Shown here piece after piece: positions 1 through 42,561 of a stretch of DNA of 42,561 nt. This stretch comes from an uncultured bacterium (GTDB lineage Bacteria; Actinomycetota; Actinomycetes; S36-B12; CAIYMF01): NCBI GenBank assembly GCA_903927265.1, contig CAIYMF010000141.1, forward strand, positions 1 to 42,561. The letters run 5' to 3'. The translations under genes and the position numbers were made by a program. A model generated the notes under the pieces. It was given only the letters and a program-made list of their open reading frames with translations, was not told where the DNA came from and searched no databases. Positions within the stretch are counted from its first letter, which is position 1. Each line of letters opens with the position of its first letter.

Positions 1-1
1 G

Positions 2-109
2 TACACCGACCTGTTCATCTGCTACGGAGTCGGTCATCTGTTGACCGCGATCAGCATCGTGCTGGTTGGGCGCAGGAAGTCTGCGCTTGAGGCGGCTGCG
101 CGCGACTGA
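2..109 (+). CDS. C-terminal end of a possible membrane protein (partial)
   Basis: The window opens inside a reading frame that ends in TGA at 107-109. The visible 35 residues begin YTDLFICYGVGHLLTAISIV, which is hydrophobic enough for one membrane-spanning helix, and end in a basic tail with GRRKSALEAAARD. That pattern fits the last transmembrane helix and cytoplasmic tail of a membrane protein. The family cannot be told from so little sequence. It is transcribed rightward, away from the pilus genes that start at 643 on the other strand. Confidence 0.45.
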   Translation, partial: YTDLFICYGVGHLLTAISIVLVGRRKSALEAAARD

Positions 110-226
110 GAGTCACCCGAGCCTGTAGCGTTTTGCGCGTGCCCCATCTGCAGATGAATGCGGGCCCGCATCGGTGGCGCGGATCCGGCCGCCAGATTGC
201 CGAGGGGGGCCGGACCGAGGACCTGA

Positions 227-400
227 TGGACAGCCTCCAACTGCACTGCCTCTCCGGCGACTACGCCGGTGATCAACACTGGAACGAAGTTGGCCATGAC
301 AGTCACTGGCCTCACCCACGCCAAGCGCTACACCGTCAAGGTGCTGGCGGTCACCAAGTTTGGGGGGAGTGACCCGGCAGTCACGACCGTCGTGACGTAG
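227..400 (+). pseudogene. Remnant of a fibronectin type III domain
   Basis: One frame, closed upstream by TGA at 224-226 and ending at TAG 398-400, encodes about 57 residues. It contains TVTGLTHAKRYTVKVLAV followed by FGGSDPAVTTVVT. This matches the last strands of bacterial Fn3 domains (the pattern TVTGLTNGxxYTFTVxAxNxxGxS), found in secreted actinobacterial surface proteins and glycosidases. The N-terminal half of the domain is missing and no plausible start with a ribosome site precedes it. I read it as the decayed 3' end of a larger secreted-protein gene. A short real gene starting at the ATG at 296 is possible but less likely. Confidence 0.4.
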
Positions 401-642
401 ACCGCCGTGTCGGAAAGTGAAGGGGTTTGAAGATTCGTCGCGGAGGATTTACCCGTTCAGGAATCTGACGTTGTACCGAGCATGATCCACGGGGGAATTC
501 GGGGTTCTAATTAACCCCCGCTCTGACGATTACCCATTGAACGACACTCGCCGTGGTCAACTGCACTATTCGCACCGCCAACTACGTGACCACGCACCGT
601 CACATAGGGGCCAACTACGTTGGCCAACCGCCATGTCTGGTG
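401..642. other. Gene-free stretch with short inverted and direct repeats
   Basis: No convincing gene is seen. The stretch holds GGGGTT-6 nt-AACCCC at 501-518, GGCCAAC-TAC-GTTGGCC at 609-625, and a near-palindrome at 642-659 overlapping the end of pilC. CCAACTACGT occurs twice (578-587 and 611-620), as does GTCAACTGC (556-564 and 642-650). The hairpins near 609-659 lie just past the pilC stop and could end the pilus transcript, but no T-run follows them. Confidence 0.35.
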
Positions 643-1878
643 TCAACTGCCAGTTTGACCGCCCACGAGATCGAAGACCTTGAAGATCGGTAGGTACAAG
701 GCGATGATCATCGAGCCCACGATGCCACCGAGGAATGCGATCATGAGCGGCTCAATGAGCGAGGTCAGCGAGGCGGTTGTGGCCTCAACTTCAGACCGGT
801 AAAACTCGCTGATTTTCGCCAGCATCGTGTCAAGAGCTCCGGTGTCTTCACCCACGGCCAGCATCTGCACCACCATCGAGGGGAATACCGCGTGCTCAGC
901 CAGAGGCGCCGCCAGACTCTCACCACGTCGGACACTGTTCTGAACATCGCGCACGGCGCGCGCAATCACCACGTTTCCGGAGGTATCGGCGACGATGTCG
1001 AGAGCTTGCAGGATCGGCACACCGGACTTCACCATGGTGCCTAGATTCCCTGTGAATCGAGCCAGGGCGATCTTCTGGAACAGCCCACCAAACACCGGGA
1101 CTTTGAGTTTCATCGGATCCACGATGTTGCGAACCTTCTCAGTGGATTTCACCTTGCGCCACCAGATAGAGGCGCCGATCGACACGAAGATGAGCGGGAT
1201 GAGCCCCACCTTGAGCAGTGAACTCATCAGCACCAGCATCTTGGTGGGAGCCGGAAGTTCGCCCCCGAGTTGAGCAAACAGGTTCTCGAAGGTCGGTACG
1301 ACGAAGATCAACATTCCGATGGTCATCATGATGGCCATGATCAGCACCGCAACCGGGTAGGTCATGGCGGCCTTGATCTTCCCGTGCAGCTTGACCTCAG
1401 ACTCAAAACTGTCAGCCACCTGAAGCAGCACCGTATCGAGGAATCCGCCGACCTCGCCGGCTCGCGTCATGTTGACCATCAGAGGCGGGAAAACCTCCGG
1501 GTGCCGTGCCATCGCCGTGCTCAGCGCGGTTCCCTGTTCGACATCAAGTCGAACTTCGGAGATCACTCGTGAGAATTCCTTGTTGTCAGTCTGCTCTTCC
1601 AGGATCGACAGTGCTCTGAGCAGGGAAAGCCCCGAGTTGATCATCGTCGCGAATTGACGAGAGAAAATCGCGAGATCCTTGAGCTTCACACGCTTGTTGA
1701 AGCTGGGAAGACTGATTTCCTTCTTCATTCCCGCGTTCGTCTGCGCGATGGAGATAGGCGAGTAGCCCATTCCCCGCAATTTGCCGGCAACCGCCGCCTC
1801 TGAGTCGGCATCCATCCGGCCGGTGACAACCTTGCCGCCCCGATCGCGGACCGCATATTCGAACGTAGTGGCACTCAT
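643..1878 (-). CDS. pilC: Type IV pilus inner-membrane platform protein PilC (T2SSF family)
   Basis: PilC/GspF-family polytopic protein of 411 residues, which forms the inner-membrane platform that couples the PilB and PilT motors to pilin assembly and retraction. Two T2SSF repeats are visible, about residues 68-190 and 270-392, each with the hallmark pattern FxRQFATMINSGLSLLRAL or FTGNLGTMVKSGVPILQAL. Hydrophobic segments lie near 171-196, 222-240 and 372-397, as usual for the family. The N-terminal 50 residues (EYAVRDRGGKVVTGRMDADS) match the usual cytoplasmic start. It follows pilT by 8 nt and is last in the leftward pilB-pilT-pilC run. In many actinobacteria pilin and pilM/N/O genes follow; here the strand is empty after 643. 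Confidence 0.93.
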   Translation of the reverse strand: MSATTFEYAVRDRGGKVVTGRMDADSEAAVAGKLRGMGYSPISIAQTNAGMKKEISLPSFNKRVKLKDLAIFSRQFATMINSGLSLLRALSILEEQTDNKEFSRVISEVRLDVEQGTALSTAMARHPEVFPPLMVNMTRAGEVGGFLDTVLLQVADSFESEVKLHGKIKAAMTYPVAVLIMAIMMTIGMLIFVVPTFENLFAQLGGELPAPTKMLVLMSSLLKVGLIPLIFVSIGASIWWRKVKSTEKVRNIVDPMKLKVPVFGGLFQKIALARFTGNLGTMVKSGVPILQALDIVADTSGNVVIARAVRDVQNSVRRGESLAAPLAEHAVFPSMVVQMLAVGEDTGALDTMLAKISEFYRSEVEATTASLTSLIEPLMIAFLGGIVGSMIIALYLPIFKVFDLVGGQTGS

Positions 1879-1886
1879 GACGTTTC

Positions 1887-3158
1887 CTAGGCCCTTCCGG
1901 CAAGGCGGTTGTAGTCCTCAACGTGGTGAGCCTTTTCGAGGCCCGTTTCGTAGGTAATGTGGCCCGCACGCACCAATTCGGCGAGGTGCTGGTCAAGTGT
2001 TTGCATGCCGTGGGAAGCGCCTGCCTGCATCACCGAGTAGATCTGATGAGTCTTACCTTCGCGAATGAGATTTCGAACGGCGGGAGTGACCGTGAGAACC
2101 TCCACCGCGACTGCCCGACCCTCGCCGCTGGCGGTGCGGCACAGTGTTTGGCACACGACACCTTGCAGCGACCCGGCCAGCTGTTGGCGTACCTGCTGCT
2201 GCTGGTGCGGCGGAAAAACGTCAATGATGCGATCGACGGTCTGAGCGGCGTCTTGGGTGTGCAAGGTCGCGAATACCAGGTGGCCGGTTTCGGCTGCGGT
2301 CAGCGCCACCTGAATGGTTTCAAGGTCGCGCATCTCGCCCACGAGAATGATGTCGGGGTCTTGACGCAGTACATGCTTGAGCGCCTGTGCAAAGGACTGG
2401 GTGTCCTCCCCCACCTCACGCTGATTGACCAGGCATGACTTGTGCCGGTGCAAGAACTCGATGGGGTCTTCCACGGTCATGATGTGGTCGTGGCGCGTGC
2501 GGTTGGCGAGGTCAACCAAACTGGCCAAGGTGGTCGATTTTCCGCTTCCCGTCGGCCCCGTGACGAGCACAAATCCGCGCGGGAATTGGGCAAAACTGGA
2601 CACGACCGCTGGCATTCCAAGAGTGTCCAGATCCTTGATTTCAAAGGGAATAAGCCGAAATGCCGCTCCGACCGAATCGCGCTGGCGATAAAGGTTTCCA
2701 CGGAAGCGAGCGCGGCCGGGCAGACTGTAGGAGAAGTCCAGTTCGAGGTCGCGTTCAAAGCGTTCGCGCTGCAGCTGGGTGATCGAGCCATACAGCACGC
2801 GCTGCAATTCAGGCGGCGTCAGTTTCGGTCGGTCGTCGAGTGGAACGAGTTCGCCGTTGATGCGCATGGTGGGGGGCGCCCCGGCCGTCAAGTGCACATC
2901 GGAAGCACCGCGCTCGAGCATCTGGCTCAGGACCGCTTCCAAACTCAGATCGCCTGAGCGCATGGTGTCTTCGGTTGAGGCACGGCCAGTGAGCCGCTGA
3001 CCCTCAGATACCGCGACGGTCGGGGCGGGAGCGGCCTGCACCGGCGGCATGACCTGTCCGGGGAAAACCTCAGGCTCGAAGGCTGCGGGGTTGACAGGAG
3101 GCGGCAAGGGGCCACTGAGCGGCGGGGGCGGTAGGGCGGCCCCAGTTTCGATGCTCAC
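1887..3158 (-). CDS. pilT: Type IV pilus retraction ATPase PilT
   Basis: Hexameric secretion-type ATPase of 423 residues that drives pilus retraction. Walker A GPTGSGKST is at 201-209, the Walker B region DPDIILVGEMRD at 267-278, and the His box TGHLVFATLHT at 291-301. These are classic PilT signatures, and no zinc Cys pairs of the PilB type are present. The PilT core begins near residue 70 (LSLEAVLSQMLERGASDVHL). It is preceded by an unusual proline-rich extension of about 60 residues. The GTG start at 3158 has a GAGGGAG ribosome site upstream. It lies between pilB (68 nt upstream) and pilC (8 nt downstream), so the three are probably co-transcribed. Confidence 0.92.
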   Translation of the reverse strand: MSIETGAALPPPPLSGPLPPPVNPAAFEPEVFPGQVMPPVQAAPAPTVAVSEGQRLTGRASTEDTMRSGDLSLEAVLSQMLERGASDVHLTAGAPPTMRINGELVPLDDRPKLTPPELQRVLYGSITQLQRERFERDLELDFSYSLPGRARFRGNLYRQRDSVGAAFRLIPFEIKDLDTLGMPAVVSSFAQFPRGFVLVTGPTGSGKSTTLASLVDLANRTRHDHIMTVEDPIEFLHRHKSCLVNQREVGEDTQSFAQALKHVLRQDPDIILVGEMRDLETIQVALTAAETGHLVFATLHTQDAAQTVDRIIDVFPPHQQQQVRQQLAGSLQGVVCQTLCRTASGEGRAVAVEVLTVTPAVRNLIREGKTHQIYSVMQAGASHGMQTLDQHLAELVRAGHITYETGLEKAHHVEDYNRLAGRA

Positions 3159-3226
3159 GCGCGAACTCCCTCAGACGATGGTGACTGAAGGGTGTATCGG
3201 CAGGTAAGGCCAGTTCCTTGAACCGC

Positions 3227-4894
3227 TCAGACCACGACGCGGAGAACCTCGTCGAGGCTGGTGTGACCCGCCAGAACCTTCGACATGCCGTCGAGGCGCA
3301 GGCTGATCATTCCCTCGGCTACGGCAGCGGCTCCGATCTTAGCCACGCTCGCGTGTTCGACGGTCAGACGCTCAATTTGCTCGGTCACCGGCATCACTTC
3401 GTGCAGTGCCATCCGACCTTTGTAGCCCGTCTTGGCACAAATCGAGCAGCCCACGGCGCGGTAGAGAGTGGGCAGGCGCTCTCCGTCAACCCAGGGGAAG
3501 CCGGCGGCCACCAAGGTTTCCGGCGACGGGACATAGGGCTCCTTGCACTTGCTGCAGAGCCTGCGGGCAAGGCGCTGCGCAAGAACGCAGTCGAGGGCGG
3601 ATCCGACGAGGAACGGCTCGATCCCCATCTCGGTCAATCGAGTCACCGCACTGGCTGCGTCGTTGGTGTGCAGGGTCGAAAGCACCAGGTGACCGGTGAG
3701 GGCTGCTTCCACAGCAATCTGAGCCGTCTCGTGGTCACGAATCTCACCGATCAGCACAATATCGGGGTCTGAACGCAGGATCGAGCGCAGTGCCGAGGCG
3801 AAGGTCAGGCCGGCCTTGGCGTTGGTCTGCACCTGATTGACGCCCGGCAGTCGGTATTCGACCGGATCTTCAACGGTGATGATGTTGACCTCGGGTCGAT
3901 TGACGATGTTGAGCGTCGCGTAGAGGGTGGTCGATTTACCCGACCCCGTAGGCCCGGTGACCAGGATCATTCCGTAGGGCTTGAAGAAACTCTTCGCGTA
4001 GCGGTCATAGTTGAACTGACTAAACCCCAGATCGGCCAATCCCAGACGCGTCGTTGAGTTGTCGAGGATTCGCATCACGACCTTTTCGCCCCACACCGTG
4101 GGAAGGGTGGCCACGCGAAGGTCGATCTTGCGCCCGTGCGCGGTGACCGACAATCGTCCGTCCTGAGGAATGCGTCGTTCGGCGATATTGATATCCGACA
4201 TGATTTTCAGTCGGCTGATGACGCCCGAGCGGATGTGCCGAGGCGCCCGCATCACTTCGTGAAGCACGCCGTCGATACGGAACCGCACCCGCAGGTCGGT
4301 TTCGGTTGGCTCGAGGTGAATATCGGAGGCGCCGTCTTGAATTGCCTGAGTAATCAACAAGTTCACAAACCGGACAATCGGGGCTTCTTCGGTGACTTCG
4401 TGTACTGCCGAAAGATCTTCTTGTTCATCGGCTTGGGCGTCGAGGGCCGTGCTCAGATCACCGAGTTCGGCTTCGCTTCGATAGAAGCGATCGATCGCCG
4501 CCATCACGTCGGTCTTCGTCGACACCACAGCACGGATATCCATGCCCGCTGCGGCCCGCAGGTCGTCAATGGCGAACACGTTGCTCGGATCGGCCATCGC
4601 GACGAGCAGCCGGTCATCCTCAATACGCACCGGAATCGCCGTGTATCGGCGGCACAACACTCCAGGGATGAGCGTGACCGCACCCGGCTCGATGGAGGTT
4701 TCGGACAAATCGAGGAATTGGAGACCGATTTGGGCGGCCAACGCTCCCACCACCTGAGCCTCGGTCAACAGCCCGCGTTCAACCAAGACGCGACCGAGCG
4801 AGGTGCCCTCGCGCTCAAACTGTGCCTGCGAATCGGCGAGCTGCTCAGACGTGAGCAGGCCGTTCTCCAGCAGAATGTCGCCGAGTTGCCGCAT
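3227..4894 (-). CDS. pilB: Type IV pilus extension ATPase PilB (GspE family)
   Basis: 555-residue GspE/PilB ATPase that powers pilus extension at the cytoplasmic face of the platform. An MshEN-type N-terminal domain covers about residues 1-140 (LGDILLENGLLTSEQL, then LGRVLVERGLLTEAQV). The ATPase core follows, with Walker A GPTGSGKST at 314-322 and Walker B SDPDIVLIGEIRD at 375-387. The zinc site typical of PilB rather than PilT is present as CSKC (447-450) and CSIC (483-486). Length is normal for the family. It is the first gene of the pilBTC run and lies 81 nt downstream of aroE on the same strand. Confidence 0.93.
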   Translation of the reverse strand: MRQLGDILLENGLLTSEQLADSQAQFEREGTSLGRVLVERGLLTEAQVVGALAAQIGLQFLDLSETSIEPGAVTLIPGVLCRRYTAIPVRIEDDRLLVAMADPSNVFAIDDLRAAAGMDIRAVVSTKTDVMAAIDRFYRSEAELGDLSTALDAQADEQEDLSAVHEVTEEAPIVRFVNLLITQAIQDGASDIHLEPTETDLRVRFRIDGVLHEVMRAPRHIRSGVISRLKIMSDINIAERRIPQDGRLSVTAHGRKIDLRVATLPTVWGEKVVMRILDNSTTRLGLADLGFSQFNYDRYAKSFFKPYGMILVTGPTGSGKSTTLYATLNIVNRPEVNIITVEDPVEYRLPGVNQVQTNAKAGLTFASALRSILRSDPDIVLIGEIRDHETAQIAVEAALTGHLVLSTLHTNDAASAVTRLTEMGIEPFLVGSALDCVLAQRLARRLCSKCKEPYVPSPETLVAAGFPWVDGERLPTLYRAVGCSICAKTGYKGRMALHEVMPVTEQIERLTVEHASVAKIGAAAVAEGMISLRLDGMSKVLAGHTSLDEVLRVVV

Positions 4895-4917
4895 GGTCCG
4901 TCCGTTCGTGGGTCTGC

Positions 4918-4932
4918 GCCAGTGGTACTGGC
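4918..4932. promoter_or_regulatory. Inverted repeat upstream of pilB
   Basis: GCCAGT-GGT-ACTGGC forms a 6-bp dyad with a 3-nt centre, 24-38 nt upstream of the pilB start on the coding-strand side. It could be an operator for the pilus run or a small hairpin in its leader. No matching second copy was found upstream of other genes. Confidence 0.25.
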
Positions 4933-4975
4933 CCTTGACAGGAGTTTCGGCAGGAAGAGGGAAAACCTTGACTGC

Positions 4976-5779
4976 CTAGTGTGCCCCCACTGCCTCGCGC
5001 ATGACGCTCAGCGGGGGTTCAAGCCCGGTCCACAGCCTTATCTGCAGAGCCGCCTGCTCGATCAGCAGGTCGATCCCGGGTACGACCAACCCGCCGTGAT
5101 CGCTCCACGCCAACGCTAAGGGCGTCGGCCAGGGGGCGTACACCACGTCGTGAAGCACCCCCGAACTCCACACCACCGCATCAGCGAGCCCATCGGCGAC
5201 ACCCGCCGGCACGGTTGAGACGACCAGATCTGCCAGCAGCCCCTCGGCGGCTCGCTCCCAGGGTTCGACGACCAATTCGATACCCACAGATTCAGCAAGT
5301 GGTCGCATCGACTCCCCCGCCTCCGGTCGCCGCACGTACACCGCCACCTGATTCGCCCCCAATTGGGCAATGGCCGCCAGAGCGGAACGCGACGTCGCAC
5401 CACCACCGAGAATCGTTGCGCTACCGATGGGGCCAGGCGCCACCCGTCCGATGGCCGCGACCATGCCGGGCACGTCAGTGTTGTCGCCAACTCGCTGACC
5501 ATCAATGAAGGACACCGTGTTCACCGATTCGACGGTGGCCGCCAAGGAACTCACCCGGTCAAGGAGTGCAATCACGGTCGACTTGAGGGGCATCGTGAGC
5601 GACAGACCAATCCACTCGGGTCCGCACGCGTCGACGAACTGCGCAAGACCCTCGGGCTCGACATCGTGGCGATCGTACGTCCAGTCAAGACCAAGCGCGC
5701 CGTACGCGGCCTGATGCAGGATAGGAGAGAGTGAGTGCGTAATGGGGTGGCCGAGGACGCCGGCGATTCGAACACTCAT
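4976..5779 (-). CDS. aroE: Shikimate dehydrogenase
   Basis: NADP-dependent reduction of 3-dehydroshikimate to shikimate in aromatic amino acid synthesis. The 267 residues begin with the substrate loop HPITHSLSPILHQAAY. The catalytic pair is K66 (LTMPLKSTV) and D102 (NTD). The dinucleotide site is represented by ILGGGATSRSALAAI. The length is usual for AroE. Its start overlaps the mltG stop by 4 nt, indicating translational coupling in the order ruvX-mltG-aroE, as in other actinobacteria. The C-terminal motif GIDLLIEQAALQIRLWTG is also typical. Confidence 0.93.
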   Translation of the reverse strand: MSVRIAGVLGHPITHSLSPILHQAAYGALGLDWTYDRHDVEPEGLAQFVDACGPEWIGLSLTMPLKSTVIALLDRVSSLAATVESVNTVSFIDGQRVGDNTDVPGMVAAIGRVAPGPIGSATILGGGATSRSALAAIAQLGANQVAVYVRRPEAGESMRPLAESVGIELVVEPWERAAEGLLADLVVSTVPAGVADGLADAVVWSSGVLHDVVYAPWPTPLALAWSDHGGLVVPGIDLLIEQAALQIRLWTGLEPPLSVMREAVGAH

Positions 5780-6834
5780 GATCCCGCAGCCACCTGCTTC
5801 TTCAGCCGAAGGAATTCTTCCTCGCTCTCGGTGAAAACGGTCGTCTGGGTCTTCGGATCAGTGGTGATGAAGTACAGCCACGGCCCTGGGGTGGGCGCGA
5901 GTGCCGCTTCGAGCGCAACTTCTCCGGGTGAATCCAACGGGCCGGGAGGCAAACCCTTCACGAGGTAGGTGTTGTAGGGCGAGTCCACTGCGAGGTCGCT
6001 GGCCGACAATGTCGGATTCGATGTTCCGAGCGCGTAATTGACCGTCGAGTCGAGTCCGAGCTTCTGCCCGGCCTCAAGGCGGTTGTAGATAACGCGAGCC
6101 GCCTTGCCGTAGTCGTCGGGTGCCACTTCGACTTCAAGAATGCTGGCGATCGTCACTACCTCTTCGGGCGTAAGTCCCAGCGCCTTAGCCCGCTTGGTGA
6201 GGTTAATAGCAGTGGAAGTCTCACCGAACCGCGTCGTCATTTGGCGCAGCAAGCTTGTGGCGGTGGTCTTGGATGACACGTCATAAGTGGCAGGGAACAG
6301 CCAGCCTTCGGGGTTTCCGTGCGCCGCGGCTGGCAGCCCGATGGCTTCCGGCCGCGTCAACGCAGCGCGGAACTCCGACACCGGAATTCCGGTGATGGCC
6401 GACGCCTCCGCCACGATTTCCTTGAGCCGCTGACCCTCCTTGATGACCAATCGCGAAGACGAGCGTGACGATGGATCGAGCATCAGGAGATACGCCGCTC
6501 CGGGGTCCATCTGCTCGTGCAGTGTGTAGCGACCGGGCGGAATGCTGCGTCCGCTCGCCGTGGCTGCATCAATAAAGGGCTGCCCGTTTGCGATCACATC
6601 GGAGGCAACCAGCGAATCGGCGATTTGGGTCAACGATGCCCCCAAGGCAACCTCGACAACAACCGAGCCGTTGCCTGCGCCGGTGTAGTCGCCCTGGGAG
6701 GCAACACTGCGCGTGAGGAGCCACACCCCGACTGATCCGATGATGACGAGCGAGCACAGGGCGACAATCCAGCCCGCGACATGGCGGCGCTTCTTCGGCT
6801 CTTCGAGGTCCATGCGAAAACCGAACTCGCTCAT
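5776..6834 (-). CDS. mltG: Endolytic murein transglycosylase MltG (YceG-like)
   Basis: Membrane-anchored lytic transglycosylase that cuts nascent peptidoglycan strands. The 352 residues have a short basic cytoplasmic N-terminus, one transmembrane helix at about 20-43, a LysM-like linker region, and the YceG catalytic domain from about 120. The catalytic glutamate region is ASILEVEVAPDD, with E234 matching the family Glu, followed by the conserved RVIYNRLEAGQKLGLDSTVNYALG-like segment. It overlaps both neighbours by 4 nt (ruvX before, aroE after), so the three form a tight translational unit. Confidence 0.93.
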   Translation of the reverse strand: MSEFGFRMDLEEPKKRRHVAGWIVALCSLVIIGSVGVWLLTRSVASQGDYTGAGNGSVVVEVALGASLTQIADSLVASDVIANGQPFIDAATASGRSIPPGRYTLHEQMDPGAAYLLMLDPSSRSSSRLVIKEGQRLKEIVAEASAITGIPVSEFRAALTRPEAIGLPAAAHGNPEGWLFPATYDVSSKTTATSLLRQMTTRFGETSTAINLTKRAKALGLTPEEVVTIASILEVEVAPDDYGKAARVIYNRLEAGQKLGLDSTVNYALGTSNPTLSASDLAVDSPYNTYLVKGLPPGPLDSPGEVALEAALAPTPGPWLYFITTDPKTQTTVFTESEEEFLRLKKQVAAGS

Positions 6835-7286
6835 TGATCAACCTCCACCAGCACGCCGGGGGCAGTACCCGTACTGCGTTCATTGTCTAAGGCCGACTGA
6901 AGAATCACCACAGCAGCGGCTTGATCGATCACCGCGCGCGAACTCTTCACTGACCGACCGGCGTCGTGCAGCGACCGCTGGGCCTGCGTGGTGCTCATGC
7001 GTTCATCGACAAGACGCACCGGGCAGGGGCACAGTGGGGCAAAATCAACCGCGAATGCGCGGACCTTGACCGCGGCCGGACCCTCGTCACCCTGCAGCGT
7101 CAGAGGCAGACCCAGTATCAGTTCAATTGCTTGATACTCGTAAACAAGCGCGACGAGGGCCTCCACATCGCCAGCACCACGCGCCACCGTAGTGACAGGC
7201 ACACCCATGAGTCCCGACGGGTCGCTGCGTGCCACACCAATTCGTCGTTCGCCGAGATCGACTGCGATGCGCGTACCGAGGCGCAT
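6831..7286 (-). CDS. ruvX: Putative pre-16S rRNA nuclease / Holliday junction resolvase RuvX (YqgF)
   Basis: RNase H-fold protein of 151 residues. The first strand carries the metal-binding Asp (RIAVDLGERRIGVARSD), followed by ELILGLPLTLQGDEG, the VDERMSTTQAQ motif and the C-terminal DQAAAVVILQSAL segment with a conserved Asp. The family is essential in many bacteria and matures the 16S rRNA 5' end; a resolvase role is also proposed. It lies 3 nt downstream of alaS and overlaps mltG by 4 nt, the conserved alaS-ruvX-mltG-aroE order. Confidence 0.92.
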   Translation of the reverse strand: MRLGTRIAVDLGERRIGVARSDPSGLMGVPVTTVARGAGDVEALVALVYEYQAIELILGLPLTLQGDEGPAAVKVRAFAVDFAPLCPCPVRLVDERMSTTQAQRSLHDAGRSVKSSRAVIDQAAAVVILQSALDNERSTGTAPGVLVEVDQ

Positions 7287-7289
7287 GCC

Positions 7290-9956
7290 TCAGGCCCCAC
7301 CCAATGCCGTGGCCACGGCCGCCAGCGCGGCATCAATACCCTCGGGGCGCGTGCCGCCCCCTTGCGCGACGTCACCCTTTCCTCCACCTCGACCCTCAAC
7401 TGCGGGAAGGGCTGCCTTGAGTACGTCGTTGGCACTGGCACCCAACTCGGCGGCGCGATCATTGACCGCCGCCACAAGAGCCACCTTGCCGTCGTCGACC
7501 GACGCCCCGACGACCACAACAGCCGCACCCGTAGGACCCGACGTACGGCCGCGCAGCACCAATTCGCGCAGATCAGCAGCGGATGTTCCTTCGGGAGCAG
7601 CAAAGGTAAACAGGTGGTACGGCCCAACTTCCGCACCGGAACCCAGCACATCTCCGGCACTGGCAGACAGTTGCGCGCGACGGACCTTCGCCAATTCGCG
7701 CTCAGCATCCTTCAGACGCGTGACGATCGCCTCGACGCGTTCAGGCAATTCTTCGGGTCGGGACTTGAGTACCTCTGCCAATTGCGAGACAAGAATGTGC
7801 TCGCGAGCAAGGAACCGGTAGGCCTCAGATCCGACGAGCGCTTCAACGCGTCGAACACCCGCGCCGATTGAACCTTCCGACAGGAACGTCACCACTCCGA
7901 CCTGGCCCGAACGTTGCGCGTGAGTACCGCCGCAGAGTTCGTGCGCCCAGTCACCCACCGACACCACCCGCACGAGATCGCCGTACTTCTCGCCGAAGAG
8001 CGCCATCGCCCCGAGTGCTCGCGCGTCTGCCTGACTCATCTGGTGAGCAGTCACCGGCAAGTCGACGCTGAGAACGTCGTTGACCCGCGCCTCAACATCG
8101 CGCAACACACTGACCGGGACGGCACCCACAGACGGGAAATCGAAACGCAGTCGACCTGGTGCATTCTCGGAGCCCATCTGAGTGGCAGTGTCGCCTAACG
8201 CCTCGCGGAAGGCGCGGTGAATAAGGTGCGTGGCCGTGTGGGCGCGACTGATCGCACGGCGTCGTTCGGTGTCGACTCGCCCGATTGCCATGGCTCCGGC
8301 GATTGCTTCGCCACTGCGCACGACACCGCGGTGCACAATGAGTCCGGGCACCGGGCTTTGAACATCACGCACTTCGATGATCGCCCCGTTGACTTCGATC
8401 AGCCCCTGATCGCTGAGCTGTCCGCCACCCTCGGCGTAGAACGGCGTGCGACTGAGTATTACTTCGACCTCATCGCCTTCGGATGCAGCCTCAACGACTG
8501 TTCCGTCACGAAGAAGTCCGGCGAGAATGGATTCAGTGACAACTTCGTCGTAGCCCGTGAATGCCGTGACACCCGAGCGGTCCATGACAGTGCGGTACTC
8601 GGTGTCGGCAACGAGCCCAGCTTTGCGCGCCCGCGCATCGGCCTTCGCCCGCTGTCGTTGTTCGCCCATCAGTCGGCGGAAACCTTCTTCATCGACTGCA
8701 AGACCCTGCTCGGCAGCGAGTTCGAGAGTGAGATCAATGGGAAAGCCGTACGTGTCGTGGAGGGCGAATGCCTGCTCACCCGCGAGACCGGTACGACCCG
8801 ACGAGCGCACATCGCTCACCGCCACATCGAAGATTTGCGTGCCGCGTTCGAGAGTCTGCAGAAAAGCCGCTTCCTCGTTCACCGCGATACTCATGACTCG
8901 GCCGAGATCACCCGTGAGTTCGGGATACTGCGGTGCCATCGCGGTGATCGCCGACTCAACCAATGCGCCAATAGTGGGGTCGTGAGCACCCAGTTGACGC
9001 ATCTTGCTGACAACGCGTCGAAGAATGCGCCGCAGTACGTAGCCACGACCTTCGTTTCCGGGCAGTACGCCATCGGCTATCAGGAAGGCGCAGGTTCGTG
9101 CATGGTCGGCAACGACGCGCAGCGCCACATCGTTCAATGTCGCGGAACCGTAAGTGGCACCGCTGAGTTCAACCGCTCGATCGAGAATCGCGCGGGTGGT
9201 GTCGATCTCGTAGATGTTCTCGACACCCTGAAGCAGAGCGGCCATCCGCTCGATACCCATTCCGGTGTCGATGTTCTTTGCGGGTAATTCGCCGCGCACG
9301 TCGAAGTCTTCCTTCGAGCGCACCGCTGACAACTCGAACTGCATGAAGACGAGGTTCCAGACCTCGAGGTAGCGGTCTTCGTCAACGACCGGGCCACCTT
9401 CAAGTCCGTGTTCGGGACCACGGTCGTAGTAGATCTCCGAGCACGGCCCACCCGGACCGGGAACGCCCATGCTCCAGTAGTTGTCCTTGGGGCCACGTCG
9501 CTGAATACGTTCGAGGGGAACGCCGGCGGTGCGATGCCAAATGTCGATGGCCTCGTCATCGTCGTCGTAGACCGTGACCCACAACTTCTCTTCTGGGAAC
9601 CCGTAACCGCCGTCGGATTGCGATCCGGTGAGCAGTTCCCAGGCGAAGGGAATCGCACCCGACTTGAAGTAGTCACCAAATGAGAAATTGCCAGCCATCT
9701 GGAAGAACGACGCGTGTCGAGTGGTCTTACCCACTTCCTCAATATCGAGCGTGCGCACGCACTTCTGCACGCTCACGGCGCGGTCGTAGAGCGGTGCGGC
9801 CTCGCCGAGGAAATAGGGCTTGAACGGCACCATTCCCGCATTGACGAACAGCAGGGTGGGGTCGTCGAGAATGAGCGACGCCGACGGCACGATGGTGTGA
9901 CCATTGCGCGCGAAGTAGTCAAGGAACCGTCGACGGATCTCGGCGGACTCCATCAC
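7290..9956 (-). CDS. alaS: Alanyl-tRNA synthetase
   Basis: Full-length class II synthetase of 888 residues that charges tRNA-Ala. The N-terminal catalytic domain starts [20 protein letters not shown], with [15 protein letters not shown] and [20 protein letters not shown] motif regions. The editing domain has the zinc ligands HTATHLIH (around residue 575) and [10 protein letters not shown] (around 677). The C-terminal domain carries Gly-rich [14 protein letters not shown], as expected. It is the first gene of the alaS-ruvX-mltG-aroE unit and starts 38 nt downstream of the rarA stop. Confidence 0.97.
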
Positions 9957-9994
9957 GTCACCTCCAGATACTCGCCGTCCGAAGGGTCCGGCGC

Positions 9995-11338
9995 TTAGGA
10001 CTCCGACCCTAACCCCTCACGGATTCGTTCCAGCACCTCGGTGACACGGGCCTCGAATCCCCGGTCGGTGGGCCGGTAGTAGCGGGTACCGATGAGGTCG
10101 TCCGGAAGGTACTGCTGGGCGGCGACTCCCCCGGGCGCATCGTGCGCGTAAAGGTACCCCTGCCCGTGACCAAGCCCGCGAGCACCGGAGTACGACGCAT
10201 CGCGCAGGTGCACCGGCACCGCGCCGGACTTGCCTGCGCGCACATCGGCAATAGCGGCGTCGATGGCGAGGTACGCGGCATTGCTCTTGGGAGCCACTGC
10301 CAGATGCACCACCGCCTGCGCCAGCACGATGCGCGCCTCGGGCATTCCGATCAAGGCCACGGCTTGCATGGCTGCCAGGGCAGTCTGGAGAGCCGTCGGG
10401 TCGGCCATTCCGACATCTTCACTGGCAAGAATGACCAGTCGACGAGCGATATACCGCGGATCTTCACCGGCTTCGAGCATGCGCGCCAAGTAATGGAGCC
10501 CGGCGTCTACATCGCTGCCGCGGATCGACTTGATCATGGCACTGCTGATGTCGTAGTGCTGATCACCATCTCGGTCATAGCGCACAGCCGCTCGATCAAC
10601 GGCCCGCTCAACATCGGGCAGCATGATGCTGACTGCTTGTGCGCCTCGTTCAGCAAGCGCTGCCCCCGCGGCTGCCTCCAATGCGGTGAGCAGTCGACGA
10701 GCATCCCCTCCAGCCACCCGCATCAGGTGCTCGCGAGCCTCATCGTCGAGTTCGAGTCGACCACCCAATCCGCGCACATCAGTCAATGCACGGTCCACGA
10801 GCCGGTTCAGGTCGTCGTCGGTGAGCGATTCAAGTCGCAGCAGCAGCGATCGCGACAGCAGTGGGGCGACCACCGAGAAGGACGGATTTTCCGTGGTGGC
10901 AGCCACCAAAGTGATCCAGCCGTTTTCCACCGCGGGTAGCAACGCATCTTGCTGCGTCTTGTTGAACCGGTGCACCTCATCGACAAACAGGACCGTGCCG
11001 CGGCCCGACATTCCCAGTTCGCGCCGGGCAGCGTCGATCACCTCGCGAACGTCCTTCACCCCCGCAGTCACGGCCGAGAGTTCAACGAAACGACGACCCG
11101 ATGCCGAGGCAGCAAGGGAGGCAAGTGTGGTCTTGCCCGTACCGGGCGGCCCCCACAGAAGAACGGACGCCACACTCGGCCCCTCATCACCTTCGATCAG
11201 TCGCCGCAGTGGCGCACCCGGCACCAGCAATCCCTGTTGCCCGACCAACTCCTCGAGCGACCGCGGCCTCATCCGAACAGCCAACGGCGCACCCGGCCGT
11301 GCAGGCGAAGCTCCCTCGTCAAAGAGCGTGGCGCTCAC
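9995..11338 (-). CDS. rarA: Replication-associated recombination protein A (RarA/MgsA), AAA+ ATPase
   Basis: AAA+ clamp-loader-like ATPase acting at stalled replication forks. Walker A is GPPGTGKTT and Walker [23 protein letters not shown], followed by the sensor segment [12 protein letters not shown] and the MgsA C-terminal region ([37 protein letters not shown]). I set the start at the GTG at 11338 ([11 protein letters not shown]), which is preceded by GGAGGT. A TTG four codons upstream is possible but overlaps that ribosome site. It gives 447 residues, a usual length. The aspS stop lies 19 nt upstream. Confidence 0.94.
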
Positions 11339-11357
11339 GTGCACCTCCAAGCAGTGG

Positions 11358-13136
11358 TCAGGAGTCCGACTTATCGTTCTTGTCGGGCACAGCGTCGACT
11401 CCTGCTTCGGCTCGCTGCCCCGCGGTGATGGGTGCAGGAGCGCCCGTCAACGGATCGTGACCGCCACCAGTCTTCGGGAAGGCGATGACCTCGCGGATGG
11501 AGTCCATACCGCTGAGCAAAGTGCAGATGCGATCCCAGCCGAAGGCAATACCTCCGTGCGGCGGCGGACCGTAGGCGAAGGCATCGAGTAGGAATCCAAA
11601 CTTCTCTTGCTGCTCTTCTTCGCCTAGGCCCATGAGGGCAAAGACCCGCTGCTGAACATCGCGACTGTGGATACGAATCGAACCGCCACCGATTTCATTG
11701 CCATTGCAGACGATGTCGTACGCATAGGCAAGGGCATTATCGGGATCTTCCTCAAAGCGGTCGATCCACTCAGGCGTTGGTGAGGTGAACGCGTGATGGA
11801 CGGCAGTCCACGCACCCGCTCCGACGGCAACATCCCCGCTGGCCGTCGCCTTCGACGCTGGCTCAAAGAGCGGCGCATCGACGATCCATACGAATGACCA
11901 CTGCGACTCGTCAATCAGGTCGCAGCGGCGGCCCACCTCGAGTCGGGCTGCGCCGAGCAGTGCGCGAGACGGGCCAGCGTCACCAGCGGCGAAGAACACG
12001 CAGTCGCCCGGTGAGGCGTCCACTCGCTGCGCGAGGCCTGCACGCTCTTCGTCGGACAGGTTCTTCGCGACCGGTCCGCCGAGTTCGCCGTCAGCCCCGA
12101 CCACCACGTACGCCAGACCCTTGGCTCCGCGCTGCTTGGCCCACTCTTGCCAGGCGTCGAGCGTCTTACGAGGCTGATCTGCCCCACCTGGCATCACCAC
12201 CGCGCCTACGTACGGCGCTTGGAACACCCGGAAAGGAGTGTTGACGAAGAAGTCGGTGCACTCGACGAGTTCAAGTCCAAAGCGAAGGTCAGGCTTATCG
12301 CTTCCGTAGCGTGCCATCGCCTCGAGATACGGCATCCGCGCAATGGTGGGTTCGATCGTGTGACCGATCAGCGACCATAGCGCCCGCAACACATCCTCGG
12401 CTACGGCAATGACGTCATCCTGCTCAACGAAACTCATCTCAATGTCGAGCTGAGTGAACTCAGGCTGACGATCGGCGCGAAAATCCTCGTCGCGGTAGCA
12501 GCGCGCGATCTGAAAATACCGCTCCATGCCGGCGACCATGAGCAACTGCTTGAACAATTGAGGACTCTGCGGCAACGCATACCAACTACCGGGCTGAAGT
12601 CGTGCTGGCACCAGGAAGTCGCGAGCACCTTCAGGAGTGCTGCGGGTTAGCGTGGGGGTCTCGATCTCGATGAACTTGTGGCCGTAGAGCACCTCTCTTG
12701 CCGCGCGGTTGACTTCACTACGCAAACGCAAAGCCGCGGCCGGAGCCGGGCGGCGCAAGTCGAGGTAGCGGTAGCGCAGACGCGATTCCTCTCCCACCTC
12801 AACGTGGTCGTCGATCGGGAAGGGCAGCGGCGCGGCGGTACTGAGTACGTCAACTTCGTCAGCGATGATTTCGATCTCACCGGTCGTGAGGTCAGGGTTG
12901 GCATTGCCTTCGGGTCGAACTGACACCGTTCCCACAATGCGAACACAGAACTCATTGCGCAGCGGGTGAGCGACGTCGGGGTCGCGAACGACGACCTGCA
13001 CGACACCCGATGCATCTCGTAGATCGAGGAACGCTACGCCCCCGTGATCTCGCCGGCGCGCCACCCAACCCGCCAATGTGACCACGTCACCCACGTTGGC
13101 GGTGCGCAGTGTTCCTGCGTCATGGCTACGAATCAC
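11358..13136 (-). CDS. aspS: Aspartyl-tRNA synthetase
   Basis: Class II synthetase of 592 residues with an N-terminal OB-fold ([24 protein letters not shown]). Motif 2 is [20 protein letters not shown], with a bacterial GAD insertion domain and motif 3 GIAFGWDRI. The open frame extends further upstream, but the GTG at 13136 ([11 protein letters not shown]) has AAGGAG about 9 nt upstream and matches the family N-terminus, so I place the start there. It lies 16 nt after hisS. Whether it also charges tRNA-Asn cannot be read from this window. Confidence 0.95.
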
Positions 13137-13152
13137 TGAGGAAACTCCTTCA

Positions 13153-14490
13153 CTAGTCGCCTTCAACCACAAGATGCGGACGAAGGTCGGCGGTCGGTGG
13201 CTGCCAGATCGTCGGATCGGCTGGCACCTGCTCGCCACTTCTGATGTCCTTGACCGACGATGTTCCGTCGGCGTCTGCGAACCACACGAATGGGATGCCG
13301 CGACGGTCGGCATAGCGAATCTGCTTTCCGAACTTGGCCGCTGACGGCGACACTTCTACCGGAATTCCACGAGCTCGGAGCGCGCGCGCAATCGCATCGG
13401 ACGCCGGGCGACTTTCCTCATCGGCCACAGCGACCACCACGCACGTGGGCACTGACCGGCTTGCACGAATCACACCCCGTGAAAAAAGTGGGGCAAGCGT
13501 GCGCGTGACGCCGAATGAGATTCCGACACCCGGGTACGTAGTCGAACCGTCGGACGCGAGCGAGTCGTAGCGCCCCCCCGAACAGACCGAACCCAGGGAA
13601 TCGAAGCCAGCCATGCGGGTTTCGTACACGGTGCCTGTGTAGTAGTCGAGGCCTCGAGCGATGCGCAGGTCAGCGACCACGGAAAACCGACCGCTTCGAA
13701 GTGGTGCAGTGCCCTCGATAACGCGCACCAACTCGCCCAGCCCCTGGTCGAGTTGCGGATCGCTGATGCCGAGCGCCGTGACCGCGTCGGCGAATGAGGT
13801 GTCTTCAGCACTGATTGCAGCAAATGCCAGAACCAGATCGGCTGCGGCACCTGTGACGTTAGCTTCCGTTTCCAGCAGATCTCGAATAGTTTCCGGAGAC
13901 AACTTGTCGAGCTTGTCGACAACGCGCATCACCCCAGGAATATCGGCGACGCCAATTCCGCGATAGAAACCCTCGATGAGATTGCGGTTGTTCACTTGCA
14001 TTCGCAACGCTGGAAGTGGAAGGCCCGCGAACGCTTCGGACATCACCTGTGCTACTTCAACTTCGAAGTGAAACGACAGCGAATCAACATCAATCACATC
14101 GATATCGGCTTGCAGGAATTCGCGGTAGCGCCCTTCTTGCGGACGTTCACCTCGCCACACCTTTTGAATCTGGTAGCGCTTGAACGGGAAGTTCAAGTGC
14201 CCGCCGTGTTCGAGTACGTAACGTGCGAGCGGCACCGTGAGATCGAAGTGCAAACCCAGTCCCGCATCGGCGTCGTCTTGTTCGGCGTGCAGTCGCCGCA
14301 GGACGTAGACCTCTTTGTCAATCTCGCCCTTGCGCAGGAGTTGATCGAGCGGTTCGGCCGCGCGCGTCTCGATCGACGCATACCCCCACGCTTCGAAGGT
14401 CTGGCGCAGGCGATCGACCACCGTTTGTTCGACGATGCGCTGTTCGGGCAGCCATTCCGGGAAGCCCGAAAGTGGTGTGGGACGAGCCAT
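13153..14490 (-). CDS. hisS: Histidyl-tRNA synthetase
   Basis: Class II synthetase of 445 residues. The start [21 protein letters not shown] is typical of actinobacterial HisRS. Motif 2 is [21 protein letters not shown], one residue segment before FLQADIDVI. The histidine-binding segment [13 protein letters not shown] is present, as is the C-terminal anticodon domain ([25 protein letters not shown]). It sits 2 nt downstream of the MBL-fold hydrolase gene and 16 nt upstream of aspS; this neighbourhood is conserved in mycobacteria. Confidence 0.96.
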
Positions 14491-14492
14491 TC

Positions 14493-15209
14493 CTACAACC
14501 CCCTCGGTGTCGGTTGCATGCGGTCACCCTCAAGAAGTCCCACGAGAAACGGGTTGGTGGCGCGCTCGCGACCAATGCTCGTCGACTCGCCATGACCGGG
14601 CAACACGATGGTGTCATCGGTGAGCGGCAGCACCACCCGAGACAATGAGCGCATCATCGCCTCGGTGTCTCCCCCGGGGAGGTCAGTTCTGCCGATGGAG
14701 CCGGCGAAAAGCACGTCACCGCTGACCAACAGGGGTGGAGTGTCGCCGTCACGGTCTCGATGGAAGGTGACCGACCCGGCCGTGTGACCTGGGGCGTGAT
14801 CGACCCGCCAGGTCATTCCCGCGAGATCGAGCGCGACACCGTCGCCGATCTCAACTACGTCGGCTGGCTCGACAAAGTCGTAACTGCCCCCCACCATGCG
14901 CGCAATGGCTTCGCGACTATCCGATGAGATTCCAGCGGCAGGATCGGCCAGCAGGTGACGATCAGCGCTGTGTACCAGCGCGGGGATTCCGTATCCGTCG
15001 GCAACCGGTACGACTGACCACATGTGGTCGATGTGACCATGGGTGAGTAACACGGCAATCGGCCGGAGATTGTGTTCGGCAATCAGTTCCGCGATTCCGT
15101 CAACGGAGTCCATTCCGGGGTCGACAATCACGCATTCGCTGCCCGCTTCCAGTGCAGCAAGGTAGCAATTGGTGCCCCACGAACCCGCGGGGAATCCGGC
15201 GACGAGCAA
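14493..15209 (-). CDS. MBL-fold hydrolase (glyoxalase II-like)
   Basis: Metallo-beta-lactamase-fold protein of about 238 residues. The metal-binding motif THGHIDH is at 56-62, followed by DHAPGHTAGSV, LVSGDVLFAGSIGRTDLPGG and VLPGHGESTSIGRE, the standard glyoxalase II-like set. The substrate is unknown. I choose the TTG start at 15209 (M-LVAGFPAGSWGTNCY) because AGGAGG lies just upstream; the TTG at 15224 would place that ribosome site inside the gene. It sits 2 nt upstream of hisS and is divergent from the cyclophilin gene. Confidence 0.85.
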   Translation of the reverse strand: MLVAGFPAGSWGTNCYLAALEAGSECVIVDPGMDSVDGIAELIAEHNLRPIAVLLTHGHIDHMWSVVPVADGYGIPALVHSADRHLLADPAAGISSDSREAIARMVGGSYDFVEPADVVEIGDGVALDLAGMTWRVDHAPGHTAGSVTFHRDRDGDTPPLLVSGDVLFAGSIGRTDLPGGDTEAMMRSLSRVVLPLTDDTIVLPGHGESTSIGRERATNPFLVGLLEGDRMQPTPRGL

Positions 15210-15364
15210 CGGCCACCTCCTCAACTACTCTTGGCGCGGGCGTTTGCCGCGTACCGTAACCCCTTGAGGGTATCGGTCACGAATTGGTTGCTTCGACCGC
15301 CGGGGAGACCGCAGGCGGCATACTCGCCTAGACTTCCCCAATCGGCCCACCGAGGAGGCGTGGC

Positions 15365-16195
15365 GTGACCAGCAACAAGCGACAGCGCGAACTCGCGCGC
15401 GCGAAGCACGAGCGGCAGCAAGCACGCCGCGCGGCAGAACAGCACCGGCGACGCCGACTGCAGGTGATCATCGCTGCCGTGGTCGGTGTGGCACTCGTCG
15501 TGCTGGTGGGAGTCTGGCTGGCCCGGGCGGCCTCGTCGAACACTCCCATCGCTGAGCCGACCGGGGCACCCTCGCCAAACTCCTCCGCCTCAGTCACTAG
15601 CGACACCAGCGGTGTGTCGTGCACGGCAGCACCGAAGTCACGGGCCGATGACCTGACCTGGAAGGCCGCACCGCCCACCACCATCAAACCCACGGGCACC
15701 TACACCATGAACCTCACCACCAACTGCGGTGACATGGTGTTCACCCTCGATCAGACCAAGGCACCTGCCACGGTCAATTCGATGGTCTTCCTCACCGACA
15801 ACAAGTACTTCGATCTCACTTCGTGCCACCGCCTCACGACCGAGGGCCTTTTCGTGCTCCAGTGCGGTGACCCTGCCGGCAATGGAAGTGGCGGCCCTGG
15901 CTACATCGTCCCCGACGAGAATCTGCCCGCTACTGGCGCCAACAACTACCCACGCGGCACGGTGGCGATGGCGAATGCTGGTAAAGGCACCGGCGGCAGC
16001 CAGTTCTTCATCGTCTACGAAGACACCACGCTGCCCCCTGACTACACGATCTGGGGAACGGTGACGACCGGTCTCGACGTTGTTGACTACGTGGCATCGC
16101 AAGGGGTCGAGGGCGGCGGCGCAGACGGCGCGCCCGCGCAGCCCATCAGCATCGTGACGGCCACTACCTCCTACTCGGCGACGGGCAGCTCATGA
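15365..16195 (+). CDS. Membrane-anchored peptidyl-prolyl cis-trans isomerase (cyclophilin type)
   Basis: 276-residue protein with a strongly basic N-terminus rich in Arg and Gln (residues 1-33), one membrane helix at about 34-54 (VIIAAVVGVALVVLVGVWLA), a Ser/Pro-rich linker, and a cyclophilin domain from about 105 to the end. Family segments seen are TMNLTTNCGDMVFTLDQTKAP, FDLTSCHRLTTEGLFVLQCGD, MANAGKGTGGSQFFIVYED and YTIWGTVTTGLDVVD. It should assist folding outside the cytoplasm. Start is GTG with GAGGAGG about 5 nt upstream. Its stop overlaps the DUF349 gene start by 4 nt. The same cyclophilin lies between rel and the MBL gene in mycobacteria. Confidence 0.9.
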   Translation: MTSNKRQRELARAKHERQQARRAAEQHRRRRLQVIIAAVVGVALVVLVGVWLARAASSNTPIAEPTGAPSPNSSASVTSDTSGVSCTAAPKSRADDLTWKAAPPTTIKPTGTYTMNLTTNCGDMVFTLDQTKAPATVNSMVFLTDNKYFDLTSCHRLTTEGLFVLQCGDPAGNGSGGPGYIVPDENLPATGANNYPRGTVAMANAGKGTGGSQFFIVYEDTTLPPDYTIWGTVTTGLDVVDYVASQGVEGGGADGAPAQPISIVTATTSYSATGSS

Positions 16196-17535
16196 CCATC
16201 CCCACACCCGGCCCTCGGCCGACTCCCTCGATGCCGACTCCCTCGATGCCGACTCCCTCAGCACCAGTACCCTCGGCGCCTGCTGCCCAGGAACCTGTTT
16301 CCGAGCAGGTTCCAAGCACGAGTTTCGGCCGGGCAGATTCGGACGGAACCGTCTGGGTGACCACCGCCGATGGTGAAGTCCGGGTTGGTCAGTACGCGGC
16401 GGGCACTCCCGACGAGGGCTTGGCCTTCTTCGCCCGCAAGTTCGACGATTTGGCCGTCGAGGCCACGTTGGTTCTCACCCGGATGCGCGATGGGCGTGCG
16501 CCGATCGATTCCGGTGCCGCAGTGGCGACCAAGGTTCGTGAAGCGCTGGTCGAACCGACCATGGTCGGCGACCTCGCCGGACTTGCCGCTACCTGCGACG
16601 CCATCGATGCCGAAATCGAGGTGCAGAAGCGACGCAAATCCGAAGCGAAGGCCGCAGCGCGCGCCGACGCGGTGGCCAAGCGCGAACGACTGATCGTTGA
16701 GGCAGAGTCACTCGTTGGCTCAACCCAGTGGAAGCCGACCGGCGAACGGTTCCGCGAGTTGCTCGAAGAGTGGAAGACACTCCCCCACGGCGACCGCAGT
16801 TCCGAGCAGGCCCTGTGGAAGCGATTCAGCACCGCACGTTCGGCTTTTGATAAGGCTCGTCGCACACACTTCTCCAAGCTGGAGGCCCAGCGCGGTGAAG
16901 CCAGTGTCGCCAAGGAAGCACTCATCGCTGAAGCAGAAAAGCTCTCCCTCAGCCTCGAGTGGGGTCCAACAACGAGCGCGTACCGCGCCCTCACCGACCG
17001 ATGGAAAGCCGCCCCTCGAGGCGCGCGTAAGGACGAAGACGCGTGGTGGGCACGGTTCCGAGCGGCCCAAGACACGTTCTTTGAGGCACGCAATGCCGTC
17101 ACGGCTGAGCGCGATGCTGAGCAACAGGGCAATCTAGCCGCCAAGCAGGCACTCCTGGCCGAAGCTCAAGCCCTCGTACCGGTCAGCGATCTGGAAGTGG
17201 CCACCAAGTCACTGCGGTCTATCCAGCAGCGCTGGGAGGCCGTGGGGGCCGTTCCTCGCAACGACCGTGATCGCCTCGAAGGAGGCCTTCGCAAGGTCGA
17301 AGAGGCCCTGCGCGCCGCCGAAGGTGACCGCTGGCGCCGCACCGATCCGGCAAAGCGGGCATTCGCACAAAGCACAGTCGAAAAGTTCGAGGAGGCACTG
17401 GCCAAGCTCGATAAGCAACAGGCTGCTGCCGAGGCGAAGGGCGACGCTGCCGCTGCTGCGAAAATCGCCGAGTCAGCGGCTGGCACACGTGAGTTGCTCG
17501 GGGCCGCTCAACGCTCGCTCACTGAATATTCCTGA
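16192..17535 (+). CDS. DUF349 domain-containing protein
   Basis: 447-residue cytoplasmic protein with no signal peptide. The N-terminal 35 residues are Pro/Ser/Thr-rich, with three repeats of the PTPSM type. From about residue 150 it consists of alpha-helical DUF349 repeats carrying the pattern WKPTGERFRELLEEWKTLPH, LEWGPTTSAYRALTDRWKAAPR and LRSIQQRWEAVGAVPRNDRDRLE, followed by an Ala-rich coiled-coil tail. Its function is unknown; relatives occur next to rel and the cyclophilin in Streptomyces. It is translationally coupled to the cyclophilin gene (ATGA overlap) and convergent with rel. Confidence 0.85.
   Translation: MTIPTPGPRPTPSMPTPSMPTPSAPVPSAPAAQEPVSEQVPSTSFGRADSDGTVWVTTADGEVRVGQYAAGTPDEGLAFFARKFDDLAVEATLVLTRMRDGRAPIDSGAAVATKVREALVEPTMVGDLAGLAATCDAIDAEIEVQKRRKSEAKAAARADAVAKRERLIVEAESLVGSTQWKPTGERFRELLEEWKTLPHGDRSSEQALWKRFSTARSAFDKARRTHFSKLEAQRGEASVAKEALIAEAEKLSLSLEWGPTTSAYRALTDRWKAAPRGARKDEDAWWARFRAAQDTFFEARNAVTAERDAEQQGNLAAKQALLAEAQALVPVSDLEVATKSLRSIQQRWEAVGAVPRNDRDRLEGGLRKVEEALRAAEGDRWRRTDPAKRAFAQSTVEKFEEALAKLDKQQAAAEAKGDAAAAAKIAESAAGTRELLGAAQRSLTEYS
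16218..16260 (+). repeat. 15-bp in-frame tandem repeat, nearly three copies
   Basis: GCCGACTCCCTCGAT is repeated head to tail almost three times inside the DUF349 gene and encodes the M-P-T-P-S repeats of the disordered N-terminus. Perfect copies suggest recent expansion by slippage. Confidence 0.7.
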
Positions 17536-17571
17536 CCATCTAAGTTTCCGCGGATTGCGGCCGGGCTTATC

Positions 17572-19866
17572 TCACACCCGGTAGACGTCGTAGACACCCT
17601 CGACGCCGCGCACTGCCTTCAGCACACTGCCGAGGTGCTTGGCGTCGGCCAACTCAAATGTGAAGCGACTGAGCGCGACACGATCACGGGTAGTCGACAC
17701 TGCCGCACTCAGAATGTTGACGTGGTGGTCGGACAACACGCGTGTCACATCGCTGAGCAGTCGCGAACGGTCAAGTGCCTCCACCTGAATGTTCACCAGG
17801 AACACACTCTGATTCGTCGGCGCCCAATCAACTTCGAGAATTCGATCGGGTTCGGCCTGGAGCGAAGCCGCATTCGAACAGGTGACGCGGTGCACTGAAA
17901 CACCTTGCCCACGCGTGACGAAGCCGAGAATGTCGTCGCCTGGAACCGGAGTGCAGCATCGCGCGAGCTTGACCCAGACATCGTCAGCACCGCGGACGAT
18001 GACACCGGGATCGCCCTGCGTACGCGAGCGAGTAGGACTGACACGTGAGGGAGTGGCGGATTCCGCCAAGTCATCGAGAGCACCTTCGGAGCCACCCATG
18101 GCCGCCACTAGCCGCTCAACCACAGCGGCTGCAGAGATACGACTCTCGCCTACCGCAGCGTACAAACTCGTGACATCAGCGAGATGCAGGTCGTTCGCCA
18201 CCGTCGACAGCGATTGGGTGTTAATCAGTCGATGAAGTGGCAGACCCTGCTTACGCACTGCACGGATGATTGCTTCCTTGCCGTGCTCAATGCTCTCTTC
18301 GCGCCTCTCCTTCGAGAACCATGCCTTGATCTTGCTGCGCGCACGACCACTGCGCACGAAACCCAGCCAGTCGCGCGATGGGCCGGCACCTTCTGCCTTA
18401 CTGGTGAAGATCTCGACCACGTCACCATTGGCGAGGGGTGACTCGAGTGCGACGAGTTTGCCGTTGACTCGTGCGCCGATACAGCGGTGACCCACTTCCG
18501 TGTGCACCGCATAAGCGAAGTCGACCGGCGTGGCTCCGGCAGGCAGGGCCACCACGTCACCCTTGGGTGTGAAAACAAACGTTTCCTGATCAGCGAGGTC
18601 GTAGCGCAGACTCTCAAGAAACTCATCGGGATCTTCGGTTTCGCGCTGCCACTCCAAGAGCTGGCGCAACCAGCCCAAATCGTCGGGACTGACTTTCCCG
18701 CCAACGCTGGTTTGCTTGTAGCGCCAATGTGCCGCGACACCATACTCGGCAGCGCGATGCATTTCGTGCGTACGAATCTGAATCTCCACCGGCTTACCGT
18801 GCGGGCCGATCACCGTGGTGTGCAGTGATTGGTACATGGTGAACTTCGGCATCGCGATGTAGTCCTTGAACCGACCCGGCACCGGATTCCATCGCGCGTG
18901 CAGAATGCCGAGCACCGCGTAACAATCGCGAATCGAATCGACGAGGATTCGCACCCCGATGAGGTCGTAGATATCTGACAAGTCGCGGCCGCGCACGATC
19001 ATCTTTTGATAAACCGAGTAGTAATGCTTGGGTCGCCCGGTGACCGCTCCACGAATGCGCGAACCACGCATATCTCCGTCGATGATGCCGACGAGTTCTT
19101 GCAGATCCTTTTCACGTTCAGGTGCCTGCTGCTCAACCTGATGCACGATTTCTTCGTACATCTTGGGGTACAGGGTGGCGAACGAAAGGTCCTCTAGTTC
19201 CCACTTGATGGTATTCATTCCGAGGCGATGCGCCAACGGTGCAAAAATCTCGAGTGTCTCTCTCGCCTTGCGCTCCTGCTTGTCGGGAGGCATGAACGAC
19301 AGTGTGCGCATGTTGTGCAATCTGTCTGCCAACTTGATGACCAACACACGAATGTCGCGCGCCATGGCCACGACCATTTTGCGCACCGTCTCGGCGGCCG
19401 ACGACTGCCCGTACTTGACTCGGTCGAGTTTGGTGACCCCATCAACGAGCCGGGCGATTTCTTCGCCGAAGTCGGCTCGGAGAAGATCGAGTGAGTACTC
19501 GGTGTCTTCGACCGTGTCGTGCAACAGGGCGGCCGCCAACGTAGGTGCCGTCATACCGAGGTCGGCAAGAATGCCAGCGACTGCCACGGGGTGCGTGATG
19601 TAGGGATCGCCACTGCGCCGCGTCTGATTGCGGTGATGGTAGGCCGCGACCTCGTAGGCGCGCTCGATGATCTCAGTGTCGGCCCGTGGATGAAATTGCT
19701 TGACCGTGCGGACGATGGGCTCAATCTCGGGGTTTGATTGGCGGCGTCCTGGAGCCAGACGCGCAAGACGATTGCGTATCCGCCGCTCACCGCCGACTTC
19801 GGCCGCGCCTGCGGGCATGGTGGAGTCGACGCCGTCGGACGGCGGACTGAGTACCTCGTCGGTCAT
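17572..19866 (-). CDS. rel: Bifunctional (p)ppGpp synthetase/hydrolase Rel
   Basis: 764-residue long RelA/SpoT homologue that makes and degrades the stringent-response alarmone. The HD hydrolase domain has H92, H116-D117 and D181 ([12 protein letters not shown]). The synthetase domain includes [11 protein letters not shown]; its RFKD is the RxKD signature of bifunctional rather than synthetase-only enzymes. Next comes [25 protein letters not shown] domain (about 430-490), a conserved-Cys/zinc-finger region ([18 protein letters not shown]) and a C-terminal ACT domain (about 690-764) follow. It lies downstream of the cyclophilin-DUF349 pair on the opposite strand and 55 nt upstream of secF. Confidence 0.96.
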
Positions 19867-19921
19867 CGCGTCACCCCACCGACAGTGTAGGTGACCCGGC
19901 AGAGATCACGTCGACTCGTGG

Positions 19922-21067
19922 TCAGCGCTTGCGCTTGGTCGTGCGCTTGGGCTGGTTGCGACCGCCACCGCCGCGAACCGCGGCCTCGGCGTCGGCATCA
20001 ACCTGCGATGCCAAATCTGCTCCGCTGGCGTCGTCAGCGTTACCACTGTCGCCCTCGTCGCCTTCGAGCACCGCAACGCCACCCTTGCCCTTACCCGTCG
20101 CACGTCCGGCGTTGCGCGCCTCGACGCGCGCCCGCACGGCTTGCATGGCCGGGTCGCGTTCCTTGAGCTGGCACAGCACCGGGGTCGCGATGAACAGCGA
20201 GGAGTAGGCACCGGCGAGCAACCCAATGAAGAGTGCAAGCGCGAGGTCCTTGAGCGTACCGGCGCCAAGCAGCCACACGCCCACGATCAAAATCGACACC
20301 ACCGGCAGCAGCGCGACCACAGTGGTGTTAATCGATCGCACCAACGTCTGGTTGAGGGCCAGGTTGGCAGCTTCCGAGTAAGTCACGCGCGACTGACCGG
20401 CAATTCCACGCGTGTTCTCGCGCACCTTGTCGAACACGACCACCGTGTCGTACAACGAGTAACCCAAAATCGTCAGCACACCAATCACGGTGGCAGGGGT
20501 GACCTCGAATCCGGTGAGCGCATAGATACCGATGGTGATGACGACGTCGTGAACGAGTGCGACGAGGGCCGCGACCGCCATGCGCCACTCGAAGTACACC
20601 GACAGGAATATCGCCACCAAAATGAGGAACACGATCAGCGCTTGGAGCGCCTTGCTGGTGATGTCGGCGCCCCAGGACGGTCCCACGATTTGCGCGTCAA
20701 CATCCGAGGCCGGCACTGACGCCATCTCGCCAAGGCCTGTACGCAGCGCATTGGTCTCGGCCAGTGAAAGAGGCCGCGTCTGCACGCGAAGTGCACCTGT
20801 TCCCAGTTGAGTCACGATGGGCTCGGCGATTCCAGCCTTCACTGCGACATCCCGAGCCTGACTGATGGTTGCCGAAGAAGCGGGGACTTGGAATTCGGCG
20901 CCACCCTTGAACTCGATACCCAGGTTGAGACCGCGAAAGAGTAAGGCACCGATGGCAACAACCAAGATGACGGCCGAGATCGAGTACCAGATCTTGCGTT
21001 TGCCGACAAAGTCGTAACTCACTTGACCGCGGTAGAGATTCGCACCGAGGGTTCCGAACCGAGACAT
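19922..21067 (-). CDS. secF: Protein translocase subunit SecF
   Basis: 381-residue RND-type membrane protein that, with SecD, uses proton motive force to help pull preproteins through SecYEG. The first helix lies near residue 31-48, followed by the GIEFKGGAEFQV motif, an extracytoplasmic domain, and five more helices with ALVHDVVITIGIYALTGFEVTPATVIGVLTILGYSLYDTVVVFDKVREN, the SecF signature region. The C-terminal 70 residues are charged, with basic runs and an acidic patch (EGDEGDSGNADDASGAD), probably cytoplasmic. Start and secD stop share one base (TGATG). Confidence 0.95.
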   Translation of the reverse strand: MSRFGTLGANLYRGQVSYDFVGKRKIWYSISAVILVVAIGALLFRGLNLGIEFKGGAEFQVPASSATISQARDVAVKAGIAEPIVTQLGTGALRVQTRPLSLAETNALRTGLGEMASVPASDVDAQIVGPSWGADITSKALQALIVFLILVAIFLSVYFEWRMAVAALVALVHDVVITIGIYALTGFEVTPATVIGVLTILGYSLYDTVVVFDKVRENTRGIAGQSRVTYSEAANLALNQTLVRSINTTVVALLPVVSILIVGVWLLGAGTLKDLALALFIGLLAGAYSSLFIATPVLCQLKERDPAMQAVRARVEARNAGRATGKGKGGVAVLEGDEGDSGNADDASGADLASQVDADAEAAVRGGGGRNQPKRTTKRKR

Positions 21068-22842
21068 CAGGCCTCCTTCCCAGCGCTAGACCTAGTGCGT
21101 CGCCGTGTGGTGGTCGCCGTAGGGATGCTGTCTACTCCCAGGCGCTTGGGGTCGAGGCCAGTCATCGGACCACCTTTCGAGAACCATGAGTTGCGCGACA
21201 TCAGACTTACCACCGGTCGCGTGAACAAGAAGGCCACCGCGATGTCGATCAGGGTGGTCAGACCCAACGTAAAGGCGAATCCGCGCACTCCTCCGACGCT
21301 CAGGAGGTACAGCACGATGGCGGCTAGGAGCGACACAAAGTCGGCAGCCAGGATGGTACGACGCGCTCGAACCCAGCCGGCATCGCAGGCAGCACGTAGT
21401 GTGCGACCTTCACGAATCTCATCTCGAATACGTTCGAAGTAGACGATAAAGGAGTCAGCCGTAATGCCGATTGCCACAATGGCACCGGCGATACCCGCGA
21501 GCGTCAAGGTGAAGCCGATGGTGCGGCCCAGCACCACGAATCCGCAGTACGTGATGATTCCCGCCACCATCAAACTGGCAACGGCAATCAGTCCGAGTGC
21601 GCGGTAATACAAGAGCAAATACAGTGCGACAAGAATCAGACCCAACAGGCCAGCCGCGATACCAGCCTTGAGTTGGTCATCACCAAGCGTCGGTGAGATG
21701 GATGTCGACTGGCTCAGGTCAAGGGTGAGCGGAAGAGCACCGTACTTGAGGACGTTGGCCAGTGCCTTTGCCTCTTGCTGCGTGAAGGTGCCCTCGATTT
21801 GGGCGGTTCCGCCGAGAATTGGTTCGCGGAAGTACGGACTCGAGACAACAAGACTGTCGAGCACGATCGCGAACTGGTTCTGCGGCGGCGACAGTTGGTA
21901 AATAGTCTGGCTGACTTCGGCAAGCTTCTTCTGACCCTCAGTGTCAAAGCTCAGGTTCACCACGTACGTGGTGCCGCCCTGCGGAAGCGCTGCCGACGCG
22001 TCGGTGACGTTGGTACCGCGGATGAAGGCGGGCTGCAACAGATACTTGGCTTGCCCATCCTGCGAGCAGGTCACCAGCCACAGAGCCGGATCGTCAGGCG
22101 TTCCGCCACTAGTGGCGCCCGGCACAGAGCAATCGAGTTCAAGGAACTTCTTCTGGAGGGCTGCGTCGTTCGTCTTGCTCTGGATCGGCGGGATCAGGGC
22201 GTCGGCAGGAGTTGTGGGGCTCACCGAAGGCGACGGCGACGCAGCCGCGGTCGGGCTGGCACTCGCACTTGCCGTCGGGCTCGGCGTCGTCGTGGCCGCG
22301 CGCACGAGATTGGGGACCGGCGCACCGTTACCGGTTGCCGACGGGCTCGGGGATGCCGATACAGATGCCGTGGGGCTCGCAGACGGTGACGCAGTTGCTG
22401 AGGCCGATGCCGAGGCACTTGGCGACGGCGTGGGTATGGGTTGCGGCGATCCGGCCGTCTCCGCTTCAACTGCACGGAAATCGAGCAACGCGGTCTGTTT
22501 GAGCGACTCGGCAATTCCGTTGTCACTCACCCCCGGGATCGACACGATGATGGCTGCGTTATTACCGGAACCTTGCGTGGTGACTTCGGCCTCCGCCACG
22601 CCTAGCCCGTTGACGCGCTGCCGAATAATTTCGACCGTCTGCTGCAATTGCTGATCGCTGATCGTCTGGTCATTGAGAGCACGCGGCTTCAAGATGACCT
22701 GGGTACCACCGCGAAGATCAAGACCAAGTTGAGGCGAGTTGGGCACTCCCGGCCAGAAGGCCCAGACAATGAGCCCAATCACCGCAAGGGTAAGGATGAC
22801 CAAGGACCGCCCGGGTCGCGCGGGTGTCTGTTGCTGGGCCAC
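21067..22842 (-). CDS. secD: Protein translocase subunit SecD
   Basis: 591-residue partner of SecF. The first helix (LVILTLAVIGLIVWAFW) precedes the GLDLRGGTQV motif at 39-48. The extracytoplasmic P1 domain is interrupted by a Ser/Ala/Pro-rich insert at residues 131-214, almost entirely S, A, P and T. The five C-terminal helices with AGIAGAIVAIGITADSFIVYFERIRDEIREG follow. GTG start at 22842 with GGAAGG upstream. The usual actinobacterial yajC-secD-secF order is kept. Similar low-complexity inserts occur in other actinobacterial SecD proteins, but this one is long. Confidence 0.95.
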   Translation of the reverse strand: MAQQQTPARPGRSLVILTLAVIGLIVWAFWPGVPNSPQLGLDLRGGTQVILKPRALNDQTISDQQLQQTVEIIRQRVNGLGVAEAEVTTQGSGNNAAIIVSIPGVSDNGIAESLKQTALLDFRAVEAETAGSPQPIPTPSPSASASASATASPSASPTASVSASPSPSATGNGAPVPNLVRAATTTPSPTASASASPTAAASPSPSVSPTTPADALIPPIQSKTNDAALQKKFLELDCSVPGATSGGTPDDPALWLVTCSQDGQAKYLLQPAFIRGTNVTDASAALPQGGTTYVVNLSFDTEGQKKLAEVSQTIYQLSPPQNQFAIVLDSLVVSSPYFREPILGGTAQIEGTFTQQEAKALANVLKYGALPLTLDLSQSTSISPTLGDDQLKAGIAAGLLGLILVALYLLLYYRALGLIAVASLMVAGIITYCGFVVLGRTIGFTLTLAGIAGAIVAIGITADSFIVYFERIRDEIREGRTLRAACDAGWVRARRTILAADFVSLLAAIVLYLLSVGGVRGFAFTLGLTTLIDIAVAFLFTRPVVSLMSRNSWFSKGGPMTGLDPKRLGVDSIPTATTTRRRTRSSAGKEA

Positions 22843-22892
22843 CGTGGTGTGCCTTCCTGGTCGAGTGTTGAACGAGTCCGCGCTCTTACGGA

Positions 22893-23225
22893 CTAAACAG
22901 TGTCTGTTGTGGATCCTGACGGTGCAGCGCTCTGATCAGTTCCCGACTCTTCCTCAGCGGTCGGAGAAGTGAGTACCCTCGCCACCGCTTGATCGACGAT
23001 TGTGACGATCACCGACGGTGCGACTTCGATTTCCAGTTCACCGTCACCACGAGAGACGACCGTGCCGATCATGCCCGAGGCCATCAGAATGCGGTCGCCC
23101 GGGGTGATGCTTTCGATCAGGGACCGCTGAGCGGCGGCCCGCGCCTTTGCCGGGCGCAAGATAAGTAGCCAGAAAGCAGCTGCCACTACAACCAAGAAAA
23201 TGAGCGGGAAGAGGTTGTCGCCCAT
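22893..23225 (-). CDS. yajC: Preprotein translocase subunit YajC
   Basis: Small SecDF-associated membrane protein of 110 residues. One N-terminal helix (LIFLVVVAAAFWLLILRPAKARA) is followed by the YajC domain SITPGDRILMASGMIGTVVSRGDGELEIEVAPSVIVTIVDQAVARV and a disordered tail. ATG start with GAGGAG upstream. It lies 50 nt upstream of secD and 111 nt downstream of ruvB, with a TAGGAT -10-like sequence (plus-strand 23295-23300) in the gap. Confidence 0.92.
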   Translation of the reverse strand: MGDNLFPLIFLVVVAAAFWLLILRPAKARAAAQRSLIESITPGDRILMASGMIGTVVSRGDGELEIEVAPSVIVTIVDQAVARVLTSPTAEEESGTDQSAAPSGSTTDTV

Positions 23226-23262
23226 GGAGTAGAGCTCCTCATAGTGGAGTGTGGCCTCGGAG

Positions 23263-23284
23263 GGTCAGCCGCAAATCGCTGACC
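23263..23284. other. Hairpin in the ruvB-yajC gap
   Basis: GGTCAGC and GCTGACC form a 7-bp stem around an 8-nt loop, between the ruvB stop and the yajC start. On the minus strand it lies in the probable yajC leader. It has no T-run, so it is not a standard terminator; a leader structure is equally possible. Confidence 0.3.
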
Positions 23285-23336
23285 ATGTCACCCGATCCTA
23301 GAGGAGCGTAGGTCGCGGGTCGGTCAAGGCACCGGT

Positions 23337-24377
23337 TCAGAGGTCAAGTTGGGTTTGATCCGGCGCCGCGGGACCAGGCGGCTGAAGACCCAAATGAGTC
23401 CAAGCCGCGGGTGTCGCAACCCGTCCGCGAGGGGTTCGGGCTAGGAGTCCGGCTCGCACGAGGAAGGGTTCGGCAACCTCTTCCAGGGTGGTCGACTCCT
23501 CGCCCACTGCCACCGCCAACGTCGACACACCCACGGGGCCGCCGCCAAAGCGGCGCACCAAGGCATCGAGGACCGCGCGGTCGAGGCGATCAAGTCCGAG
23601 CAAATCAACGTCGAACAGGTCGAGCGCGGACTGCGCTGTGGCGCGGTCGATGCGACCCGAGCCTTCGACCTGCGCGTAATCGCGTACGCGACGCAAGAGT
23701 CGGTTCGCAATGCGCGGTGTTCCTCGACTGCGGGAGGCGATTTCCGAACCAGCCTCGGCATCGAGTTCGACCGCGAGGAGTCGCGCGCTGCGGACCAAGA
23801 TCTGCTCGAGTTCGCCGGTCGAGTAAAAGTCCATATGCGCGGTAAATCCGAAGCGGTCGCGCAACGGCCCCGGCAACAGCCCCGCTCTCGTCGTGGCACC
23901 GACCACGGTGAAGGGAGGAAGTTCGAGTGGAATCGCCGTGGCTCCCGGGCCTTTACCCACCACTACATCGACGCGGAAGTCCTCCATCGCGAGATAGAGC
24001 ATTTCTTCGGCAGGTCGAGCCATGCGGTGTACCTCGTCAAGGAAGAGCACTTCACCTGGTTCAAGACTGGACAGCACCGCCGCGAGATCGCCCGCGTGCT
24101 GAATGGCCGGGCCGCTGGTGATGCGCAGGGGCACTCCGAGTTCACCCGAGACGATCATCGCCAGCGTCGTCTTTCCGAGCCCGGGAGGACCTGAAAGCAA
24201 GATGTGGTCGGCGGCGCGCCCGCGTTGCCTGGCAGCCTCAAGCACTAATCCGAGTTGCGCTTTGACACGTGCCTGCCCGACGAATTCATTAAGGTCACGC
24301 GGCCGCAAGGCTCCTTCTACGGCTCGGTCATCGACGGACGCCTCAGCATCAACGATGTCGGGTTCGGAGTCACTCAT
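23337..24377 (-). CDS. ruvB: Holliday junction branch-migration motor RuvB
   Basis: 346-residue AAA+ helicase that, with RuvA, drives branch migration of Holliday junctions. Walker [10 protein letters not shown] is at 63-71, Walker B LFLDEVH ends at 117, and the sensor 1 segment is [18 protein letters not shown]. The RuvB-specific C-terminal winged helix ([24 protein letters not shown]) is present. The start overlaps the ruvA stop by 4 nt. Confidence 0.97.
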
Positions 24378-24976
24378 CCGCGGTCCAAACTGCGAAGGGC
24401 AGCGCGCAGTAGCCCGGGGACGTCGGGCGCGAGCTCTGTTGATTCAACATCGACACGAACGCGCTCGATCGCCTCATCGGCCTCGCGGGATGTCCAACCG
24501 AGAGCCGTGAGTGCACCATGTACCTGACTCTGCCAATCAGTTACCACGTCGCCGTTGAAACTCGCCGTTGACGATGGTGGTGCCAGCCGATCCTTGAGTT
24601 CGAGCACAAGTCGTTGCGCGCCCTTGCTTCCAATGCCGGGAACCTTGGTGAGCGTAGCCAAATCGCCGGTCGCCACCGCACGACGGATGTCGTCGGGGCG
24701 AAGGGCCGCAAGCATCGCTTGAGCAATGCGCGGACCGATTCCACTGACTGTCTGCACCGACTCAAAAACACTGCGCTCGTCTGAGTCGTTAAAGCCGAAG
24801 AGGGTCAGGGAATCTTCGCGTACAACGAGCGTAGTCGGAAGTGTGACCATGTCACCCAGGCGCAGCGACGCGATGGTTGCCGGAGTGCACTGAACGAGCA
24901 GACCCGCGCCGCCGACCTCGATGACAGCGTTGTCGACGCCCTTGTGCAGCACGATTCCGCGTACGGATGCGATCAT
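24374..24976 (-). CDS. ruvA: Holliday junction-binding protein RuvA
   Basis: 200-residue junction-binding subunit of RuvAB. The OB-fold domain starts [23 protein letters not shown]. Two helix-hairpin-helix motifs follow ([19 protein letters not shown] and [20 protein letters not shown]), then a flexible linker and the RuvB-binding domain III ([19 protein letters not shown]). It overlaps ruvC by 4 nt upstream and ruvB by 4 nt downstream. Confidence 0.96.
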
Positions 24977-25488
24977 CGCGCCGCACCGCGCAGGGCCGCG
25001 TCGAGGCGTGCTTCGGCCGATCCGCGCCAGATCTGCGTGATGGCCAGCGCAAGGGCATCTGCGGCATCGGCGGGTCGAGGGACAGCGTCAAGTGAGAGCA
25101 GTCGAGCGACCATCGTTCCGACCTGAGCCTTATCGGCCCGACCGCTTCCGGTAACTGCCGCCTTTACCTCACTGGGCGTACGCATCATCACGGGAATGCC
25201 GGCCCGCGCGGCCTCAGTGAGCGCCGCACCTGCCGCCTGCGCCGTTCCCATGACCGTGCGCACGTTGTGCTGACTGAAGACCCGCTCGACAGCGACCTGG
25301 TCGGGCTCAAACTGTTCGAGAACGCGCCGAACCCCATCGGCCACGGCCAGCAATCGCAGCGCCAAATCGGCATCGGCGGGAGTTCGAATGACTTCCACGT
25401 GCACTAGGTGAAGGGAACGTCCCGGGGTTCCCTCAACTACCCCGATGCCACATCGGGTCAACCCGGGATCGACGCCGAGAACGCGCAC
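24973..25488 (-). CDS. ruvC: Holliday junction resolvase RuvC
   Basis: 171-residue RNase H-fold endonuclease that cuts the junctions moved by RuvAB. Catalytic acids are visible: D7 ([12 protein letters not shown]), E68 ([10 protein letters not shown]), D141 and D144 ([13 protein letters not shown]). GTG start at 25488 with GGGAGGT five nt upstream. First gene of ruvC-ruvA-ruvB, all with 4-nt overlaps. A LexA-type box overlapping a GATAAT -10 sequence lies about 50 bp upstream, so the operon is likely SOS-induced. Confidence 0.96.
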
Positions 25489-25534
25489 GATCGACCTCCC
25501 GGTACCGGCACGCGGCTACTTCCCGCTACGCGCA

Positions 25535-25540
25535 ATTATC
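25535..25540 (-). promoter_or_regulatory. Probable -10 element of the ruvCAB promoter
   Basis: Read on the minus strand the sequence is GATAAT, five of six matches to TATAAT, about 47 nt upstream of the ruvC GTG. It abuts and partly overlaps the LexA-type box, where bound repressor would block RNA polymerase. I see no strong -35, as is common in actinobacteria. Confidence 0.5.
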
Positions 25541-25557
25541 CGAACATGTGTTCGGAT
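25538..25557. promoter_or_regulatory. LexA-type SOS box upstream of ruvCAB
   Basis: Inverted repeat with 9-bp arms around a TG centre; its core CGAACATGTGTTCG matches the Gram-positive/mycobacterial SOS box (CGAAC-N4-GTTCG). It lies 50-69 nt upstream of ruvC. LexA control of ruvC is known in mycobacteria. Confidence 0.85.
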
Positions 25558-25604
25558 GCTATCGGCACCGCCGTGTCTTCGGGACCACCGACGCGCCGAC
25601 CTGA

Positions 25605-27230
25605 TCAGAGGGGATCGCTACCGTCGAGCGTCAGAGCCGCCGCTCCGAGCGGATCGGCCGGCACGATCGGTCGTCCGACCACTTCGGCGAAACCTTCGCC
25701 CATGCAGCGTGCGAACAGTTCCCGATCGAGTACGGCCGCATCGTCCGTCGACAGACCCACACTCGCCAGACCCGCATACGACAGGAGTGTGACGTTCACG
25801 GCCGCACCGATGGTCGACACCATCGGGTACATACGAAGAACCTGCGCACCGGCGACCCACACGGGAACCGGCACCCCAGGAACATTGCTCGCGGTGAAGT
25901 CGCTCGTGCGAGCTGCCGCTGCGAGCACTTCCGAAGGAACCAGACGACTCATCTCGGCGAGGGCGTCGGCAAGACCGAGTGCAGGCTCGTTGCGCCAAGA
26001 AATGACCGTGTCGTGAATCGTGCGCATGCGGCCGTCGAGATCGTCGGAAGAAACCGGCACCTCGAAGCGGGCGATGGTGACCGCGTTCGATGCGCTGTCG
26101 CCGTGCTTGCGCAGACTGATCGGCATGTTGACGCGCAGCGACGTGATGGGTTCGCCGCGCTCGTCGTGGTAGCGGCCAAGGCCACCAGTGATGGCGCCCA
26201 TGAAGGCATCGTTCAACGACAAGCCCCGGCTCTTTCCTGCCGCTTTGAGTTCCGCGAGCGGCAGGTCATACGTGACGAAGTGGTAGTTGATGCTGCGCCC
26301 TGTCATTGAGGGCGAAAGCGGACTCGATGGCACCGACACGAATCGGGCAATGCTGCGAACGAGGGTGGCCACGTCGTCGACTGCCTCAGCTGGGCTGCTG
26401 AGCAACTTGCCCAAGACAGGCAGAGCCGCCTCCACCGCTTCACGAGCCGAACGCGCCATCCGGCCGCTGGCCTCCTTCATCGCGTGAGCAACGAGTCCCA
26501 TCTGATCAATGTCGGCCGCCACAGGCGCTTCAGGCATCGGGCCGAGGTCGACACCTTCAGGAACGAAGTCGACGACAGTCGCGCCGAGCAACATGGCCCC
26601 TTGGCCGTCGGCGATCGTGTGGTTGAGCTTGATCATCAACGCTGACCGGTTGCCCTCAAGACCTTCCAACAAGGTCACTCGCCACAGTGGCCGCTGCAGG
26701 TCGAAATCAGTCATGCTTTGGCGGCGCACCTCATCGAGTACCTGATCCCAGTTCCCGGGAAGGCTGATGCGAAAACGCCTGAGGTGAAACGAGAGGTCAA
26801 AGTCGGGATCGACCATCAGCCGCGGGGTCATCGTGTCAACGGGTCCGGTGACTACCTTTTGTCGCAGCACGGGAGCCAACCGTGAGGCTCGGTCGAACCG
26901 CTCGACGAGGCGGTCCCAATCCGGGGTTCCCTCAAGAAGAATTAAGCCGATGATGGGTGAACGCAGGGACGGGTCGCCCGCGGCACCGCGCCACGTCGCA
27001 AAGTCCCACCCCGAGAGTCGTTGCGGCTGCAGCACCGGGCCGGTGGGCTTCTTTGGAGCGGGCTTCGCAGGAGCCTTCTTGGCAGGCGCCTTCTTCGCAG
27101 GAGCCTTCTTGGCAGGCGCCTTCTTGGCAGGCGCCTTCTTCGCGGGCGCCTTCTTGGCAGGCGCCTTCTTCGCGGGCGCCTTCTTCGCGGGAGCCTTCTT
27201 CGCGGGTGGCGTCGTCGTCTCGTCCGTCAC
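25605..27230 (-). CDS. WS/DGAT-family O-acyltransferase with a Lys-Ala-Pro N-terminal tail
   Basis: 541-residue protein of the wax ester synthase/diacylglycerol acyltransferase family, which makes storage triacylglycerol or wax esters from acyl-CoA. The catalytic-site region reads [14 protein letters not shown] (about 201-214). The second His (H204) and DG are kept, but the first His of HHxxxDG is Asn (N203). Other family segments seen are [18 protein letters not shown] and [16 protein letters not shown]. Residues 11-55 are nine perfect KKAPA repeats, a strongly basic tail like those of histone H1-like proteins. GTG start at 27230 with GGAGAGGA upstream. It lies between yebC and ruvC, where mycobacteria carry other genes. 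Confidence 0.85.
27066..27200 (-). repeat. Nine 15-bp tandem repeats encoding KKAPA
   Basis: The 135 bp at the 5' end of the acyltransferase gene are nine in-frame 15-bp units. They differ only at third positions (for example GGCAGGCGCC or CGCGGGCGCC around the shared CTTCTT), so copy number could change by slippage while the reading frame is kept. Confidence 0.9.
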
Positions 27231-27291
27231 GGCGGGTCCTCTCCTCGAGCAGTTGATGGGGAAGAAAAACTGCCTCTATGCGTGCTTACTG

Positions 27292-27322
27292 ACCCCCCAT
27301 GCGAAAAAAGGTATGGGGGGGG
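27292..27322 (-). terminator. Possible terminator after yebC
   Basis: ACCCCCCAT and ATGGGGGG form an 8-9-bp stem immediately after the yebC stop. The 12-nt loop holds the A6/T6 run; no T-run follows the stem on the minus strand, so termination is plausible but not certain. Confidence 0.45.
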
Positions 27323-27325
27323 TGG

Positions 27326-28075
27326 TTAGCCCAGTTGCTCGTAGATCTCGTCGCTCACGTCAAAGTTCGCAAACACATTCTGTACATCATCGCTGTCTTC
27401 CAGTGCCTCAATCAGTCGGAAAACCTTCGTCGCGCCGTCAGCATCGAGGGGAACAGTGACACTGGGCAGGAACGAGGCATCGGCCGACTCGTAGTCGATG
27501 CCAGCGGCCTGCAACGCGGTGCGCACCGCCACCAAATCAGTGGCTTCGCTGACAATTTCGAAGGAACCGTCGAGGTCGTTGACCTCTTCGGCGCCCGCGT
27601 CGAGAACCGCATCAAGAATCTGGTCTTCGGTCACTGACTCACCCGGCACGATGATGACGCCCTTGCGCGTGAACAGGTATGACACACTGCCGGGGTCGGC
27701 CATGCTGCCACCGTTGCGTGTCATGGCCACGCGCACCTCGGAGGCCGCCCGGTTGCGGTTGTCGGTGAGGCACTCGATGAGAACGGCCACTCCGTTTGGG
27801 CCGTAGCCCTCGTACATGATCGTCTGCCAGTCGGCGCCACCGGCTTCCAAACCCGACCCGCGCTTGACGGCGCGATCGATGTTGTCGTTAGGAACCGAGG
27901 TCTTCTTGGCCTTCTGAATGGCGTCGTACAGCGTCGGGTTACCCAGCGGGTCTCCCCCGCCGATGCGCGCGGCCACTTCAATGTTCTTGATCAGCTTGGC
28001 AAACAGCTTGCCTCGCTTGGCGTCGACGACGGCCTTCTTGTGCTTGGTGGTGGCCCACTTGGAATGGCCGCTCAT
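27326..28075 (-). CDS. yebC: YebC/PmpR-family regulatory or translation protein
   Basis: 249-residue member of the YebC family, annotated as transcriptional regulators; some members have been reported to help ribosomes pass proline-rich stretches. The start [37 protein letters not shown] is diagnostic, and the [13 protein letters not shown] and [14 protein letters not shown] segments fit. It overlaps pdxT by 4 nt. In actinobacteria yebC commonly sits between pdxT and ruvC, as here. Confidence 0.94.
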
Positions 28076-28683
28076 GACTGACCTCTCACAATCTCGACGA
28101 AGTGCCGGTGCACCCGCAAGTCACCGGTGAGTTCAGGGTGAAAAGCGGTTGCTAGCAGGACGTTCTGACGGACAGCGACGATCCTACCTGCGGCGGGCCC
28201 ACCTTCAACCCGCCCGATCACTTCCACCGACTCGCCCACCTGCTCAACCCACGGAGCCCGAATGAAGATTCCGTGCATTGCCGGCCCTTCAAGGGTCGGC
28301 AGGTGCAGGTCAGCCTCGAACGAGTCGATCTGGCGGCCAAAAGCATTACGCCGCACCGTCATGTCGATTCCGCCGATGGTCTGCTGATCCGAACGCCCAT
28401 CGAGAATGCGGTCAGCGAGCATAATCATCCCGGCACAGGAACCATAGGCAGGCATCCCGCCTGCAACGCGCGCGCGCAGCGGCTCAAGCAGCCCCGAGGT
28501 TCGGGCAAGCAGCGACATCGTGCTCGACTCGCCGCCAGGAATTACCAGGGCCTCGACCGACTCAAGATCCTCAGGTGTACGCACGCGCAGAGTGAGAGCA
28601 CCACACTGCTGCAGCATGTGCTCGTGTTCACGGACATCACCTTGGAGGGCGAGCACCCCGATACGCGGCTGCGATGAGGCCAT
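28072..28683 (-). CDS. pdxT: Pyridoxal 5'-phosphate synthase glutaminase subunit PdxT
   Basis: Class I glutamine amidotransferase that feeds ammonia to PdxS for direct pyridoxal phosphate synthesis. With the ATG at 28683 the protein has 203 residues and starts [20 protein letters not shown]. The catalytic triad is C83 (AYGSCAG), H182 and E184 ([13 protein letters not shown]). The [11 protein letters not shown] motif is also seen. A GTG at 28701 that overlaps the pdxS stop is an alternative start adding six residues. It overlaps yebC by 4 nt. Confidence 0.95.
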
Positions 28684-28697
28684 CGACAGGCCTCGGT

Positions 28698-29615
28698 TCA
28701 CCAGCCCCGGTCTTCGAGGCGGTGGTGCACGGGGATGTCCGCCACGTTGATTCCGACCATGGCTTCACCCAGTCCGCGCGACACCTTCGCGACGACATCG
28801 GGGTTGTCGTAGTTGAGCGTGGCCTGCACAATCGCCTGCGCCCTCTTGACCGGGTCACCGGACTTGAAGATACCCGAGCCGACGAATACACCCTCTGCAC
28901 CGAGTTGCATCATCATCGCCGCGTCGGCGGGAGTGGCGATACCACCAGCGGTGAAGAGCACCACCGGAAGCTTGCCGGCCTTGGCAACTTCGACGACGAG
29001 GTCGTAGGGCGCCTGCAATTCCTTCGCCGCAACGTACAACTCATCGGGAGACATGGAGTTAAGTCGACGCAACTCGCCACGAATCTTGCGCATGTGTGTG
29101 GTGGCATTAGAAACATCGCCCGTGCCAGCTTCGCCCTTCGAGCGAATCATTGCGGCGCCTTCGGTGATGCGACGCAGCGCTTCACCTAAGTTGGTGGCAC
29201 CGCACACGAACGGAACTGTGAAAGCCCACTTGTCGATGTGGTTGGCGTAGTCGGCCGGCGTGAGGACTTCGGATTCGTCGATGTAGTCGACCCCAAGGGC
29301 CTGAAGCACCTGAGCTTCAGCAAAGTGGCCGATGCGCGCCTTCGCCATCACCGGAATGGTGACCGCGGCGACGATGCCGTCGATCATGTCGGGGTCGCTC
29401 ATCCGCGACACGCCACCCTCAGCACGAATATCGGCGGGCACCCGCTCGAGTGCCATCACCGCTACTGCGCCGGCATCTTCAGCAATCTTGGCCTGATCGG
29501 CCGTGACAACGTCCATGATCACGCCACCCTTGAGCATCTCTGCCATTCCGCGCTTGACGCGCGCGGTTCCAAGGTGCGGGGTGGTCTGTTCGTCTGGGCT
29601 GGTCACGGTGCGCAC
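28698..29615 (-). CDS. pdxS: Pyridoxal 5'-phosphate synthase lyase subunit PdxS
   Basis: 305-residue TIM-barrel subunit that builds pyridoxal phosphate from ribose 5-phosphate, glyceraldehyde 3-phosphate and ammonia. Visible signatures are [49 protein letters not shown] with an active-site Lys, [16 protein letters not shown], and the phosphate-binding [16 protein letters not shown]. The length is normal. It is followed by pdxT, the glutaminase partner. Confidence 0.97.
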
Positions 29616-29702
29616 CTCTTCGGATCGATCAAGGGCCTACACGAGGCCTCTCGGGCGCTCCCATCCTAGGACCTGAGCCGAAGGTCGGCGAATGAGGCCG
29701 AT

Positions 29703-30248
29703 CTACCGGGAGCCAAACCCAGCGGGAACGGCATCGTCGAGTTCAATCGTCGTTGGCAACGGTGTGTGACCGGCCAGTCCGAACATTTGCACCAGTCGGC
29801 GCTGACGAATCGCCAAACATGACCTCACCGCGTCATTGTGGAAGCGGCGAGCGAGTTGCACGCGGCGGCAGGCGGTCTCTAGGACGTCGGCCATCGGCGC
29901 CTCGGGGATTTCGTCGAGAACTTCGACATCCTCACGCTCACCGAAGGCCGCCGCCAAAGCTCCAGTGAGCTCACTCTCGACGATCGACACCTCATCGAAA
30001 TCGTCGGGCTCAACCTCTCGGGCCGCGGCAGCCGCCTCTCCCAATACGACACTTGAGGCCGGATCGAGAATGCCCGACCCCGCAATTTCCGACACGACAC
30101 CACTGCGTCTGGCCAACTGCACCTCGAGAGCATTGGCGGCCGACTCGATGCGTAGGTGTAAACGGTCGAGGCGTCCGGCAACCTGCGAAAGATACAGCCC
30201 GAATAGCAGCAGAATCGCGATGCCGATGGCCCACCACATCCACGTCAC
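29703..30248 (-). CDS. Membrane-anchored LemA-like protein of unknown function
   Basis: 181-residue protein with one N-terminal helix (MTWMWWAIGIAILLLFGLYL) and a mostly helical domain. The segment ARRFHNDAVRSCLAIRQRRLVQMFGLAG resembles the LemA-family C-terminal motif (RRxYNxAVRxYNxxxxxFP). An acidic stretch (EPDDFDEVSIVESELTGAL) lies in the middle. Its start overlaps the pimA stop by 4 nt, tying it to phosphatidylinositol-mannoside synthesis. Function is unknown; a LemA relationship is my inference from one motif. Confidence 0.7.
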   Translation of the reverse strand: MTWMWWAIGIAILLLFGLYLSQVAGRLDRLHLRIESAANALEVQLARRSGVVSEIAGSGILDPASSVVLGEAAAAAREVEPDDFDEVSIVESELTGALAAAFGEREDVEVLDEIPEAPMADVLETACRRVQLARRFHNDAVRSCLAIRQRRLVQMFGLAGHTPLPTTIELDDAVPAGFGSR

Positions 30249-31435
30249 GACGATTCACCACTCTCAGAGGATCGAGTGAAGCGGGCAAGCCGGCCAACGA
30301 TCTGACCACGGAGATCACATTGCACTGGTCCGGCGCCCACCGTGACGCTCTCGTAGACCTCCACGATCTCGCGAGCCACACTCGACCAGTCGTATTCGTG
30401 TGCGCGTCGCAGTCCCACAGTCGACAGGTACTCACGACGCACGCGATCGTCGAGCAGGTCACTGACACTTCGCGCCAAGGCCGCCGAATCGCCGGTCGCG
30501 AACTCTTCACCGCAACGACCATGATCAAGCACCCGGTCGAATGCCGGCAGGTCGCTGGCAACCACCGGCGTTCCGGCCGCCATCGCTTCGAGCAGCACGA
30601 TGCCGAACGATTCACCACCGGTATGGGGAGCCACGTAAATATCGACCGAATGCAACGCGTCGACCTTGTCCGAATCACTGACGAGTCCGAGGAACTCCAG
30701 ATGTGGCCGCACCTCATCGGACAGGGAGCCAACGATGTCGTCGACGTCGCCTGGACCGGCAACGAGGCAGCGAACGTTCGGGTGTCGTTCGAGGATCGCA
30801 GGCATGGCATCGATCAGCACCTCAAGTCCTTTGCGCGGTTCGTCGATGCGGCCAAGGAACATCAGCGCGCCGCCATCCCCGGGCCAGCCCGGCCGCGCAG
30901 TTCCTTGCGAGTAGGCACTGCAGTTGACGCCATTGGGAATGAGCACTGCGTCGCCGCCGACATGCTGAACAAGCGTGCGGCGCGCCGCTTCACTGACGGC
31001 AATTCGAGCGCTGAGTTTCTCCATAGCGGTCTGGATGGGGCCATTCACGGCCAGCAACATGCGTGACCGCTCATGCGATGAGTGCCATGTTCCTACGACA
31101 GGACCGTTGGCCACCCAGCACGCGATGAGGCCAAGACTCGGCGCCGCTGGTTCATGAATGTGCAGAACATCAAACTCGCCTTCGCGAATCCATCGCCGCA
31201 CGATTTGTGTTGCTCCTACGCCGAACTTCAGGCGCGCTACTGATCCGTTGTAGCGAACTGCCGTTGATCGCCCCGCTGGCACAACGTAGGACTCAACCTC
31301 GCCGTCGTCTTTGGTCGGCGCCAACACACTCACCCAATGGCCTTCGCGAATCAGTTCCTCCGCGAGATCGCGCACGTGCGACTTCACGCCTCCGGGCACA
31401 TCCCAGTCGTAGGGGCACACGAGGCCAATCCTCAT
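30245..31435 (-). CDS. pimA: Phosphatidyl-myo-inositol mannosyltransferase PimA (GT4)
   Basis: 396-residue GT4 glycosyltransferase that adds the first mannose from GDP-mannose to phosphatidylinositol at the inner membrane face. The N-terminal MRIGLVCPYDWDVPGGVKSHVRDLAEEL contains the Gly-rich acceptor loop. The donor domain has FLGRIDEPRKGLEVLIDAM (Arg-Lys pair) and the EX7E-type ESFGIVLLEAMAAGTPVVAS. It overlaps the acyltransferase gene upstream and the LemA-like gene downstream by 4 nt each. The same order pgsA-acyltransferase-pimA is found in mycobacteria. Confidence 0.95.
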   Translation of the reverse strand: MRIGLVCPYDWDVPGGVKSHVRDLAEELIREGHWVSVLAPTKDDGEVESYVVPAGRSTAVRYNGSVARLKFGVGATQIVRRWIREGEFDVLHIHEPAAPSLGLIACWVANGPVVGTWHSSHERSRMLLAVNGPIQTAMEKLSARIAVSEAARRTLVQHVGGDAVLIPNGVNCSAYSQGTARPGWPGDGGALMFLGRIDEPRKGLEVLIDAMPAILERHPNVRCLVAGPGDVDDIVGSLSDEVRPHLEFLGLVSDSDKVDALHSVDIYVAPHTGGESFGIVLLEAMAAGTPVVASDLPAFDRVLDHGRCGEEFATGDSAALARSVSDLLDDRVRREYLSTVGLRRAHEYDWSSVAREIVEVYESVTVGAGPVQCDLRGQIVGRLARFTRSSESGESS

Positions 31436-32349
31436 GCGGGCGCTCGACCTTCTTGCCCACGCGGTTCGTCAACGTAGACCCGAGAGAGCATGTGCCAATC
31501 CTCCGGATGATCACGCACACCCTGCTCAAACACCCGCGCGAGATCTTGGGTGACGATGCGAATGCGTTCGGCACGATCGCCTTCCTGCGGAATCACGAGC
31601 GGCTCATGGATGTGGCCCATCGCATTGGCACCGCCGTACCAGAGCGTTCCAGGAAAGAGTGGTGCGCCGGTATCGACGGCCAGTGCGGCCGGACCGGTAG
31701 GCAACTTGCTGATTCCGTTGAGGTACTCGATCTCGATTCCGCGTGCGCTCAAGTCGCGGTCGGCGAGGAATGCAACGAGTTTGCCCTCGTGCAGCCGCTG
31801 GGTGAAGATCGCCAACACCGAGGTATCGCCACCCTCATGCGGCAGCACCTCGATATTGCGAGCCCGACGGAAACTCACGAACTTCTCGAACAACTCTTCG
31901 GGCTTGAGCCGCTCGGCAACGGTCGTCACTCCCCCGTATTCAGCGGCCGCCCACGCGCCGGCGTGATCCCAGTTACCCGAATGCAGCAGAGAAACGATGG
32001 CGCCCTTCCCCGCGGCAAGGGCGACATGGAGCCGTTCGTAGTTCTCAAGTGTGAATCGAGTCGCGAGGCGCTCATCGCTCCAACCCGGCATCCGGAAGGC
32101 GTCGCAGTAGTAACGCATGTACGAGCGCATGCCGGCGCGACTCAATTCACGCAGATCCTTCTCCGGAAGTCCGCCCAGCGCACGATTGAGGTTGTGCTCG
32201 AGGCGAGTGACGCCCTTGCCACGCTTACGCCAGGCGATATCAGCGAGCCGATCGAACATGGCGTACGCGGCCCCTTCGGGCATGCGCCGAACGGCCGACC
32301 AACCCACCGTGAATCCGGCGACCACCATTCGATCGGAGGTGCGACTCAT
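31432..32349 (-). CDS. patA: Phosphatidylinositol mannoside acyltransferase (PatA-like)
   Basis: 305-residue LPLAT-family acyltransferase that transfers a fatty acyl chain to the mannose of PIM. The HX4D motif appears as LLHSGNWDHAG, followed by VAERLKPEELFEKFVSFRRARNIEVLP, VAFLADRDLSARGIEI and LPTGPAALAVDTGAPLFPGTLWY. The frame is open far upstream, but the ATG at 32349 overlaps the pgsA stop (ATGA) and gives MSRTSDRMVVAGFTVGWSAV, matching family N-termini. It overlaps pimA by 4 nt. Confidence 0.92.
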   Translation of the reverse strand: MSRTSDRMVVAGFTVGWSAVRRMPEGAAYAMFDRLADIAWRKRGKGVTRLEHNLNRALGGLPEKDLRELSRAGMRSYMRYYCDAFRMPGWSDERLATRFTLENYERLHVALAAGKGAIVSLLHSGNWDHAGAWAAAEYGGVTTVAERLKPEELFEKFVSFRRARNIEVLPHEGGDTSVLAIFTQRLHEGKLVAFLADRDLSARGIEIEYLNGISKLPTGPAALAVDTGAPLFPGTLWYGGANAMGHIHEPLVIPQEGDRAERIRIVTQDLARVFEQGVRDHPEDWHMLSRVYVDEPRGQEGRAPA

Positions 32350-32963
32350 GACACATCCTTGGATCCGAGGGCCTGTCCGCGCACGTGCAGGATGCGCTGG
32401 ATGGCGGTGATCCACACCACAATCACGAGCAGCCACAACAAAATCGGCATCGCCAACGTGATGCCAAGCCCGGTCAAAAGCAGTCCGAGAGCCACAAAGA
32501 GCATTCGTTCGGTGCGCTCCGCGAAGCCGACGTTGCACGTCATTCCCAACCCCTCGGCTCGCGCTCGCGCGTAGGACACCACAAATCCGCCAATGAGGGC
32601 CAGCATCGCGGCCACACTCGTGACGAATTCCTGCTGCGAGGCGTACCAATAGATCAGTGCTCCGAACACCGCTCCGTCTGCAATGCGATCGAGAGTGGAG
32701 TCGAGAAAGGCGCCCCAGGGGCCGCTGCGACCTGACAGGCGCGCCATCGTGCCATCGAGCATGTCGGAGGGCGCAAAAATAAGCGCCCCGAGCAACGCCC
32801 ACAGGAAATGACCGGTCGCGACAAGCAGCACGGATACGGCGATGACGCCCACGGTTCCGACGATCGTGACAGCATCGGGCGAGATGTGCATGCGCAGCAG
32901 CAACCGAGCCGGCGGCTCGATGATGCCGGAGACCGCTCCCCGAACATCTTGATTGTTGAGCAC
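32346..32963 (-). CDS. pgsA: Phosphatidylinositol phosphate synthase PgsA (CDP-alcohol phosphotransferase)
   Basis: Integral membrane enzyme joining CDP-diacylglycerol and inositol phosphate, the first step towards PIMs. The CDP-OH motif DG-x2-AR-x8-G-x3-D-x3-D is complete (LDGTMARLSGRSGPWGAF then LDSTLDRIADG). Six hydrophobic segments can be seen. I place the start at the GTG at 32963 (MLNNQDVRGAVSGIIEPPAR, 205 residues), which matches the distance from start to first helix in mycobacterial PgsA1. A GTG at 32996 would add 11 residues. It is divergent from the EF-G-like gene. Confidence 0.92.
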   Translation of the reverse strand: MLNNQDVRGAVSGIIEPPARLLLRMHISPDAVTIVGTVGVIAVSVLLVATGHFLWALLGALIFAPSDMLDGTMARLSGRSGPWGAFLDSTLDRIADGAVFGALIYWYASQQEFVTSVAAMLALIGGFVVSYARARAEGLGMTCNVGFAERTERMLFVALGLLLTGLGITLAMPILLWLLVIVVWITAIQRILHVRGQALGSKDVS

Positions 32964-33000
32964 GCCACCGTCCCGTCGCCAAGGCCGGGCGCCCACCGCC

Positions 33001-33021
33001 TCGGTATCCCGATGGTACCGA
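33001..33021. promoter_or_regulatory. Dyad in the divergent pgsA / EF-G-like promoter region
   Basis: TCGGTA and TACCGA form 6-bp arms around 9 nt, 38-58 nt upstream of the pgsA start. The 141-bp gap (32964-33104) must hold both divergent promoters, but I see no confident -10/-35 pair. Confidence 0.25.
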
Positions 33022-33104
33022 CTCTTGGCCGCGAGGTACTTCGGGCACGACGGCCCGGACGGAGGTCCCTTGCCAGAGCGGCTCGACGAGGGCAGGCTTC
33101 GAGT

Positions 33105-35240
33105 GTGGCTGAGGCAAATGCGCGTGGGCGCGACCAGAAGGGTCCCGAGGTCGATGATCCGGCCCTTCTTCGCAATGTAGTGCTCGTCGGACCAAGTGGC
33201 TCAGGGAAAACCACCCTGCTCGAGTCACTGCTGGCGATGACCGGCACCATCACTCGGGCAGGTCGGGTTGAGGACGGTTCCACCGTCAGCGATTTCGACG
33301 AGTCCGAGCAGCGCCAGCAACGATCAGTCGGGTTATCGATCGCGCCGGTGATGTGGAACGGCGTCAAGGTCAACTTCATCGACACACCCGGTTACGCCGA
33401 CTACGTGGGTGACCTGCGCGCAGGTCTGCGTGCCGCCGACGCTGCACTTTTTGTGGTGTCAGCCGTCGATGGTGTCGATGCCGTCACTGCCCTTCTCTGG
33501 CAGGAATGTGCTGTGGTGGGCATGCCGCGAGCCATCGTGGTGACCCGCGTCGACCATCCTCGTGCCGACTTCGATGAGATGATCGCGATCTGCCAACGAC
33601 TACTGGGCGACGGCGTCATGCCGCTGTATCTACCCATGGCCAGCGACGAAGGTGGTGCGGCCGGACTTCTCGACCTTCTTGCGCGACGAGTCATCGATTA
33701 CAGCGGTGGCACCCGCAGCGAGCGCCAACCCGATGCTGAACACGTCACCCTCACCGACGTTGCGCGCAACGAACTCATCGAAGGCATCATCACCGAGTCC
33801 GAAGACGAAACGTTGATGGATCGGTGGCTCGCTGGTGAGGAAGTCGACGAAGACACGCTCATCAACGACCTCGAGGCCGCAGTGTCTCGCGGGTCGTTCT
33901 ACCCGGTACTTGGCACCGCCGTTGAGCCGGCGGGATTCGGTCTCACCGAGGTGATGCATCTGGTGACGCGCGGATTCCCCTCGCCGCTTGAACACCCCTT
34001 GCCAACTGTTACCGACATCAAGGAAAGCCCCGTTGAGCCACTGACATGCGACCCTTCTGGCCCGCTGCTCGCTGAAGTCGTCAAGACGACGACCGACCCT
34101 TATGTTGGTCGACTCTCTCTCGTGCGGGTCTTTTCCGGAACGCTCGTACCGGACCAGATGCTTCACGTGTCGGGTCATTTCGCCGATCGCGATCACAACC
34201 ACGACCTCGATGAGAAGGTCGGCGTGGTGTCATCGCCACTTGGTCGCACGCAACGCACGGTCTCGCGCGCAATCGCAGGTGACATCGTCGCTGTGGCCAA
34301 GCTTGTGCATGCCGAAACGGGAGACACGTTGTCGTCGGTGGAGCGACCCCTACTGATGCAGCCATGGCTCATGCCCGACCCGCTGCTTCCGCTGGCGATC
34401 GTCGCTCACTCCACGGCTGATGAAGATCGACTCGGTCAGGCGCTGAGCCGCCTTACCGCTGAAGATCCGACACTGCGCTTGGAGAACAGTCACGAGACAG
34501 GTCAGTTAGTGCTGTGGTGCCTCGGTGAGGCTCACGCCGCCGTGGTTCTCGATCGACTCACCAACCGCCACGGCGTTTCGGTCGACGTCGTGCCGCTGCG
34601 CATTTCGCTACGCGAGGCGTTCGCCGAACCCGCTGATGGGCATGGCCGACTGGTGAAGCAGAGCGGCGGACACGGTCAGTTTGCGGTGGTCGATATTTCG
34701 GTGGAACCGCTCCCCCTCGGATCAGGTTTCGAGTTCGTCGATGCAGTGGTGGGTGGCGCCGTTCCTCGCAACTACATTCCCAGCGTTGAGAAGGGCATCC
34801 GCACTCAGATGGAACACGGTCTGTTGGCCGGGTACCCGGTCGTTGACCTCAAGGTGACGTTGCGCGATGGGAAATCACACTCGGTCGACAGCAGCGACAT
34901 GGCCTTCCAACACGCGGGTGGCCTGGCACTCAAAGATGCAGCGACCAAGGCCAAGGTTTCACTCCTTGAACCCGTCGACATGATCGAGGTCAGCGTCGCC
35001 GACGAGTACGTGGGCGCCGTGATGAGTGACATGTCGACGCGTCGGGGACGGCTCAGCGGTACCGAGCCCGAGACGTCGGGCCGCACCCTGATTCGCGCTG
35101 AGGTTCCGCAAAGTGAGCTCACCCGGTACGCGATTGACCTGCGGTCGATGTCGCACGGCACCGGTACGTTTACGCGCACCTTGCGCGGCTACGAGCCGAT
35201 GCCACAGAACGCGGCGAAGAAGATCCTCGAGGCCGGGTGA
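33105..35240 (+). CDS. EF-G-like translational GTPase (FusA2-type paralogue)
   Basis: 711-residue EF-G paralogue of the FusA2 type known from mycobacteria. The P-loop GPSGSGKTT is at 29-37 and the G3 motif is DTPGY. The G4 motif reads TRVD where true EF-G has NKxD. The effector region has RQQRSVGLSIAPVMWNGVKVNFIDTPG instead of the switch sequence of canonical EF-G. Domain II to V segments (KTTTDPYVGRLSLVRVFSGTL, KQSGGHGQFAVVDISVEPL, VGGAVPRNYIPSVEKGI, MSDMSTRRGRLSGTEPE, YAIDLRSMSHGTGTFTR) are all present. The GTG at 33105 is chosen; the open frame further upstream is antisense to pgsA. Its role is unknown. Confidence 0.88.
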   Translation: MAEANARGRDQKGPEVDDPALLRNVVLVGPSGSGKTTLLESLLAMTGTITRAGRVEDGSTVSDFDESEQRQQRSVGLSIAPVMWNGVKVNFIDTPGYADYVGDLRAGLRAADAALFVVSAVDGVDAVTALLWQECAVVGMPRAIVVTRVDHPRADFDEMIAICQRLLGDGVMPLYLPMASDEGGAAGLLDLLARRVIDYSGGTRSERQPDAEHVTLTDVARNELIEGIITESEDETLMDRWLAGEEVDEDTLINDLEAAVSRGSFYPVLGTAVEPAGFGLTEVMHLVTRGFPSPLEHPLPTVTDIKESPVEPLTCDPSGPLLAEVVKTTTDPYVGRLSLVRVFSGTLVPDQMLHVSGHFADRDHNHDLDEKVGVVSSPLGRTQRTVSRAIAGDIVAVAKLVHAETGDTLSSVERPLLMQPWLMPDPLLPLAIVAHSTADEDRLGQALSRLTAEDPTLRLENSHETGQLVLWCLGEAHAAVVLDRLTNRHGVSVDVVPLRISLREAFAEPADGHGRLVKQSGGHGQFAVVDISVEPLPLGSGFEFVDAVVGGAVPRNYIPSVEKGIRTQMEHGLLAGYPVVDLKVTLRDGKSHSVDSSDMAFQHAGGLALKDAATKAKVSLLEPVDMIEVSVADEYVGAVMSDMSTRRGRLSGTEPETSGRTLIRAEVPQSELTRYAIDLRSMSHGTGTFTRTLRGYEPMPQNAAKKILEAG

Positions 35241-35250
35241 GGTCCCTCAC
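35237..35250. terminator. Possible bidirectional terminator between convergent genes
   Basis: GTGAGG and CCTCAC with a 2-nt centre (5-bp stem with GTCC loop) sit in the 16-bp gap and at the stop of the EF-G-like gene, convergent with the HIT gene. Short, with no T-run. Confidence 0.3.
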
Positions 35251-35256
35251 GAACGC

Positions 35257-35820
35257 TTAGCCAACTTCGTCGGCAACCGGCCACGCGGCGGCCAACAGGT
35301 CACGCGTTTCGTGCAGCAATTGCGGAAGCACCTTCGCCGAACCAATGACGGTCATGAAGTTGGCGTCACCACCCCAGCGCGGAACCACGTGCTGGTGCAG
35401 GTGATCGCTGAGCGAACCGCCCGCTGCGCCACCGAGGTTCAAGCCGGTGTTGAAGCCATGAGGTGACGACACCTGGCGAATCACTCGCACCGCGGTGCGA
35501 GTCATGACACCGAGTTCGGCGAGTTCGTCGTCTCTGAGTTCATCAAGTTCACCGATGTGCCGGTAGGGCACCACCATCAAGTGACCCGGGTTGTAGGGGT
35601 ATTTGTTGAGCACCGCGTAGCACATCTGGCCATGCGCCACGATCAGACTCTCGTCATCACTGAGCGTCGGGATGACGCAGAATGGGCAGCCCTCGTCAGC
35701 CCGACCGCTGCTGACGTAGGCCATCCGAAACGGCGCCCACAATCGCGCCAACCGATCGTCTCCGAGGTCGACTCCGCCCGCAAGAATCCCCTCAGGGGAC
35801 ACGGACGGCAACTCACTCAT
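35257..35820 (-). CDS. HIT-family nucleotide hydrolase/phosphorylase (Ap4A-type)
   Basis: 187-residue HIT-domain protein. The active site HLHQH-V lies at 140-144 (DHLHQHVVPRWGGD), with the upstream KYPYNPGHLMVVPYRHIGEL strand. A Cys pair (CPFC, 45-48) may bind zinc. Mycobacteria carry a diadenosine tetraphosphate phosphorylase of this type between thrS and pgsA, so the same role is likely. The ATG at 35820 begins one nt after the thrS stop; the longer open frame upstream lies inside thrS and is rejected. Confidence 0.9.
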   Translation of the reverse strand: MSELPSVSPEGILAGGVDLGDDRLARLWAPFRMAYVSSGRADEGCPFCVIPTLSDDESLIVAHGQMCYAVLNKYPYNPGHLMVVPYRHIGELDELRDDELAELGVMTRTAVRVIRQVSSPHGFNTGLNLGGAAGGSLSDHLHQHVVPRWGGDANFMTVIGSAKVLPQLLHETRDLLAAAWPVADEVG

Positions 35821-35821
35821 G

Positions 35822-37819
35822 TCAGACCTGCACCCGTGAAGTGATGGCAGCCGTGATCTCGGCGATGGCCTCATCAATCGGCACGCCGTTCTTCTGCTCA
35901 CCATCGCGGTAGCGGAATGACACCGCGCCAGCCGCGGCATCCTCATCACCTGCGATGAGCATGTAAGGCACCTTCTGCTTCTGGGCGTTGCGAATCTTCT
36001 TCTGCATACGGTCATCGCTGTCATCAACTTCAACGCGCACACCAGCCGCACGCAACTTCACAGCAACCCCATTGAGGTACTCAACATGTTGGTCAGTGAT
36101 CGGAATGCCGACGACCTGCACGGGCGCCAACCATGGAGGGAACGCTCCGGCGTAGTGCTCAAGCAGCACTCCGAAGAACCGTTCGATCGATCCGAATAGT
36201 GCGCGGTGAATCATGACCGGACGTTGACGCGAACCATCGGGAGCGGTGTACTCGAGTTCGAATCGCTCGGGCAGGTTGAAGTCGACCTGAATCGTCGACA
36301 TCTGCCAGGTGCGCCCGATCGCATCTTTGGCCTGCACCGAAATCTTGGGGCCGTAGAAGGCGGCGCCACCTTCATCGAGCACGAGGTCGAGTCCCTGCTT
36401 AAGCGCTGCTTCGCGCAGCACCTCCGTGGCATCGGCCCACACCTCGTCACTACCGATCGACTTGTTGGGATCACGCGTCGACAGTTCGAGGTAGAACTCG
36501 TCAAGGCCGTAATCACGCAACAGGTTGAGCACGAACGTAAGCAACGAATCGAGTTCGTCGGGCATCTGTTCAACCGTGCAGTAGATGTGGGCATCGTCCT
36601 GGGTGAACCCGCGAGCACGCGCGAGACCCTGCACAACCCCGCTCTTCTCGTAGCGATAGACCGTGCCGAACTCGAACAACCGCAACGGAAGTTCGCGGTA
36701 CGAACGCCCACGCGCGCGAAAGATCAGGTTGTGCATCGGGCAGTTCATCGGCTTCATGTAGTACTTCTGCGGCGCCCGCTTCAGTTCACCGTTCGGCCCA
36801 TACTCGGCATCGAGTTCCATGGGCGGGTACATGCCCTCGGCGTACCAGTCGAGGTGGCCGGAGGTTTCGAACAACTGTGCCTTGGTGAGGTGAGGGGTAT
36901 TGACGAACTCGTAACCACCCTCTTCGTGTCGACGGCGCGAGTAGTGCTCCATCTCGCGACGCACCACACCACCCTTGGGGTGGAATACCGCGAGACCTGA
37001 ACCGATTTCTTCTGGGAACGAGAAAAGGTCGAGTTCACTGCCCAGGCGTCGGTGGTCGCGCTTCTCAGCTTCTTCAAGGAACGTGAGGTGCGCGCGCATG
37101 GCGTCCTTGTCGGGCCACGCGGTTCCGTAGACGCGCTGCAGTTGCTCGTTGTCCTGATCACCGAGCCAGTAGGCAGCGGCGGTGCGCATCAACTTGAACG
37201 CATTGGGCGGAATCACGCGCGTAGTAGGTACGTGCGGACCGCGGCACAGGTCTTTCCAGACAACCTCGTCTTTGCGATTAATGTTGTCATAGATCGTGAG
37301 CTCGGAGCCGCCCACTTCCATCACATCGGCGCCACCCTCACTGCCGATGAGTCGCAACTTGTACGGCTCGCCGGCAAGTTCCGCCCGCGCTTCCTCGTCA
37401 CTGACTACCCGCCGGTGGAAGCGCTGACCGCTCTTGAGAATCTCAGTCATGCGCTTCTCAAGGGCCGTCAGGTCTTCGGGCGTGAACGGACGTTCGACCC
37501 CAAAGTCGTAGTAGAACCCATCCCGGATAGGCGGGCCGATACCCAGTTTCGACTCTGGGAACAGATCTTGGACCGCTTGGGCGAGCACGTGCGCCGTTGA
37601 GTGACGCATCACCCGGAGGCCGTCTTCGGAGTCAATGGCTACCGGCTCGACGACATCGCCATCGGTCAACGGCTGGTCGAGGTCGACGAGTTCGCCATTG
37701 ACCCGCGCAACCACGATGGAGCGGTCATCGGCGAAGAGAACAGCAGAGGTGGTGCCGGTCTCGACCGTGTGTGACTGCTGCTCTCCAGCGGGTCCAACGG
37801 TGAGCGTGATCTGCGGCAC
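35822..37819 (-). CDS. thrS: Threonyl-tRNA synthetase
   Basis: Class II synthetase of 665 residues. The TGS domain is at the N-terminus, followed by the editing-domain motif [17 protein letters not shown] and [15 protein letters not shown]. The catalytic domain has the zinc-ligand segment [26 protein letters not shown], motif 2 [26 protein letters not shown] and motif 3 region [23 protein letters not shown]. The GTG at 37819 ([14 protein letters not shown]) has AGGAG six nt upstream; the frame upstream of it is unlikely to be translated. One nt separates its stop from the HIT gene. Confidence 0.97.
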
Positions 37820-37870
37820 GGGTACTCCTGAACTCAGGGCGGTCTCTGACCCTCCGAGGCTACCGGGTGC

Positions 37871-37890
37871 CGGCTGCATTCACGCAGCCG
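37871..37890 (-). terminator. Hairpin terminator after the PQQ-type dehydrogenase
   Basis: CGGCTGC and GCAGCCG form a 7-bp GC-rich stem around a 6-nt loop, 1 nt past the dehydrogenase stop on the minus strand. No T-run, as is common for actinobacterial terminators. Confidence 0.5.
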
Positions 37891-37891
37891 C

Positions 37892-39124
37892 TCAGGACGA
37901 TCGGAAACCGATTCGGTACAGGCCTCCGCCGAGAGTGACTGCATAGAGCTCCCGATGGCGGTCGACGCCGAACCCCGAAACCCCCGGAAGGCTCGTCGCA
38001 GCAGTCAGGACACCGCTGCGATAGGCCCAGATGCGGCCAGTCACGTAGTCGCCAAGGACGTAGGTGCCTCGAGAGGCTGGGAAAGTAGCGCCGCGGTAGA
38101 CGAACCCTCCGATGATCGCTTCGGCACCTAGATTGGCGGGGCAGCCGGCGCCAGAATCGGGGTGACAGAACTCAAGTACCGGAGCGGTATACACCGTGCC
38201 AACGCGACAGCGAGCCGCGTTGTAGATGTGCAGCCCCTCGCGACATGACCAGCCGAGGTTACGCCCCTTCGCAGAGGCTGCGGGAACTGCATTGATTTCC
38301 TCGTAGGCGTGCTGTCCTACATCCCCGATCCACTGCGTTCCATTCGTGTCGAATGACCAACGCCACGGATTACGCAGGCCCGTCATCCAGATCTCGTGCC
38401 GTGCTGTGGCGGATGCCGCGAACGGATTCGTGCTCGGCGAGCAGTAAGCGTGCCCCGCGCACCGCACATTGATCCGCAACATTTTGCCGAGCAATGAGCG
38501 CGTGCTCTGTGCATTGTTCGGCTGATCTCCTCCACCACCTCCGTCGCCGGTTCCGAGATACAAAAAGCCGTCGGGGCCAAAGCCGATATAGCCGCCATTG
38601 TGGTTGGCATGGCCAGGGTGCGGCACGACAAGCACTGTGGTGGCTGAGGAAGCGCGAGCGGTCGACGAGGTAGTCGACGAAGCCGTGTAGCGAGCGAGCA
38701 CAAGAGCCCCGTCAGGGCGCGTATACGTGACCCACAACAGATGCGATGTCGCGAAATCGGGTGCGAAGGCAAGTCCGAGCATGCCTCGCTCACCACCGCT
38801 GTTAACCCGTGAACGAATGTCGAGGTAGGTACCGCGGATTGCCCCTCCGACCACGGTGCGGATGCGACCCGCCTGTTCAACGACGAAGAGACGTCCGGTG
38901 CCATCGGGTGCGGAAGTGACGAGCACCGGCGCTACAAAGCCACTCGCAACGAGTGTTGTGGTCAGACGTGTGCGAGCAATAGGAAGCGGCACTACCGCGG
39001 CGCGGGTGACTGCAGAAGTTCGGCTTGACGTGGGGGCGCTCGATGCGACCGAGACAGCACATGCACCCACCGCGACGACCAACGCGACCATGGCCGCCGC
39101 AACTGATCTACCTGACAGACGCAT
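37892..39124 (-). CDS. Secreted PQQ-type sugar (glucose/sorbosone-like) dehydrogenase
   Basis: 410-residue exported protein. Residues 1-30 form a signal peptide (MRLSGRSVAAAMVALVVAVG) followed by AC at about 21-22; VGAC could be a lipobox, so it may be a lipoprotein. The GSDH/sorbosone dehydrogenase beta-propeller follows: LEQ-type region RLFVVEQAGRIRTVV, RVNSGGERGMLGLAFAPDF, HNGGYIGFGPDGFLYLGTGDGGGGGDQ, GLRNPWRWSFD and IGDVGQHAYEEIN. The exact substrate and whether PQQ is bound cannot be told. The ATG at 39124 is preceded by GGGAGGT; the upstream open frame lacks one. Confidence 0.88.
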   Translation of the reverse strand: MRLSGRSVAAAMVALVVAVGACAVSVASSAPTSSRTSAVTRAAVVPLPIARTRLTTTLVASGFVAPVLVTSAPDGTGRLFVVEQAGRIRTVVGGAIRGTYLDIRSRVNSGGERGMLGLAFAPDFATSHLLWVTYTRPDGALVLARYTASSTTSSTARASSATTVLVVPHPGHANHNGGYIGFGPDGFLYLGTGDGGGGGDQPNNAQSTRSLLGKMLRINVRCAGHAYCSPSTNPFAASATARHEIWMTGLRNPWRWSFDTNGTQWIGDVGQHAYEEINAVPAASAKGRNLGWSCREGLHIYNAARCRVGTVYTAPVLEFCHPDSGAGCPANLGAEAIIGGFVYRGATFPASRGTYVLGDYVTGRIWAYRSGVLTAATSLPGVSGFGVDRHRELYAVTLGGGLYRIGFRSS

Positions 39125-39464
39125 CTGACCTCCCTCACAGACGGTACGTCGGCTGGTGCAGTCGCGCACTTCCTCACTAGGCCGTCTTAGTGGTGCCACT
39201 CACAGTTCGCCCATCCGCCATTCCGATCGCGCGCGAATGCGAGTCTCCCAGTGCATCTTTTGACCAAAGAATCCCTAGACGGGCACCTTCTGACAGAAGA
39301 ATTCCGAAGCGGACAAGACCGAGGGAAGCGAAATCCTCGGAAGTTGTTGACTCGTCTGCCCCATCTCGAGGGCTCGCCCGTCATCGTGATCCCCCAAAAA
39401 CCCGCACCGGTGCACGCGGCTTAGTGAATCTTCGGAATCCCTTTAGTACCAACGGTTTTTCGGG
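39125..39464. other. Gap between the dehydrogenase and the element edge
   Basis: No clear gene. A 57-codon frame from GTG 39251 to TAG 39424 has a twofold HLLT-(K/E)-E repeat, from an imperfect 29-bp direct repeat at 39257-39285 and 39287-39315 (21 of 29 positions match). It lacks a good ribosome site, so I do not call it a gene. The promoter of the leftward dehydrogenase should also be here. Confidence 0.3.
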
Positions 39465-39489
39465 TGGGCGATACTGGGTTCGAACCAGT
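39465..39489 (-). other. tRNA 3'-end fragment, probable attachment-site repeat (attL)
   Basis: Read on the minus strand: T stem ACTGG, T loop TTCGAAC, T stem CCAGT, acceptor strand ATCGCCC and discriminator A. All pairings are perfect, yet no anticodon or D arm precedes it. The intact tRNA should begin GGGCGAT; tRNA-Val is plausible, but the identity cannot be fixed from the fragment. The match to a tRNA stops abruptly at 39489, as expected for a displaced 3' end at an integration junction. Confidence 0.75.
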
Positions 39490-39590
39490 TTTAGCCTAGG
39501 CCGCTGACCTGCGCAGACTCTCAGATTCCGTTGGATAGCAACGGTTCTGGTATGGCGTGACATGACACGCGCAGACATGGGATACGCTCG

Positions 39591-39611
39591 TAAGTGCACG
39601 TCATGCACTTA
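39591..39611. promoter_or_regulatory. Perfect inverted repeat upstream of the integrase gene
   Basis: TAAGTGCA and TGCACTTA form 8-bp arms around 5 nt (CGTCA), 28-48 nt upstream of the integrase start. A weak GTGACA/GATACG promoter-like pair lies just before it (39557-39586), so this looks like an operator for integrase control. Confidence 0.45.
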
Positions 39612-39638
39612 TCTAGCGATACTGGAAGGTGGTCAGTG

Positions 39639-40724
39639 ATGCCCAAGCCTAGGCGTTCTAAGGGTTCGGGAACGGTCAGACAACTAGCGTCTGGCAGGTT
39701 CCAAGCGATCATGGTGCACGACGGCCAACGGCAGGCGCGCACCTTTGAGACGAAGGCAGGCGCACAGGGTTGGCTGAACTCGCAGCGCCAAGACATCACC
39801 GATGGAGTATGGACGCCGACACCGGCCGCAGGTGGCCGAGCGCCCACGTTCGCGGATTACGCGCCGCAGTGGCTCGCACGACGCGATCTGAAGCCGCGCA
39901 CGCGCCACGATTACCAAGCACTCCTCGACGCGTACCTGACGCCAGTCTGGGCTGACGTGCGACTGGATCGAATCAGCGTGGAAGATGTCGAGCAGTGGCA
40001 CGCCGGACTACTTCCCGATGCACCCACGCAACGCGCGCATGTCTACAGTCTGCTGCGCACGATCTTGACCACGGCGTACCAGAAGGACATCATTCCGGCG
40101 AACCCTTGCCGCGTACCAGGTGCAGGTTCGGCCAAGCGCGCATCGACCACGGAGATTCCGACAGTGGCGCAGGTTGCCGCATTGGCTACGGCGATGCCGT
40201 CGACGAAGTACCGGCTGATGGTGCTGATGGCCGCGTGGTGCGGGTTGCGTTACGGCGAACTCACAGAGCTGCGCGGCGCTGACATCATCGACGGCCGCGT
40301 GAAGGTATCGCGCGCAGTGTCTCGCGTGGGCGGTCAGTACGTCGTCGGTGATACCAAGAGTGAAGCGGGAGTGCGTACCGTGGCTGTGCCGTCTTTCATC
40401 AGGGATGAACTCGACGACTTCGCGGCCGGTGTCGCTGCTGGTGCGCTGCTGTTCCCGTCGTCGCGTGGCCACTCCCATATGGCACCGAGTGCGTTCTACA
40501 AGGTGTTTTACCCTGCGCGCGACTCTGTCGGCTTGCCTGACCTTCGCTTCCATGACCTGCGCCACTTCCAAGGCACGATGTACGCGCAGACCGGCGCGAC
40601 ACTTGCCGAGATTCAAGGCCGACTCGGTCACTCCACTGTGCAAGCCGCGATGCGTTACCAAGGAATCGCGCAGGGACGCGATGCGGAATTGACCGAACGC
40701 ATGGCGGCGCTAGCGAGTCAGTAA
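39639..40724 (+). CDS. int: Tyrosine recombinase / phage-type integrase
   Basis: 361-residue tyrosine integrase. The N-terminal arm-binding segment (GSGTVRQLASGRFQAIMV, residues 9-26) precedes the SAM-like core-binding domain (about 70-155), and the catalytic domain covers 172-361. All catalytic residues are present: R204 (CGLRYGEL), K240 (DTKSEAG), H305 and R308 (FHDLRH), H331 (RLGHS) and nucleophile Y340 (MRYQ). ATG 39639 is preceded by GGAAGGTGG; the earlier ATG frame start crosses the operator-like repeat. It sits beside the tRNA fragment, which is its probable att site. Confidence 0.95.
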   Translation: MPKPRRSKGSGTVRQLASGRFQAIMVHDGQRQARTFETKAGAQGWLNSQRQDITDGVWTPTPAAGGRAPTFADYAPQWLARRDLKPRTRHDYQALLDAYLTPVWADVRLDRISVEDVEQWHAGLLPDAPTQRAHVYSLLRTILTTAYQKDIIPANPCRVPGAGSAKRASTTEIPTVAQVAALATAMPSTKYRLMVLMAAWCGLRYGELTELRGADIIDGRVKVSRAVSRVGGQYVVGDTKSEAGVRTVAVPSFIRDELDDFAAGVAAGALLFPSSRGHSHMAPSAFYKVFYPARDSVGLPDLRFHDLRHFQGTMYAQTGATLAEIQGRLGHSTVQAAMRYQGIAQGRDAELTERMAALASQ

Positions 40725-40738
40725 GTGGGTGGCAATAG

Positions 40739-40759
40739 TTATCCACAGTTGCATCCACA
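40739..40759 (+). promoter_or_regulatory. Two DnaA-type boxes
   Basis: TTATCCACA at 40739-40747 is an exact DnaA box, and GCATCCACA at 40751-40759 matches seven of nine positions in the same orientation, 12 bp later. Two such boxes close together beside phage-type genes suggest a replication-related site, though single boxes occur by chance. Confidence 0.45.
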
Positions 40760-40874
40760 GGCGTGTTTGCGCCGTTCTTTGTTGTGTCATACCTTGCAAT
40801 AACACGCACATAGACAGACATTCAGATAACGCCAAAGGGCATAGAGCACAGGCAAGGGCAGGAAGTTAACGTCG

Positions 40875-40941
40875 CCAGAGCGAGGTCTGGTAGCCGAGTT
40901 ACTCGGTTAGGTCGTAGGTCCGACGTGTTCGGGCAGGCCGA
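40875..40941. other. Run of four adjacent stem-loops
   Basis: CCAGA/TCTGG (40875-40890), CCGAGT/ACTCGG (40894-40906), GTCG/CGAC (40911-40924) and TCGG/CCGA (40929-40941) follow each other with short spacers. Candidates are a small structured RNA, a single-strand origin or protein-binding sites. Confidence 0.35.
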
Positions 40942-40976
40942 CATCCCACTCCCTTCACCGTGCTGACCTATGCCTG

Positions 40977-41004
40977 ATCGGGTCAGTGCGGAATCCTGAC
41001 CGAT
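40977..41004. other. Hairpin upstream of the excisionase gene
   Basis: ATCGGGTCAG pairs with CTGACCGAT with a single bulged base, around a 9-nt loop, ending 12 nt before the excisionase ATG. That ATG has no ribosome site, so the hairpin may matter for expression. Confidence 0.35.
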
Positions 41005-41016
41005 TGGTGCCCACTA

Positions 41017-41208
41017 ATGGCGAAGCACTCAAGCATTTTCGACGGACCTACCTTCACAGTTGCCGAAGCAGCAACGATGGCGCACGTCACTGAACGCACG
41101 TTGCGCCGATGGATCGCTGACGGCCTGCTCTCCGCTAAGCGAATCGGCCCGCGCCGTATCGTCATCGAGCGCAGCGAACTAGAAGCACTCGTGCGCGGTG
41201 CAGCATGA
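41017..41208 (+). CDS. Excisionase-like DNA-binding protein (MerR/HTH_17 type)
   Basis: 63-residue protein that is almost entirely one winged helix: FTVAEAATMAHVTERTLRRWIADGLLSAKRIGPRRIVIERSEL in segments. This is the excisionase (Xis/HTH_17) pattern, with the recognition helix TERTLRRWIADG and the wing RIGPRR. It would bend DNA at the att site and set integrase direction, or regulate the genes after it. No clear Shine-Dalgarno sequence precedes the ATG, so translation may be leaderless or controlled by the upstream hairpin. Its stop overlaps the next start (ATGA). Confidence 0.85.
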   Translation: MAKHSSIFDGPTFTVAEAATMAHVTERTLRRWIADGLLSAKRIGPRRIVIERSELEALVRGAA

Positions 41209-41315
41209 ACGCCAAACGCCGCCCGAAGGCGGCGCTGGTGGCTGGGCGGCCACTTGCAACGGTAACCGAATCAGTTCTTGAACTGCGTTGCCAGATCGCG
41301 GCGGTGACGCCATGA
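41205..41315 (+). CDS. Very short coupled reading frame (36 residues), unknown
   Basis: ATG at 41205 overlaps the excisionase stop (ATGA), and its own TGA at 41313 overlaps the next ATG the same way. The product begins MNAKRRPKAALVAGRPLATV and is basic at its N-terminus. No family recognised. Coupling on both sides argues it is translated, perhaps mainly to pass ribosomes on. Against this, a strong hairpin (41217-41234) lies near its start, so the frame could be a by-product. Confidence 0.45.
   Translation: MNAKRRPKAALVAGRPLATVTESVLELRCQIAAVTP
41217..41234. other. GC-rich hairpin with a CGAA tetraloop
   Basis: CGCCGCC-CGAA-GGCGGCG, a 7-bp all-GC stem, begins 12 nt into the 36-codon frame. 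It has no T-run. It may slow translation or be a leftover terminator of the excisionase unit. Confidence 0.5.
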
Positions 41316-41776
41316 CCGAGACCATAGAAGGCGTGACCCACATATGTGGGTCACGGTGCGACTCGTGGACAGACGCCGAAGCCTACTTCGCATTCTTGGA
41401 GGACTCCGAAAACGACCCGCTTCTCATCAAACACATCAACCAGATATCGCGGGAACACACGCGGCAACGCCACAAGCGCGAGACCTTGGGTCAGATAGGT
41501 GAGCAGATTGGGATATCACGCGAGTTGCTGCGGAAGTCCAGATACATCGCCAAGCACCGTGCCGATCTCAAGCCCGAAATTGAGTCTGGACACCTCAAGG
41601 TAGAGGTTGCCTATCGAGCGGCTCTAACCACGAACGGCCGCAAACTCCCCGCTCGACGCTGCTCGGCATCGACGGAGAACGCCGACGATGCGGTGCGCGT
41701 GCTGCTGCGCTACTTCGCGTGGGAGCAACTCGCGAATGCCATCAACAGGGCACCGATGTCGGACGGTGCAGCATGA
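41312..41776 (+). CDS. Helix-turn-helix protein, KorB/ParB-like (unknown role)
   Basis: 154 residues from the ATG at 41312, which overlaps the previous stop; an earlier frame start at 41288 is less likely. The central segment ETLGQIGEQIGISRELLRKSRYIAK, then EIESGHLKVEVAYRAAL, looks like the HTH of ParB/KorB-type proteins, which recognise operators or centromeres. A perfect 24-bp palindrome covers its first codons (41332-41355), so it may bind its own gene. Domain assignment is inferred from motif shape only. The stop overlaps the next start (ATGA). Confidence 0.6.
   Translation: MTETIEGVTHICGSRCDSWTDAEAYFAFLEDSENDPLLIKHINQISREHTRQRHKRETLGQIGEQIGISRELLRKSRYIAKHRADLKPEIESGHLKVEVAYRAALTTNGRKLPARRCSASTENADDAVRVLLRYFAWEQLANAINRAPMSDGAA
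41332..41355. promoter_or_regulatory. Perfect 24-bp palindrome inside a coding region
   Basis: The half-site CGTGACCCACAT is followed directly by its exact reverse complement. It covers codons 8-15 of the HTH-protein gene (reading VTHICGS in the middle). Probable dimeric-protein operator or replication/partition site. Confidence 0.75.
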
Positions 41777-42027
41777 GCAACGTCTTTGACCTGTTCAAGA
41801 GTCGCAGCGTCGTCGGCACCTGGCCACCGCCGCCCGAGTATTGGCAAGAGCGCGAACGCATTGCTGCGGCCGTCGATGTTCTCGACGTGCCACCACCTCA
41901 TCGTCGTGCCATTGATCGCGCACGGCGTGACTATCCCGGCCGCGCCGAAGAAGTTCGCCGACTGTTCCGAATCCTCGATGTCGGCAGGCGCATGGATCAC
42001 ACGTACCGTCGGCGGTGGTCATCATGA
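41773..42027 (+). CDS. Small protein of unknown function (84 residues)
   Basis: Starts at ATG 41773, overlapping the previous stop (ATGA). The 84 residues (MSNVFDLFKSRSVVGTWPPP...) are charged, with Arg-rich helices in the second half (RRAIDRARRDYPGRAEEVRRLF), and carry no signal peptide or membrane segment. No family recognised. Its TGA at 42025 overlaps the next ATG. It is one link in a chain of coupled genes that probably work in element replication or control. Confidence 0.6.
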   Translation: MSNVFDLFKSRSVVGTWPPPPEYWQERERIAAAVDVLDVPPPHRRAIDRARRDYPGRAEEVRRLFRILDVGRRMDHTYRRRWSS

Positions 42028-42561
42028 CGTGGACCAAGATCACCGACACTTTCATCACCGACCCGGCAATCATCGCGCTACCCGTACCGACTCGCTACCT
42101 CGTCATCGAGGCGCTGGTCTACTCCAACATTCATCTGACTGATGGGTGGATCAGCCGTGCCGCACTGTCTGTTGTGACTCGTCATCCCGATGCCGAGACA
42201 GCCGTGGCGCAGCTCGTCGCCGCTGGCCTATGGGACGTTCATCCTGGTGATGGCTGGCAGATTGTGGCATTCATCGGTGACCAGCGATCGGCCGAGCAAG
42301 TGCGCAATGAACGCGCGGCCAATGTGGAACGACAGAGCAAGTGGCGAGAAGTGCAACGACTTCATGGCTCTGGTGATCACTCTCGATGCTCGTCTAACTG
42401 TCGAGCGCGTAACGCCGTTAGTAACGCGTCTAGTAACGGACCCCCTGTCCAGTCCAGTCCTGACCTGACCCGTAAGGGATCAGGATCAGGACAACGTGAT
42501 GACACCGCCCCGCCTGACGGCGGCGGCGTCATCACTGGACTACCGCAACTGGCGCGCGGCA
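42024..42561 (+). CDS. Phage-type replication-region protein, N-terminal part (runs off window)
   Basis: An open frame from ATG 42024 to the window end, 179 codons visible. The first 115 residues (MTWTKITDTFITDPAIIALP, then LTDGWISRAALSVV, AVAQLVAAGLWDVHPGDGW and RSAEQVRNERAANVERQSKWRE) match the pattern of actinophage proteins with a DnaD/replication-initiator-like winged-helix domain. The Ser/Pro/Asp-rich linker after it (SSNGPPVQSSPDLTRKGSGS) is also typical. It likely loads or organises the replisome of the element. Three 12-bp repeats lie in the linker. Confidence 0.6.
   Translation, partial: MTWTKITDTFITDPAIIALPVPTRYLVIEALVYSNIHLTDGWISRAALSVVTRHPDAETAVAQLVAAGLWDVHPGDGWQIVAFIGDQRSAEQVRNERAANVERQSKWREVQRLHGSGDHSRCSSNCRARNAVSNASSNGPPVQSSPDLTRKGSGSGQRDDTAPPDGGGVITGLPQLARG
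42409..42444 (+). repeat. Three 12-bp direct repeats (iteron-like)
   Basis: GTAACG recurs at 42409, 42421 and 42433 with an exact 12-bp period; the first two units share more bases (GTAACGC). They lie inside the replication-type gene, as origin iterons do in some phages such as lambda O. Confidence 0.4.

Follow-up and report, generated by a model that had tools for sequence, protein, structure and literature searches.

A perfect 24-bp palindrome within an orphan gene of an integrated phage-like element, probably incidental to its coding sequence

Inverted repeats are a known mode of recognition for replication initiators: dimers of the F-plasmid initiator RepE bind inverted repeats (PMC13028717), and RepB of pAL5000 is reported as binding palindromes (PMC7157519). 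Here we analysed a palindrome near the start of a gene, referred to as X, in an integrated phage-like element that occupies the end of a 42,561-nt window (the whole stretch of DNA under study). The palindrome, CGTGACCCACATATGTGGGTCACG, is an exact inverted repeat with 12-bp arms and zero spacer, and it has the two-fold symmetry of a dimer operator. We consider it probably incidental, with no dedicated binding protein: a stretch of X coding sequence would simply happen to read alike on both strands, and we infer that it has no function. The coordinates of the locus and of the features compared with it are collected in Table 1.

Table 1. Features of the element around the palindrome, and other palindromes used for comparison. 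Positions without a locus prefix are those of the window.
Feature	Position	Strand	Remarks
Tyrosine integrase of the element	39639..40724	+	
Excisionase / MerR-type HTH protein	41017..41208	+	HTH_17, TIGR01764
orf36, 36 aa	41205..41315	+	ATGA start/stop overlaps with xis and X
Gene X, 154 aa, orphan	41312..41776	+	weak sigma-70-region-4-like HTH, residues 47-75
Perfect 24-bp palindrome, 12-bp arms, no spacer	41332..41355	.	X codons 7-15 (GVTHICGSR)
g4, 84 aa	41773..42027	+	relative directly before rep in L007
Replication initiation protein (rep), cut by the contig end	42024..42560	+	phrog_2447
Three 12-bp iteron-like units inside rep	42405..42440	+	GCGCGTAACGCC GTTAGTAACGCG TCTAGTAACGGA
Perfect 34-bp palindrome	L186:16013-16046		8 bp before ribbon-helix-helix/PIN (vapBC-type) toxin-antitoxin pair
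Perfect 40-bp palindrome	L173:1284-1323		near rhodanese-domain gene
Perfect 34-bp palindrome	L182:8897-8930		near rhodanese-domain gene
Perfect 22-bp palindrome TAATGGCACGGCCGTGCCATTA	L046:288-309, counted on reverse complement		G075 contig C14

The palindrome, its operon and gene X

The original prediction had described two exact 12-bp halves without a spacer, placed inside the coding sequence of an element gene, and both statements are borne out. The arms, CGTGACCCACAT and ATGTGGGTCACG, abut directly, and the repeat begins 20 nt past the A of the X start codon. It is the longest zero-spacer palindrome in the window, the runner-up having 10-bp arms, and its symmetry stops at its ends, where the flanking bases are unmatched. 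It occurs as a single copy in the 3.67-Mb genome with up to three mismatches allowed, and the exact sequence is absent from the sequence collections scanned.

The element starts past a host glucose/sorbosone dehydrogenase gene and is truncated by the contig end at 42561; a search for its continuation on other contigs found no overlap. Its genes run integrase-excisionase-orf36-X-g4-rep as a tightly packed operon, with a 4-base ATGA overlap, read from the sequence, at every junction from the excisionase onward. Because these overlaps fix it, the start of X at 41312 is secure, and the palindrome is therefore mid-operon coding sequence rather than part of a leader. A scan of 40700-42561 for promoters of the sigma-70 type, the only type covered, gave no match. 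An identical 13-mer, CGGTGCAGCATGA, closes both the excisionase gene (41196-41208) and X (41764-41776), each copy containing the ATGA overlap with the following gene.

Relatives of the integrase were located at 14 loci in 13 other genomes of the order, several of them with a matching excisionase, and X is absent from all 14 loci. The open frame of one related integrase, in another genome, has a perfect 22-bp palindrome of its own at its start (Table 1). Beyond these loci, tblastn, a pattern scan and a six-frame search were applied to genome and viral contigs, to phages and plasmids, and to several hundred related genomes, and none turned up a credible homologue of X.

The product of X had been called a helix-turn-helix (HTH) protein. 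Residues 47-75 align with sigma-70 region 4 of a sigma factor at 48% identity, and this alignment together with a sub-threshold match to Pfam Sigma70_r4 makes an HTH in X plausible; the label is weakly supported, the Pfam match (E=0.034) lying below its cut-off. AlphaFold run without an alignment produced no usable model (mean pLDDT 39), and the predicted structure of the HTH stretch alone was an implausible long helix. Codon usage in X is unusual, with ATA making up 5 of its 11 Ile codons; the frequency of this codon is 1.6% in host genes, and it does not occur in the other genes of the element that were counted, which suggests a different origin for X. Since X uses ATA all through, the ATA within the palindrome is uninformative on constraint at the DNA level, and codon bias was rejected as a sign of such constraint.

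Chance expectation and the other palindromes of the genome

For the window alone, the probability of at least one such palindrome is 0.0045 by simulation and 0.0066 by a Markov calculation. The original prediction that a match of this kind is very unlikely by chance thus holds for the single window, but not genome-wide: palindromes with arms of at least 12 bp are expected 0.14 times per 0.9 Mb and therefore about 0.5 times in the 3.67-Mb genome. The background for these estimates was a 900-kb sample from the same genome, 93.7% of which lies inside called genes, the gene calls being heuristic. At minimum arm lengths of 8, 9, 10 and 11 bp, this sample contains 25, 6, 2 and 1 intragenic zero-spacer palindromes, respectively, and the Markov expectation for the whole sample is 26.5, 7.2, 1.9 and 0.53. 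A dinucleotide expectation restricted to intragenic palindromes with arms of at least 8 bp gives about 25, against the 25 observed. Intragenic palindromes in this genome track the chance rate, and an observation that is striking in one window changes its meaning under the proper background.

The palindromes that are truly in excess in this genome are longer and lie between genes. In the same sample, perfect palindromes with 16-20-bp arms occur five times, where 0.14 would be expected from an arm length of 12 bp upward. All five fall outside called genes: two precede gene starts by 8 and 24 bp, and a third is located at a gene start. The palindrome that precedes the toxin-antitoxin pair is likely an autoregulatory operator. 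Another lies 24 bp before the gene of a rhodanese-domain-containing pyridine-nucleotide-disulphide oxidoreductase, and a further one near a rhodanese gene. These two, at L173 and L182, have in common a TATACCCC/GGGGTATA core that would be typical of CsoR/CstR-family operators, and a CsoR/CstR-type regulator probably acts at both. Perfect palindromes are thus in use in this genome, but they differ from the one in X in length and in the kind of place they occupy. Because the excess is wholly outside called genes, it was dropped as support for a function here.

An incidental origin is the likeliest reading because intragenic palindromes occur at chance level, the palindrome has no second copy, no promoter match was found and X has no homologue in the collections searched. 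Several points stand against it. The palindrome is a 0.5% event within a single window, and it starts 20 nt into the gene of a probable DNA-binding protein, a place that could suit autoregulation. Under the codon usage of X, only 0.04% of synonymous codings yield the palindrome, although any given palindrome would be similarly improbable. The region also folds with a z-score of -2.75 relative to shuffled sequences.

Protein-binding and RNA alternatives

The main rival reading, possible but unlikely, is that the palindrome is a dyad site for a dimer of an element protein, most simply X, and serves as an internal operator through a roadblock or autoregulation. Such a role would fit the perfect 24-bp symmetry and the location of the palindrome early in a probable HTH gene, and the long palindromes at gene starts elsewhere in the genome include likely operators, for example those of the vapB-type ribbon-helix-helix/PIN pair and of the rhodanese-domain genes. 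Those likely operators, however, are longer (arms of 16-20 bp) and extragenic, whereas the palindrome in X is intragenic and mid-operon, has no match to a sigma-70-type promoter and belongs to a class that occurs at chance level in the genome. No homologue of X that could show conservation of the palindrome came up in the collections searched. Nor does the palindrome, present in one copy only, belong to a family of half-sites. The original prediction had proposed looking for the half-site elsewhere; with up to two mismatches it has 15 matches in the window against 12.7 expected, which is no enrichment, and the exact 12-mer has one further occurrence in the genome, within an unrelated gene. Should binding be demonstrated, the palindrome would stand as an unusual case of a phage-like integrative element controlled by an operator within a gene.

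A role in the RNA is improbable. The transcript of the palindrome is predicted to form a hairpin with a 10-bp stem and an AUAU loop, which could tune translation, pausing or stability of the operon RNA just past the start of X, and the folding z-score given above agrees with this. However, the palindrome itself produces that score, which therefore adds no independent evidence. No T run follows the stem, so the hairpin is not an ordinary intrinsic terminator.

We also consider it improbable that the palindrome is an inverted pair of weak Rep sites, an operator in the style of iteron plasmids, where monomers take direct repeats and dimers an inverted repeat. The replication initiation gene of the element carries three 12-bp units with the core GTAACG (Table 1), and similar 12-bp units are present at the corresponding position of rep in L007, L009, Rhodococcus phage Jflix2 (L127) and Mycobacterium phage RedRaider77 (L134). 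Across these distant relatives, the direct repeats within the rep coding sequence share the core GTNACGG. These repeats resemble origin iterons lying within the initiator gene itself, an arrangement also known from lambda O. Gordonia phage reps of the same family (L125, L128, L131, L132, L133 and L136) have tandem CGACC pentamers instead, located approximately 390-450 nt into the gene.

The resemblance of the palindrome to such repeats depends on which repeats are used. Together with its flank (GTGGGTCACGGTGCGACT), the right arm agrees with the L009 repeats at 16 of 18 positions, a score equalled by 0 of 5,000 random 18-mers. When the L009 repeats alone serve as scorer, the arms come out at ranks 1 (tied) and 6 within the window, but this comparison was chosen post hoc, prompted by the match itself. 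With L009 left out, the arms rank about 70. The element's own repeats place them at 382 and 83, and the similarity of the half-site to these repeats is not significant (p 0.33-0.78). The palindrome lies approximately 670 bp before rep, and upstream inverted repeats (arms of at least 8 bp, spacer of at most 6) are absent before rep in most of the relatives examined; in the few that have one, its sequence differs from the palindrome in X. The RepE and RepB precedents (PMC13028717, PMC7157519), together with the GTNACGG-core repeats inside rep, argue for a Rep site, and the unremarkable scores against the element's own repeats argue against it; the resemblance stays a weak lead. The fuller version, in which a Rep dimer would shut its own operon through iteron-related half-sites at an intragenic operator, such that one site controls both excision and replication, is more doubtful again.

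A partition or replication site had also been proposed. That the palindrome is such a site, parS-like and recognised by a ParB-type protein, is very improbable and finds no support here. By eye, X shows some likeness to a ParB HTH at residues 58-75, but against a profile of 31 HTH regions from actinobacterial ParB proteins it scores 0.8 bits (rank 296 among 1,000 shuffles, no better than shuffled sequence), and hhalign gives a probability of 2.4%, so that a ParB relationship is not supported. Pfam finds no ParB domain in X, the site is single and no parA is seen in the element up to the contig end.

Comparison with known systems

The locus has something in common with each of three known arrangements. 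Like parS and ParB, it pairs a spacer-free palindrome with a nearby gene for a probable DNA-binding protein; unlike them, it involves a protein that fails the ParB HTH profile, no ParA is seen in the portion of the element present, and the sequence of the palindrome presumably differs from canonical chromosomal parS. With the operators of dimeric bacterial repressors it shares perfect two-fold symmetry, a length of approximately 20-24 bp and proximity to the 5' end of a gene encoding a probable DNA-binding protein, but it lies in the coding frame mid-operon, in a single copy, with no promoter match and with a partner that is putative. The comparison with iteron plasmids is similarly divided. 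The palindrome does not significantly match the element's own repeats and is far from rep, inside another gene, and the repeats themselves are inside rep rather than before it. Nevertheless, as in the Rep operators of iteron plasmids such as that of F-plasmid RepE (PMC13028717), an inverted repeat is found upstream of the initiator gene, and the likeness extends to direct repeats with a similar core in the rep family of the element.
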